Below are positions 1-45,397 of a stretch of DNA of 45,397 nt, in pieces; within the stretch, counting starts at the first letter, position 1, and the number at the start of each line of letters is the position of its first letter. Made by a program: the position numbers and the translations under genes. The notes beneath the pieces were generated by a model. The model saw only the letters and a program-made list of their open reading frames with translations, searched no databases and had not been told where the DNA came from. Where the stretch lies: assembly GCA_936941205.1 (NCBI GenBank), contig CAKZJF010000086.1, positions 1 to 45,397 on the forward strand, in the 5' to 3' direction. Origin of the DNA: an uncultured Candidatus Altimarinota bacterium. Lineage in GTDB: Bacteria > Patescibacteriota > Gracilibacteria > BD1-5 > UBA2023.

Positions 1-1125
1 GCTTCAAGATTGGATCTTATCATATTGCGTATCTCCCTTTTTTTGTACTTGTTTCCCTCCTGGAATAAGTGACTCACCATTTTCATTTGGTTCATAATAA
101 TCAAGGATTTTCTTGGTAAGAGCCAGATTGAGAAGATTTCATTTTGCATCAATATTTTCTTCGAGCCATTTTTTATCAGTCCCAAGAGATATAACGCGTT
201 CAGCACTTTGTAAATTGGATTGATAAAAGAATACCAATCATGGATATTCTCGAAACTTGAAAGCATATGCATGAGTAAATTCCTTCTTCTCCTTCATTCG
301 AGCAAGTAAGATAGCGCCAATATCATCATGAATAGAATAGGTTTCTTCGATTTCATTTACCCCATCTCGTGCAAGAAGGTGCCAGAGATATGAGATCGAT
401 TCTTCTGTCCAATATGAAGAAAAAACAATCTTTCCTACTTGGAGTGTTTTTGGATATTTCATACCAAGAGTATCAAACGATATTTTAGCATGAGCATTAT
501 CACGAAAGTATTGTTTAATACTTGATCCCCCACATCCATTCGAAGTTTCTTTTATAAAGTATTTTCCTTTTTGTATTTCTTGAATATCTGTTCGTTTGGA
601 AGACATAATTTCATTTTCCAGTACACTTCCTGAAGAGAGATTCTTTTTAAGAGTGATAACCCTTGATGACTCTGCTTCTATCATATAATTTCCATCTGAA
701 TTCTTCTCAGGAAGTTTTGATAAATATTCCCAGTTGTCCATATTTGCTCCAGTCAACATAACAATCTGTACATTCGAATCAGCAACGGTAAAATATGGCT
801 TCTTTGCACGAATACAGATATCAAATACACACATGTCCTTTGAACTTATTATACCCACCTCTCCAGAAATTGGAGATATTGTTCCAGAGGATACTGATAT
901 GAGTCAGGTACTCATCATTATTTCTCCAGATGAAAAAATACTTCCAGTTACTGATACTCCCGATGTTGTCGCACTACTTCCACTCAGAGAAATAACACCA
1001 GTGAGGGATTCTACATTTCAGCTCTGCGAAATGACATTTACAACTTCTCATTGATTTGGAGTTGGTAAAAGAGAACAAGCAGTAAGAAAAGTACACCCAA
1101 AAAGAAATACTATAATATGTTTCAT
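1..1125 (-). CDS. putative lipoprotein, C-terminus outside window
   Basis: Read with UGA = Gly, one frame stays open from the ATG at 1125 to the window edge (over 370 codons). The N-terminus is Met-Lys, a hydrophobic stretch, then lipobox L-T-A-C at about residue 17, so this is a lipid-anchored envelope protein exported by Sec and processed by LspA. A Ser/Thr/Gly-rich linker follows (about 25-95), then a more ordered region containing a Cys-Gly-Gly motif. Several in-frame UGAs fall in the linker, where Gly fits. It ends a minus-strand cluster downstream of a GNAT acetyltransferase, with 6 bp between the genes. I do not recognise the family, so function is unknown. The lipoprotein call is firm; any role such as adhesin or solute binding would be a guess. 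Confidence 0.8.
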
Positions 1126-1131
1126 ATAAAA

Positions 1132-1668
1132 TTATTTAAGTGGTATATGGTAGATTTCATCTCATTTTTCATTGGTTTCATCCTGGAGAATGCCTCCAAA
1201 CTTGAGAGCAAGTTTTCGAGATGCTACATTTCGTGGATCAAGTGAATGTTTGAGGTATTTATATCGAGTATTTCTTTGTGACCATTCAATAAGAGCAGCA
1301 TATGTCTCAGTAGCATATCATTTTCAGTGTTCACTTTCACGAATCCAAAGTCCTATATTCATACGATGTTCTTCGGGAGTACGAAGTCCTATACTTCCTA
1401 TAAGTGAATGGGTTTGTTTATCTAGAATAAAATTTTCAAATACCTCATTCTGTATGATAGCATTTGCTGCATTTTGAATATATTCAATCTCCTCTGTTAC
1501 TGTTGGAAGAAATGGACTTATAAATAAATCCTTATTTGCCTTACAAAATTCCCTCGTTAACTCTTCCATATCCACTCAATCATCAAGGGAAAATGGAACA
1601 AGAATACATCGTTCTGTATGAATAGACTCAGACGCAAGATTTATATCTCAATGTTGTAACCAGTTCAT
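1132..1668 (-). CDS. GNAT family N-acetyltransferase (RimJ/RimL-like)
   Basis: 178 aa in code 25. The order of elements matches GNAT acetyltransferases of the RimJ/RimL type: an N-terminal strand with T-E-R-C-I-L-V-P (about residues 18-25), a central strand ending I-G-S-I-G-L-R, then I-G-L-W-I and the acetyl-CoA pyrophosphate-binding loop G-K-G-Y-A-T-E, in which the first Gly is UGA. The C-terminal H-S-L-D-P-R-N-V-A-S-R-K-L-A-L-K-F-G-G resembles the N-x-x-S-x-x-x-x-x-K-x-G-F element of this subfamily. It would transfer acetyl from acetyl-CoA to an amino group; the substrate (ribosomal protein N-terminus, small molecule or antibiotic) cannot be told. The ATG at 1668 is the first in frame and lies 18 bp after the upstream S4 gene, so the two are probably co-transcribed. 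Confidence 0.9.
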
Positions 1669-1686
1669 ACGAATAAAAGGTTATAT

Positions 1687-1893
1687 TTATACAACAGTCA
1701 CCTCAGCTCAGTCAACATTTATAACATCACCTTTTCGAAGTTTCTTTCGTAAACGAAGTTCTTGCTCACCATTTACTGAGACAGCTCACTGGGAAATAAG
1801 TATCTTTGCCTGTCCGCCCGTTTCAACCATTTTAAGAAGCTTCATAAGCTTATTCATTTCGATATATTCAGATGTAAGATTGAATGTTTGCAT
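1687..1893 (-). CDS. small RNA-binding S4-domain protein
   Basis: 68 aa. The sequence has the S4-like core V-E-T-G-G-Q-A-K-I-L-I-S-Q-G, V-S-V-N-G-E, then R-L-R-K-K-L-R-K-G-D-V-I, as in the YbcJ/YaaA group of stand-alone S4 proteins that bind structured RNA, often linked to ribosome or replication functions. Two UGA codons give the Gly in S-Q-G and D-G-A. The usual length of the family is about 70 residues, so the gene is complete. It is the first gene of a minus-strand cluster with the acetyltransferase and lipoprotein. The ATG at 1893 gives a full S4 fold; the region upstream is AT-rich and holds the divergent promoter of the 2029 gene. The exact RNA target is unknown. Confidence 0.85.
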
Positions 1894-1968
1894 AAAAAAA
1901 CAATTATAATATATGGAGTATAAATATTTTCTGCTTGAATACTAGATTATTTATCTTTTTATAGGTAT

Positions 1969-2000
1969 TTAAAGTTTTCTTAAACTTCGGAGAGTATAAT
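1969..2000 (+). promoter_or_regulatory. OmpR-type direct-repeat operator plus -10 box (site 1)
   Basis: TTAAAGTT (1969-1976), 3 bp, TTAAACTT (1980-1987), then C and 6 bp, then a perfect TATAAT (1995-2000). No consensus -35 is present; the second half-site covers the -35 region, as in activator-dependent promoters. The same layout recurs at 36446 and 39484. It resembles the CTTAA-N6-CTTAA boxes known for PmrA/BasR-type OmpR-family regulators. The predicted transcript start is about 2007, giving a leader of roughly 22 nt for the gene at 2029. Confidence 0.65.
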
Positions 2001-2028
2001 TATACTATTATTATCTCACTTTTTTCTT

Positions 2029-2472
2029 ATGACTTCACAAGAAACTCCATCCACTTCTCCTGAAAAAGAAAAGGATACTACCCTATCATGATATTCAAAG
2101 ATGTTCCCAACTCTTCGTAACCTTCATCCGGCATGGCTGATAGTTATCTGACTTTTACTCCTCCAGATTGCAACGGTATGTTTCTATGAAACACGGATGG
2201 ATCGAACAAGAAATTTTATGTATTGAGTTGGAAATGAATACAACAATCCACGGAATGGTTCTGATTTTCGACCATGAGAAAAATCATTCAGACAAAATAT
2301 GTGACCAAGAGAAATGAAAGAATCGATGCAAATGAGAAATAGAAAAATGAATACACCCGAGAATCTTACTCCATCAACAACCGTAAATTCCACTGGATCA
2401 ATAAAACCTGGAATAAAAACTCCAGTAGAAACAACGAAAAGTGGAGCCTCTCTCAGTGGAACCAATAAATAA
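2029..2472 (+). CDS. small Met/Arg-rich single-pass membrane protein
   Basis: 147 aa in code 25. It has a charged, Ser/Thr/Glu-rich N-terminus (about 1-20), one clear membrane segment W-L-I-V-I-G-L-L-L-L-Q-I-A (about 36-52), and a C-terminal tail that is first rich in Arg, Asn and Met (R-M-D-R-T-R, then M-K-E-S-M-Q-M-R-N-R-K-M) and then a Ser/Thr/Pro/Gly linker. I do not recognise a family. Its promoter carries the putative OmpR-type operator shared with the Met-rich exported protein at 36672 and the redox/efflux operon at 39584, so it is probably induced with them. The Met-rich tail could bind a soft metal such as copper, which is inference only. It ends in a perfect bidirectional terminator shared with guaC. 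Confidence 0.75.
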
Positions 2473-2508
2473 AATAAACCCTCCAAAGTTGGAGGGTTTA
2501 TTTTATTT
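2467..2508. terminator. bidirectional intrinsic terminator
   Basis: A perfect 20-bp stem with a 2-nt loop (left arm 2467-2486, right arm 2489-2508), GC core CCCTCC/GGAGGG, with A-tract on the left and T-tract on the right. It overlaps the stop codons of both convergent genes (2029-2472 + and 2503-3576 -). Confidence 0.9.
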
Positions 2509-3576
2509 ATCAGTTTCAAACGATTCAAGATAGGTCGTCAATTGTCGATTCACTCGGATGAACGTTGCACATTTTGGAAATTGTTTGAGCTTTGCAGCAC
2601 CGATATATGTCCCTGTACTTCGGAGACTTCCAAAAACATCCTGGATAAAATCATGGATACTTCCCTTGTACGGCATGAGAACATGTCGTCATTCGGAAGC
2701 TCGGTGAGCATCTTTTTTTCCATAATTTTCAATGAGGGCACGATTGGAAGAACTTCCATAGTACTCTTTATATTTTTTCCCATTTTTTTCAACGAGCTCA
2801 CCCCCGCTTTCGTCAAATCCAGAGAACATACACCCAAACATATTGAAATCAGCTCCTCCGCAAAATGCCTTGGCAACACAACTCGGATACTGTTGTCCTC
2901 CATCTGCAATAATCAATCCACAGGCTCCATTCTTGTTGGTAATACCATGTGCTGCATCAGCACACTCGATAACCGCAGAAAGTTGTGGATAACCGACACC
3001 AGTCATCTTACGAGTTGTACATGCGGAACCAGGACCGATTCCTATCTTCACAATATCTGCTCAAGCCAAGATAATCTCTTCTGTCATCTCATTGGTTACC
3101 ACATTTCCAGCGATAATAATATGCTCTGGATAACTCGCGCGAATTTCACGAATTACCTCAAGAAATCGTTGGATATACCCATTTGGAACATCAAGACAGA
3201 TAAAGGAAAAATGTTTCATGAGTCCTGCTTCATTCATTTTCTGGAGTTGTATAATATCTTCTTCACGGATTCCAATCGTATATCCGATATAATCTGGATC
3301 ATGAAAATCCTTAAAAAACTCAGTATAATCCTCTATCGTATAGTACTTATGGAACATGGTAATGAGTTTGTATGGAGCGAGGGTTCGTGCCATGGAAAAT
3401 GTCCCACTCGTTGCCATATTGGCTGTCATAATCGGTATCCCCTTCCACTTCTTCGGAGAGTGATAGAATGAAAACTCTCGCTCAAGAGTAACATCTTTCC
3501 TCGAGGTAAGAGTTGAACGCTTTGGGCGGAGCAGTACATCCGCATAATCGAGCTTAACTTCATCTTCGATACGCAT
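2503..3576 (-). CDS. guaC: GMP reductase
   Basis: 357 aa in code 25. This IMP dehydrogenase/GMP reductase-family TIM barrel converts GMP to IMP with NADPH and release of ammonia, a purine salvage step. The N-terminus [14 protein letters not shown], the N-M-A-T-S-G-T-F segment and the catalytic loop [22 protein letters not shown] match GMP reductase rather than IMPDH: there is no CBS insert, and the loop Cys is present. [17 protein letters not shown] is also typical. One UGA gives the Gly before A-D-I-V-K-I-G, another the Gly in R-A-S-E-G. An upstream TTG would add nine residues; I prefer the ATG at 3576 because it begins at the conserved start and lies downstream of the -10 box at 3612-3617. 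The terminator is shared with the 2029 gene. Confidence 0.95.
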
Positions 3577-3584
3577 AGTAAAAA

Positions 3585-3617
3585 TGCTATGATTTAAAGG
3601 CAAACCATAGCATTATA
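3585..3617 (-). promoter_or_regulatory. guaC promoter with inverted repeat over the transcript start
   Basis: On the minus strand a TATAAT (3617-3612) is followed directly by TGCTATG (3612-3606... right arm) and, 14 bp on, its complement CATAGCA (3591-3585), ending 8 bp before the guaC ATG. The repeat covers the predicted start site and the leader, so it could be an operator or a leader hairpin. Confidence 0.45.
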
Positions 3618-3669
3618 TAAGAAATATTTGGGAAGCAAGGAATTATTATTGAATAATAATGGATGCAAA

Positions 3670-3873
3670 TTATCAGATATTACACGCTTCTTGAATAATT
3701 TGCCGTTTTCTATCCAACATTACCCATTCAATTGGCTCATCATCTGGTAATCTTCCAAGTAGGGATGCTACTTTTTCAGTATTCGATGTCAATATAGGTG
3801 ATATACGATCTCCAAGTAAATCATACTGAGCATTGGAAATTCTGGTCTTATGAAAAGCTTCGAGCGTTGCCAT
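3670..3873 (-). CDS. small hypothetical protein
   Basis: 67 aa, ending G-stop (UGA then UAA). The sequence is soluble and mixed, beginning M-A-T-L-E-A-F-H-K-T-R and containing P-D-D-E-P-I-E-W-V-M-L-D near the middle. No signal peptide, membrane segment or known motif is visible. It lies between guaC and another tiny gene downstream of serS, all on the minus strand, and may be part of a serS transcript. It has ordinary codon use for the region. I do not recognise it. Confidence 0.65.
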
Positions 3874-3884
3874 AAAAGAGAAGA

Positions 3885-4079
3885 TTATAAACTACAAGCC
3901 TCCTGATGTTTTTGTTTTTCACGATCAGTTTGAATAGAAGACATAAGCATACTATGTACCCATATCTGAGTATTGCTACAAAGTGATACTACTCATGAAG
4001 AAATTCCTGAAATTCTATCTCATCGGAATTTGAATTCAGCACGTCGTCAACATGCAGCTTGAATATCCTTGAAAAACAT
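3885..4079 (-). CDS. small Cys-containing hypothetical protein
   Basis: 64 aa in code 25, with three in-frame UGAs, so it is not visible under the standard code. It begins M-F-F-K-D-I-Q-A-A-C-G-R-R and has a mainly polar sequence with three cysteines (residues 10, 34 and 62) and a charged C-terminus. It starts 18 bp after the serS stop and ends 12 bp before the start of the next small gene, consistent with a short operon. There is no recognisable domain. The three UGAs all read plausibly as Gly. It could still be a chance frame. Confidence 0.55.
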
Positions 4080-4096
4080 ATTTTGAAAATAATAAA

Positions 4097-5359
4097 TTAT
4101 ATCTTTTCTCTTCCTCCCATAAATGGTCTGAGTACTTCTGGAACCGTTACCGTCATATCTTCATTCTGATAATTCTCGATAAGAGCGATGAGACAACGAG
4201 AGAATGCAATCACTGTACCATTGAGTGTGTGTACATAGTCAAGATTTCCATCTTCCTTGCGATATCGGATACCAAGACGACGAGATTGAAATTGTCCAAC
4301 ATTGGAACAGCTCGTTACTTCACGATATTTATCCTGTCCAGGCATCCATGCTTCGAGGTCAAACTTCTTCATCGCAGGATTTCCGAGATCTCCTGAACAG
4401 ATATTGAGCTTCTGATATGGGATTCCGAGTGATTGCCAGATAGATTCTTCGAGGGCTACCATCTCATTGTGTACTCTCTGAGAATCTTCTGGTTTTGCAA
4501 AACACACCATCTCAATCTTATCAAACTGGTGTCCACGAAGGATTCCCTTCATATCCTTTCCATAGGTTCCAGCTTCACGACGGAAACATGCTGAATATCC
4601 GACATATTTGATAGTATTTTCTACATCGATAATCTCCCCACCATGGTAGCTTGTAAGAGGAACTTCACTTGTACCGATAAGATAGAGATCATCATCTTCT
4701 GGATTTACATGGTAGATCTGAGAACGATCCGCTGGGAAAAATCCAGTTCCATACATCGCAGGTTCGCGAACCAAGTATGGAGGGATAACTGGCATAAATC
4801 CTTTCTTCACCATTTCATTGATAACATATTGCATGATGGCAAATTGAAGGAGAACGAGATCTCCCTTGAGATACCAGAAACGAGCTCCTGATACTTCTGC
4901 CCCCTTCTCGATATCGATCCATCCTCGAGCCTCACCGATTTCATAGTGAGCCTTCACTGGAAAGTCAAATGTACGAGGAGTTCCATAGGTTGACTCAACC
5001 ACATTTCCAGAATCATCTGGACCAATCGCTGCTGTTGGATCGAGAAAATTCGGAAGACTTGCGAACATAAGTTCGTATTCATCCTTAGTCGTTTCAAGAT
5101 CTTTTTCCATCTCGGTAATCTTCTCCCCTACTTCTTTCATCTCGGCAATTCTCGTTTGTTTCTCAGTGGCATCAGACAGAGTTGGGATTTCTTTTGAAAC
5201 CTTATTTCGAACTGCCTGAAGGACTTCTACTTCTTGCTTCTTTGCAAGACGTTCTTCATCGAGAAAAAGAAGTCGGTCAAGGTCAAATTTGAGGTTACGT
5301 TTTTCGATACTATCGCGTACAAGCTCTGGATTTGAGCGGAGGATTTTGATATCAATCAT
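4097..5359 (-). CDS. serS: seryl-tRNA synthetase
   Basis: 420 aa, normal length for bacterial SerRS. It charges tRNA-Ser with serine. The N-terminal D-I-K-I-L-R-S-N-P-E-L-V-R and a long antiparallel coiled-coil arm (about 25-105), which holds the tRNA long variable arm, precede the class II core. Motif 2 is visible as Y-S-A-C-F-R-R-E-A-G-T-Y-G-K-D and motif 3 as L-N-G-T-V-I-A-F-S-R; T-S-E-V-P-L-T is the serine-binding loop. The C-terminus L-R-P-F-M-G-G is typical. It stops with TAA. It contains no in-frame UGA despite many Gly residues, unlike most neighbours, fitting UGA avoidance in essential, highly expressed genes. The hairpin at 5431 lies just upstream and probably insulates it from the gene before. 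Confidence 0.97.
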   Translation of the reverse strand: MIDIKILRSNPELVRDSIEKRNLKFDLDRLLFLDEERLAKKQEVEVLQAVRNKVSKEIPTLSDATEKQTRIAEMKEVGEKITEMEKDLETTKDEYELMFASLPNFLDPTAAIGPDDSGNVVESTYGTPRTFDFPVKAHYEIGEARGWIDIEKGAEVSGARFWYLKGDLVLLQFAIMQYVINEMVKKGFMPVIPPYLVREPAMYGTGFFPADRSQIYHVNPEDDDLYLIGTSEVPLTSYHGGEIIDVENTIKYVGYSACFRREAGTYGKDMKGILRGHQFDKIEMVCFAKPEDSQRVHNEMVALEESIWQSLGIPYQKLNICSGDLGNPAMKKFDLEAWMPGQDKYREVTSCSNVGQFQSRRLGIRYRKEDGNLDYVHTLNGTVIAFSRCLIALIENYQNEDMTVTVPEVLRPFMGGREKI

Positions 5360-5369
5360 ATCTCTAAAG

Positions 5370-5759
5370 TTAAGTTACGGAGGAAAAGTATATGCAGACT
5401 GAATTCTTTTTCCAGTCAAAAAACGAAAAAGCTGGACCGAAGTCCAGCAAGGTTCACGATATGAATGGAAGTTTGGAGTACAAATACGGTACCCAATGCC
5501 ATTCGATGAGTAAAACGGGAGGAAGTGTTATTAGAATTGCATATAACTTCCTTCTATGTAATTCCTGAAGGATAGCCTGACGCTCCTCCACAGGAAGATC
5601 TCCATAGAGCTTTACTGTTTGAGAGTTCATACTCGTAACTGCAAAGAAGAATCCAAATACAACAATGGCAAATGGAAAAGCAAAAGCAATCACGATAGCC
5701 ATAAAAAGATAGAGCATACTCACATACAGCGAGTAAAGTAACTTCCCAATAATAGGCAT
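5370..5759 (-). CDS. small membrane protein, paralog A of three
   Basis: 101 codons run from the ATG at 5759 to a UGA at 5454-5456; with UGA = Gly the frame goes on through the hairpin to TAA at 5370 (129 aa). Two membrane segments (about 6-40 and 75-90) flank a cytosolic-looking stretch with L-P-V-E-E-R-Q-A-I-L-Q-E-L-H-R-R. The end I-E-W-H-W-V-P-Y-L-Y-S-K-L-P-F is shared with the paralogs at 5884 and 6708. Signals are unusually canonical: TTGACA-N16-TATAAC and Shine-Dalgarno GGAGG, 8 bp from ATG. UGA sits just before a terminator, so whether it stops or is read as Gly is unresolved. All three copies have UGA here, which also fits a conserved P-F-x-x-G. No family recognised. Confidence 0.75.
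5421..5448 (-). terminator. intrinsic terminator of paralog A
   Basis: Minus-strand hairpin GCTGGACTTCGGTCCAGC (5448-5431) followed by TTTTTCGTTT. The same hairpin occurs after paralog B and, with one loop change, after paralog C. In code 25 it lies inside the extended reading frame of paralog A. Confidence 0.85.
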
Positions 5760-5787
5760 AGATTTTTCCTCCGGTCATAACGAAATC

Positions 5788-5815
5788 GTTATATATAATC
5801 TATAAATAATGTCAA
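5788..5815 (-). promoter_or_regulatory. consensus sigma-70 promoter of paralog A
   Basis: On the minus strand TTGACA (5815-5810), 16 bp, TATAAC (5793-5788). The ATG at 5759 follows a leader of about 20 nt carrying the ribosome binding site GGAGG, a strong site for this window. Confidence 0.7.
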
Positions 5816-5883
5816 ATAAAAGTGTAGCTCAATTAAACAATCATACTATATATCATTGATATTAAAAAAATACGAGTATTCTT

Positions 5884-6273
5884 CTATGAGAGAGTTATTA
5901 TGATTCGATAGTGAGATATCATATATTCGCAATAAGAATACAAAAAAGCTGGACCGAAGTCCAGCAAGGCTCAAAAAGTGAATGGTAATATGGAATATAC
6001 ATATGGTACCCAATGCCATTCAATCCACGCAATACAAGGAAAGGTAACACAGGCAAGAAAGAACCGTGAAATCTTTTTCTTGTTGTTATTTTTCAACCGC
6101 AGAGCAGAATCAAGTACCATCTGATTCTTATAACGCTCCTCAATAAGGAATTTTGGAAAAAGAAACAAGAAGATAGGAATACACATTGCTATGAGGGCAA
6201 GGCAATATATCCCAATGAAGAGTGCAATAATGAAAAGCACAATCCAGCCTACAATTCTAGCGAATGACCGCAT
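5884..6273 (-). CDS. small membrane protein, paralog B of three
   Basis: 100 codons to a UGA at 5971-5973; reading UGA as Gly extends it to TAG at 5884 (129 aa), through its own terminator. An N-terminal hydrophobic region (about 8-40, I-V-G-W-I-V-L-F-I-I-A-L-F) is followed by a basic stretch K-N-N-N-K-K-K-I and a second hydrophobic segment ending I-E-W-H-W-V-P-Y-V-Y-S-I-L-P-F, the signature shared with paralogs A and C. Promoter TTGACA-N16-TATTCT and ribosome binding site GGAGG four bases before ATG. The gene and its terminator are repeated as a unit beside paralogs A and C, so they arose by duplication. Function unknown; there is no secretion signal cleavage site or known toxin motif. Confidence 0.72.
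5942..5965 (-). terminator. intrinsic terminator of paralog B
   Basis: The same GCTGGACTTCGGTCCAGC hairpin (5965-5948 on the minus strand) followed by TTTTTTG. It begins seven bases after the UGA of paralog B. Confidence 0.85.
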
Positions 6274-6305
6274 GAAACCTCCATGGATAGAAACATAACT
6301 TGTAT

Positions 6306-6333
6306 AGAATAGAATATTTAATTATAATGTCAA
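6306..6333 (-). promoter_or_regulatory. sigma-70 promoter of paralog B
   Basis: Minus strand TTGACA (6333-6328), 16 bp, TATTCT (6311-6306). It precedes GGAGGTTTCATG at the start of paralog B. Confidence 0.6.
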
Positions 6334-6408
6334 TTTATAATAGCAACTATACCATATCATAATTACAGAGTTCTTGCATATAAATAAAAAACATGATAAG
6401 ATATGACC

Positions 6409-6663
6409 ATGTTTAATATAAAAAATATGTTCTGGAAAAAGCAAAATATGCGTATTCTCAAATTCTGGAAACGCTTGGAAGCACTTGCAGTTGGTATTGC
6501 TATGATTCTATTCTGGAAAGGAGTCTGGAATCTTGCAGATCTTTCATTCTGAATTGACTGGCATGGAGCATTTCTTTCATTCTTTCTTGGTATGCTTATA
6601 CTTCTGCTCACGAAAAATTTTATTAAACAATTTCTCCGAGATAAAAATAACGTAGAGGACTAA
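6409..6663 (+). CDS. small two-pass membrane protein
   Basis: 84 aa with one in-frame UGA (F-G-I-D-W). A basic, Trp-rich N-terminus (F-W-K-K-Q, F-W-K-R-L) leads into a first membrane segment A-L-A-V-G-I-A-M-I-L-F-W (about 28-40). A short loop G-V-W-N-L-A-D-L-S-F-G-I-D-W-H-G follows, then a second segment F-L-S-F-F-L-G-M-L-I-L-L-L (about 58-72) and a charged tail. It lies on the opposite strand between paralogs B and C and is not related to them. Promoter TTGCAT-N17-TAAGAT ends about 7 bp before the ATG, so the mRNA is probably leaderless. The stop codon sits in the loop of its terminator. Family not recognised. Confidence 0.75.
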
Positions 6664-6678
6664 ATGTCCTCTTTTTTT
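6654..6678 (+). terminator. intrinsic terminator of the 6409 gene
   Basis: Stem AGAGGAC/GTCCTCT with the gene's TAA in the loop, followed by a run of seven T. Confidence 0.85.
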
Positions 6679-6694
6679 ATTCCACAAAGAGTTT

Positions 6695-6719
6695 AAAAAA
6701 AGCTGGACTAAAGTCCAGC
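6695..6719 (-). terminator. intrinsic terminator of paralog C
   Basis: Minus-strand hairpin GCTGGACTTTAGTCCAGC (6719-6702) then TTTTTTTAAAC. This is the same element as at 5431 and 5948, with loop TT-TA-G. In the paralog C frame the loop supplies a TAG stop. Confidence 0.85.
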
Positions 6720-6998
6720 AAAGAGTCATCCAAGAAATGGAAAGAAGGAATACAGATACCGTATCCACAACCATTCAAGATACAGCGCAAGTGGAAGTGA
6801 AATCGCGAATGAAATCCAACCCCTACGACGCAATTCTGTAAGAATTGAATTTCGATCTTCTGCGCTCATCTCACCATAGAGTCGAACCATCTCCGAATCC
6901 ATGCTCGTACGTGCAATAAAATATGCAAAACGCACAATAGCAAATGGAAAGATGAGGACAAACAACAATAGATAAAAAACAACTGGTATAAACCACAT
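6708..6998 (-). CDS. small membrane protein, paralog C of three
   Basis: 96 aa in code 25, ending at the TAG in its terminator loop (a UGA lies five codons earlier, at the position matching paralogs A and B). Start chosen at the ATG at 6998 because GGAGGTGA lies just before it and an N17-spaced TTGACA/TATAAA promoter is upstream; the longer frame from 7064 would begin inside that promoter. It has an N-terminal membrane segment W-F-I-P-V-V-F-Y-L-L-L-F-V-L-I-F, a middle region M-S-A-E-D-R-N-S-I-L-T-E-L-R-R-R like paralog A, and the shared ending L-E-W-L-W-I-R-Y-L-Y-S-F-F-P-F. Function unknown. Confidence 0.75.
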
Positions 6999-7035
6999 AA
7001 ATTCACCTCCGAAATAGTATTTGTATGACATTCTA

Positions 7036-7064
7036 TTTATAGTGAAAGTTCCAATGGTTGTCAA
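7036..7064 (-). promoter_or_regulatory. consensus sigma-70 promoter of paralog C
   Basis: Minus strand TTGACA (7064-7059), 17 bp, TATAAA (7041-7036), followed by GGAGGTGA before the ATG at 6998. This is the best textbook promoter and ribosome binding site pair among these small genes. Confidence 0.75.
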
Positions 7065-7111
7065 AATAAAATATAAAAAAATACTCTGTCAAGTAATTGC
7101 ATACTATTGAC

Positions 7112-7140
7112 TTGGATTTTTTTGTTGTTTTCGCTATAAT
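7112..7140 (+). promoter_or_regulatory. dnaX promoter giving a leaderless transcript
   Basis: TTGGAT (7112-7117), 17 bp, TATAAT (7135-7140). The dnaX ATG begins at 7148, seven bases after the -10 box, which is where transcription should start. There is no room for a ribosome binding site. Confidence 0.75.
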
Positions 7141-7147
7141 ACGCGAT

Positions 7148-8629
7148 ATGTCACTCTATACAAAATACCGTCCTCGAGATTGGAATTCAGTCGTTGGACA
7201 ATACTACACTACCGAGATATTAAAAAGTGCCCTCAAGCATAATCGAGTTGGTCATGCTTACCTCTTTCATGGATCTCGTGGAACAGGAAAAACAACCAGT
7301 GCTCGTATACTTGCAAAAGGAATTAACTGTACAACGCTCCAAGACGGGAGTCCTTGTCACGAATGTACGAATTGTCAGGCATTTGATAATGGAAATATGC
7401 TCGACATTATCGAGATTGATGCGGCAAGTAATACGGGAGTTGATAATATACGTGAACTTATTGACAAGGCTCGTTTTGAGCCGAATCAAGGAAAGTTTAA
7501 AATATATATCATCGATGAAGTTCATATGCTCTCAAAATGAGCATTTAATGCACTTCTTAAAACACTCGAAGAACCACCATCACACGTCAAATTCATCCTT
7601 GCCACCACTGAGATTGATAAAGTTCCTGAGACTATCCGATCGCGTGTACAGCGATTTGATTTTAAGAAGATTAGCCGTGAGGATATTATTTCTCGACTTG
7701 AATTTATCGCACAATCAGAAGGAATAGAGTATGAAAGTGAAGCGCTCAGTCTCATTGCTCGTTTTGCAAAATGATGACTCCGTGATGCGATTACACTCTT
7801 TGAACAAAGTATCGTACATGGGAAAGTAACCAAAGAGCATATTACCCATACCTTCTTTATTATCGATGAAGGGACACTTGGGGCGATTGTAAAATTCATT
7901 GCAGAAAATAACACAGCGGCGATTATTACGACCCTTGGAAAACTCCAGGAACGATATATTGATGTTCGCCTCTTTTTTGAGCAAATACTTTTTTTCTTAA
8001 AAGATGCACTGTATGCCAATTCTGAATCTCCTATTTTTTGGACATACTATCGAATATTTGAAGGTATAGAAGCTGCCTATGGAAAGCTCAAATACGTTCC
8101 AGATACCAATCTTCTTCTTGAGATTACCCTTCTTAAGTTAGCACAAAAAAGTGAGCCTCAATCCATCGTAGAAACTCCAAAACAAGAAACTCCAAAAAAA
8201 TCCCCATCCATTCCTGAGAAAAAAGAAGAAATAATCAAGAAAATTCCCTCAACTCCTGAGAAAAAAGAAGAAAATCTCCCATCCCCAATCATTTCTCCAT
8301 CAAGAGATACAAAGGAGAGCCCTATTACAAATACATCCGTCCTATCAAAAGATTTCTCGTTTGCTGTTTGGTTGAATCATATAAAATGAGAAAAGGCTGT
8401 AGTGTTTCAATCCATGAAAAATTGCCAATTTAAAATACAAGATACAACACTCACTTTGAGTTTTAATAGAAAATGGGACTTTGATAAAGTTCATACTCCC
8501 GATATTGAAAATTTCTTAGCAAAAACGCTCGAAATCTGTTTTGGAATTATGTATACGGTGCATCTTGTACTCAATGAATGAACCCCTCAAGGAAATCAAC
8601 TCGCAAAAACAGCTGATGAAATATTTTAA
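7148..8629 (+). CDS. dnaX: DNA polymerase III subunit gamma/tau
   Basis: 493 aa in code 25. This AAA+ clamp-loader ATPase loads the sliding clamp and links the replisome. The N-terminus Y-T-K-Y-R-P-R is classical; Walker [11 protein letters not shown] is at about 41-50; a four-Cys zinc module (C61, C70, C73, C76) follows; Walker B I-I-D-E-V-H-M-L is at 121-128; then [18 protein letters not shown], whose Gly131 is the UGA at 7538-7540. This invariant residue is strong proof of UGA = Gly. The middle linker (about 335-395) is Lys/Glu/Pro/Ser-rich, and a small C-terminal domain ends at the TAA. The mRNA appears leaderless. It heads a + cluster with an AI-2E-type transporter and miaA. Confidence 0.96.
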
Positions 8630-8641
8630 CCAACCATTCTT

Positions 8642-9826
8642 ATGAAGCTCTATATCCTTGCACTTATAAAAATCCTCTTTGATCGTTTTTTCTTTCAGAA
8701 AATTTTCTCTATTTTCTTATTAGCTATTTTCCTTTTTCTCTTTCAGGATTTTCTAACCCTCTTTTTTCTTACGTTTATCTTCTCATATCTCTTTTTGAGT
8801 ATGGGAAATGCGGTTACAAAAAAACTCCTTCAGATGGAACGATGAGTTCGAAATACCAAAGTTACTACTTTTATTAAAAAACATACCACCCTCAATACAG
8901 TAGTAAGTATCCTTTACATTGTATTTATTGTTACTATAACAAGTGTGATAACTACTTTTATTGATCCATTTACTACTGAAGTACGCGATCTTGCTACTCA
9001 GATTCCTCTCCTCGTTAAAAAAACACAAGATGTTATTATTACACCGATTGAATCTCAATTCAATATACGTCTCGGAATTACTGAGCAAGTCATGGAAATG
9101 ATAGGCGGTATTGATTATAAAAATCTCGCGGAAAATACCATAAGTGTTGCAAAAAATATCTGAGCATTCCTTACTGTATTCTTCTGAGCCCTTGTGTTGA
9201 GTTTTATTTTTATCATTGACCGAAAACACATTCTTGCTTTCCTAAAACCACTAGAGGAAAGTAATTTTTCATTTCTCCATCGAGAATATTCTATCATTTT
9301 CAGAAAAATACACGATAACTTTGGTGTTATTTTTAAAGCACAATCTATTATAGCAATCACAAATGCCCTTCTTACCACTATTGGATTATTCTTTATTGGT
9401 TATGTGGCATGAATGGGTGCTTTTCCATATACTCTTACCCTTGCATTGATTGTATTCATTCTTGGATTTATCCCAGTATTTGGAATGTTTCTTTCTTCCA
9501 TACCTATTCTCTTGGTTGCCCTTGGAAATGGAGGAATTTTTGTTGCCATTGCCTGTGTAGGCATGATAACCTTTGTGCATGCTGTAGAAGCATATTATTT
9601 GAATCCTAAAATAGTTTCCTCTTTTATACATTTTCCGATGTTTTTAACTTTTATTATACTTCTTACATCAGAACATTTCTTTGGGCTCATTGGACTTCTT
9701 GTAGGTGTCCCACTCTTTGCTATTTTTATTTCATTCTTGGGTGATTTCAATTCCTATATAACTCAGTTACAACATGAATTCATCAATTTGAACACTCGTG
9801 GAAAAGTGGAAAAATCAAATCCATAA
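8642..9826 (+). CDS. AI-2E family transporter (PerM/YdiK-like)
   Basis: 394 aa in code 25 with several in-frame UGAs. It is an integral membrane protein of the AI-2E/PerM family: hydrophobic segments near 5-45, a long soluble stretch (about 60-160), then at least four closely packed segments. The diagnostic C-terminal features are A-L-I-V-F-I-L-G-F-I-P-V-F-G-M-F-L, I-P-I-L-L-V-A-L, and V-E-A-Y-Y-L-N-P-K-I-V. The last matches the E-x-x-x-x-x-P-x-i/v motif before the final helices, with G-L-I-G-L-L-V-G-V-P-L-F-A. Members move small molecules or ions, but substrates vary (autoinducer-2 export, Na+/H+ exchange), so none is assigned. The gene starts 12 bp after dnaX and overlaps the miaA start, so the three are co-transcribed. 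Confidence 0.92.
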
Positions 9827-10676
9827 AAATCCTCCAATTATTATTATTTATTGACCGACTGCTTGTGGAAAAACCGCACTTTCTATAGATGTAGCAAAGA
9901 TGCTTGATTCAGAAATTATCAGTGCAGATGCCAGACAAATCTATCGATGACTCAATATTGGAACTGGAAAAATACGTGAAGAAGAAAAACAAGGGATTCA
10001 ACACCATATGATTGATATCATAGATCCAACGGAGGAATATAATGCAAATATTTTTAAGGATGGAGTACTACCTCTTCTTAAGCAGATGCATCATACTGGA
10101 AAAATACCAGTTATCTGTGGAGGAACTGGATTGTACATCGATACCCTTGTTTACAATCTTGCGCAACATGACGCACCACCCAATTGGGAACGAAGAGAAG
10201 AATTAGAAATATTCCGAATAAAAGAATGAAATATTGCCCTCTGGAATTTGTTACACTCTATCGATCCTCACTATGCAGATATCCTCCATCCAAATAACTA
10301 TCGATATGTTATGCGTGGTATTGAGGTATTTGAATCTACCTGACAATCGAAACTTGCATTTCAAGATGTACGCACCACACCATATGATCTCCTATATATT
10401 ACCCCATACGATGGGGATCGTGAAAAATTATATAACAGGATAAACTCAAGAATTGAAACTATGTTTCAGGATTGACTTATAGATGAAGTTCAACATTTGC
10501 TGTCTATTTATCCGAAAGATTCATTTTGACTCCGTACGATATGATATAGTGAAGTTATTGATTACATTGACGGGAAAATTCCACTCGACACATGTAAGAA
10601 TCTTGTTGCTCAACATAATCGAAACTATGCGAAACGACAAATCACCTGGAATCAACGATATGAGAAGAGTGAATAA
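9798..10676 (+). CDS. miaA: tRNA dimethylallyltransferase
   Basis: 292 aa in code 25 with seven in-frame UGAs. It adds a dimethylallyl group to A37 of tRNAs that read UNN codons. Motifs: P-loop [12 protein letters not shown], in which the first invariant Gly is the UGA at 9852-9854; [17 protein letters not shown], the substrate loop with catalytic Asp; [19 protein letters not shown]; and C-terminal F-G-L-R-T-I-G-Y-S-E-V and N-Y-A-K-R-Q-I-T-W. No ATG lies in frame near the P-loop, so I place the start at the GTG at 9798, inside the end of the previous gene. Start confidence is moderate. A terminator follows at once. Confidence 0.94.
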
Positions 10677-10701
10677 ACCGAAGCTTTGGCTTCGGTTTAT
10701 T
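10672..10701 (+). terminator. intrinsic terminator after miaA
   Basis: Stem AATAAACCGAAGC (10672-10684), loop TTTG, perfect complement (10689-10701), then TATTTGTTT. The miaA stop codon is inside the left arm. Confidence 0.85.
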
Positions 10702-10751
10702 ATTTGTTTAGAGAATTTGCAAAAAACATCAATTTCCTGGATAATAGGAAT

Positions 10752-11633
10752 ATGTCTCCTATTGAAAGTATAGAATCATCCTTATACGGAATCGAGAAAA
10801 TTCCAGAACATATTTCTATTCATCCCATCTATGAAGAGCAATTTATGAATGAATTAAATACTCTTATCTGAATTCCTCGCTCTTGGAAAACAATTATAGA
10901 ATATTACAGTCAACAGTTATTCCGAAACACAGAAGATAATTCCGAACAGGAGAAAGAAAAACGGGCAAAAAGAATACAGCATATCAATCAACTTCAGCAA
11001 GCATTTCTTATACAACAAAAACCTGCATGGAGAGAAATTATAGAAGCAATGGACTTAAATCAGCGAACGCTCGTCCTCTATGATAGGGGGAAAGAACAAT
11101 GAATGTGTCAATTTTCTATGATACTTATAACAAAAATACTAGAAATTTATATACAAAAATATAGTAGTGTCTATAATAAAATAGCTATCGTTCCACGATA
11201 TCTCTGATATGCTCCAGATTATCTCGCAAGTAACTCTACCATCGTTCATAATGAGGCTATGGGAGAGGAATTTCAACAAATATCTCATATATATGCTGAT
11301 ACTATTCATTTTACCGATGGGAATCCAGATTTTTGATATGGAAACATTCCCATACTCTGACTTGCAACGACAGAAAATCTAAAAAGACAAAAACAACTTA
11401 TTTGACAAGAATTTGAAACTACTCATATATTCTTTGGTCGAGAGAGAGAAAAAAATAAACAACTCGAATGAAACTCGGAAATACTGAATAAAAACGTAAT
11501 TCCCCGTGGTATCTGACACATGCTCTCAGAAATAATCCGTTCTGTTCATGAAGTTGAGATAAAACATATTCAAAATATCTGAAAATACCCAATTACACAA
11601 ACACAATGAAATGTTCATAATATTCTTGTATAA
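10752..11633 (+). CDS. hypothetical protein with ten in-frame UGAs
   Basis: 293 aa in code 25. Soluble, with no signal peptide or membrane segment. The first 110 residues are helical and charged (S-E-Q-E-K-E-K-R-A-K-R-I-Q-H-I, then a Q-rich patch), the rest looks like an alpha/beta domain with T-L-V-L-Y-D-R-G-K-E-Q-G, I-A-I-V-P-R-Y-L-G-Y-A-P-D-Y and H-F-T-D-G-N-P-D-F-G-Y-G. I do not recognise it. ATG at 10752 chosen because TTGCAA-N17-GATAAT lies just upstream, again with little or no leader. A TTG 22 codons earlier falls inside the miaA terminator and is unlikely. Expressed separately from miaA; ends at a bidirectional terminator. Confidence 0.78.
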
Positions 11634-11665
11634 TAAAAATCACCCAAAAACGGGTGATTTTTATT
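11632..11665. terminator. bidirectional intrinsic terminator
   Basis: Left arm AATAAAAATCACCC (11632-11645), loop AAAAAC, right arm GGGTGATTTTTATT (11652-11665). It overlaps the stop codons of the convergent genes on both sides. Confidence 0.9.
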
Positions 11666-13218
11666 TATTCTGACTTTATACTTTCCAATGCTCACGTTCA
11701 GAATGTATCATTCATAAATGAAATAAATGGAACAAATTCTTTCGGAGGAATAATCATTGATACTTCTTTTGAACGATTCATACTTCATTCTACTTCTATA
11801 TAGATAGCTTCTTTGGATACTATCGGATTTGAGACATCAACCTTCAATCCAAATAGATTTTTTCCGGTACGGAGTCCAATTGTAGCCATTTCCATATTCT
11901 GTCATCCCCCCTGCATAAGAAGAACTCCAGTCACCCAATTATTTTCTTTTGGTTCAAGAAGAAGCTTTATACCATTCTCTTCCGGCAATTCAATAGAGCA
12001 TCCAAATCGCTTCAAGACAAAATCTTCAGAAAGTCCATCAAAATGAATTTTTGCATTCTGTCATGCTATTCATACCACTCATTCTCATAAAAATGAACCA
12101 TCATTATTTCGGTGATATGTAAAATTCCACTGAATAGTTCCTTCCGCTTTTGAAGTTATATCAGTTAGTCTCCCTTTTTCTGTAGTAGCTACCGTATCAA
12201 TTGTTATAATATTCAATCCATCTGCCTGAAGAATTCAGTGAAATACATATTTTCCTTCTACAGAACGATCAAATGATATATTAATACCATCCTGAGTATC
12301 TCAGAGAACCACTTGAAAAAGAGTTGGAGAATAGAGAAGGGTTACATTAATGCTTTTTCCTTCCATAGATTCTGTTACTTTTCCAACAAATGAACCATAC
12401 AGAGAATCTTTCGTTTGAATACGCAAAATTCATTGAATATCAACCATGGAAAGTGCAGAGTTAATCGCCTCTTCCGTTTCCTTTGAAGCTGAGAGTCATA
12501 CAATTTTTCCGGTAATATCCTGAATGAGAGAAGTGATTGAGTTCTTATCGAGTTGAACCTCATAGACATACGCATCTTCTTGAATTCACTGATCTTTCAG
12601 TACTGAAAAAATCGGATATGAAAGAAAACTTTCTCGAATATCTTCAAGGTTTGCGGATTTTATTTGTTTTGAAATATCATCTAAAAGAGCAGATGATCCT
12701 GTCACCCCTTCTTGTACAGTAAGTGATTGAAATTCTTTTTTTGTAAGAGAAAGCCATTTCCCTATCATTTTTGACTGAATGATTGGAAGATTTTTTAGAA
12801 AAATCGGATCGAGAATACTTCCGGTAATACTAAGGGAATTCAATTTTCCATACATACTATCTTCAATAAATATTGCAGATCAAGAGAGGGCCTTGAGTGT
12901 CAAAAAATCCTCTGAAAAACGAGCACTTCCAGTAAGGGAAAAATCAACCGCATAATTTTCCTTATTCTTTTTTGCTTCAACTATCGTATTTGCTTCAAAG
13001 CCAATTTCCGTTCCCATTCTTCCAATAATTCGAATAAGATCACGCTCTGTCCCTTCAAAAGAAAGAGTATTCTTGAATCCAATAAGCTCATCAAATACAC
13101 GAGAAATATGTTTTTTATACACAGTGGAAAAGTCTTCATCTTTCGCAGGTCCAGAACAAGCAACAAGAAAAAAAGTGATAAACAACACGAACGAAAGAGT
13201 ACCAGAAATATGACGCAT
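11665..13218 (-). CDS. large putative lipoprotein
   Basis: 517 aa in code 25. N-terminus M-R-H-I-S-G-T-L then a hydrophobic stretch and lipobox F-L-V-A-C at about 21, followed by S-G-P-A-K-D-E-D: a lipid-anchored extracytoplasmic protein. The mature part alternates polar and hydrophobic residues in a beta-rich pattern (for example K-L-N-S-L-S-I-T-G-S-I, then L-R-I-Q-T-K-D-S-L-Y-G-S-F, later G-K-Y-V-F-H-G-I-L-Q-A-D-G-L-N-I) and contains no Cys-rich or catalytic motif I can name. UGAs are frequent in the last 150 codons. Upstream on the same strand is an unknown 266-aa protein, separated by a terminator. No family recognised. Confidence 0.82.
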
Positions 13219-13272
13219 AAAATATAGGTAAATGAATGGAGGTATTCTATGAAAAAACAGGATTTTGCAATC

Positions 13273-13299
13273 AAAAAAGCCACATAAAGTGGCTTTTTT
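13273..13299. terminator. intrinsic terminator
   Basis: AAAAAAGCCAC, loop ATAAA, GTGGCTTTTTT (13273-13299). It lies between two minus-strand genes and would end the 13320-14120 transcript. Confidence 0.85.
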
Positions 13300-13319
13300 G
13301 AAGAAGAAAAATATAAATC

Positions 13320-14120
13320 CTATTCATGAAATAATCGTACAATTGAAAGAATATGTCCCCACTTTCCTGTTTCCTGAAGTACTTCCTTTGAAGTAATCCA
13401 TTCTTTTGTAAGATGACAAACATCCATAATTCCCTTCACACGAAGGGCTTCTTCCCGAGAAAGTGACAGTGCTTGGGAATCCTTAATATGAGAAAGTAGT
13501 ACTTTTTTTGCTTTTTCTTGTGTATCGCTCATTTGGAATATAGGGCTCAATCCATGATTTTCTGCAAAATCGACGACATCATTTTTATTACTCCAAAGTC
13601 CAAGTTCTCCCGTAAATAAATTGATAAGAAATATCTTCTCCAGATTTTCCTTTCAGAAAAATACACTAAACTCTTCAGCAAATCGTGTTCGAGCTTCTGG
13701 TGGATAGTCTGCATAGAAACGCCCAAAATCATCCCAAATAATCTGCATGAGAGAATCCAGATAAAGGGCACTCATTGGTATTCAGAGGGTATCAGCAATT
13801 GCAATAATATTTTTAAGGAGTCCATCAAAAACATTAATTGTTGCCATTTCATATCCAGATTCGATATCTTCCCAGAAATGCTTTTGAAGTTCAGCCTTAT
13901 CAAGATTTGGAAATAATTCAAGAATCGAAATAATATACTTTGCATCTGCATTATCCATAGCCTCAAGAATAACTCTTTGTGCTACTTCTTCGGATTTCAT
14001 ATCCTGAAGTCCATATTTTTCTATAATTGCCTTTGCATCTCGAACATCATTTCATTTTGAAAGAGGATAGAGTGTTTCAATAATAATGTCTTCTTCTTGA
14101 GAGGATGAATCAAATATCAT
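13320..14120 (-). CDS. hypothetical soluble protein
   Basis: 266 aa in code 25, ending at TAG. The protein is acidic and mainly helical: I-I-I-E-T-L-Y-P-L-S-K-G-N-D-V-R-D-A-K-A-I at the start, V-I-L-E-A-M-D-N-A-D-A-K-Y-I-I-S-I in the first third, a Trp/Phe-containing centre (I-I-W-D-D-F-G-R-F-Y-A-D-Y-P-P-E-A-R-T-R), and a C-terminal helix bundle. No signal, membrane segment or catalytic motif is seen. Only two UGAs occur (K-G-N-D and T-L-G-I-P); both give plausible glycines and both are needed to join the frame. Its leader region is divergent from the ABC transporter at 14250. Function unknown. Confidence 0.78.
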
Positions 14121-14249
14121 AATTTAAAAGAAAAGAATTCTAGAATAGAATACCAGATAAAAAAGAATTCGTCAAGAAACAGGAGAGAAAACTATTGTTT
14201 TTCTCTCCGTCCATCTTATAATCCCCATACTACCATAATTCAATTCATC

Positions 14250-14912
14250 ATGAGCCTATTTGCAGACAATATATCCCTCTGATACAATCAATTCTCTTTT
14301 CTAAAAAATATAACACTTCACATAAAAGACGGTGAATGGGTGAGTTTCTATGGTCCAAGTGGGAGTGGAAAAACTACACTCCTCAAGACACTTTGATGAC
14401 TCATGAATCCACTCGATGGAAAACTATGTATCCATAACAAAGATATCACTTCCTACAACAATTATGAGCTTCGGCTCTTACGACAGAAAACATTTTGATA
14501 CATATTTACTGAGGGGTTTTTTATAGACGCTATGACGGTAGAAGAAAATATACGCTTACGGGGCCATTTTACAAAAGAACTCTTCCCAAAAGAACGATTT
14601 GAGGAACTTGTTTTATTTCTTGATATTGGTCACATTCTCCATGTCCCGGTACAAGAATTATCCACTGGACAAAGAGAGCGAGTATCTTTGGTTTGTGGAA
14701 TTCTTCATTCACCAAAGTATATTATTATAGATGAACCAGGATCAAGTCTTGATGAAGTCATGAAACAAAAAGTGCTCTTAGTCTTAAAGAAAGAACAAGA
14801 CAACTGAAATACTATTCTCTGTGCTTCGCATGATACATCAATCATTCAATATTCAACCTCTATCTATACCATTCATGATGCTACCATTCATCTTCAGTCA
14901 TCTCAGAAATAA
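14250..14912 (+). CDS. ABC transporter ATP-binding protein (LolD/MacB-like)
   Basis: 220 aa in code 25. Nucleotide-binding domain with Walker A G-P-S-G-S-G-K-T-T (about 37-45), followed by L-K-T-L-G-G-L-M with two adjacent UGA glycines. The signature is L-S-T-G-Q (Thr for the usual first Gly), Walker B is Y-I-I-I-D-E-P-G-S-S-L-D, and the switch His is in A-S-H-D. The 3' end overlaps the permease start by 38 bp, so the two are translated together and form one exporter-type complex. The Q-loop is replaced by Y-I-F-T-E, so the protein diverges from textbook members. It works on the cytoplasmic face; the substrate is unknown. Confidence 0.92.
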
Positions 14913-16116
14913 TATTACCCGTTCTGCACTTATTTGTATTGGAATACTCATTTCATTTCTTGTGAGTATAAGTACCCATTTTCTGTACATAAATACGATA
15001 CGGATATTTGAATATTACTCAATTTGAGATGTGAACCAAGATCGTTTCGAGGTTACGAAAGAAGGATGAGGAGTCCTATCACTCCTTCATAAAGATAGTG
15101 CCTCAATAGATGACAGTATACAAACAATGATAGCAGAAGATGATTCCATACAATGATGGTATTGATTTACTCTCGTTGAACTCCCTGTTGTTGTAACTAT
15201 GAATATATTTTCATTTACCTTGGAAACTGATGTACCTGTATTTGCGGTTTCGGATAATTATTTTTGTAAGAACGAAACAACATGCTCCCTAGAAAATCAT
15301 ATGCCTATAGGAATCTCTCGTTTATTATTTGATTTTTATAATACCAATCTCGCTGGAAGTGCTCAATTTTTTCCTCGATTTCCTGAATGAATACTCAAAT
15401 GACAGTCTATGGAATTTTCATTTTGAACTTCAAAGATATTTGATTATAAACTTCCAAACCCATCTATACTTACATGAGTTGTACAGAAAATAGAATGAGA
15501 TCTCCCTTGATTTGGAATAACACTTCCACGGAGCTCGGTAGAGAAAAGCATGAATGCACTCGGCTTTTATATTGGGAAACCATATAAAATTATATGATAT
15601 ATAGAACACGGCGTATCACCGGAAAGTATTCGGGAAAAATATAAAAAACATGGAGTGAATGTGCTTTTTGACTCAGATAAAACAGAAAATATCCATAAAA
15701 AACTTTCACTCTACCAAACTCTTCTTTTGAGTGTAAGTATTATAAATAGCCTCTTTTTTTATATTCTTATAGGATTTCTTCTTACTGGATTTATTAGAGA
15801 AATAACACCGTTTCTCGAATACCTCAGACGTATAGGGGTGAATACACGAAAGGCCTTTGGATTTATAACACTTTATACATGAATACTCAGTATATGAGCT
15901 ATATCTATTGGAATTGTATGTATCATTGGATCAAATCTATTTCTCCTTCCTAAATTCGTATCAATCATAGAAAATATAGGAATTTCAACAGGTATCATTC
16001 CAATATCCCTTTCTTTCATGGGACTCTATTGAGTGGGACATATTGTGGCTATAATTCTTATAGGACATATCCTTTCGTATAAAATCATTTCCAGGAAATG
16101 GGAAAATATGAAATAA
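14875..16116 (+). CDS. ABC transporter permease, FtsX/MacB-like
   Basis: 413 aa in code 25. One N-terminal membrane segment (S-A-L-I-C-I-G-I-L-I-S-F-L-V-S-I) is followed by a long extracytoplasmic region (about 45-265) and a C-terminal block of three membrane segments around F-F-Y-I-L-I-G-F-L-L-T-G-F, then E-Y-L-R-R-I-G-V-N-T-R-K-A-F-G-F, the FtsX-type coupling helix that touches the ATPase. This 1+3 topology marks the type VII (MacB/LolCE/FtsX) mechanotransmission class, which moves lipoproteins or peptides outside the membrane or drives cell-wall hydrolases. ATG at 14875 chosen as the first good start before the membrane segment; a second ATG follows directly. It pairs with the ATPase at 14250. 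Confidence 0.85.
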
Positions 16117-16125
16117 ATCCACTAA

Positions 16126-16163
16126 AAAAAATACCCACTGATAGATATCAGTGGGTATTTTTT
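16126..16163. terminator. bidirectional intrinsic terminator
   Basis: 18-bp perfect stem (16126-16143 and 16146-16163) with core ACCCACTGATA, A-tract left and T-tract right, between convergent genes. Confidence 0.9.
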
Positions 16164-16172
16164 AGATAAGTA

Positions 16173-16589
16173 TTACTTTAAGAGTATATCACCCTGTCAT
16201 CCAATCTTTGTTGCTATCATATCAATAAGGAGTCCATATACAGCACCTGCTCACATCGTATACCAAAATACCATCCATGCAGTCATATCTGGAGTGGGAG
16301 ATATCATTCCTCCGATAGCAAGGGGAAGTGAAAAAATTGCACCTAATATAAAACCACGGAGTGCTGGAGGACAAGGAAATCGAAATATTGGATGAAGCAT
16401 ATAGGCACCTGCCATTCCAATTGCCAATCCGATAATCATTCTATCTGTCACAATCGCCCACATAAGTGGTGTCAACCAGAATACTCATTGAGATGAGGAA
16501 GATGCCAGATAAGAGCAAAGAAAACCAAAAAATATTCCAAGTGATATAGCCACAAAAAAACGCTTTTGTGCGGGTGTACATTTTTTCAT
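16173..16589 (-). CDS. small integral membrane protein
   Basis: 138 aa in code 25. Four hydrophobic segments: F-F-V-A-I-S-L-G-I-F-F-G-F-L-C-S-Y-L (about 11-28), W-L-T-P-L-M-W-A-I-V-T (about 38-50), the Gly-rich I-G-L-A-I-G-M-A-G-A-Y-M-L (about 53-66), and G-F-I-L-G-A-I-F-S-L-P-L-A-I-G-G-M-I. It then has G-A-G-A-V-Y-G-L-L-I-D near the C-terminus. A Cys-Pro-Pro lies between segments 3 and 4. The sequence is reminiscent of small CPR membrane proteins, but I cannot assign a family. It follows the ankyrin-like gene after a terminator and converges with the ABC permease. Confidence 0.75.
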
Positions 16590-16603
16590 ATATCAAGAAT
16601 AAA

Positions 16604-16636
16604 AAAATAAAGACATACCAAGTATATCTTTATTTT
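16604..16636 (-). terminator. probable intrinsic terminator
   Basis: Minus strand AAAATAAAGA, inner ATA/TAT pairing, complement TCTTTATTTT followed by TTTATTC. It is AT-rich and weak in GC, placed between the ankyrin-like gene and the 16173-16589 gene. Confidence 0.5.
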
Positions 16637-16654
16637 CATTTTTTCAATATCTTA

Positions 16655-17473
16655 CTAATACCTGTGATCAATGGTATTCCCCATATGTCTATGATTTCAT
16701 CCATCCAACGTACTCATTTGTCTATAATTCTGAGCCGCACTAACTCAAGGCAACGATAGTTCTGGTAAATTGGAATCCACAACACTCATTGATTCAGGTA
16801 CTTTTGGGACAATCTTTCCATTATCATCTATCATCCATAGAGTAGAACATTCCCATAAAGCCCCTTTATCTATTAATAATTCTATGAGTCATTGATTCTT
16901 GTAATCATTCATTTTCTCATCAGTATCAAATATATCCAATACATGACATCCATTATTATCCAACATGTTTATATCAACTCATTCAAGTGTAAAAAATTTA
17001 CTCAACAAATCCATAATAATATAACGATTCGTTTGATATTCAGTCAAAAATTGTCCACAAAGAAGATGAAGAAGTGGTTTTCCCATACTCATAGGATAAG
17101 AGGTTGGTAAGTTACTACGTCGAATAGATTTTACATATTCATAAATAGAAGCATTCCCTTTCTTAAATGCTCAGAGAAGCATTCCAATAAATTCTTCAAG
17201 TGGATCCTTCTTAATCGAATTAGATGCATACAAAGCTGGGAGAAGATCATTATCCGTTCTTGATAAGAGGGTAACGAGTTTTGCCCCAGTTCTGTTTTGT
17301 AGTCCATTTACATTTTCTGCAGTCAATCATCAGTGTTGTTCCATGTTTGTATAATATGCACGTTCTCAGGCAGTAAACCAACCCCCTGATCACTTTCTTA
17401 CGAGCAGTTTCCGTGCAAATTGTCAAAGCTTCAGTTCATCTTCATGCGATGTTCCTTCTTTTGATGGATTCAT
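16655..17473 (-). CDS. ankyrin-repeat-like protein
   Basis: 272 aa in code 25, ending TAG. The N-terminal half is helical with UGA-derived glycines (K-L-G-Q-F-A-R-K-L, R-K-G-S-G-G-W-F-T-A-G-E-R-A). The centre looks like one or two degenerate ankyrin repeats: P-L-L-H-L-L-C-G-Q-F, then T-L-E-G-V-D-I-N-M-L-D-N-N-G-C-H-V-L-D-I and G-L-I-E-L-L-I-D-K-G-A, where D-N-x-G-x-x-x-L-D and the L-L-I-x-x-G-A helix are typical. No signal peptide is visible. Ankyrin proteins in host-dependent bacteria sometimes act on partner cells, but nothing here shows export. It stands alone, with terminators around it. Confidence 0.75.
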
Positions 17474-17534
17474 AGAGTTCCTATGTTATAACATATATAA
17501 ATATTATAACATAATTATAATATAAGTAAATATA

Positions 17535-18074
17535 TTATTTTCACATCATATCATGTACACTATTTGGCATTGAATCCATATCATGGACTGGAAGGATTGA
17601 ATTTTCGTGAAAGCCGAGAATAGAAGGATTGAGCATACCAAAAATCATTGCAATATGAGCAACAACCAAGAATATTCCAACAAATATTGCGTGAAGTTTC
17701 AATTTTTCATGTTCAGAGGATTTTCGTATGAGGATATTCATATCTATGAGTGCCATTCCCATAAGTGGGATAACACCAAGGAGATAAAAACCAACAGCTA
17801 TTATATCACCAATTCCCCTCCATCCTCCTGATGTTGTAAGTGGAATAACTGCTGTATTTACAAGATAAACAAATACACCAAGAAAATACCAACCCCCTAT
17901 AATTCCAGCAAGACGATTCAATCCTCCAATAAAACCTGTTTTTTTTCATTTTAAAAGAATAACAAGTTCCGTTATAGCAACTGTTTCGGCAAGTATAACT
18001 GGAATCGCCATAAATAAGATTAAATTCCAAGGTTGATTGGTTGCTAATAATTCCATATAATGTGTCATTTCCAT
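17535..18074 (-). CDS. conserved-looking multi-pass membrane protein
   Basis: 179 aa in code 25. The N-terminus M-E-M-T-H-Y-M-E-L-L-A-T-N-Q-P-W-N-L leads into four membrane segments (about 18-38, 55-75, 88-110, 130-152). Between the first two lies I-G-G-L-N-R-L-A-G-I-I-G-G-W-Y. The tail is H-D-M-D-S-M-P-N-S-V-H-D-M-M-G-K, a His/Asp/Met-rich end that could bind a metal (inference). It looks like a small permease-like protein found in several bacterial groups, but I cannot name the family with certainty. Its promoter region holds a perfect 22-bp palindrome at 18128, so it may be repressor-controlled. Confidence 0.8.
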
Positions 18075-18127
18075 AAAAAAGAAGTAAATAACTAAAAAAC
18101 GTACTTTTCATTGAATCTATATTCAAT

Positions 18128-18149
18128 TACCATACCATATGGTATGGTA
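18128..18149. promoter_or_regulatory. perfect 22-bp palindrome, probable operator
   Basis: TACCATACCAT followed directly by its reverse complement. It overlaps a TATAAT on the + strand (18148-18153, towards the MFS gene) and lies 54 bp upstream of the minus-strand membrane protein at 18074. No T-tract follows, so it is an operator candidate rather than a terminator. Each arm holds ACCATACC, a tandem-like half-site, suggesting a dimeric repressor. Confidence 0.6.
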
Positions 18150-18324
18150 TAATAGTATAAGAAAAGGAAAAGAACGCAAGTATAAGTTGAATGACAAATA
18201 AAAATATCTACTACTTATTAAGTTATATTCACTCATTCTTCTTTTTAATATTTTATGAGAAAGAAAAAAATCGTTTACATTCAGCCTCATATCATTATTA
18301 TAACTCATATATTATAAGAATTTT

Positions 18325-19509
18325 ATGTTCCTTGTCTCTACATTTCTATTAAGTTGGCCTTTTATTATAAGAAAGCTACTCCTCTGAATGGCCTTTATTA
18401 CAAGCATTACTTTCTTTCTATTTTTTCAATCAAAAAATATAAACTATCTTGAGGCATCTTTTCTTCTGTCTCTCATGACTTTTATGCCTGTCTTGGCAGA
18501 AATACCAACTGGAGTATTTGCTGATACATACGGTCGAAAAAAATCAATCCTAATAAGCATTTGTATTGAGCTGTTTTGTTTGATAGGAATTGTTTCTACA
18601 CAATCTTTTTTTTTACTAACATGCATTTTTATTATTTGGGGTATAGGTAATACTTTCGCGTCTGGGGCGATAAATGCCTGGGCAATAGAGCGATTCCCTG
18701 AGGAGAGGAAAGATCATCATCTTGAAAATTATTTTGCACTCAACTCTGGAGCATTCAGTGCTGGAATGGTTATTGCTGGTTTAGTTTCAACATTTCTATT
18801 AACCTATTATACCCATGATTCTATTTGGTATTTTCGAATAGGAATCACTATAATTTGATTGATTACCCTTTTTTTTATTCATGAAAATTTTAAAAGAGAC
18901 TATGAATGAAGTCATACATTTGCTCTCTTTAAAAAAAATATATATTCTGGTTTTCTGGTATTTAAAAAAACACGTATTTTACGCTATCTTATTTGATCGG
19001 AATTTCTTCTTTCTATAGCACTCTTTCTAGTGTCATGAGCTGCTATGCAGAGTTTCTTATGAGATGCATGACTCAAAGAAAATGCTTGGTGAAGCATTTA
19101 TTCAATAACAGCACTCGTTACCATAGGGATTCCGATTTTGACCCTTAAGCTGGTATCCTATTTCAAAAAGAAGACAACTTATCTTACGATTATACTTATT
19201 TTACAAGCAATAATATTCTTTCTCAGTACCCTATTTATCAACCCATATTACGCAGCATTTCTTCTATTCTTTTACAATATTTCTGAAGATCTTTTTAATC
19301 CCATATCCTCAGGATTATTTCATAACAATATTTCATCGAATGTAAGGGCTACTATAGAGTCATTTCAATCTACTCTCCTCAATATCTGATATAGCATAGG
19401 AATGTTATCAGGTTGATTTATTGCCCAGTATCTTTCATGGTCAACGGTAATGATTATTTCTCTCTTCTTTTTTCTTGGTTCTGCCTATCTTTATAGACAA
19501 GCAGAATAA
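18325..19509 (+). CDS. major facilitator superfamily transporter
   Basis: 394 aa in code 25 with many in-frame UGAs. It has about 12 membrane segments. The motif-A-like loop after TM2 is clear: L-A-E-I-P-T-G-V-F-A-D-T-Y-G-R-K-K-S, as in drug/H+ antiporter-like MFS members. G-A-I-N-A-W-A-I-E-R-F-P follows in TM4/5, a pattern seen in putative multidrug or peptide exporters. A standard-code start at 18388 would cut off TM1; the ATG at 18325 restores it. It reads towards the radical-SAM/peptide cassette, whose first gene begins 121 bp later. Unlike that cassette it uses UGA for Gly freely, so it looks native. It may export the peptide product (inference), or may be unrelated. Confidence 0.9.
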
Positions 19510-19588
19510 CTTATTTGTAGATATAACTTGCTTTTATTATAAATTTAATTATAAATCAACATAATGATTGCAAAATCTTGCATTCGTC

Positions 19589-19602
19589 ATGTTAATTAAC
19601 AT
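19589..19602. promoter_or_regulatory. 14-bp palindrome in the leader of the radical SAM cassette
   Basis: ATGTTAATTAACAT, perfect dyad, 28 bp before the first maturase ATG and downstream of TTGCAA (19569-19574). It may be an operator; no T-tract follows. Confidence 0.35.
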
Positions 19603-19630
19603 CTTCAAAAACAAATCTTAGGAGATCACC

Positions 19631-20974
19631 ATGCGTGAATCATATACCTTACATCGTACAAATAATTGCGTTGTAATTCCTATCAGGAACGGAAGTCACT
19701 TGATATATAATCGACTTCTGAATAATCCGATTGTTCTGGATTCTGACTCGTTTGCATTCTTTATGAGTCTGACATTCATTACTTTTCCACTCACTCTTTC
19801 TGAGGATAAACACGAACTTGTCATATTTCTCATTGAAAATGGATATTTCTTCAAGGAAGAAACTGACGAGTCTACCATTCTCAAAAACTCCCATACAAAG
19901 CATCTTTCTGATCTTTCGAGCGGAAAAACGCTTGTAGCGCTTGATCTTCGAATCTCAGAGAAATGTAACTTCGGTTGTAAACACTGTATTGTTGGTCAAA
20001 GTGAAAAAAGTAAACCCCTCATGAAAGAGCAAATGGCTATCGATGCTGTGAATGCATTTATGGCTTGTTCAAAAACAGGGGGAATTGATCTTCACTTTGG
20101 GAATGCTGAACCATTTCTCAATTTTAACGTTCTTCAAGCTACGTATAACCATCTCAATGAACATTATCCCGATGCAGAGAAACGAGTATCGGTAAATACG
20201 AACCTTTCCCTCTTGAATGAAGCAAAGGCACAATTTCTTACTCAATCAGGAATTACCACTTATGTATCACTTGATGGTGAAAAGCCAGCGAATGATGCGA
20301 TTAGAATCTTCAAAAAAGGTGGAGTTGGAACGTACGATGTTGTAATGGAAAAAATGAGTCTCCTCGAGAAATATGGACATCCTATTGAAGGAATTAGTGT
20401 AACAGCTACGGATCAAAACTATCAATTCTTTGGTCCAAATTTCATTGATTGGTGTCATACACGAGGATACACTTCACTTGGTTTTGATTTTGACCTGATA
20501 AATCCACTTTCCATCAGCGTGGATGAACGGGTTGAAATCCTTCATTCCATGTGGATTCGGGCAGAAGAATTGGGTATGGAATTTTTTGGCACTTGGATGA
20601 CTCCATTTATCAATATTACCAGTAAATCCATCATGCAAGAAGAGTATGCGTTTTGTAAAGGAATCCATGGACGAGCTATTTCCATAGATGGAGATGGGCA
20701 AATTCATATCTGTGGTTACTCCGATACAATGCTCGGACATTTCTCGAAATTGCATGAAAGTATTCAACCGGGTGGGAAACTCTATGCCCTCGTTGAATCT
20801 CGTTTGGTTGGGAATGTATCGCATTGTCACGGTTGTGAAATCGAAGGTGCTTGTGCAGGACAGTGTTATGCAACTTGTGAAAGTTCTCAACAAAAAGCAA
20901 GTGAACAATGTATCTTTTACCGAAAGGTGACCAAAAAATTCCTGGAAACATATGCAGGAATGGAAGAATCGTGA
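19631..20974 (+). CDS. radical SAM/SPASM peptide maturase 1
   Basis: 447 aa to the UGA at 20972. Residues 1-95 form a separate N-terminal domain possibly used to bind a precursor. The radical SAM core starts at L-D-L-R-I-S-E-K-C-N-F-G-C-K-H-C (C112, C116, C119), ligating the 4Fe-4S cluster that cleaves S-adenosylmethionine; H-F-G-N-A-E-P is the GGEP-like strand. The C-terminal SPASM region has C342, C361, C399, C402, C408, C412 and C427, enough for two auxiliary clusters. Such enzymes make C-S, C-C or other crosslinks in ribosomal peptides. The start has an AGGAG site. No UGA occurs among roughly 38 glycines, and UGA seems to be the stop: in code 25 the frame would run to TAA at 21112, across the peptide gene. 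Probably acquired from a standard-code donor. Confidence 0.92.
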   Translation: MRESYTLHRTNNCVVIPIRNGSHLIYNRLLNNPIVLDSDSFAFFMSLTFITFPLTLSEDKHELVIFLIENGYFFKEETDESTILKNSHTKHLSDLSSGKTLVALDLRISEKCNFGCKHCIVGQSEKSKPLMKEQMAIDAVNAFMACSKTGGIDLHFGNAEPFLNFNVLQATYNHLNEHYPDAEKRVSVNTNLSLLNEAKAQFLTQSGITTYVSLDGEKPANDAIRIFKKGGVGTYDVVMEKMSLLEKYGHPIEGISVTATDQNYQFFGPNFIDWCHTRGYTSLGFDFDLINPLSISVDERVEILHSMWIRAEELGMEFFGTWMTPFINITSKSIMQEEYAFCKGIHGRAISIDGDGQIHICGYSDTMLGHFSKLHESIQPGGKLYALVESRLVGNVSHCHGCEIEGACAGQCYATCESSQQKASEQCIFYRKVTKKFLETYAGMEES

Positions 20975-21005
20975 CATTATATTATTCAGAAAGGAGGTGA
21001 TAATC

Positions 21006-21074
21006 ATGGCTTTCCGCAAGCTCAAAGCAGTCCGCGCTGCTTCCATGCAGTCGAAGCGTCAGAATTGCTGCTAA
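21006..21074 (+). CDS. 22-aa basic peptide ending NCC, putative RiPP precursor
   Basis: ATG at 21006 to TAA at 21074. The peptide begins M-A-F-R-K-L-K-A-V-R, has a small-residue middle A-A-S-M-Q-S and ends K-R-Q-N-C-C. It has six Arg/Lys, no acidic residue, and its only two cysteines are the last two residues. The ribosome binding site AAAGGAGGTGAT (20990-21001) is an almost complete complement of the usual 16S rRNA 3' end and lies a few bases before ATG, by far the strongest in the window. The codons (CGC, CTC, GTC, AAG, TGC) are richer in GC than neighbours. Placed between two radical SAM/SPASM genes, it fits a precursor peptide; the Cys pair would be the likely modification site. Alternative: a short translated leader. 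No homolog recognised. Confidence 0.72.
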   Translation: MAFRKLKAVRAASMQSKRQNCC

Positions 21075-21123
21075 TTTCTCCATGAAAATGGATGGGATTC
21101 AGTAAGTTCTAACAATTAAAACC

Positions 21124-21157
21124 AATGGGGGAATGCTATGCATTCCCCCATTTTTCT
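21124..21157 (+). terminator. strong hairpin/attenuator between peptide and maturase 2
   Basis: AATGGGGGAATGC (21124-21136), loop TAT, perfect complement (21140-21152), then TTTC. It lies 50 bp after the peptide stop and 13 bp before maturase 2. Partial termination here would make more peptide than maturase 2 transcript. Confidence 0.75.
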
Positions 21158-21169
21158 TGAAAGAACATC

Positions 21170-22495
21170 ATGGAAGATTTTCAAATACCAAGCCCATATC
21201 TTGAGGCAGTAAAACAAATCAATGGCAATGTATTACTATTCCATCGTATATTTGGTGGATATATTTGCCTAAGTTCACAGCAATACTTGGACTTTACTGA
21301 AAAAAAATATCACAAAATTGATTTTCAGACGCAACAAAAGTTAGATGCATTACATTTTTTCATTTCTTGTAATGAACATGAAAAGGAAAAGTACACATCG
21401 TTACTAGCATCGAGAACTTCCAATGCTCAAAGTGGAGATAACCTCAGATGTCTTGAGCTCTCTGTCAGTGAAAGTTGTAATTTCCGGTGTACATACTGCA
21501 CATTTTGGCGAAATAAAGCTGAAAAAGGTGTCAGTGTTATGCATCCAAACATTGCGGTTTCCATCGTTCAGGATTTCATTGCTACATTACCAAAAGAAAG
21601 AAGAAATGGCAAGCGGCCACTTATTTATTTTGGAACAGGAGAACCCCTCCTGAACTGGAAGGCAATAAAAAAAGTGGTTGAATATGTTCGGGGTATTCCA
21701 GGAGGATCTGAGATAAATCTCAGCCTGATAACCAACGGAAGTCTCGTAACAAAAGAAAAGTTGGAATTTCTCAAGCTTCATAATGTATCTGTGGGGATTT
21801 CACTCGATGGACCACCTGATATACAACGCATACAACGGCCAGCAGCATCACCGAATGTTGATAGCGGAACGGTTGTGCTTGATGCGTTGTGTTTAGCTCG
21901 GGAAATTGGATTTCAATTTTCCAGCCTCAGTGCAACCTATGATACTCCAGGGTTTGAACAACACGCTAGGTACGTTCTTGATCTTTGCAGCGAATACTCT
22001 ATTCCTGAATTTGATCTCGATTATGACATTGGCAGTCTGCATGAAAATTCAGATGTTGAACAAATCTCTGAAGAGATTCTTGCTTGTTACTATGCAGCAC
22101 GAGCAAGAAATATCGGTGTCTTCGGATACTGGATTGTTCCGTATGAGAATATTATTCAAAATAAAAAAAACATTCCTGAGTTCTGTCAAAACTACTCAGG
22201 GGAAAGTGTTTGCATAACGCCAAAAGGTGAATTTAAACTTTGTGGCTATGAACCGGCAAGTATTGGAGCCTTTTCCAATATCCGAGCAGCACTGAAATCC
22301 AAAGTATATCCTGAAAAGATATTACTGAATGAACAAAGTGTTCTCAAATCTTGCAAAAATTGTGAAATAGAAGGAGTTTGTGCTGGGCAGTGTCCAATTT
22401 CGCCACGTAATACGGTAAGTTGGAGCTCAGGTTGCGAACTGTATCGAATGATCACAAAAAAACTTCTCCAGAATCATCTGGATTCAATCCCCTGA
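21170..22495 (+). CDS. radical SAM/SPASM peptide maturase 2
   Basis: 441 aa to UGA at 22493. The plan equals maturase 1: N-terminal domain (1-90), radical SAM motif S-E-S-C-N-F-R-C-T-Y-C-T-F-W (C103, C107, C110), strand Y-F-G-T-G-E-P (the GGEP motif), I-S-L-D-G-P-P, then SPASM cysteines C339, C348, C358, C395, C398, C404, C408 and C422, with C-K-N-C-E-I-E-G-V-C-A-G-Q-C closely matching maturase 1 (C-H-G-C-E-I-E-G-A-C-A-G-Q-C). The two are diverged paralogs and may act on the same peptide in turn or as a pair. No internal UGA. The final UGA lies in the loop of a terminator; under code 25 the frame would run through the tRNA and antisense to rplK to 22918, which is implausible as a real protein. 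Confidence 0.92.
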   Translation: MEDFQIPSPYLEAVKQINGNVLLFHRIFGGYICLSSQQYLDFTEKKYHKIDFQTQQKLDALHFFISCNEHEKEKYTSLLASRTSNAQSGDNLRCLELSVSESCNFRCTYCTFWRNKAEKGVSVMHPNIAVSIVQDFIATLPKERRNGKRPLIYFGTGEPLLNWKAIKKVVEYVRGIPGGSEINLSLITNGSLVTKEKLEFLKLHNVSVGISLDGPPDIQRIQRPAASPNVDSGTVVLDALCLAREIGFQFSSLSATYDTPGFEQHARYVLDLCSEYSIPEFDLDYDIGSLHENSDVEQISEEILACYYAARARNIGVFGYWIVPYENIIQNKKNIPEFCQNYSGESVCITPKGEFKLCGYEPASIGAFSNIRAALKSKVYPEKILLNEQSVLKSCKNCEIEGVCAGQCPISPRNTVSWSSGCELYRMITKKLLQNHLDSIP

Positions 22496-22511
22496 AAAGG
22501 GGATTTTTTTA
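22486..22511 (+). terminator. intrinsic terminator of the radical SAM cassette
   Basis: AATCCCC, loop TGAAAA, GGGGATT then a T-run. The loop contains the UGA that ends maturase 2, which supports UGA being the original stop. Confidence 0.88.
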
Positions 22512-22577
22512 AGCATAGTATTTTTACTATAAAAAAAACTCCCACATTTCTGTGAAAGGTTTTATTAATTTTTGATT

Positions 22578-22652
22578 TGGTAGCGTCACGGAGAATCGAA
22601 CTCCGATTGCGGGAATGAGAATCCCGAGTCCTAACCGTTAGACGATGACGCC
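22578..22652 (-). tRNA. tRNA-Glu (anticodon CUC), CCA encoded
   Basis: Minus-strand cloverleaf: acceptor GGCGTCA pairs with TGACGCT (one G-U at the end), D-loop with TAACGGTTAGG, anticodon stem CGGGA/TCCCG with loop TTCTCAT giving CTC at positions 34-36, T-arm CGGAG-TTCGATT-CTCCG, discriminator A and genomic CCA. CUC reads GAG. It is downstream of rplK on the same strand. Confidence 0.93.
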
Positions 22653-22656
22653 ATAT

Positions 22657-22683
22657 ACAATGATGGATGGAATCCATCATTGT
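22657..22683. other. perfect hairpin between rplK and tRNA-Glu
   Basis: ACAATGATGGAT, loop GGA, ATCCATCATTGT: a 12-bp perfect stem without a T-tract. It might be a processing site between the rplK mRNA and the tRNA, or a weak terminator. Confidence 0.5.
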
Positions 22684-22689
22684 GAGATA

Positions 22690-23121
22690 TTATTTCTTCA
22701 GATCAGAAGTAATACCCATAGAACGAGCAGAACCAGCAACAATACTCATTGCATGATCTACATCATGACAATTCAGATCTGGCATTTTCCCTTCCGCAAT
22801 CGTCTTAAGTTGAGCCATTGTAAGGTGTCCAACCTTTGTCTTGTGAGCTTCTTTAGAACCACTCTTTAATTGGAGTGCATCCTTAATCCACCAAGTCATA
22901 GGAGGTTGTTTTGTATAAAAATCAAAACTTCTATCATCGTAGATATTAATAACCGTAGGAAGAACTTTCCCCATTTGGTCTTTTGTCTTGTCGTTGAATT
23001 GTTTACAAAATTCTGCAATCTGGATACCAGTAGGCCCAAGGGCCGTACCAACTGGAGGAGCTGGATTTGCTTGTCCAGCCTTAAGTTGTAACTTAACAAC
23101 TTTTGTAGGTTTTTTAGCCAT
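22690..23121 (-). CDS. rplK: 50S ribosomal protein L11
   Basis: 143 aa, normal length. L11 binds 23S rRNA helices 43/44 at the GTPase centre and takes part in factor binding and the stringent response. The N-terminal K-L-Q-L-K-A-G-Q-A-N-P-A-P-P-V-G-T-A-L-G-P signature, F-C-K-Q-F-N and the C-terminal RNA-binding domain with A-G-S-A-R-S-M-G are all present. It has no UGA and stops with TAA. Usually rplK is followed by rplA; here the next element on the strand is tRNA-Glu, so the usual pair is split in this genome. There is no obvious ribosome binding site before the ATG. Confidence 0.98.
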   Translation of the reverse strand: MAKKPTKVVKLQLKAGQANPAPPVGTALGPTGIQIAEFCKQFNDKTKDQMGKVLPTVINIYDDRSFDFYTKQPPMTWWIKDALQLKSGSKEAHKTKVGHLTMAQLKTIAEGKMPDLNCHDVDHAMSIVAGSARSMGITSDLKK

Positions 23122-23304
23122 ATTTGATAATAAAATGAATGAACAAAAATAAAATGTTCCTGCTTTCCGCTCTTCAATCAGGAAATAGAAGCTTTCCTAT
23201 CAAATCAAAGAACTTGCTATATATCTCGATAATCGGGAAAAAATCGAATTTATATACAGTGAAGCCCGCCTATTATAAATAATTTTCAGAAAATGCAAGA
23301 AACT

Positions 23305-23573
23305 TTTGGTTTTTTTTAACTTTTTCTTATAATCCTCTGCAATCAAGGATCGTCAGATCATCACACAGTGCCTCCATCTTCTCCATGGACCATATTCAGG
23401 CACCTCTACTATAGGAAGACTATTCTTGATATTTACGAAAGAATAGCCTCCTTAGTTAGGTATATCATTCGATCGAGAAAGTCCCTCATATAAGTTACTC
23501 TATTTTTAAAGTAATTGTTCTTTCTCTGTTTTATTTCATCATGCTCTTTTTTGGGCAGGATTCACTTTTTATT
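23305..23573 (+). promoter_or_regulatory. promoter and long structured leader of the DEAD-box gene
   Basis: TTGGTT (23306-23311), 16 bp, TATAAT (23328-23333), then about 230 nt before the helicase ATG. The leader contains GTGCCT (23368-23373) paired with AGGCAC (23398-23403), and CTATTCTT (23420-23427) paired with AAGAATAG (23439-23446). Cold-inducible helicase mRNAs often have long leaders, so a thermosensitive leader is possible. A separate small RNA is an alternative. The 23122-23304 part holds the rplK promoter region and nothing else I can see. Confidence 0.45.
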
Positions 23574-25049
23574 ATGACATTTCATGAAATGAATCTCCGT
23601 GAGGAGATTGTTGCGGCGCTCGATAAGCTCGGATATAATGTACCAACTGAGGTACAAGAAAAGGTTATCCCACTTGGTATCGAAAAGAAAAATATAGTTG
23701 TTCAATCCCATACTGGAAGCGGAAAGACAGCAGCTTTTGCTATCCCTCTTCTCAATACTCTTGACGTACAACTCCGCAAACCACAGGCACTTATTATTGC
23801 ACCAACTCGAGAACTTGTTATGCAAACTCGAGATGAACTCAGAACGCTTTCTGGAACGATGCGTATGCGTTCACTTGCGGTATTTGGAGGTACCTCTATT
23901 CGAACTCAAAAGTTTGAACTTGATGGAGGTCCACAGGTAATTATAGCAACTCCAGGACGTCTTATTGATCTTATCGAACGAAAATGGATTGACCTTTCTG
24001 CCATCGAGACATTTGTTCTTGATGAAGTGGATCAAATGCTTGATATGGGATTTATTGATGATGTAAAGTACATCTGGGATTCACTTCCTGCTCTCAAGCA
24101 AGTTATGACATTTTCTGCTACCTATGCACCAGAAATTAAAGCCCTCATCAGTGGACATATGGGAATGGAGTATGAATTCATTCAAATGCAAACTACTGCT
24201 ACGGTATCTACTATAGATCATGGATTCATGCGTGTATCTGGACATGACAAGTACCCTGCTCTTGTTAAGATTCTTGAAAAAAGTCCTGAAAAGCGTGTTA
24301 TTATTTTTACGAGAACAAAGATTGAAACAGAAGATATTCAACGTGAACTTGTACGAGATGGTTATAATGCTGCCTATCTTCATGGAGATCTTCGTCAAAG
24401 AGACCGTATCAAGACACTTCGTGATTATAAAGAAGGACGAATTCATATTTTTATTGCAACTGATATTGCTGCCCGTGGACTCAATCTCAATAATATTGAA
24501 ATCGTAGTAAACTATCATGTTCCATTGGATCCAGAGGCATATATTCATCGTATTGGACGTACTGGACGAGCGGGTGCAAGCGGAAATGCAATCATGTTTG
24601 TTGCCCCAGATGAAATGCGTCGACTTGATCGCGTAGAACGAACACACAAGATTCAAATCAAGCAAATAGACGAAGATGGTAACACTATTGAGCGTGTCCG
24701 TGATCAACGTTCTCGAGGAGGAGATGATCGAGGTGGACGTGGATTTGGTGGACGTGGAGGTTCTGGAGGTGGAAGAAGTTTTGGAGGAGATCGTGGAGGA
24801 CGAAGTTTTAGTGGAGGTGAAGAAAGAGGTTCAGATTCAAATATCTTCTCAGATCGAGTAAAATTTGGAGAAGGACAAGGTGAAAAACGAGAATTCTCAG
24901 GAGAACGCAAACCACGAGAAGAGAGAACGTTCCCAACTCGTGAACGAAGAAATTTTGGAGAACGAAAAGACTTCGGAGACCGTGATGAGCGAGGATTTCC
25001 GAAAGGAAATGTCCCTGCCCGTCCACCCCGTTTTGATCGTGGACATTAA
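23574..25049 (+). CDS. DEAD-box ATP-dependent RNA helicase with RGG tail
   Basis: 491 aa from the ATG at 23574; an upstream ATG at 23541 would add 11 residues, but the family begins with an aromatic residue just before M-N-L-R-E-E. Motifs in order: Q motif Y-N-V-P-T-E-V-Q, Walker A S-H-T-G-S-G-K-T, P-T-R-E-L, T-P-G-R-L, D-E-V-D (Val for the usual Ala), S-A-T-Y (usually SAT), I-I-F-T-R-T, T-D-I-A-A-R-G-L-N and H-R-I-G-R-T-G-R-A-G. The last 110 residues are Arg/Gly-rich (R-G-G-R-G-F-G-G-R-G-G-S-G-G-G) and likely bind RNA without order. It unwinds structured RNA in ribosome assembly or mRNA turnover. Despite dozens of glycines, none is coded by UGA. Confidence 0.96.
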   Translation: MTFHEMNLREEIVAALDKLGYNVPTEVQEKVIPLGIEKKNIVVQSHTGSGKTAAFAIPLLNTLDVQLRKPQALIIAPTRELVMQTRDELRTLSGTMRMRSLAVFGGTSIRTQKFELDGGPQVIIATPGRLIDLIERKWIDLSAIETFVLDEVDQMLDMGFIDDVKYIWDSLPALKQVMTFSATYAPEIKALISGHMGMEYEFIQMQTTATVSTIDHGFMRVSGHDKYPALVKILEKSPEKRVIIFTRTKIETEDIQRELVRDGYNAAYLHGDLRQRDRIKTLRDYKEGRIHIFIATDIAARGLNLNNIEIVVNYHVPLDPEAYIHRIGRTGRAGASGNAIMFVAPDEMRRLDRVERTHKIQIKQIDEDGNTIERVRDQRSRGGDDRGGRGFGGRGGSGGGRSFGGDRGGRSFSGGEERGSDSNIFSDRVKFGEGQGEKREFSGERKPREERTFPTRERRNFGERKDFGDRDERGFPKGNVPARPPRFDRGH

Positions 25050-25051
25050 TT

Positions 25052-25089
25052 AAAAAATCCTCAAGAGAATATCTCTTGAGGATTTTTTT
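25052..25089. terminator. bidirectional intrinsic terminator
   Basis: 17-bp perfect stem AAAAAATCCTCAAGAGA (25052-25068), loop ATA, complement to 25088, then T. It serves the helicase gene and the convergent tilS. Confidence 0.9.
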
Positions 25090-25096
25090 ATGAGTA

Positions 25097-26053
25097 TTAC
25101 ACAATATATACTGCATCTCACTTTTTTTCGAGACGAAGCTTATTAATTTCTTTCTCGGTCATATTCCCTGCTTCATGGATAAAACGAAGCAACTCATCCA
25201 TACTCCCTTCTGATAATCCAATGGTTCATCGATTCGCTTCTTCATACAAGAATCGAATAATTTCTTTCTGTAAGAAAGATGATTCACTACAGAATGAAGA
25301 AACTGAAAAATACCTTCATTCTTTCTTGGAACGATTCCCATTCAAAAGAAGCCATGCAAGAATAGTTTGATCAATCCATTCTTTTGCTTCTTCGGTATAG
25401 TGAATAAAATTTGCTAATGCGCGGCGATATTCTGGATTAATTTCTGAGAACAGAGGAAGGATTGTATTTCGAAGACGATTCCGTAAATATGAATCATCTT
25501 GATTGGAGCTATCATCCCTATAAGGTATGGCATGTTTCTTAGAAAAAGCTACGATCTCTTCTTTTGTCTTATCAAGAAATAAACGAAGGATATATCATTG
25601 TTCGTACGTAAGAGCATGAATACCTCACAACTTCGTTCCGCGAATAAGATTAAAGTCAGCAGTTTCAATACGATCATCCTGATGATGTGCAGTAAGAATC
25701 CATTTTGCATGGTATTTTTCACGGATACGTTCTAAGAATTCATAACGACGAATACGAGCCATCTCTTCGATTCCTCGTTTTTCTGTTTTTGCAAGTGCAA
25801 GAATATCTTCTTTTTCTGCTTCAAGAAGCAACTTATGCTCCATGCAAAAAAGCTCAACAAATTCCCTATCTTGATGACTTTCTTGTCATCGTATAGAATG
25901 ATCAAAATGAGCAACAATAATATTCTCATGAGGATGTATTCCCATGAGAAGATTGAGAAGTACCATACTATCAACTCATCATGAACAAGCCATGATAATC
26001 ATATCAGATGAATCAATATGCTCTTTATATCGAGGATATACACTATTCTTCAT
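25097..26053 (-). CDS. tilS: tRNA(Ile)-lysidine synthase
   Basis: 318 aa in code 25. TilS modifies C34 of the CAU-anticodon tRNA-Ile to lysidine so that AUA is read as Ile. The PP-loop motif A-C-S-G-G-V-D-S-M-V-L-L (about 23-34) has both invariant glycines coded by consecutive UGAs (25976-25981). V-A-H-F-D-H-S-I-R-G and T-A-H-H-Q-D-D-R-I-E-T are the other N-type PPase family motifs, and Y-R-D-D-S-S-N-Q-D-D-S-Y-L-R-N-R-L-R is the N-x-x-x-x-x-x-R-N-R-x-R motif. The C-terminal tRNA-binding domain is short, as in other small genomes. It shares a terminator with the helicase. Confidence 0.95.
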
Positions 26054-26112
26054 AGAAAGGAAAGATTACTTATTACTCTGAGTATATCAGAAAATTCTGA
26101 TTCATGCAAGAT

Positions 26113-26436
26113 TTAGAAAGCATCTCACATATGCTTATTTCGTTGACGAATAAATCCAAGAAAATCATCGTCAGGAGCAACTTTATTGAGAATTTCTTTT
26201 CCACATTTTTGACAGGCATGAAGAATCATGTCCCCTTTATTTTTCTTATGATCAATTCAGACAGGAATCATCATCCCATAACAGGTTGAAAGCCGATCTC
26301 CTGGTGAATTATCATCTACATGTTTGGAGTAAAGACAAAATGGACAATGATTGCGAGCTGAACCTTCTGGATGTGGGAGAATTTCCTTTCCGCAATTTCA
26401 ACATACAAACGATTCATTTAACATTCGAAAAGACAT
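26113..26436 (-). CDS. RNHCP domain zinc-binding protein
   Basis: 107 aa in code 25. The family signature is complete: F-V-C-G-N-C-G-K-E (first Cys pair, one Gly UGA), S-A-R-N-H-C-P-F-C-L-Y-S-K-H-V-D (the RNHCP motif), D-N-S-P-G-D-R, and A-C-Q-K-C-G-K-E (second Cys pair). These Cys/His sets should bind one or two zinc ions. The molecular role of RNHCP proteins is not established. It lies 59 bp upstream of tilS on the same strand. Length is close to that usual for the family, so the gene is intact. Confidence 0.9.
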
Positions 26437-26534
26437 AAAAATCTGGTTATTTTTCTCATACTAATAGGAAGCATTTTTTTTGCAAGAAAATTGAAAGTAT
26501 GCTATACTGATTCATATATTTCACATTCATTTTT

Positions 26535-27881
26535 ATGTCATCTCAAGATCCTTCCCAAGATAATACTGCAGAAAGTCATATTCAGAGCGAAGAAGAATTT
26601 CGTTCACGTATTGAATCTGAGAAAAAACGAGGAAATATTGGCACTCAGATTGCTCAGTTTTCTGAACTCGGAAAAACCATCCATGAAAATTTATCTCGAC
26701 AAGATTCTGAAAAATCACTTATTATCATAACACGCTGAGCTCTTTCTCTCGGAAGTTCTGATGTTCATTATGATACCAATGAAAAAGAAATTTCTGTACG
26801 TTTTCGTATTGATGGGGCATTAGTTACTGTTTTTACCCTTTCAAAAGCAGAGTATAAACTTATGCTTGAACGATTAAAATATAAATCAAATCTAAAATTG
26901 AATATTACCGATATTCCACAGGATGGAAAATATCGAATCACGGATGAAGGTGGAAACATTGATGTACGTATCTCAACCCTTCCTGTGCGATATGGAGAAA
27001 ATACCGTGTGTCGTATTTTAGATTCAACAAAATCTATACCAGAATTGGATGACCTCGGACTCATGTGGACCAGTAAGCGCCAAATCGAAAAAAGTATCAG
27101 CCAAAAAAGTTGAACCATTCTTGTTACAGGACCAACTGGTTCTGGAAAAACAACCACACTCTATGCAATCCTTGATGATCTCAATACTCCAGATAGAAAA
27201 ATTATTACCTTGGAAGATCCGATTGAATATGAACTCAATGGAGTAGTGCAATCAGAGGTGGATGAACGAAAAAATTATAGTTATGAAAATGGACTTCGTG
27301 CTCTTCTTCGACAAGATCCAGATGTTATAATGATTGGGGAAATTCGAGATCTGAATTCTGCAACCATCGCTATCCAGGCTGCTATGACCGGACATCTGGT
27401 TCTTTCCACCCTCCATACAAAAAGTGCAAGTGAAACGATTGAACGACTCATGAATATGGGAATTCCAAACTATGTACTTGCCTCATGAGTAGATGTTATT
27501 ATCGCACAACGACTCGTTCGCAAGCTCTGTCCACATTGTATTCAAGAATACGAAGCAGATCCGAGTCAGGTAGATATTATCAAATGGATGATGAAAGATA
27601 TCTGAGTGGAAAAGATCGCTCTCAAGCAAGAATGATATAAGCTTTTCCGATCAAAGGGATGTGAAAGTTGTTGATTTACAGGATATAAGTGACGACTCGG
27701 AATCTATGAAGTACTTACATTTAATGATAAAATCCGAACACTTATCCGACTCTGAAGTAGTCCAAGGGAAATAATGACCGAAGCACGCAATAATGATCTT
27801 ATTCTTATGCGTGAAGATGGAATTCTTAAGGCTATGCAAGGAAAAACGAGTCTTGATGAACTGTTTAAGGTAATTGATTAA
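26535..27881 (+). CDS. type II/IV secretion ATPase (PilB/GspE-like)
   Basis: 448 aa in code 25. Hexameric ATPase that powers pilus assembly or type II secretion. Walker [13 protein letters not shown] is at about residues 197-208; the Asp box is [10 protein letters not shown]; Walker [10 protein letters not shown]; the His box [12 protein letters not shown] tetracysteine zinc element follows (C-P-H-C, then C-E-S-C), diagnostic of GspE/PilB rather than PilT. The N-terminal domain is short compared with canonical PilB, beginning directly with a charged region, so it may be a distinct CPR form. It heads a + pair with a FapA-like gene 8 bp later. No pilin genes occur in the window. Confidence 0.94.
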
Positions 27882-27889
27882 TATATATT

Positions 27890-29920
27890 ATGGCTTCAGA
27901 TACAGAAAAACGTATTATTCCAAATACCAATACTACCGTAGTAATAAATCAAACAGGAGTTAGCTCTATGACTTCTCAGGTAGAAAATAAAACCAATGAA
28001 CTTCTCGAAAATACCAATCCTGAAACTATTATGGTTCCAAGTTATATTGAAATGAGAGAAGATGGGGTTTATATTATTTTTGAAGAACTGACTCAGCCTG
28101 ATGATTTTAAAAAATCACTTGATAGTTGGTTTTCAAATAATATGTATATAGAGTGAATTGATATAAAACGCATAGAACGAATTCTCTTTGAACAATGAGA
28201 GCATACTGGAGAATTAAAAATCTGATCTGCATTAAAAGCTATTCCAGAAGATCTTCTTGGGATTTTCTGAGAAAGCATACAAGTTTGAAAAGATGGAAAA
28301 GCACGCTGGAACTATTTCTTCCGTCGTGAAATTGCAACCGATGATGTCTATATAGGAATCATGAAAGACATGGTAATTGCACAAGCATGGAAAACAGGAC
28401 GAACACGTCCTGCAATTCGATATGGATTTATAGGAGAAAATATTATAACATGACTCCAGAAAAAATCGAATGCAACCATGATAATAGCGGAACCAAAAAA
28501 CTCTACGACCTGAGAAGATGCAACGGTACAAGAAATATTCCCTACAAAACGAAATGGACAACTTTCTGAAAATGAACATGATAGAAGATGACTTGATGAG
28601 TGACATCTGAATCAAAGAGAGGTACTCGAATGAGAAGTTCTCTATAAAAAAATCCCTGCACTTCCTGGAAAATCTGGAATGGATGTAAGTGGTCTTGTAA
28701 CCCTTTGAACTCCAGGGAAGGATATATTTTTTCCTCGATTTAATACAGAAACACTCATAATAGAAAAACAAGTGGACGGGAGTGAACTCCTAAAAGCACG
28801 ACGTGCTTGATTTGTCTACCGTGAAAAAAATGAACCAATCGATATTCGACCTGATATAACGGTAAAAAGTGTTGGTATGCGAGATACACATTGAAGTATT
28901 TCCCTACATAAAAATACAGGTGATGTAAAATGAGATATTGAAAAACCAATTAAATCTGCCTATAAAGTTACCACTTGAGGAAGTATATTAAATACGAATG
29001 TAAAGGCAGATACTGATATTATTGTAGCATGTAGTATACTCGGAAATACGAAAGCATTTATTTCGGAAAGTTCATGACGTGTTGTACTTCATGAGACATG
29101 AAGAGCTGAAGCTGGTTGAGACATTACCGTTTGAAAGAATATTGAAAACGCTTATATTTGAAATCCATCAGGAAGGCTCACTTTCGAAAACAAGTTAGTA
29201 GGAAGTCATATATATTCAAATGAAGTAATAGGAAAATCAGCACGTGGATCTCTTATAATTGCAAATACAGTCCAATTACATGATGCTGAAGATTGTATTA
29301 TTATTACAAATAATGCACATATTGCATATCCAAAAAATAATGTATATATTGTAACTGTTATTCCTAATATCACAGAGGATACTGAGCGTCTTACAAAAGA
29401 AATTACCGTTCTTGAAAAAAAGTTAAAATGACAAGATGACCAATATAAAGGGAAAGTAGTAGAGATAGGACGAAGTATAAAATGACCGCATATTACCCCT
29501 CAAGACCTCGCACAAATTGGTGCTCTCGTGAGTCAAATGGCTCCAATTTTTCTAAAAAATACACTTACTCCTGAAGAAAGCCAGAGAAAGGCTAAATTCA
29601 TAAGTTCACCACTTCGAACACTTATTCCACTCTATAATTCCCTGAAGGAACTCAAGGAAGAACTTCAAGAAAAAAGAGATCTCCTGAATCATACACAATC
29701 TATACCAGAAAATGTACTGGGTTCTTTATCCATTCAACTTGATCATATTGATGGAGAGAATAATATTCTTCATGTTTTGCAGTATTCCCTTCCAGTCCAA
29801 GAGGATTTCAGAATTCAATGAGAAGAAAAGCAACAAGCATTCACACAAAATATTCGAAATCTCACTGGAAAAAGGTATCCTATCTCATGATGACATTTTT
29901 CTCTGAAATGATGAGAATAA
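27890..29920 (+). CDS. FapA/DUF342-like polymerising beta-helix protein
   Basis: 676 aa in code 25, crowded with UGA codons. DUF342/FapA features: R-T-R-P-A-I-R-Y-G, then I-P-A-L-P-G-K-S-G-M-D-V-S-G-L-V-T-L-G-T-P-G-K-D-I, the usual proline/glycine-rich turn before the beta-helix. The beta-helix has repeats with small and Asn residues (V-K-A-D-T-D-I-I-V-A-C-S-I-L-G-N-T-K, T-V-G-K-N-I-E-N-A-Y-I-G-N). A coiled-coil region follows (about 500-600), rich in Glu, Lys and Leu. Such proteins are cytoplasmic or membrane-associated polymers linked to flagella or pilus-like machines. Its tight linkage to the PilB-type ATPase fits a role in surface filaments. Confidence 0.85.
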
Positions 29921-29977
29921 ATTTGACAATTAATTAATTTATGTAATATATACATGTATACTCTAACTTATTCTTCT

Positions 29978-30193
29978 ATGGCACGTGATTCCGTAGCTCC
30001 TCGTTTTGAACAACCAAAACCAACTTTTCAACTTTCAGATACTGCATATCCGAACCTCCAAGCAGATGAATGAAATAATGAATTGAATTTTACCCATACC
30101 GTAACAGAAAGTACATGAGCTGGCTCAAGAACAGTTATAAAAGATCAAAGCGGTGTAATCCTTGCGCTTCTCGATTGTTCACGCGATTCGTAA
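29978..30193 (+). CDS. small hypothetical protein
   Basis: 71 aa in code 25 with two UGAs. The N-terminus A-P-R-F-E-Q-P-K-P-T-F-Q-L-S-D is Pro-rich and polar; the C-terminal half looks like a short beta domain (E-L-N-F-T-H-T-V-T-E-S-T-G-A, then V-I-K-D-Q-S-G-V-I-L-A-L-L-D). One cysteine lies near the end. There are no membrane segments or signal peptide. It is preceded by TATACT 16 bp before the ATG and followed by a strong terminator. Not recognised. Confidence 0.7.
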
Positions 30194-30205
30194 TAATTAT
30201 CTTTA

Positions 30206-30238
30206 AAAAAATCCTCCAAATATTTTGGAGGATTTTTT
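30206..30238. terminator. bidirectional intrinsic terminator
   Basis: AAAAAATCCTCCAAA (30206-30220), loop TAT, perfect complement (30224-30238), between convergent genes. Confidence 0.9.
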
Positions 30239-30395
30239 ATTTATTCAGGGGAATCTGACGAATCTCAAGAAGTCATGTGAGTTCATTTTGAAACCAAGCT
30301 GTAATTATTTTTGTACCCTCTGGAATCGGGAGTCCATGACGAAAACAGTCAGATGCAGACAATTCTGTGTTTAAATTGGTTTGAGATGAAAGCAT
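30237..30395 (-). CDS. very small hypothetical protein
   Basis: 52 aa with one in-frame UGA (E-L-T-G-L-L-E). The sequence contains C-F-R-H-G-L-P-I-P-E-G-T-K-I-I-T-A-W-F-Q, which looks like folded protein. Start ATG at 30395. It ends in the terminator shared with the 29978 gene. The region to the next gene upstream (30396-30477) shows nothing clear. Not recognised. Confidence 0.6.
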
Positions 30396-30477
30396 ATAAG
30401 GAAAAATAAGAAATACTCTATGTATATATCGAAACAATATACGTTTGTCAAAGATACTTTTAAAAAATGATTCATTA

Positions 30478-30627
30478 CTATATAAGAAATAATGAGAGTA
30501 CGAAACTTATAACTGTAAACCAGAACCAATATCCTCTATTTGGAATAGTTTCTGCAAGATATTTTGAAATAAAATGAGTTGCAATCATTATTCCAATAGA
30601 CTGGAGGATAAATGGTGTAAGATTCAT
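30478..30627 (-). CDS. small two-pass membrane protein
   Basis: 49 aa without UGA. It has two hydrophobic segments (F-I-L-Q-S-I-G-I-M-I-A and W-F-W-F-T-V-I-S-F-V-L-S-L-F-L-I) separated by a short polar loop with I-S-K-Y-L-A-E-T-I-P-N-R. It starts 3 bp after the murC stop and ends in TAG, so it is the last gene of the murC transcript. Function unknown. Confidence 0.65.
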   Translation of the reverse strand: MNLTPFILQSIGIMIATHFISKYLAETIPNRGYWFWFTVISFVLSLFLI

Positions 30628-30630
30628 GAT

Positions 30631-32019
30631 TTATAGAAGATTATAACGAAGTTCATCAATATTTCCGGCACCCTGAAGTAGTATAATTGCATTTCATGGA
30701 TGTTCTTGATCAAATTTTTCTATTTTTTCAAGTGTTTTCTGGAGTCATTCACCATCTATGACAAATGGATATCGTACCTGTAAAGTTTTTATGAGACGTT
30801 CCATATTCATCCAATCTACATCTTCTTTTTTATCTCGTGAAAAGTAGATATCTGAAATAATGAGACTATCAGCACTATCAAATGCGGTCGAAAACTCAGG
30901 AAGCAATTCTCGAGTTCGAGAATATTGGTGTGGCTGAAAAACAACACATAAGTGCTTTTCTGGATACTTTTTCTTAATAGCCGCAAGTGTTGGCTTAAGT
31001 TCATTAGGGTGATGTCCATAATCCGACATAAGCATATTTCCATTTTCTGTGACTCATACGACTTCACTTCTTCTCCATGCACCCGAATATGATTCGAGTT
31101 TTTGACAAATCCATTTCTCATCGAGTCAAACCAATCTTCCAACCGCATATGCAAGATATGCATCCTGGAGAATATGATCTCATGGAACAAGAAGATTCAT
31201 TATTGGAATCGGAAGTATGACTTCTTCGATGATTGAATGGATTTTTCCATCTTCATTCAGTTCACCTGCACGACTATATCGAATTCCATTTTTTCCTACT
31301 ACCATTCTTTTCAAGGGATCTATTCGAAGTTTTCATGCATTCACATCTCATTCAGAAACAAGTATATATCCACTCGTCTGATCAACTATAGATTGAAATG
31401 CGCTGATATAATCTTCAAGATTTTTGTAATAATCGAGATGATCAAGATCAATATTAGTAATTACTGTTATGAATGGAAAATACCGAAGGAATGAACGTTT
31501 ATATTCACAGGCCTCTATGGCAATATAAGGAGAATCTTCATAATGAAAATTCGAATTTCCAAGCTGTGGAACTTGAGTTCCAATAATAGCGCTTCCTCAT
31601 ACAGGAGATCATGCAAGCATCCATGCTGCCATGGAGGTAGTTGTTGATTTTCCATGAGACCCCGTAATGGCAATACATTTTTTAGAATTAACAATTTCAG
31701 CAAGTGCTTCTGGATATGAGAGATTTCGTATACCAAGTTCCATTGCTTTTTTGAGTTCTGGATTTGCGAGAAGTTGTTCTTCCTTTGGAAGGTCTGGCTT
31801 TGTTACAATAGCCTCAGAATAAATCACAAGTTCCGTATCGTCTGGAAGATGAGATCTATCATGATGAATAAAAATATTCATCCCTTCACTCTGTAAGGTA
31901 TGAATCAACTCTGAATCTGCTCAATCAGATCAAGAAACCGTCCATCCGATTGAACTATAATATCGTGCTACTGCAGATACTCAAATTCCTCATATGCCAA
32001 TAATATGTACATGTGCCAT
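30631..32019 (-). CDS. murC: UDP-N-acetylmuramate-L-alanine ligase
   Basis: 462 aa in code 25. It adds L-Ala to UDP-MurNAc in peptidoglycan precursor synthesis. The N-terminal nucleotide-binding loop is H-V-H-I-I-G-I-G-G-I-G-V-S-A, with two of its glycines coded by UGA; the ATP P-loop is I-T-G-S-H-G-K-S-T-T-T; the central domain has V-I-T-N-I-D-L-D-H-L-D-Y-Y (metal and ATP contacts); and the C-terminal domain D-Y-G-H-H-P-N-E-L and F-Q-P-H-Q-Y-S-R-T. This shows that the organism makes its own muropeptides, at least in part. No other mur genes are nearby, which is unusual, as murC is often in a division cluster. Confidence 0.95.
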
Positions 32020-32040
32020 GATAAACTCAGTGTAAGAAAG

Positions 32041-32067
32041 ACTTTCCTAGAATTCTAGGAAAGTTTT
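32041..32067. terminator. palindromic terminator
   Basis: A 24-bp perfect palindrome around GAATTC (32041-32064) followed by TTT on the + side. On the minus strand it follows the 32074-32799 gene. Confidence 0.7.
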
Positions 32068-32073
32068 CAAGTT

Positions 32074-32799
32074 TTACAAGTCAAAATTATTCTCTGCCAT
32101 CGTATCAAGCCATGCTCGAAAGAGAGCTTCTGCATCTTCTCGAAGAATTCAAATACGATCAGTAAAAGAGAGATACTCTTTCATAACAAGATGCATGTGA
32201 GCAACAAAATTTCGACTTTTAGCATTATGTGTATGTTCATTTTGATATACTTGATACATGCTCCACCGAATATGTTCTCGTATATCAGTCAGTGAAATAC
32301 GGTTTCTTGGTGTCGATTCAAGGAGAAGAAGAAGTGAAAATGACTCGAGAGCTAAAAGTGAAATACGGAGTTGCCATCGTACCAATTCAGTACGGATTTG
32401 TGCAACTGTTTCTGGGATTTTTGACTGTATAAGTGTTGATAAGCGTATATCATCTGGTAAATTATTTCGATCAGATAAGTCAAAATAATATACTTTTGTA
32501 TTACCTTCTACATCACATCAACCCGCTTCGTAGTGACTTCTCATATGAAGAGCAATATCACGTGAGGTGATAAGTGAAGCAATTTTCTCATTGTATTCAC
32601 GATTCGCAATTTCTTTCTCCTTTCTAATACGATGTTTCTCATGTTTTTTAAGAACTTCAGTATCATTATTTGTTATAGCTTTTTGTGTCTGCATTCAAAC
32701 AGATACCATGAGATTATTTGAATCAGGTAATCATCTTTGTAATGCGGTAGAAAGTGGTTTTTGTTTAAAAAATGGGAGTCAATCTGGTTTTTTCTTCAT
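32074..32799 (-). CDS. hypothetical protein
   Basis: 241 aa in code 25, five or more UGAs. A basic, Lys-rich N-terminus (M-K-K-K-P-D-G-L-P-F-F-K-Q-K-P) without a clear signal peptide precedes a helical coiled region (K-K-H-E-K-H-R-I-R-K-E-K-E-I-A-N). A mixed domain follows with H-M-R-S-H-Y-E-A-G-G and Y-Y-F-D-L-S-D-R-N-N-L-P-D-D-I, and the C-terminal half is helical (I-R-E-H-I-R-W-S-M-Y-Q-V-Y-Q, then A-L-F-R-A-W-L-D-T-M-A). It shares no motif with known families that I can name. It is upstream of murC on the same strand, separated by a terminator. Confidence 0.78.
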
Positions 32800-32800
32800 A

Positions 32801-32839
32801 AAAAAATGTGTTTATTATTTATATATAAACACATTTTTT
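32801..32839 (-). terminator. intrinsic terminator
   Basis: Stem AAAAAATGTGTTTAT and its complement (32825-32839). On the minus strand it follows the lipoprotein at 32874 and its T-run reaches the start codon of the next gene. Confidence 0.7.
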
Positions 32840-32873
32840 ATATTGTCAATATTTATTGCTTATCAAAAATGAA

Positions 32874-33281
32874 CTATTGAATTGTTTTTACATAGGTAAC
32901 AAAAGCCGCTGTAGTAAGACTTGCTCCTCCCACAGCCTGAACATCTAAATTCTTGAGTGATTTCCCAACAATTTGTTTTTGTGCAGCTTCACCGAATGAT
33001 TTCTGCCATTTCGTTGATATTGGATTTTCAGTTTTTGGAGTTGTTATAAGACGAACAATAATGCCATTCTCCACATCCATCATAATATCTATTTGATCTT
33101 TTCCCTGTTTTGGATTTATATATGAAAGTGTATTCATAAAATGCGCTGAGGTTGCTCCGGAAAGTGTAGATCATGACTTAGAAGGAGAAGTATCTTTTGA
33201 AGGAGGCGAAGAGGGGGTACATGAAGCAAGAACGAAGATAATACTCAAGGCAATGGAACTAGAAAGAATAAGGGATTTCAT
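32874..33281 (-). CDS. lipoprotein with FMN-binding-like domain
   Basis: 135 aa in code 25. Signal peptide with lipobox V-L-A-S-C at about 21, then a Ser/Pro/Lys linker with UGA glycine, then a small domain. It has G-K-D-Q-I-D-I-M-M-D-V-E-N-G-I-I-V and the C-terminal A-V-G-G-A-S-L-T-T-A-A-F. The latter resembles the S-G-A-T-x-T flavin attachment site of FMN_bind domains, where ApbE links FMN to the second Thr. If so, this is a lipid-anchored flavoprotein for extracytoplasmic electron transfer and could pair with the heme membrane protein at 39584 (inference). No apbE gene is in the window. Confidence 0.78.
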
Positions 33282-33368
33282 AATGAGAAAGTTATAAGTC
33301 TTCTTATGATATGTAGATTCTTCCAAAAGCAACTTCCAAAGAGTAACTAAAAAGGTACTGAATGTGCA

Positions 33369-34079
33369 TTAGTGTACCTTCCTTGCTTCATAAATAAAGA
33401 TATAGAGAATTAAAAAGAAGATGGAATAAAGAATAGTAAATTCAATGAGTGGCATAGCACCTGATTCGTACAGCTTACTTACCTGTTGCCTAGCAGCATC
33501 AGAAATATCCCAACTTGAACCATTCGAGAGAGTTAATATATGAATCTCATGAAATAGTTGCCCTGGATGACTCAAAATATCCCAACTATTAAATCGAAGA
33601 AAGCGACCTATATACACTCACAAGACAGCAAGAAACATGCTCGTTCAAACCATAACCCAACCAGATATATGGCCAAAAAGTTTATTCCATTCTTTATGAA
33701 CGAGCTCAAGAGATGCATATCCGATAACGAGTCAGGCCAAGAAGAAATCAGTAATCAATAAAAGATTGAGGAAAAAATGTTCCTTTACTTCCCCAAGATG
33801 AACATAATCCGTTAAGAGATAGAGGCTATTTGGGAAAAAACCGAGCCATCATATAAAACCAAGCCATTGTATCCAACCTTTCTGTTGACGAAATACTCAA
33901 GCAAAGAAATAAGGCACCAGTGCAAGAAATAAATTCCAAAGGAGCCCAAGGTAGTGCAAAGATCCCGTTATTCCATATTGTATAAGGAATAAGAAAACTC
34001 CATAGATGAGTAAATATATAAAGGCATGCATAATATAGTATTGATAGATTTCTACTATATCAGATATTTTGCTTTTCAT
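33369..34079 (-). CDS. DUF1361 family integral membrane protein
   Basis: 236 aa in code 25. Multi-pass membrane protein with the DUF1361 pattern: L-W-N-L-F-L-A-L-V-P-Y-F-F-A in an early segment, W-L-G-F-F-P-N-S-L-Y-L-L-T-D-Y-V-H-L in the middle, and V-Y-I-G-R-F-L-R-F-N-S-W-D-I-L near the C-terminus. About six membrane segments. UGAs supply several Gly in the membrane parts. ATG at 34079 is preferred to a TTG one codon earlier. The family has no known function. It is followed downstream by the FMN-binding-like lipoprotein (87 bp). Confidence 0.9.
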
Positions 34080-34161
34080 CAAGAATTCACAAATATATTG
34101 TTATGTATTGAATTCCTCTTCATGTTCCCTATAATCCCTCTATTTACAGCAGATATATTAT

Positions 34162-34476
34162 ATGAAACATTATTGGAAAAATACTATCAAACAATTATTA
34201 CACAAAGGAATGATTATGATTAAAAACTGGAAATATTTCCAGTTTTTAAAGAGACTTCCCTTCTTGATTCGAGTAGCTATTTCTGGATTCCTCTTTCTTT
34301 ATTGAGTTATTGCCGCATTGAGTCCACTCCCATTTTGAATTCTTTCAATTCTTCTCTCCTGATCACTTATCCTTGGTATCCGACGTATTAAAACATATAT
34401 TCTTCGACTCTTCTCATATATAAGACTTTATAAAATACTAGGATTTTTGCATATGCTCTGGTATAAAAAGAAGTAG
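34162..34476 (+). CDS. small membrane protein with LPF-type hydrophobic core
   Basis: 104 aa in code 25 from the ATG at 34162; later in-frame ATGs at 34210 and 34216 (after AAAGGA) are alternatives. TTGAAT-N16-TATAAT (34108-34135) lies upstream. A basic amphipathic N-terminus (H-Y-W-K-N-T-I-K-Q-L-L-H-K) is followed by two hydrophobic segments around A-I-S-G-F-L-F-L-Y-G-V-I-A-A-L-S-P-L-P-F-G and L-S-I-L-L-S-G-S-L-I-L-G. A basic tail I-R-R-I-K-T-Y-I-L-R ends it. A 30-bp perfect palindrome lies near the 5' end of the gene. It converges with the histidine kinase gene. Not recognised. Confidence 0.65.
34220..34249. repeat. 30-bp perfect palindrome inside a small gene
   Basis: TTAAAAACTGGAAAT and its reverse complement, contiguous. 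It has the form of this genome's intrinsic terminators (GC core, T-run) but lies within the open frame of 34162-34476. It could attenuate that gene or mark that the true start is downstream. Confidence 0.6.
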
Positions 34477-34482
34477 TCCATT

Positions 34483-35685
34483 CTATACTTTCATGTTAAT
34501 TTGAATTTGAAATTGCTTATTAACTTCTTGAGCCTGTATTTCCCATCCATGGAGTTCACAAATACGTTTTACAATAGAAAGTCCGAGACCGCTTCCCTTT
34601 TCTCCTGATCAGAAAAATGGCTCAAAAAGATGTCACAAAAGAGTGGAATCTATTTTCTTAGAAAGGATATTACTGATGAATAAAGTATGATTCGCATAGG
34701 TAATAGTAGCTTCTGTATCTTCTTTTGCATATTTATAGATATTTTCGAGAAGATTCTTGGCAAGAATGCTAAAAAGTTTCTCATCAGCACGAATCGATTG
34801 CATCTGGGGAATAGTATTTATAATGACAAGTGTTGCTTCAGGAAATCAGAGTGCAACCGTTTTTTGTGTAGATAAAAATATATCTTTCGGATGAAGAGTA
34901 AGTTTATGAAGCGTTGTTTTTTCCTCAGAAACAAAGAGGAGTCCATCTATAATATTTTGTAAATGTTTACTTTCGAGAAAGGCTGATTCAATGTAGGAAG
35001 TATCATTTGGTAATTTCTTAGCCAGTGCAAGATCGCTTTGCATAACAGCAAGTGGAGTCTTGAGCTCATGCGCTAGATAATGATTATACAATTTTGAATG
35101 CTTAATCGCCTGTTCCATTGGCTGGATAGTCATTACTGCCAACTTATAGGCGACAAAATAAAGAAGGATCGAGAAAATAAGAACTGCTAACAATGAAAAA
35201 ATCATCACATTTTCTCTCATATGTTCGGTAAACTCTAAGTTCTCATACAAAATATACAGCTTTGCACCATCTTTATGTGCATAAAATAAATACATATCAT
35301 CATCCACATTCTTTTTTATAATCGTATCATGCATAACACCTGAAAAAAAATCAGGAGATAATCATTCTTTTTCAAGAAGGCCAGAGACTTGTATCTTTCC
35401 ATTATCCAAGATAACTATATTTCTCATTCCACCCGGAATACGTCATCCCCCTTTCCCATCTCGACGAAGAAGATTTTCATAGGTTGGATTTTGTATAAGG
35501 TCAAGCATACCTGTATTTTTTGTAAGCATATTTACTCGTTCTTGAAATATGCGAACTTGGTCCTGCTTTTCTGCATACATTCCGAGAAATATCATACCAA
35601 TTAAAATGATGATAAGTATTCCTGCTATGATAGCAGTAATCTTCATCGCAAGAATGTGTGCATGTGAGGTAAATTTCTTATTCAT
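34483..35685 (-). CDS. sensor histidine kinase
   Basis: 400 aa in code 25. Two membrane segments (about 15-35 and 170-195) flank an extracytoplasmic sensor of about 130 residues. The HisKA domain has Y-N-H-Y-L-A-H-E-L-K-T-P-L-A, with the phospho-accepting His before E-L-K-T-P. The ATPase domain has the N-box L-A-K-N-L-L-E-N-I-Y-K-Y-A and L-F-E-P-F-F-G-S-G-E-K-G-S-G-L-G-L-S-I-V. The usual D-x-G-x-G box is not visible; F-I-S-N stands in its place, as in some compact kinases. It starts 12 bp after the response regulator stop, so both are one operon. Signal unknown; the linked genes hint at envelope, metal or redox stress. Confidence 0.94.
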
Positions 35686-35697
35686 ATACGTTTTTAG

Positions 35698-36366
35698 TTA
35701 TTTTTTGTCGATAACATATCAAAGTCATCGAAGTGTTGTTATAAAATCTTTTCAAAGTTTCTTACGAATCGTTGATATATGGGCTTCTAAAGTAGTTGAA
35801 TCCCATTCGAGTGATCATTCTCGCTCTCACCATACCGCTTCAAGAATCGACTCTTTTGTTTTCGGGGTGCCGATATATTCAGAGAGATATGCAATAATCT
35901 TATATTCTTTTGCTGAAAGCTCAACTCATACTCCATCTTGAAGTACCTTACTATGCGTAATGTCGATGCAGATATTTCCAATATGGATTCGATTTTCTGA
36001 CTGAATTCCCCCTCTTCGCCCCAATGCTCTCAATCGAGCAATCAGTTCATCTACATCAAATGGCTTTGTAAGGTAGTCATCAGCCCCAATATCAAAAGCT
36101 TCCACTTTATCTTCTGTTAAGCTATTTGAAGTTAAGACTAATACTGGAGTTTCTCGATCATAAGTACGAAGCTTCTTGAGAAATTCATGGCCATCCATCA
36201 GTGGCATATTCATATCAAGAATAATACAATCATACTGACTCCCTCGAAGTTTTTCAAGTGCTTCAATCCCATGTATAGCGGTTTCTACTGTAAAAAAAGC
36301 GAGTTCACACATTTTTTTAATATTTTCACGTAGCTTTGGATGATCATCGATAACGAGTATTTTCAT
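35698..36366 (-). CDS. OmpR/PhoB-family response regulator
   Basis: 222 aa in code 25. Receiver domain: acidic pair V-I-D-D-H (8-12), phospho-acceptor Asp in C-I-I-L-D-M-N-M-P-L-M-D-G, Thr in V-L-T-S-N, and Lys in Y-L-T-K-P-F-D. The C-terminal winged helix has V-E-L-S-A-K-E-Y-K-I-I-A-Y-L, then W-D-S-T-T-L-E-A-H-I-S-T-I-R-K-K-L (recognition helix) and I-T-T-L-R-G-L-G-Y-V. ATG at 36366 is chosen because it begins directly with the receiver strand. Its likely DNA sites are the direct repeats at 36446 (its own upstream region), 1969 and 39484. It is followed by its partner kinase. Confidence 0.95.
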
Positions 36367-36445
36367 ACATATATAAAAAGGGTATAAATAGAGTATATCC
36401 ATACTTTACAAGAATAAAAACCACTTTTGCAGGAACTTGGAAGAT

Positions 36446-36477
36446 TTTAAGTTCTCTTAAACTTCATTTGTTATTAT
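36446..36477 (+). promoter_or_regulatory. OmpR-type direct-repeat operator plus -10 box (site 2)
   Basis: TTTAAGTT (36446-36453), 3 bp, TTAAACTT (36457-36464), C, 6 bp, TATTAT (36472-36477): same geometry as site 1. It sits between the divergent response regulator and the 36672 gene, so it may also give autoregulation. About 190 nt separate it from the + gene; that leader contains CTTTCTGC and GCAGAAAG arms (36512-36542) and a GATAGGA/TCCTATC hairpin (36594-36610), and a second promoter nearer the gene is possible. Confidence 0.6.
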
Positions 36478-36671
36478 GTCCGTGCATTCTTGAAAGGGCC
36501 GTATAATTTCTCACTTTCTGCTCACCCGGGCAAATGCAGAAAGTAAAATTCTATATCCAAAGCATACAATAAGAGATAAAATATATACAGAATGATAGGA
36601 ACATCCTATCGTATAGCCTCTAAAAATATGAAGAATGCAACTTTATATACATATATCATAATTTACTTTAT

Positions 36672-37232
36672 ATGAACAAATATCTGATAGCTGGAATAGC
36701 TACTATGACATCCGTCATTGCTGTGAGTGGACTTACCTATGCTGGAAATTCTTTTTCCATTGGAAAAATGGGAAGTAATAACTCAGGGAGTGGTCGTGTA
36801 ATGGAGATGCGAACTGGAAAAATGGGAAGTGGTCGTGTAATGGAGAATATTTTTACAAATTCAGGAGTGATTGCTGCAATTCAGGCAAAAGGACTTACTG
36901 TACCAACTGAAACTGAAATGCAAGTATTTCATACCGCTCAAGAAACTATGATGAGTGGAGCTATGAATCTGAGTGATGCAAATAAAACAGAACTCAAAAC
37001 ACTTCGAGATACCTTTCAGAAGCAAGAACGTGATTTTCTTCGATCAAAATGAGTAGTTACACCGACCGAAGAACAAGTAACAAAGATGAATACAATTCAT
37101 GAAATAGTTCGTTCTACTCTCGGAGAGAAAGATGGGAAAAATAGAATGGAGGAGAGAGGAAGAGGATCTGGGAAACGAGATGGAAAAATGATGGAAGGAA
37201 TGGGAAATATGGGAATGCGGGGAAATCGATAA
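36672..37232 (+). CDS. Met-rich exported protein (CpxP/Spy-like in layout)
   Basis: 186 aa in code 25 with one UGA. The signal peptide has a basic start, core L-I-A-G-I-A-T-M-T-S-V-I-A-V-S-G-L and a likely cleavage at T-Y-A-G. The mature protein has two similar Met/Gly/Arg motifs (G-K-M-G-S, G-R-V-M-E), a helical domain (S-D-A-N-K-T-E-L-K-T-L-R-D-T-F-Q-K-Q), a second helix after T-P-T-E-E-Q-V-T-K, and a tail rich in Met and Gly (K-M-M-E-G-M-G-N-M-G-M-R-G). Methionine is near 10%. Gene position beside a two-component system and the helix pair recall CpxP/Spy stress proteins, but the L-T-x-x-Q motif is not clear. Metal (copper) binding through the Met residues is an inference. Confidence 0.78.
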
Positions 37233-37290
37233 ACTCTTTATACCTTTGTAAGAAGAAAGTATTTTAAAAAAGAGTAAGACCTATCCTTGA

Positions 37291-37328
37291 AAAAATCCCC
37301 CAATTCAAATTTGAATTGGGGGATTTTA
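37291..37328. terminator. bidirectional palindromic terminator
   Basis: A 36-bp perfect palindrome, arms with TCCCCCAATTCAAA, between convergent genes; A-tract left, T-tract right. Confidence 0.9.
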
Positions 37329-37348
37329 TAATTATTTATGAAAACTTA

Positions 37349-37786
37349 TTAAAATGTTCGAGTAATCTTAATAGAAATCTCTTTTACACCCAATGAACCC
37401 TGTATCCAATCTGGAATTCATTCTATTTTTATTGGAGGTCGCTCAGAGTATGATCTTGCTCATCACGCAGGATGATTATTAACTGTCTCTATATCAACAA
37501 TAGAAACCGGTAAACTCAAACTATTTGCAAGAAAAAAGTTCAGCTTTGTTCTGGATTCTCTGACAATTTGATGTAACTTAGCATCATCGGTTGTGGTATG
37601 GTTCGAAGATTCGTTTAATTGACGATTCAGATATTTAATACGATCTTCATCATTTTTTGGTCAAAAAACAATCGGAGATACTAAAATATCATCTACTAAT
37701 TTCTGAGTCTGCTCTTGTGCAGACACTCATGAGTTCAATAACATTCCAGCAACTACTGCAAGTTTTGAAAATGAACGAATTCACAT
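37349..37786 (-). CDS. exported hypothetical protein
   Basis: 145 aa in code 25; the second codon is UGA (M-G-I-R-S-F-S-K-L). A signal peptide with core V-V-A-G-M-L-L-N-S-G and a cleavage site V-S-A-Q-E is present. The mature part has charged helices (Q-E-Q-T-Q-K-L-V-D-D-I, then D-E-D-R-I-K-Y-L-N-R-Q-L-N-E) and a C-terminal beta-like region I-K-I-E-G-I-P-D-W-I-Q-G-S-L-G-V-K-E-I. No catalytic motif. An apparent extracytoplasmic protein of unknown role. Confidence 0.75.
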
Positions 37787-37910
37787 AAATAAAAGTATAT
37801 AAAAAAGATGCACTATGGATAGATATATCTTATATACTCAATTATTAATGTCAATACAATATCACTCATAACTCATCATACATTCTCTCTCATTAGAGAG
37901 AATTACCCTT

Positions 37911-38057
37911 CTATAATCCATGAGAATCATAGTCATATATGAGTATTCTTTCTATTTCTTCTAATAATTTTTGTATCTTTTGTTCGAGTTCTTTACTTGG
38001 GTTTTCTTTTTGTTCATTTGTAAGTCTCGAAAGTTCTTGATATTTAGAGAATAGCAT
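37911..38057 (-). CDS. very small coiled-coil-like protein
   Basis: 48 aa without UGA, ending TAG. Highly charged and helical: E-L-S-R-L-T-N-E-Q-K-E-N-P-S-K-E-L-E-Q-K, then L-L-E-E-I-E-R-I-L-I-Y-D-Y-D. A small hairpin (ATTCTCTC/GAGAGAAT, 37882-37900) follows on the minus strand. The region 38058-38204 holds its TATACT promoter and nothing else clear. It is probably a real small protein, but a chance frame cannot be excluded. Confidence 0.55.
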   Translation of the reverse strand: MLFSKYQELSRLTNEQKENPSKELEQKIQKLLEEIERILIYDYDSHGL

Positions 38058-38204
38058 AGTATAAAATAATGATTTTTTATCACTTTATTTTTCAGGATAA
38101 TTACTGTTCTCCATGAATTCCTTGGAGATAAATTTTTATTTGAATAGCTAAATAGTATAGGCTCGAAAAATATAAGTAAAGTTATATTAAATTATAGATA
38201 ACTC

Positions 38205-38966
38205 TTATCCTTTAGGGAACCATGGAATGAAAATACTCGTTTTACTTTTATATTCTTCCCATTCCTTTCTTCCGGAATATCTTTTTTCTTGCAGTGGAAT
38301 TCAAGAAATAAAGAGTAGAAGGAATGTAATAGTTACCCATCCAATCAAACCAAAATATGAGAATGGTATCGAAATAACTCCTATACCCAACCAAAATAAA
38401 CTTTCTCAGAAATAATTTGGATGCCTTGAATATCGATAGAGGCCAGTAGTCATGAGTCATCCGGGTTGTTTGATTTTCCGAAATCAAGCAAGTTGCCTAT
38501 CTGATATAAGCTCAATTCATAATCCAATAAAAGCAAGTATACTTCCTATTATCAACCATATATTGGAGAATGTTCATGGAAAAGTTGTAAGATTTACCAC
38601 CAAAATCGGGAGAGCCACAAGAAACATGAGAAGCATCTGAAGGATATACACCTGAAAAAATGAACGAATGAAAAAATATCAACCGTTCCCCCAATTTTCT
38701 CTCCAGAGAGCATATCGAGGATCTTCTTTTTTCTCCTGAATTTTACGCAGTAAAATATGGCTACTCAGACGAAACCCCCATATAATAACCAAACCAGAAA
38801 GGATATACTGATACATTCACTGAGGAGAAGAGAAAAAACTTATAATCGTAATAATAACAAATCAAAGTCACCAAAGAATATCAACAAGAGAATTATCCCG
38901 TAATCGTATGGAAAGTATATAAAAGAGGCAATAAAACCCAAAAATAGTTCCTATAATTTGCAACAT
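38205..38966 (-). CDS. DUF1295 family membrane protein
   Basis: 253 aa in code 25. Multi-pass membrane protein of the DUF1295/steroid 5-alpha-reductase-like group. N-terminal L-R-D-N-S-L-V-D-I-L-W-G-L-G-F-V-I is the family start; the C-terminal G-L-Y-R-Y-S-R-H-P-N-Y-F-G-E and Y-S-G-R-K-E-W-E-E-Y form the nucleotide or substrate-binding end typical of these and isoprenylcysteine methyltransferases. It is likely a membrane reductase or methyltransferase acting on a lipid or isoprenoid-like substrate; the reaction is not known. It starts 3 bp after the DUF2177 gene, so they form an operon. Confidence 0.92.
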
Positions 38967-38969
38967 ATA

Positions 38970-39380
38970 TTATACTAATTTACTCGTACTATACATAACA
39001 AGTGATACCATAGCACATAAAAATGTTCACCAAAGAATATCTACCAATGTAAAAGAGAGTGAATAATTTTTTAAAAATGTCAGATTGGTGAGATCATACA
39101 TAGCATATGATAGAAATCAAAAGAGTGCCCCATACAATAAAGCCGATACATACGAGGATGCATACCCTGAACGAGTAACAAATATATAAATAAGTAATAC
39201 TATTACTGACCATGCAAGCAACCCGACAAGAACATTTAATCGTATAGAATTATTTTCCACAATGATAAGATCATGAAATTCTCGTATTGTGAAGTTTTTT
39301 ACAACATATCATAGCCATATAAAATCCCCAAGAATAATCGTAAAATATCAAGCAAGAAGCGGTATAATTATCTGAAGCAT
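38970..39380 (-). CDS. DUF2177 family membrane protein
   Basis: 136 aa in code 25. Four membrane segments and the family end Y-A-M-Y-D-L-T-N-L-T-F-L-K-N-Y-S, then V-D-I-L-W-G-T-F-L-C-A, which match DUF2177. This family often lies beside DUF1295 proteins and in clusters with cyclopropane-fatty-acid-type enzymes, pointing to membrane lipid modification. Several UGA glycines sit in membrane segments. It is first in its operon, divergent from the redox/efflux operon at 39584. Confidence 0.9.
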
Positions 39381-39483
39381 ATATAAAAATAATAAGAATT
39401 ATAGTATAGGAAAAACAAACCAGATATAAAACTTATTTTTCATTAATCTTAAAGAGATTTTTTCTTGAAAACAAATTCAAGAT

Positions 39484-39515
39484 TTAAACTTTCCTTAAAC
39501 TTCAGAGTATATAGT
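39484..39515 (+). promoter_or_regulatory. OmpR-type direct-repeat operator plus -10 box (site 3)
   Basis: TTAAACTT (39484-39491), TCC, TTAAACTT (39495-39502), C, 6 bp, TATAGT (39510-39515). The two half-sites are identical, and the spacing equals sites 1 and 2. The leader carries GTCGGAT/ATCCGAC (39531-39551). It drives the 39584-44430 operon. Confidence 0.7.
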
Positions 39516-39583
39516 ATACATGTAGATAGGTCGGATATGGTCAATCCGACTCTCATCTCACTTACATTGTTTTTCATTTCCTC

Positions 39584-40396
39584 ATGCATATTATTCTCCT
39601 CTCTCTTATCGTTGTACTCTCTTTCACATCATATAGTGAGAGGATAGCTGATTTCTTCCAAAGAAATTTTACGATAATTTCACGACTCATTCTTTTACTA
39701 GCCTTTACATCGACTACCCTCCTGTTCATACCAGAAATGGTAAAAGATACTGGTGAACGAGCACTGGATATACTCTGGTTTCTCTTATTTCTCCCTATTC
39801 TTGCAAGGGTATTTGGACTTCCTATCGCTCGCATACTGATGCGTTATAGAAAAGAACTTGGTATATTTATGGGTATGCTTGCCATTGTCCATAGTACACT
39901 TTACCTTGCACAACCCTATCTTGGGACAAGTGAAAACAATGAATTCAATATACAAAACGAGATTCAGCTGAATGGAAATGCTACCAATATAGAATGAAAT
40001 TATCCATCTTTATGAAATAATGAAACAGAAAGTGTGAGAGAAGAAGAATTTGAATGACAAAATATGAAAGAATATATCCTCCCTTGGGATACAGAATTCT
40101 GGATAAATAATGGGGAAATCTCCTATCTTGGAGTTGGGATGATTGCAACATTCTTTACTTTTCTCCTTCTCATAACTTCCAATCGATTTGCTATGCGATT
40201 CCTTGGAAAATATTGGAAACCACTCCATAGAACGGTATATATTATCGTACTTTTTACTGTTCTTCACGTTATTCTCTTAAAATGAATAGATATTGGCTCT
40301 ATACTTCTTGTTGTGATATACTTCACAGGAAAATGACTCGAATGGTCATGAAAGAGTTTCAATATTGTGCCAAATAAAATAAATACAACACCTTAA
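39584..40396 (+). CDS. ferric-reductase-like heme membrane protein
   Basis: 270 aa in code 25. Six or so membrane segments with the ferric reductase-like (NOX/MsrQ) pattern: R-Y-R-K-E-L-G-I-F-M-G-M-L-A-I-V-H-S-T-L-Y in one helix and K-P-L-H-R-T-V-Y-I-I-V-L-F-T-V-L-H-V-I-L in another. These place three histidines for one or two b-type hemes across the membrane. No FAD/NAD domain follows, so electrons must come from a partner. A loop with N-E-T-E-S-V-R-E-E-E-F-E-G is highly acidic. It is the first gene of a four-gene operon with MacAB-like efflux and is driven by regulatory site 3. Possible role: electron transfer to repair oxidised envelope proteins, or metal reduction. Confidence 0.85.
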
Positions 40397-40407
40397 TACC
40401 TGCTTCT

Positions 40408-41625
40408 ATGTGAATCCTTGAATACTTCTATAATGCGATACAAAGCATACGAGTCAATAAACTCCGAACAACTCTTTCAAGTCTCGGAATAATTATAGGA
40501 GTTTCTTCCGTGATTATTCTTCTTGCGTTTGGAGAATGAACCCAAAAAAGCATCACTTCAAATATTGAGGCACTTGGAACCAATCTTCTTACTCTCATGG
40601 CAGGATGACAACGTCAATGAGCCGTTGGATCCAGTGCGAGTAGTAGTTCAAAAGCAGCAACTTTTGAACTCTCCGATGCCGATACTATACGAACAATTAC
40701 CAATGTGGCAGCGGTTGCTCCAATTGTTTCTACACGGAAACAAGTGATTTACGGTTCTACAAATGTAAGTACGACTACATATGGGATTACTCCGGAATAT
40801 TTCACTGTAAAAAACATGAAAATTGAGTATGGGGTTATGCTTGGATCCGAAGATATCAAAAATGGTACCAAAAATGCTATTCTCTGACCAACCACTGTAA
40901 CCAATCTTTTTGGAACCAATAATCCCATATGAAAAAGTATTAAAATAGGAAATGTGTATTTTAATATTATTGGGGTTACTGAAGCAAAATGAGGAAATGG
41001 ATTCGACAATACAGATGATGCTATCTATATACCGATTACTACCGCACAAAGTCGACTTCTTGGAAGTAAAACTATTTCTCAATTTGCTATTACAGCAAAT
41101 AATAGTGATAGTATGAGTGGAGTAAAAGATGCTATTACAAAAACATTCATGAGAAAATTTAAAATATCCGATGAATCAAAAATAAATTTCAGCATACGAA
41201 ATAGTGCAGACATGCTTACGACTATAACCAGTGTTACGAATGCATTGAAAGTATTTCTTGCTGGTATAGCTGCCATATCTCTTATTGTAGGATGAATTGG
41301 AATTATGAATATAATGCTCGTTTCCGTATCAGAACGAACTCGTGAAATCGGCATCAGACGATCGATTGGAGCCCTTGATAGTGACATCATTGCTCAGTTT
41401 CTTACTGAATCCGTTGTGCTGACTTTCTTGGGATGATGAATCGGAATTATTTTTGCATTCACTGTTGTTCAGATTGCATCATATTTTTGACTTTCGGCAA
41501 TTATTACAAGTTCAAGTGTCATTATTTCTTTTCTCTGTGCTGTATCGATCGGAATTATCTTTTGACTTCTCCCAGCCTATAAAGCCGCAAAATTGAAACC
41601 AATTGATGCACTCCGTTCTGAATAA
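40408..41625 (+). CDS. MacB-type ABC transporter permease
   Basis: 405 aa in code 25, twelve UGAs including codon 2. Topology 1+3: first segment in [24 protein letters not shown], preceded by the N-K-L-R-T-x-L-x-x-L-G-I-x-I-G-V consensus of MacB permeases; a periplasmic core domain (about 50-270); then the FtsX domain [24 protein letters not shown] and the end [17 protein letters not shown]. The ATPase is encoded apart at 43765. It works with the adaptor to drive export of peptides, toxins or drugs. Gene begins 11 bp after the heme protein. Confidence 0.95.
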
Positions 41626-41658
41626 TTTTGTTTCCCTCTATTTCTTATTTTTTCTAAT

Positions 41659-43734
41659 ATGTTTCATATAAATAAAAAACTCGCTCTTTCCATCGTTCTT
41701 CTCTGAAGTGTTTGAGGTTGGTATTATTATAGTTCATCGAGTTCAAGTAGTACAAAAGCAATAACCGAATCGGATTTATACACGGTCAAAACCGGAAGTA
41801 TCCGAGACGTTATAAAACTTGCAGGAAGTACTCAACTCGTGCAAAGTCAAAAACTTTCTTTTGGTGCTATCGGAAAAGTTACGAAGCTTACGGTAAAAGC
41901 GGGTGATATTGTAAGAAAATGACAAGTTCTTGCGGAACTCGATGCAAAAGATGTCAATCTTGATCTCGCAGGACAATCCATATCGTTGGCAAATGCAAGA
42001 AATAGTTATACAAAACTTTTCTCAAGTACGAAAGATTATCAGCTCGTACAGATGGAAAATACTGTAAAAAATTCAGAAGCAAGTCTTGCAAGAAGTGAAC
42101 TTGAAGTACAGAGCCTCCTCCTTGAAAAAGATCAGAAAATAACAGCTCAAGAAAATACGATTCGAGATCAAAAAAAGAAAATAGAACTTGATACTCTCAA
42201 GATATCAAACTTTAAAAATGATGTTACCTATACAACTGAATCAGCTTCAAATACGGTAAAACAATCAACAATTGATCGAAATAATCTTGTAACTACTGCA
42301 AAAAATAATGCGAAACAGATTATAGCAGATGGAAAATCCTACTTGTACGACTTAGAAAATGGAGCACTTTCTTTCAAGGAATATGCACAAACCCCTATTG
42401 AATTCAGTGCAAAAAATTCAAGTAAATGATATGAAGCTCGTACCGCTTTCGATCGCCTCTCTGGAAAACTCGATTCTTTTGAAGTATATGTAAATAGCTG
42501 GAGTGATATTTGAAGTGGAAAAACAGAAGAATTACTCAATAAAACAATAGAGTTTTCAAGTATCGGGACGACTTCTGCCGATCTTATACGAGATGCTCTT
42601 GAAGAAAGTATTACCTCATCCACCTTTAGTGATGGAACCCTTTCGAGTTTAAAATCAACTACCAGTAGTGCCCGAAGTAAGTTTGCAAATTCAGAAACGA
42701 GTGCAAATAATACACTCAAACAACTTGTGAGCCTGGATGATGTTGCTCTTACAGAACTTTCTACTTCCAATGGAGTGGCTTCAAAAGAACAAACCCTTAA
42801 ACAGTATGAAAATGATCTTATAACCGCAAAAAATACCCTCAAAGATCAAGAAGTAGCTCTTGAAAAATTAAAAATTGATTATACCCTCAAAGTTCAACAA
42901 AAAAATGATGATATAGAACAACTCAAAGGTTCACTCAAGGCAAATAAGTTGAATTCGATTGATATCAATAATTGACCAGATGCCACCGATATTACTTCTG
43001 CTAAAAATCAAATAACACAAGCTGGAATTAGCTTAGAAAAGGCAAAGCAAAAACTCGATGATTATAAGATTATTGCAGAATTTGATGGAACCGTTTCAAA
43101 TGTAGACTTTGATCTTGGGGAGAATATTGAAGCATCCAATGGAATAACTGTGGAAGTTCCTTGAATCTATGAAGTTACGGTTGCACTTGATCAACTTGAT
43201 ATTGTAAAAATTGACCTTTGACAAGCAACAACCATTGCACTTGATGCCTATCCAGATCTTATACTTACAGGAACAGTGAGTAGTATAGATCCAACTCCAT
43301 CAACAGAACAATGAGTCGTTTCATATAAAGCAAAAATCATACTCAAAACAGAAGGAAGAAAAATATACAATAATATGAGTGTTACAACCGAGATCATTTT
43401 GAAGGAGAAAAATAATATCCTAACAGTTCCATCGCTTGCTATTCAAACTTCATGAACAGGAGAAAATATACAACAATTCGTACAAACTTACAACAACAAA
43501 GTTACAGGAAAGAAGAATGTTAGAACTGGATTAACGAGTGGAGATGTTGTAGAGATTCTTTCTGGACTTACTGCATGAGATGTTATATTTCAGAAAAAAT
43601 TTAGTGTTACCACTGCCACAAAGAAAGGATTCTCTCTTATTCCTACCCCTGGAAGTTCAAATCGATCATCGAATAGTACAAGATCAAATTCCTCATCTCC
43701 ATCAAATGATATGGGTGGTATGCCTCCTCAGTAA
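41659..43734 (+). CDS. MacA/HlyD-like membrane fusion adaptor, very long coiled coil
   Basis: 691 aa in code 25, much longer than the 370-400 residues of usual MacA. It has an N-terminal membrane anchor (about 7-25), a Ser-rich stretch, the first half of the lipoyl-like domain (I-G-K-V-T-K-L-T-V-K-A-G-D-I-V-R-K-G-Q-V-L-A-E-L-D), then about 370 residues of helical hairpin with charged heptads (residues about 110-480). The second lipoyl half is I-I-A-E-F-D-G-T-V-S-N-V-D-F-D-L-G-E-N-I. Beta-barrel and membrane-proximal domains follow, then a Ser/Asn-rich tail ending M-G-G-M-P-P-Q. In a cell without a classical outer membrane, the long hairpin could span the wall or reach a surface layer (inference). 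Confidence 0.92.
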
Positions 43735-43764
43735 TTTTTATCATCCAAACTTATAAAATCGTGT

Positions 43765-44430
43765 ATGCTCATACTTAAAAATATTATAAAAAGCTACATC
43801 ATGGGCGGAGAAGAAACCACGGTTCTAAAATGAGTTTCTCTCGAGATACAAGATGGAGAATTCATTACCATCATGGGGCCATCATGAAGTGGGAAATCTA
43901 CTCTTATGAATATCATAGGTCTTCTTGATGTGCCAAGTAGTGGAGAATATATTCTTGATGGAGTCCCCGTTGAGAGTCTTACTGGAAATGAACAATCTGC
44001 CTTTCGTGGAAGAAAAGTTGGTTTCATATTTCAATGATATAATCTTATACCCAGACTTACCGCATTGGAACAAGTATCCCTTCCACTTTCATACCAAGGA
44101 ATATCAGGAAGTGAACGAAAAATACGTGCAATAGAGGCACTTAAACGAGTCGGCCTCTGAGATAAGATATACAATAAACCAAATGAACTATCAGGATGAC
44201 AACAACAGCGTGTCGCTATCGCTCGTGCAATCGTAGCCAATCCATCCGTTATTCTTGCAGATGAACCAACAGGAGCACTTGATAGTAAAACATGAAGTGA
44301 AATCATGCAAATATTATCAGAACTCCATGAAGAAGGAAAAACTATTCTTCTTATTACACATGATGCAAATATCGCAAAGTATGCAAAAAGAACAATTCGT
44401 ATCAAAGATGGAATTATTGATCTCGAATAA
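43765..44430 (+). CDS. MacB-type ABC transporter ATP-binding protein
   Basis: 221 aa in code 25. Walker A M-G-P-S-G-S-G-K-S-T (the Gly after S is UGA, 43885-43887), Q-loop F-I-F-Q-G-Y-N-L-I-P, signature L-S-G-G-Q-Q-Q-R (second Gly UGA, 44197-44199), Walker [13 protein letters not shown] and switch L-I-T-H-D. These are the LolD/MacB family signatures. It pairs with the permease at 40408 and the adaptor at 41659 in a tripartite-type exporter, with the three components in separate genes. It follows the adaptor by 30 bp and its ATG lacks an obvious ribosome binding site. Confidence 0.96.
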
Positions 44431-44438
44431 TAAAAACA

Positions 44439-44466
44439 TTGACAATTAATAATTATAAATTATTAT
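44439..44466 (+). promoter_or_regulatory. sigma-70 promoter of the HD hydrolase gene
   Basis: TTGACA (44439-44444), 16 bp, TATTAT (44461-44466), 22 bp before the ATG at 44488. It gives the gene its own expression apart from the efflux operon. Confidence 0.6.
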
Positions 44467-44487
44467 TCACTCAAATAACTTTATATT

Positions 44488-45213
44488 ATGAGTGAAATTA
44501 TCAAAGCACCTCCATCTATATATATTGGTGGAACCTATATGTCTCCAAGTGATATTAGCCGAGAACAATTTGAAAAAATCATTGGTGGGTGTCTTGAAAT
44601 TGGTTGAGATGATCTTGGAAAAGTAATGGCCACATACGATCTTGCAAAAGTGAGCTTTTGATACAAATGAGTAACCACTCGTCGATCTGGAGATAGATAC
44701 TTTGAACATCCAAAAGCCATTGCACTTATCGGCGCGGTAGAATGTCATGATACAAGTATTAATAATACGCATGCTCGGCTCCTTCATGATAATGATGAAG
44801 ATACAAGACTCTGAGTTAAAAGTATTCAGTATCTTGTAAATTTTGCAGTAGCTAATCGAGTTGGACTGGTATCAAATCCAGAAAAAACAGGTGATGCCTA
44901 TGTAGATAAAGAACGAAAACGTGTTCATTATCTTGCTATCAAGGAGGATGATAATGCTGGAAAGATAAAGGTTCCTGATAGAATTGGCAATCTCCGTACT
45001 CACGAAATACGACTCTTGATTAGTGGGATTATCCAATCTGGAAATATTACACCAGAACAACTTACAAAATGGCTCCAAAATGCAGAAGGACAAATTCAAG
45101 AAACAGAAGAATACATTCTTCCAATTGCTGAGAAAATCGGTTGAAATTATCTTCCACTTCTTATGAAAGAGTTTCGCACTCTGAGTGAATGAGTGAAATC
45201 AATTAAATCATAA
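44488..45213 (+). CDS. stand-alone RelA/SpoT-type HD hydrolase
   Basis: 241 aa in code 25. The HD hydrolase half of RelA/SpoT is present: V-T-T-R-R-S-G-D-R-Y-F-E-H-P-K-A-I-A (His of motif 1), A-R-L-L-H-D-N-D-E-D-T (the His-Asp and E-D-T motifs), and I-K-V-P-D-R-I-G-N-L-R-T-H-E, matching I-K-x-x-D-R-x-x-N-x-R-T of these enzymes. There is no synthetase, TGS or ACT domain, so it resembles a small alarmone hydrolase that would break down (p)ppGpp. It follows the MacB ATPase by 57 bp with its own promoter and ends in a palindromic terminator. A different nucleotide substrate is possible. Confidence 0.85.
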
Positions 45214-45245
45214 TATAAAAACTCCCAATATTGGGAGTTTTTATA
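45214..45245. terminator. palindromic intrinsic terminator
   Basis: A 32-bp perfect palindrome, core ACTCCCAATATTGGGAGT, with A and T tracts, directly after the HD hydrolase stop. Confidence 0.92.
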
Positions 45246-45397
45246 TCTCTACAATATCTGTATGTATTTGCAATAAGAAAATACTATTCTTCTTTTCTAT
45301 TTCTTGATGGAAGCTAGAAATTATGAGACACTATTCATAATGGTTGTATCTTCTTCTTTCTATGAATTTCCGTCTTCAATATCGCATCTCTCTCATA
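45246..45397 (+). other. possible start of a further gene
   Basis: An ATG at 45362 opens a frame to the window end (M-N-F-R-L-Q-Y-R-I-S-L-I). Only 12 codons are visible, so the call is weak. The preceding 115 bases hold no clear feature. Confidence 0.25.

Follow-up and report, generated by a model that had tools for sequence, protein, structure and literature searches.

Do two radical SAM/SPASM (rSAM/SPASM) enzymes and the 22-aa open reading frame (ORF) between them form a RiPP system, and can such a system operate in a bacterium that reads UGA as glycine? We analysed a 45,397-nt stretch of DNA, referred to here as the window (contig CAKZJF010000086.1), from an uncultured Candidatus Altimarinota bacterium (Gracilibacteria; BD1-5; UBA2023) that uses genetic code 25 (UGA = Gly). 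The genes of the locus lie in the following order, all on the + strand:

18325–19509, +: MFS exporter gene of the drug-efflux type (Pfam MFS_1, 8e-27), with 10 TGA codons for Gly, ending in TAA
19631–20974, +: maturase 1 (m1), an rSAM/SPASM enzyme of 447 aa (Cys motifs, profile matches and AlphaFold fold), ending in TGA
20990–21001, +: near-perfect Shine–Dalgarno sequence of the peptide gene, AAAGGAGGTGAT, as read from the sequence
21006–21074, +: candidate precursor peptide of 22 aa, MAFRKLKAVRAASMQSKRQNCC, with the place and size of the precursor ORFs of relatives, ending in TAA
21124–21152, +: 13-bp terminator-like hairpin 3′ of the peptide gene (−21.9 kcal/mol, z −5.5), with a T-rich stretch after it
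21170–22495, +: maturase 2 (m2), an rSAM/SPASM enzyme of 441 aa (Cys motifs, profile matches and AlphaFold fold), ending in TGA
22486–22505, +: intrinsic terminator that closes the cluster and overlaps the m2 stop codon TGA, with the same core retained in a remnant of the locus in genome G076

An earlier note on this DNA had placed m1, the 22-aa ORF, the hairpin, m2 and the terminator on a single strand, and all were found as it described them. We consider it likely that the MFS gene, m1, a basic 22-aa precursor, a terminator, m2 and a second terminator together form a small RiPP cassette, in which the peptide would be the substrate, the maturases would provide the chemistry and the MFS protein would provide export.

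The peptide contains six Lys or Arg residues and neither Asp nor Glu, and ends in SKRQNCC. Its start codon is the only ATG in the whole 45 kb window with AGGAGGTGA in front of it, and its gene is present in a single copy in the genome searched. Because of the hairpin at 21124–21152, the peptide is probably made in larger amounts than m2, and equivalent hairpins are found 3′ of the precursor genes in the two related loci that were checked (L019 and L038). Elsewhere in the window (5370–7064, − strand), three ORFs in tandem encode small membrane proteins that look paralogous and have WHWVPY-like and LLDFGPAF-like stretches in common.

Maturases and their relatives in CPR bacteria

Both enzymes carry a CxxxCxxC motif and a seven-cysteine SPASM domain, the features generally expected of rSAM/SPASM RiPP maturases. 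In m1, the rSAM motif is CNFGCKHC (C112/C116/C119) and the SPASM cysteines are C342, C361, C399, C402, C408, C412 and C427; in m2, the corresponding residues are C103/C107/C110 and C339, C358, C395, C398, C404, C408 and C422. Searches with NCBIfam profiles returned no equivalog model at or above its cut-off for either enzyme, in keeping with the earlier note, which knew of no described family with such a precursor between two maturases. The top model for both, the PapB ranthipeptide maturases (NF047865), scored 97 (m1) and 87 (m2) bits against a cut-off of 340; sulfatase maturases and the other named families were rejected, with every match far under cut-off. A phage or plasmid origin of the enzymes was also rejected, as the matches were only weak and of a generic rSAM kind.

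The AlphaFold models (pLDDT of 76.6 for m1 and 72.4 for m2) have as their best match in the PDB TigE of Paramaledivibacter caminithermalis (8VPO; TM scores of 0.72 and 0.77), followed by the structures of CteB, and a sequence search of the PDB also placed 8VPO first for both. We therefore model m1 and m2 as RiPP maturases of the TigE/CteB type, in agreement with the earlier note. That note had also suggested looking for a RiPP recognition element (RRE) in the N-terminal domains. The predicted strands and helices there follow an RRE-like order, and the match to TigE and CteB spans the full length; however, a Pfam search of m1 and m2 gave no PqqD/RRE match. On the basis of the models, the domain may be RRE-like.

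To place the enzymes, we searched 353 genomes of the class and further CPR samples of 380, 55, 3 and 393 genomes, and scanned GTDB genome contigs with a pattern, which gave 18 loci. Relatives of the maturases are rare, occurring in around 1% of the genomes of the class and the CPR samples. The main clade with full-length enzymes comprises 19 loci (L016–L029, L038 and L047–L050) from many CPR lineages. All 19 have, directly 3′ of the single maturase gene, a mostly basic short ORF of 24–35 aa, usually preceded by a strong Shine–Dalgarno sequence, which ends in T-C-x-x-x-S-N-C-[H/K/R]; the T-C-x-x-x-S-N-C part is invariant. The smallest precursor (L038 in G619) is 24 aa long, nearly down to the 22 aa of the window peptide. 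Close copies of the precursors differ at 79, 62 and 131 sites at codon positions 1, 2 and 3, respectively. A nucleotidyltransferase or GNAT gene lies downstream in all 19 loci, as read from the ORFs (five were confirmed in Pfam as Polbeta/NTP_transf_2 and GNAT). We found no description of this TCxxxSNC family in NCBIfam or in the open-licence literature.

The scan of more distant relatives for a short ORF covered L031 and L014, leaving out L039; none was present in the part of L031 that was scanned, and L014 had none with a Shine–Dalgarno sequence. L014 (1643–3727; G012) encodes a 694-aa rSAM/SPASM protein in code 25, distantly related to m1 and with a long extra N-terminal region; an ABC-transporter-like ORF lies downstream.

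The earlier note had made its proposal hinge on a short ORF being conserved beside the enzymes. The closest enzymes do have one (19/19 loci), each of them in a one-enzyme cluster; a second intact m1–peptide–m2 locus was not found among the class genomes, the CPR samples and the GTDB scan. The same evidence from position supports the 22-mer as the substrate, whereas for homology between the peptides the signal is slight: in an anchored PSSM comparison, the C-terminal similarity of the 22-mer to the precursors of the relatives was weakly above that of shuffles and near chance (p 0.012–0.068). The 22-mer and those precursors have in common the Asn at the third and the Cys at the second position from the end, as well as the charge, the size trend and the position in the locus. 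In the relatives, the last residue is His, Lys or Arg and a second conserved Cys stands six residues before the first; the 22-mer, ending in SKRQNCC, has no counterpart of this second Cys and does not fit the TCxxxSNC[H/K/R] ending. The proposal that the two terminal cysteines are both crosslink sites thus loses ground, as only the first of them is common to the relatives.

The two maturases score 144 bits against each other, and each scores higher against the clade of the relatives (up to 203 bits for m1 and 158 for m2, over the full length and at about 28–29% identity). In the tree, both form long branches outside that clade, and a sister duplication of the two is neither favoured nor rejected (p-AU 0.25). 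Given identities of only about 28% and this placement, function can be transferred only weakly from the relatives to m1 and m2. We favour the reading that the window locus works like the TCxxxSNC clusters, although it is not one of them.

Stop codons and ancestry of the locus

The reading frames of m1 and m2 close at TGA, whereas the 24 other genes in the window all end in TAA or TAG. In those 24 genes, TGA accounts for 28% of the Gly codons, compared with none of 60 in m1 and m2 together. The absence of UGA-Gly was rejected as an argument for foreign origin in itself, because serS and a DEAD-box gene also lack it; the argument is carried by the UGA stops. In the genome (99% complete), RF1 is the only class I release factor found (PNT and GGQH motifs); no RF2 was found, the prfB model remaining under its cut-off. 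Gracilibacteria have likewise been reported to have RF1 only (PMC6851277). In such a cell, translation would be expected to continue past the UGA that closes m1 and m2, and the system may be non-functional. Read in code 25, m1 is extended by 46 aa, crossing the peptide ORF out of frame, and m2 runs through its own terminator; there is no backup stop near the TGA of m2. UGA-free genes compatible with the standard code are known from predicted phages of Gracilibacteria, with backup stops nearby (PMC10746230).

The maturases look as if they were acquired from an organism that uses UGA as a stop, and may be poorly expressed in their host; they do not look like native genes of a UGA-Gly bacterium. 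The conflict makes the locus a clean case of genes crossing a border between genetic codes. The same genome also encodes, in code 25, a His-Xaa-Ser (Hxs) system (L042:283–7238; G000:C82, about 66280–73240), with an HxsB match of 508 bits (cut-off 370), an HxsD-like ORF at 40.6 bits (cut-off 50) and a repeat protein that ends in repeated HGS units and for which the HxsA matches are sub-threshold.

The MFS gene of the window is present in only 2 of the 353 class genomes; both have m2, and in both the gene adjoins the m2 locus. The MFS gene suggested earlier as the exporter is thus tied to the locus, and export of the product would be consistent with this linkage. The second genome (G076; Candidatus Gracilibacteria STA_21, of a sister genus) encodes an MFS protein that is 64% identical, with a truncated m2 about 1.9 kb downstream that corresponds to residues 249–441 (74% identity) and is followed by the same terminator. 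No match to m1 or the peptide was found in G076. For comparison, identities between the window genome (G000) and G076 are 79% for rplK and 44% for serS; set against those of the MFS protein and m2, they favour neither a vertical nor a horizontal origin. G076 has two serS-like genes (C4:69047–70336 and C1:209620–210888), one of which has many in-frame TGA codons and the other none. Between G000 and the remnant, the dN/dS of m2 is about 0.13, indicating that m2 has been under purifying selection somewhere. The MFS gene next to m2 is plainly in code 25 in both genomes. In a further locus (L030:3311–4417), m2-like and MFS fragments face each other and adjoin a recombinase-like ORF, which suggests mobility.

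These observations bear on the strongest rival explanation, that the locus is imported DNA, dead or on its way out: coming from an organism with UGA as a stop, it would not be correctly expressed in a UGA-Gly cell and would yield no product here. The terminal UGA codons in a genome in which no RF2 was found, the nonstop mRNA expected from m2, and the remnant in G076 all fit this explanation. However, 2.7 kb of reading frames remain intact, m2 shows purifying selection, and a code-25 MFS gene accompanies it in both genomes. We regard it as a serious possibility, a little short of even, and it is compatible with our preferred account of the origin of the genes. The best reading overall is that of a rare, horizontally spread RiPP cassette that occurs patchily, and is in decay, within this UGA-Gly family.

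Proposed pathway and alternatives

With gene order, enzyme type, conservation of the neighbouring ORF, MFS linkage and the UGA conflict observed directly, we infer how substrate, modification site, export and biological role may fit together. The precursor would probably be produced in excess from its strong Shine–Dalgarno sequence, and its basic N-terminal part may be bound by the RRE-like domain of one or both maturases. Radical chemistry would be directed at the C-terminal -QNCC by m1 and perhaps m2, most likely at Cys21 because this is the Cys of the NC common to the relatives. The simplest guess is that Cys21 or Cys22 forms a thioether with a neighbouring carbon. The modified product would be exported via the MFS protein; in the relatives, the nucleotidyltransferase or acetyltransferase may serve self-protection.

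Alternatively, the peptide could be a scaffold, as in PQQ and mycofactocin, from which a small molecule is excised after modification of the C-terminal residues and exported by the MFS protein, with the nucleotidyltransferase or GNAT of the relatives modifying or neutralising the product. The very short precursors, their conservation at the extreme C terminus, the small-molecule-type neighbours (Polbeta/NTP_transf_2 and GNAT) and the drug-efflux-like MFS protein are in keeping with this. We consider it unlikely, as no protease or oxidase gene adjoins the locus and the enzymes are nearer to TigE and CteB than to PqqE or MftC.

It is also improbable that the short ORF is incidental and that m1 and m2 act on a peptide or protein encoded elsewhere. 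This would account for the near-chance similarity of the 22-mer to the precursors of the relatives and for the lack of an intact orthologous locus among those searched; it would not account for a strong Shine–Dalgarno sequence, a site between two co-directional maturases, a terminator of its own, the right size and charge, and a position shared with the ORFs of 19 related loci. Finally, m1 and m2 could be rSAM enzymes that modify proteins and have no peptide product, such as the anaerobic sulfatase maturases that the earlier note had raised against itself. The enzymes do resemble anSME in fold and match the sulfatase-maturase model TIGR03942 at 56 and 74 bits. The possibility is nevertheless very slight: these scores are far under the cut-off of 349, TigE and CteB fit better, and no sulfatase was noticed among the window ORFs.

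If the RiPP cassette reading is extended to the relatives, the loci may encode a class of CPR natural products that has yet to be described. The precursors (22–35 aa) would be among the smallest for rSAM/SPASM enzymes, leaving very little space for a separate leader, and their C-terminal Asn-Cys would be modified by TigE-like enzymes. The products might serve as antibiotic-like weapons of tiny episymbiotic or predatory bacteria, with self-protection by acetyl- or nucleotidyl-transferases or MFS proteins, in a system that moves between genetic codes. We put this forward tentatively, as a possibility that we rather doubt. The prevailing view is that CPR bacteria grow attached to other cells or at their expense; to our knowledge, the peptide natural products recorded for them are few. 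In CPR, graspetides have been predicted (PMC8939145).

Comparison with known systems

TigE is the closest match to m1 and m2 in both structure and sequence, the N-terminal domain included; identities in the structural alignments are only 17–23%, and TigE belongs to a different pathway. PapB provides the best NCBIfam model and links Cys to Asp/Glu (PMC9413430). We rejected a PapB-type linkage for the window peptide, as it contains no Asp or Glu; together with scores well under the cut-off, this sets the locus apart from PapB ranthipeptides. The precursors of thuricin CD and ruminococcin C are longer and contain more cysteines. Their clusters each have two rSAM enzymes (PMC12093266, PMC8188230), as does the window, whereas the RumMC model of ruminococcin C reaches only 58–59 bits on m1 and m2 (cut-off 720). 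With the TCxxxSNC clusters, the window locus has in common the type of maturase, a mostly basic short ORF with a Shine–Dalgarno sequence after the maturase gene, the Asn-Cys near the end of the peptide and, in the two loci checked, the terminator-like hairpin after the precursor. It differs from them in having two enzymes rather than one, 22 aa rather than 24–35 aa with a second conserved Cys, and an MFS gene rather than a nucleotidyltransferase or GNAT neighbour. Both the one-enzyme clusters and this two-enzyme variant could yield new radical chemistry.
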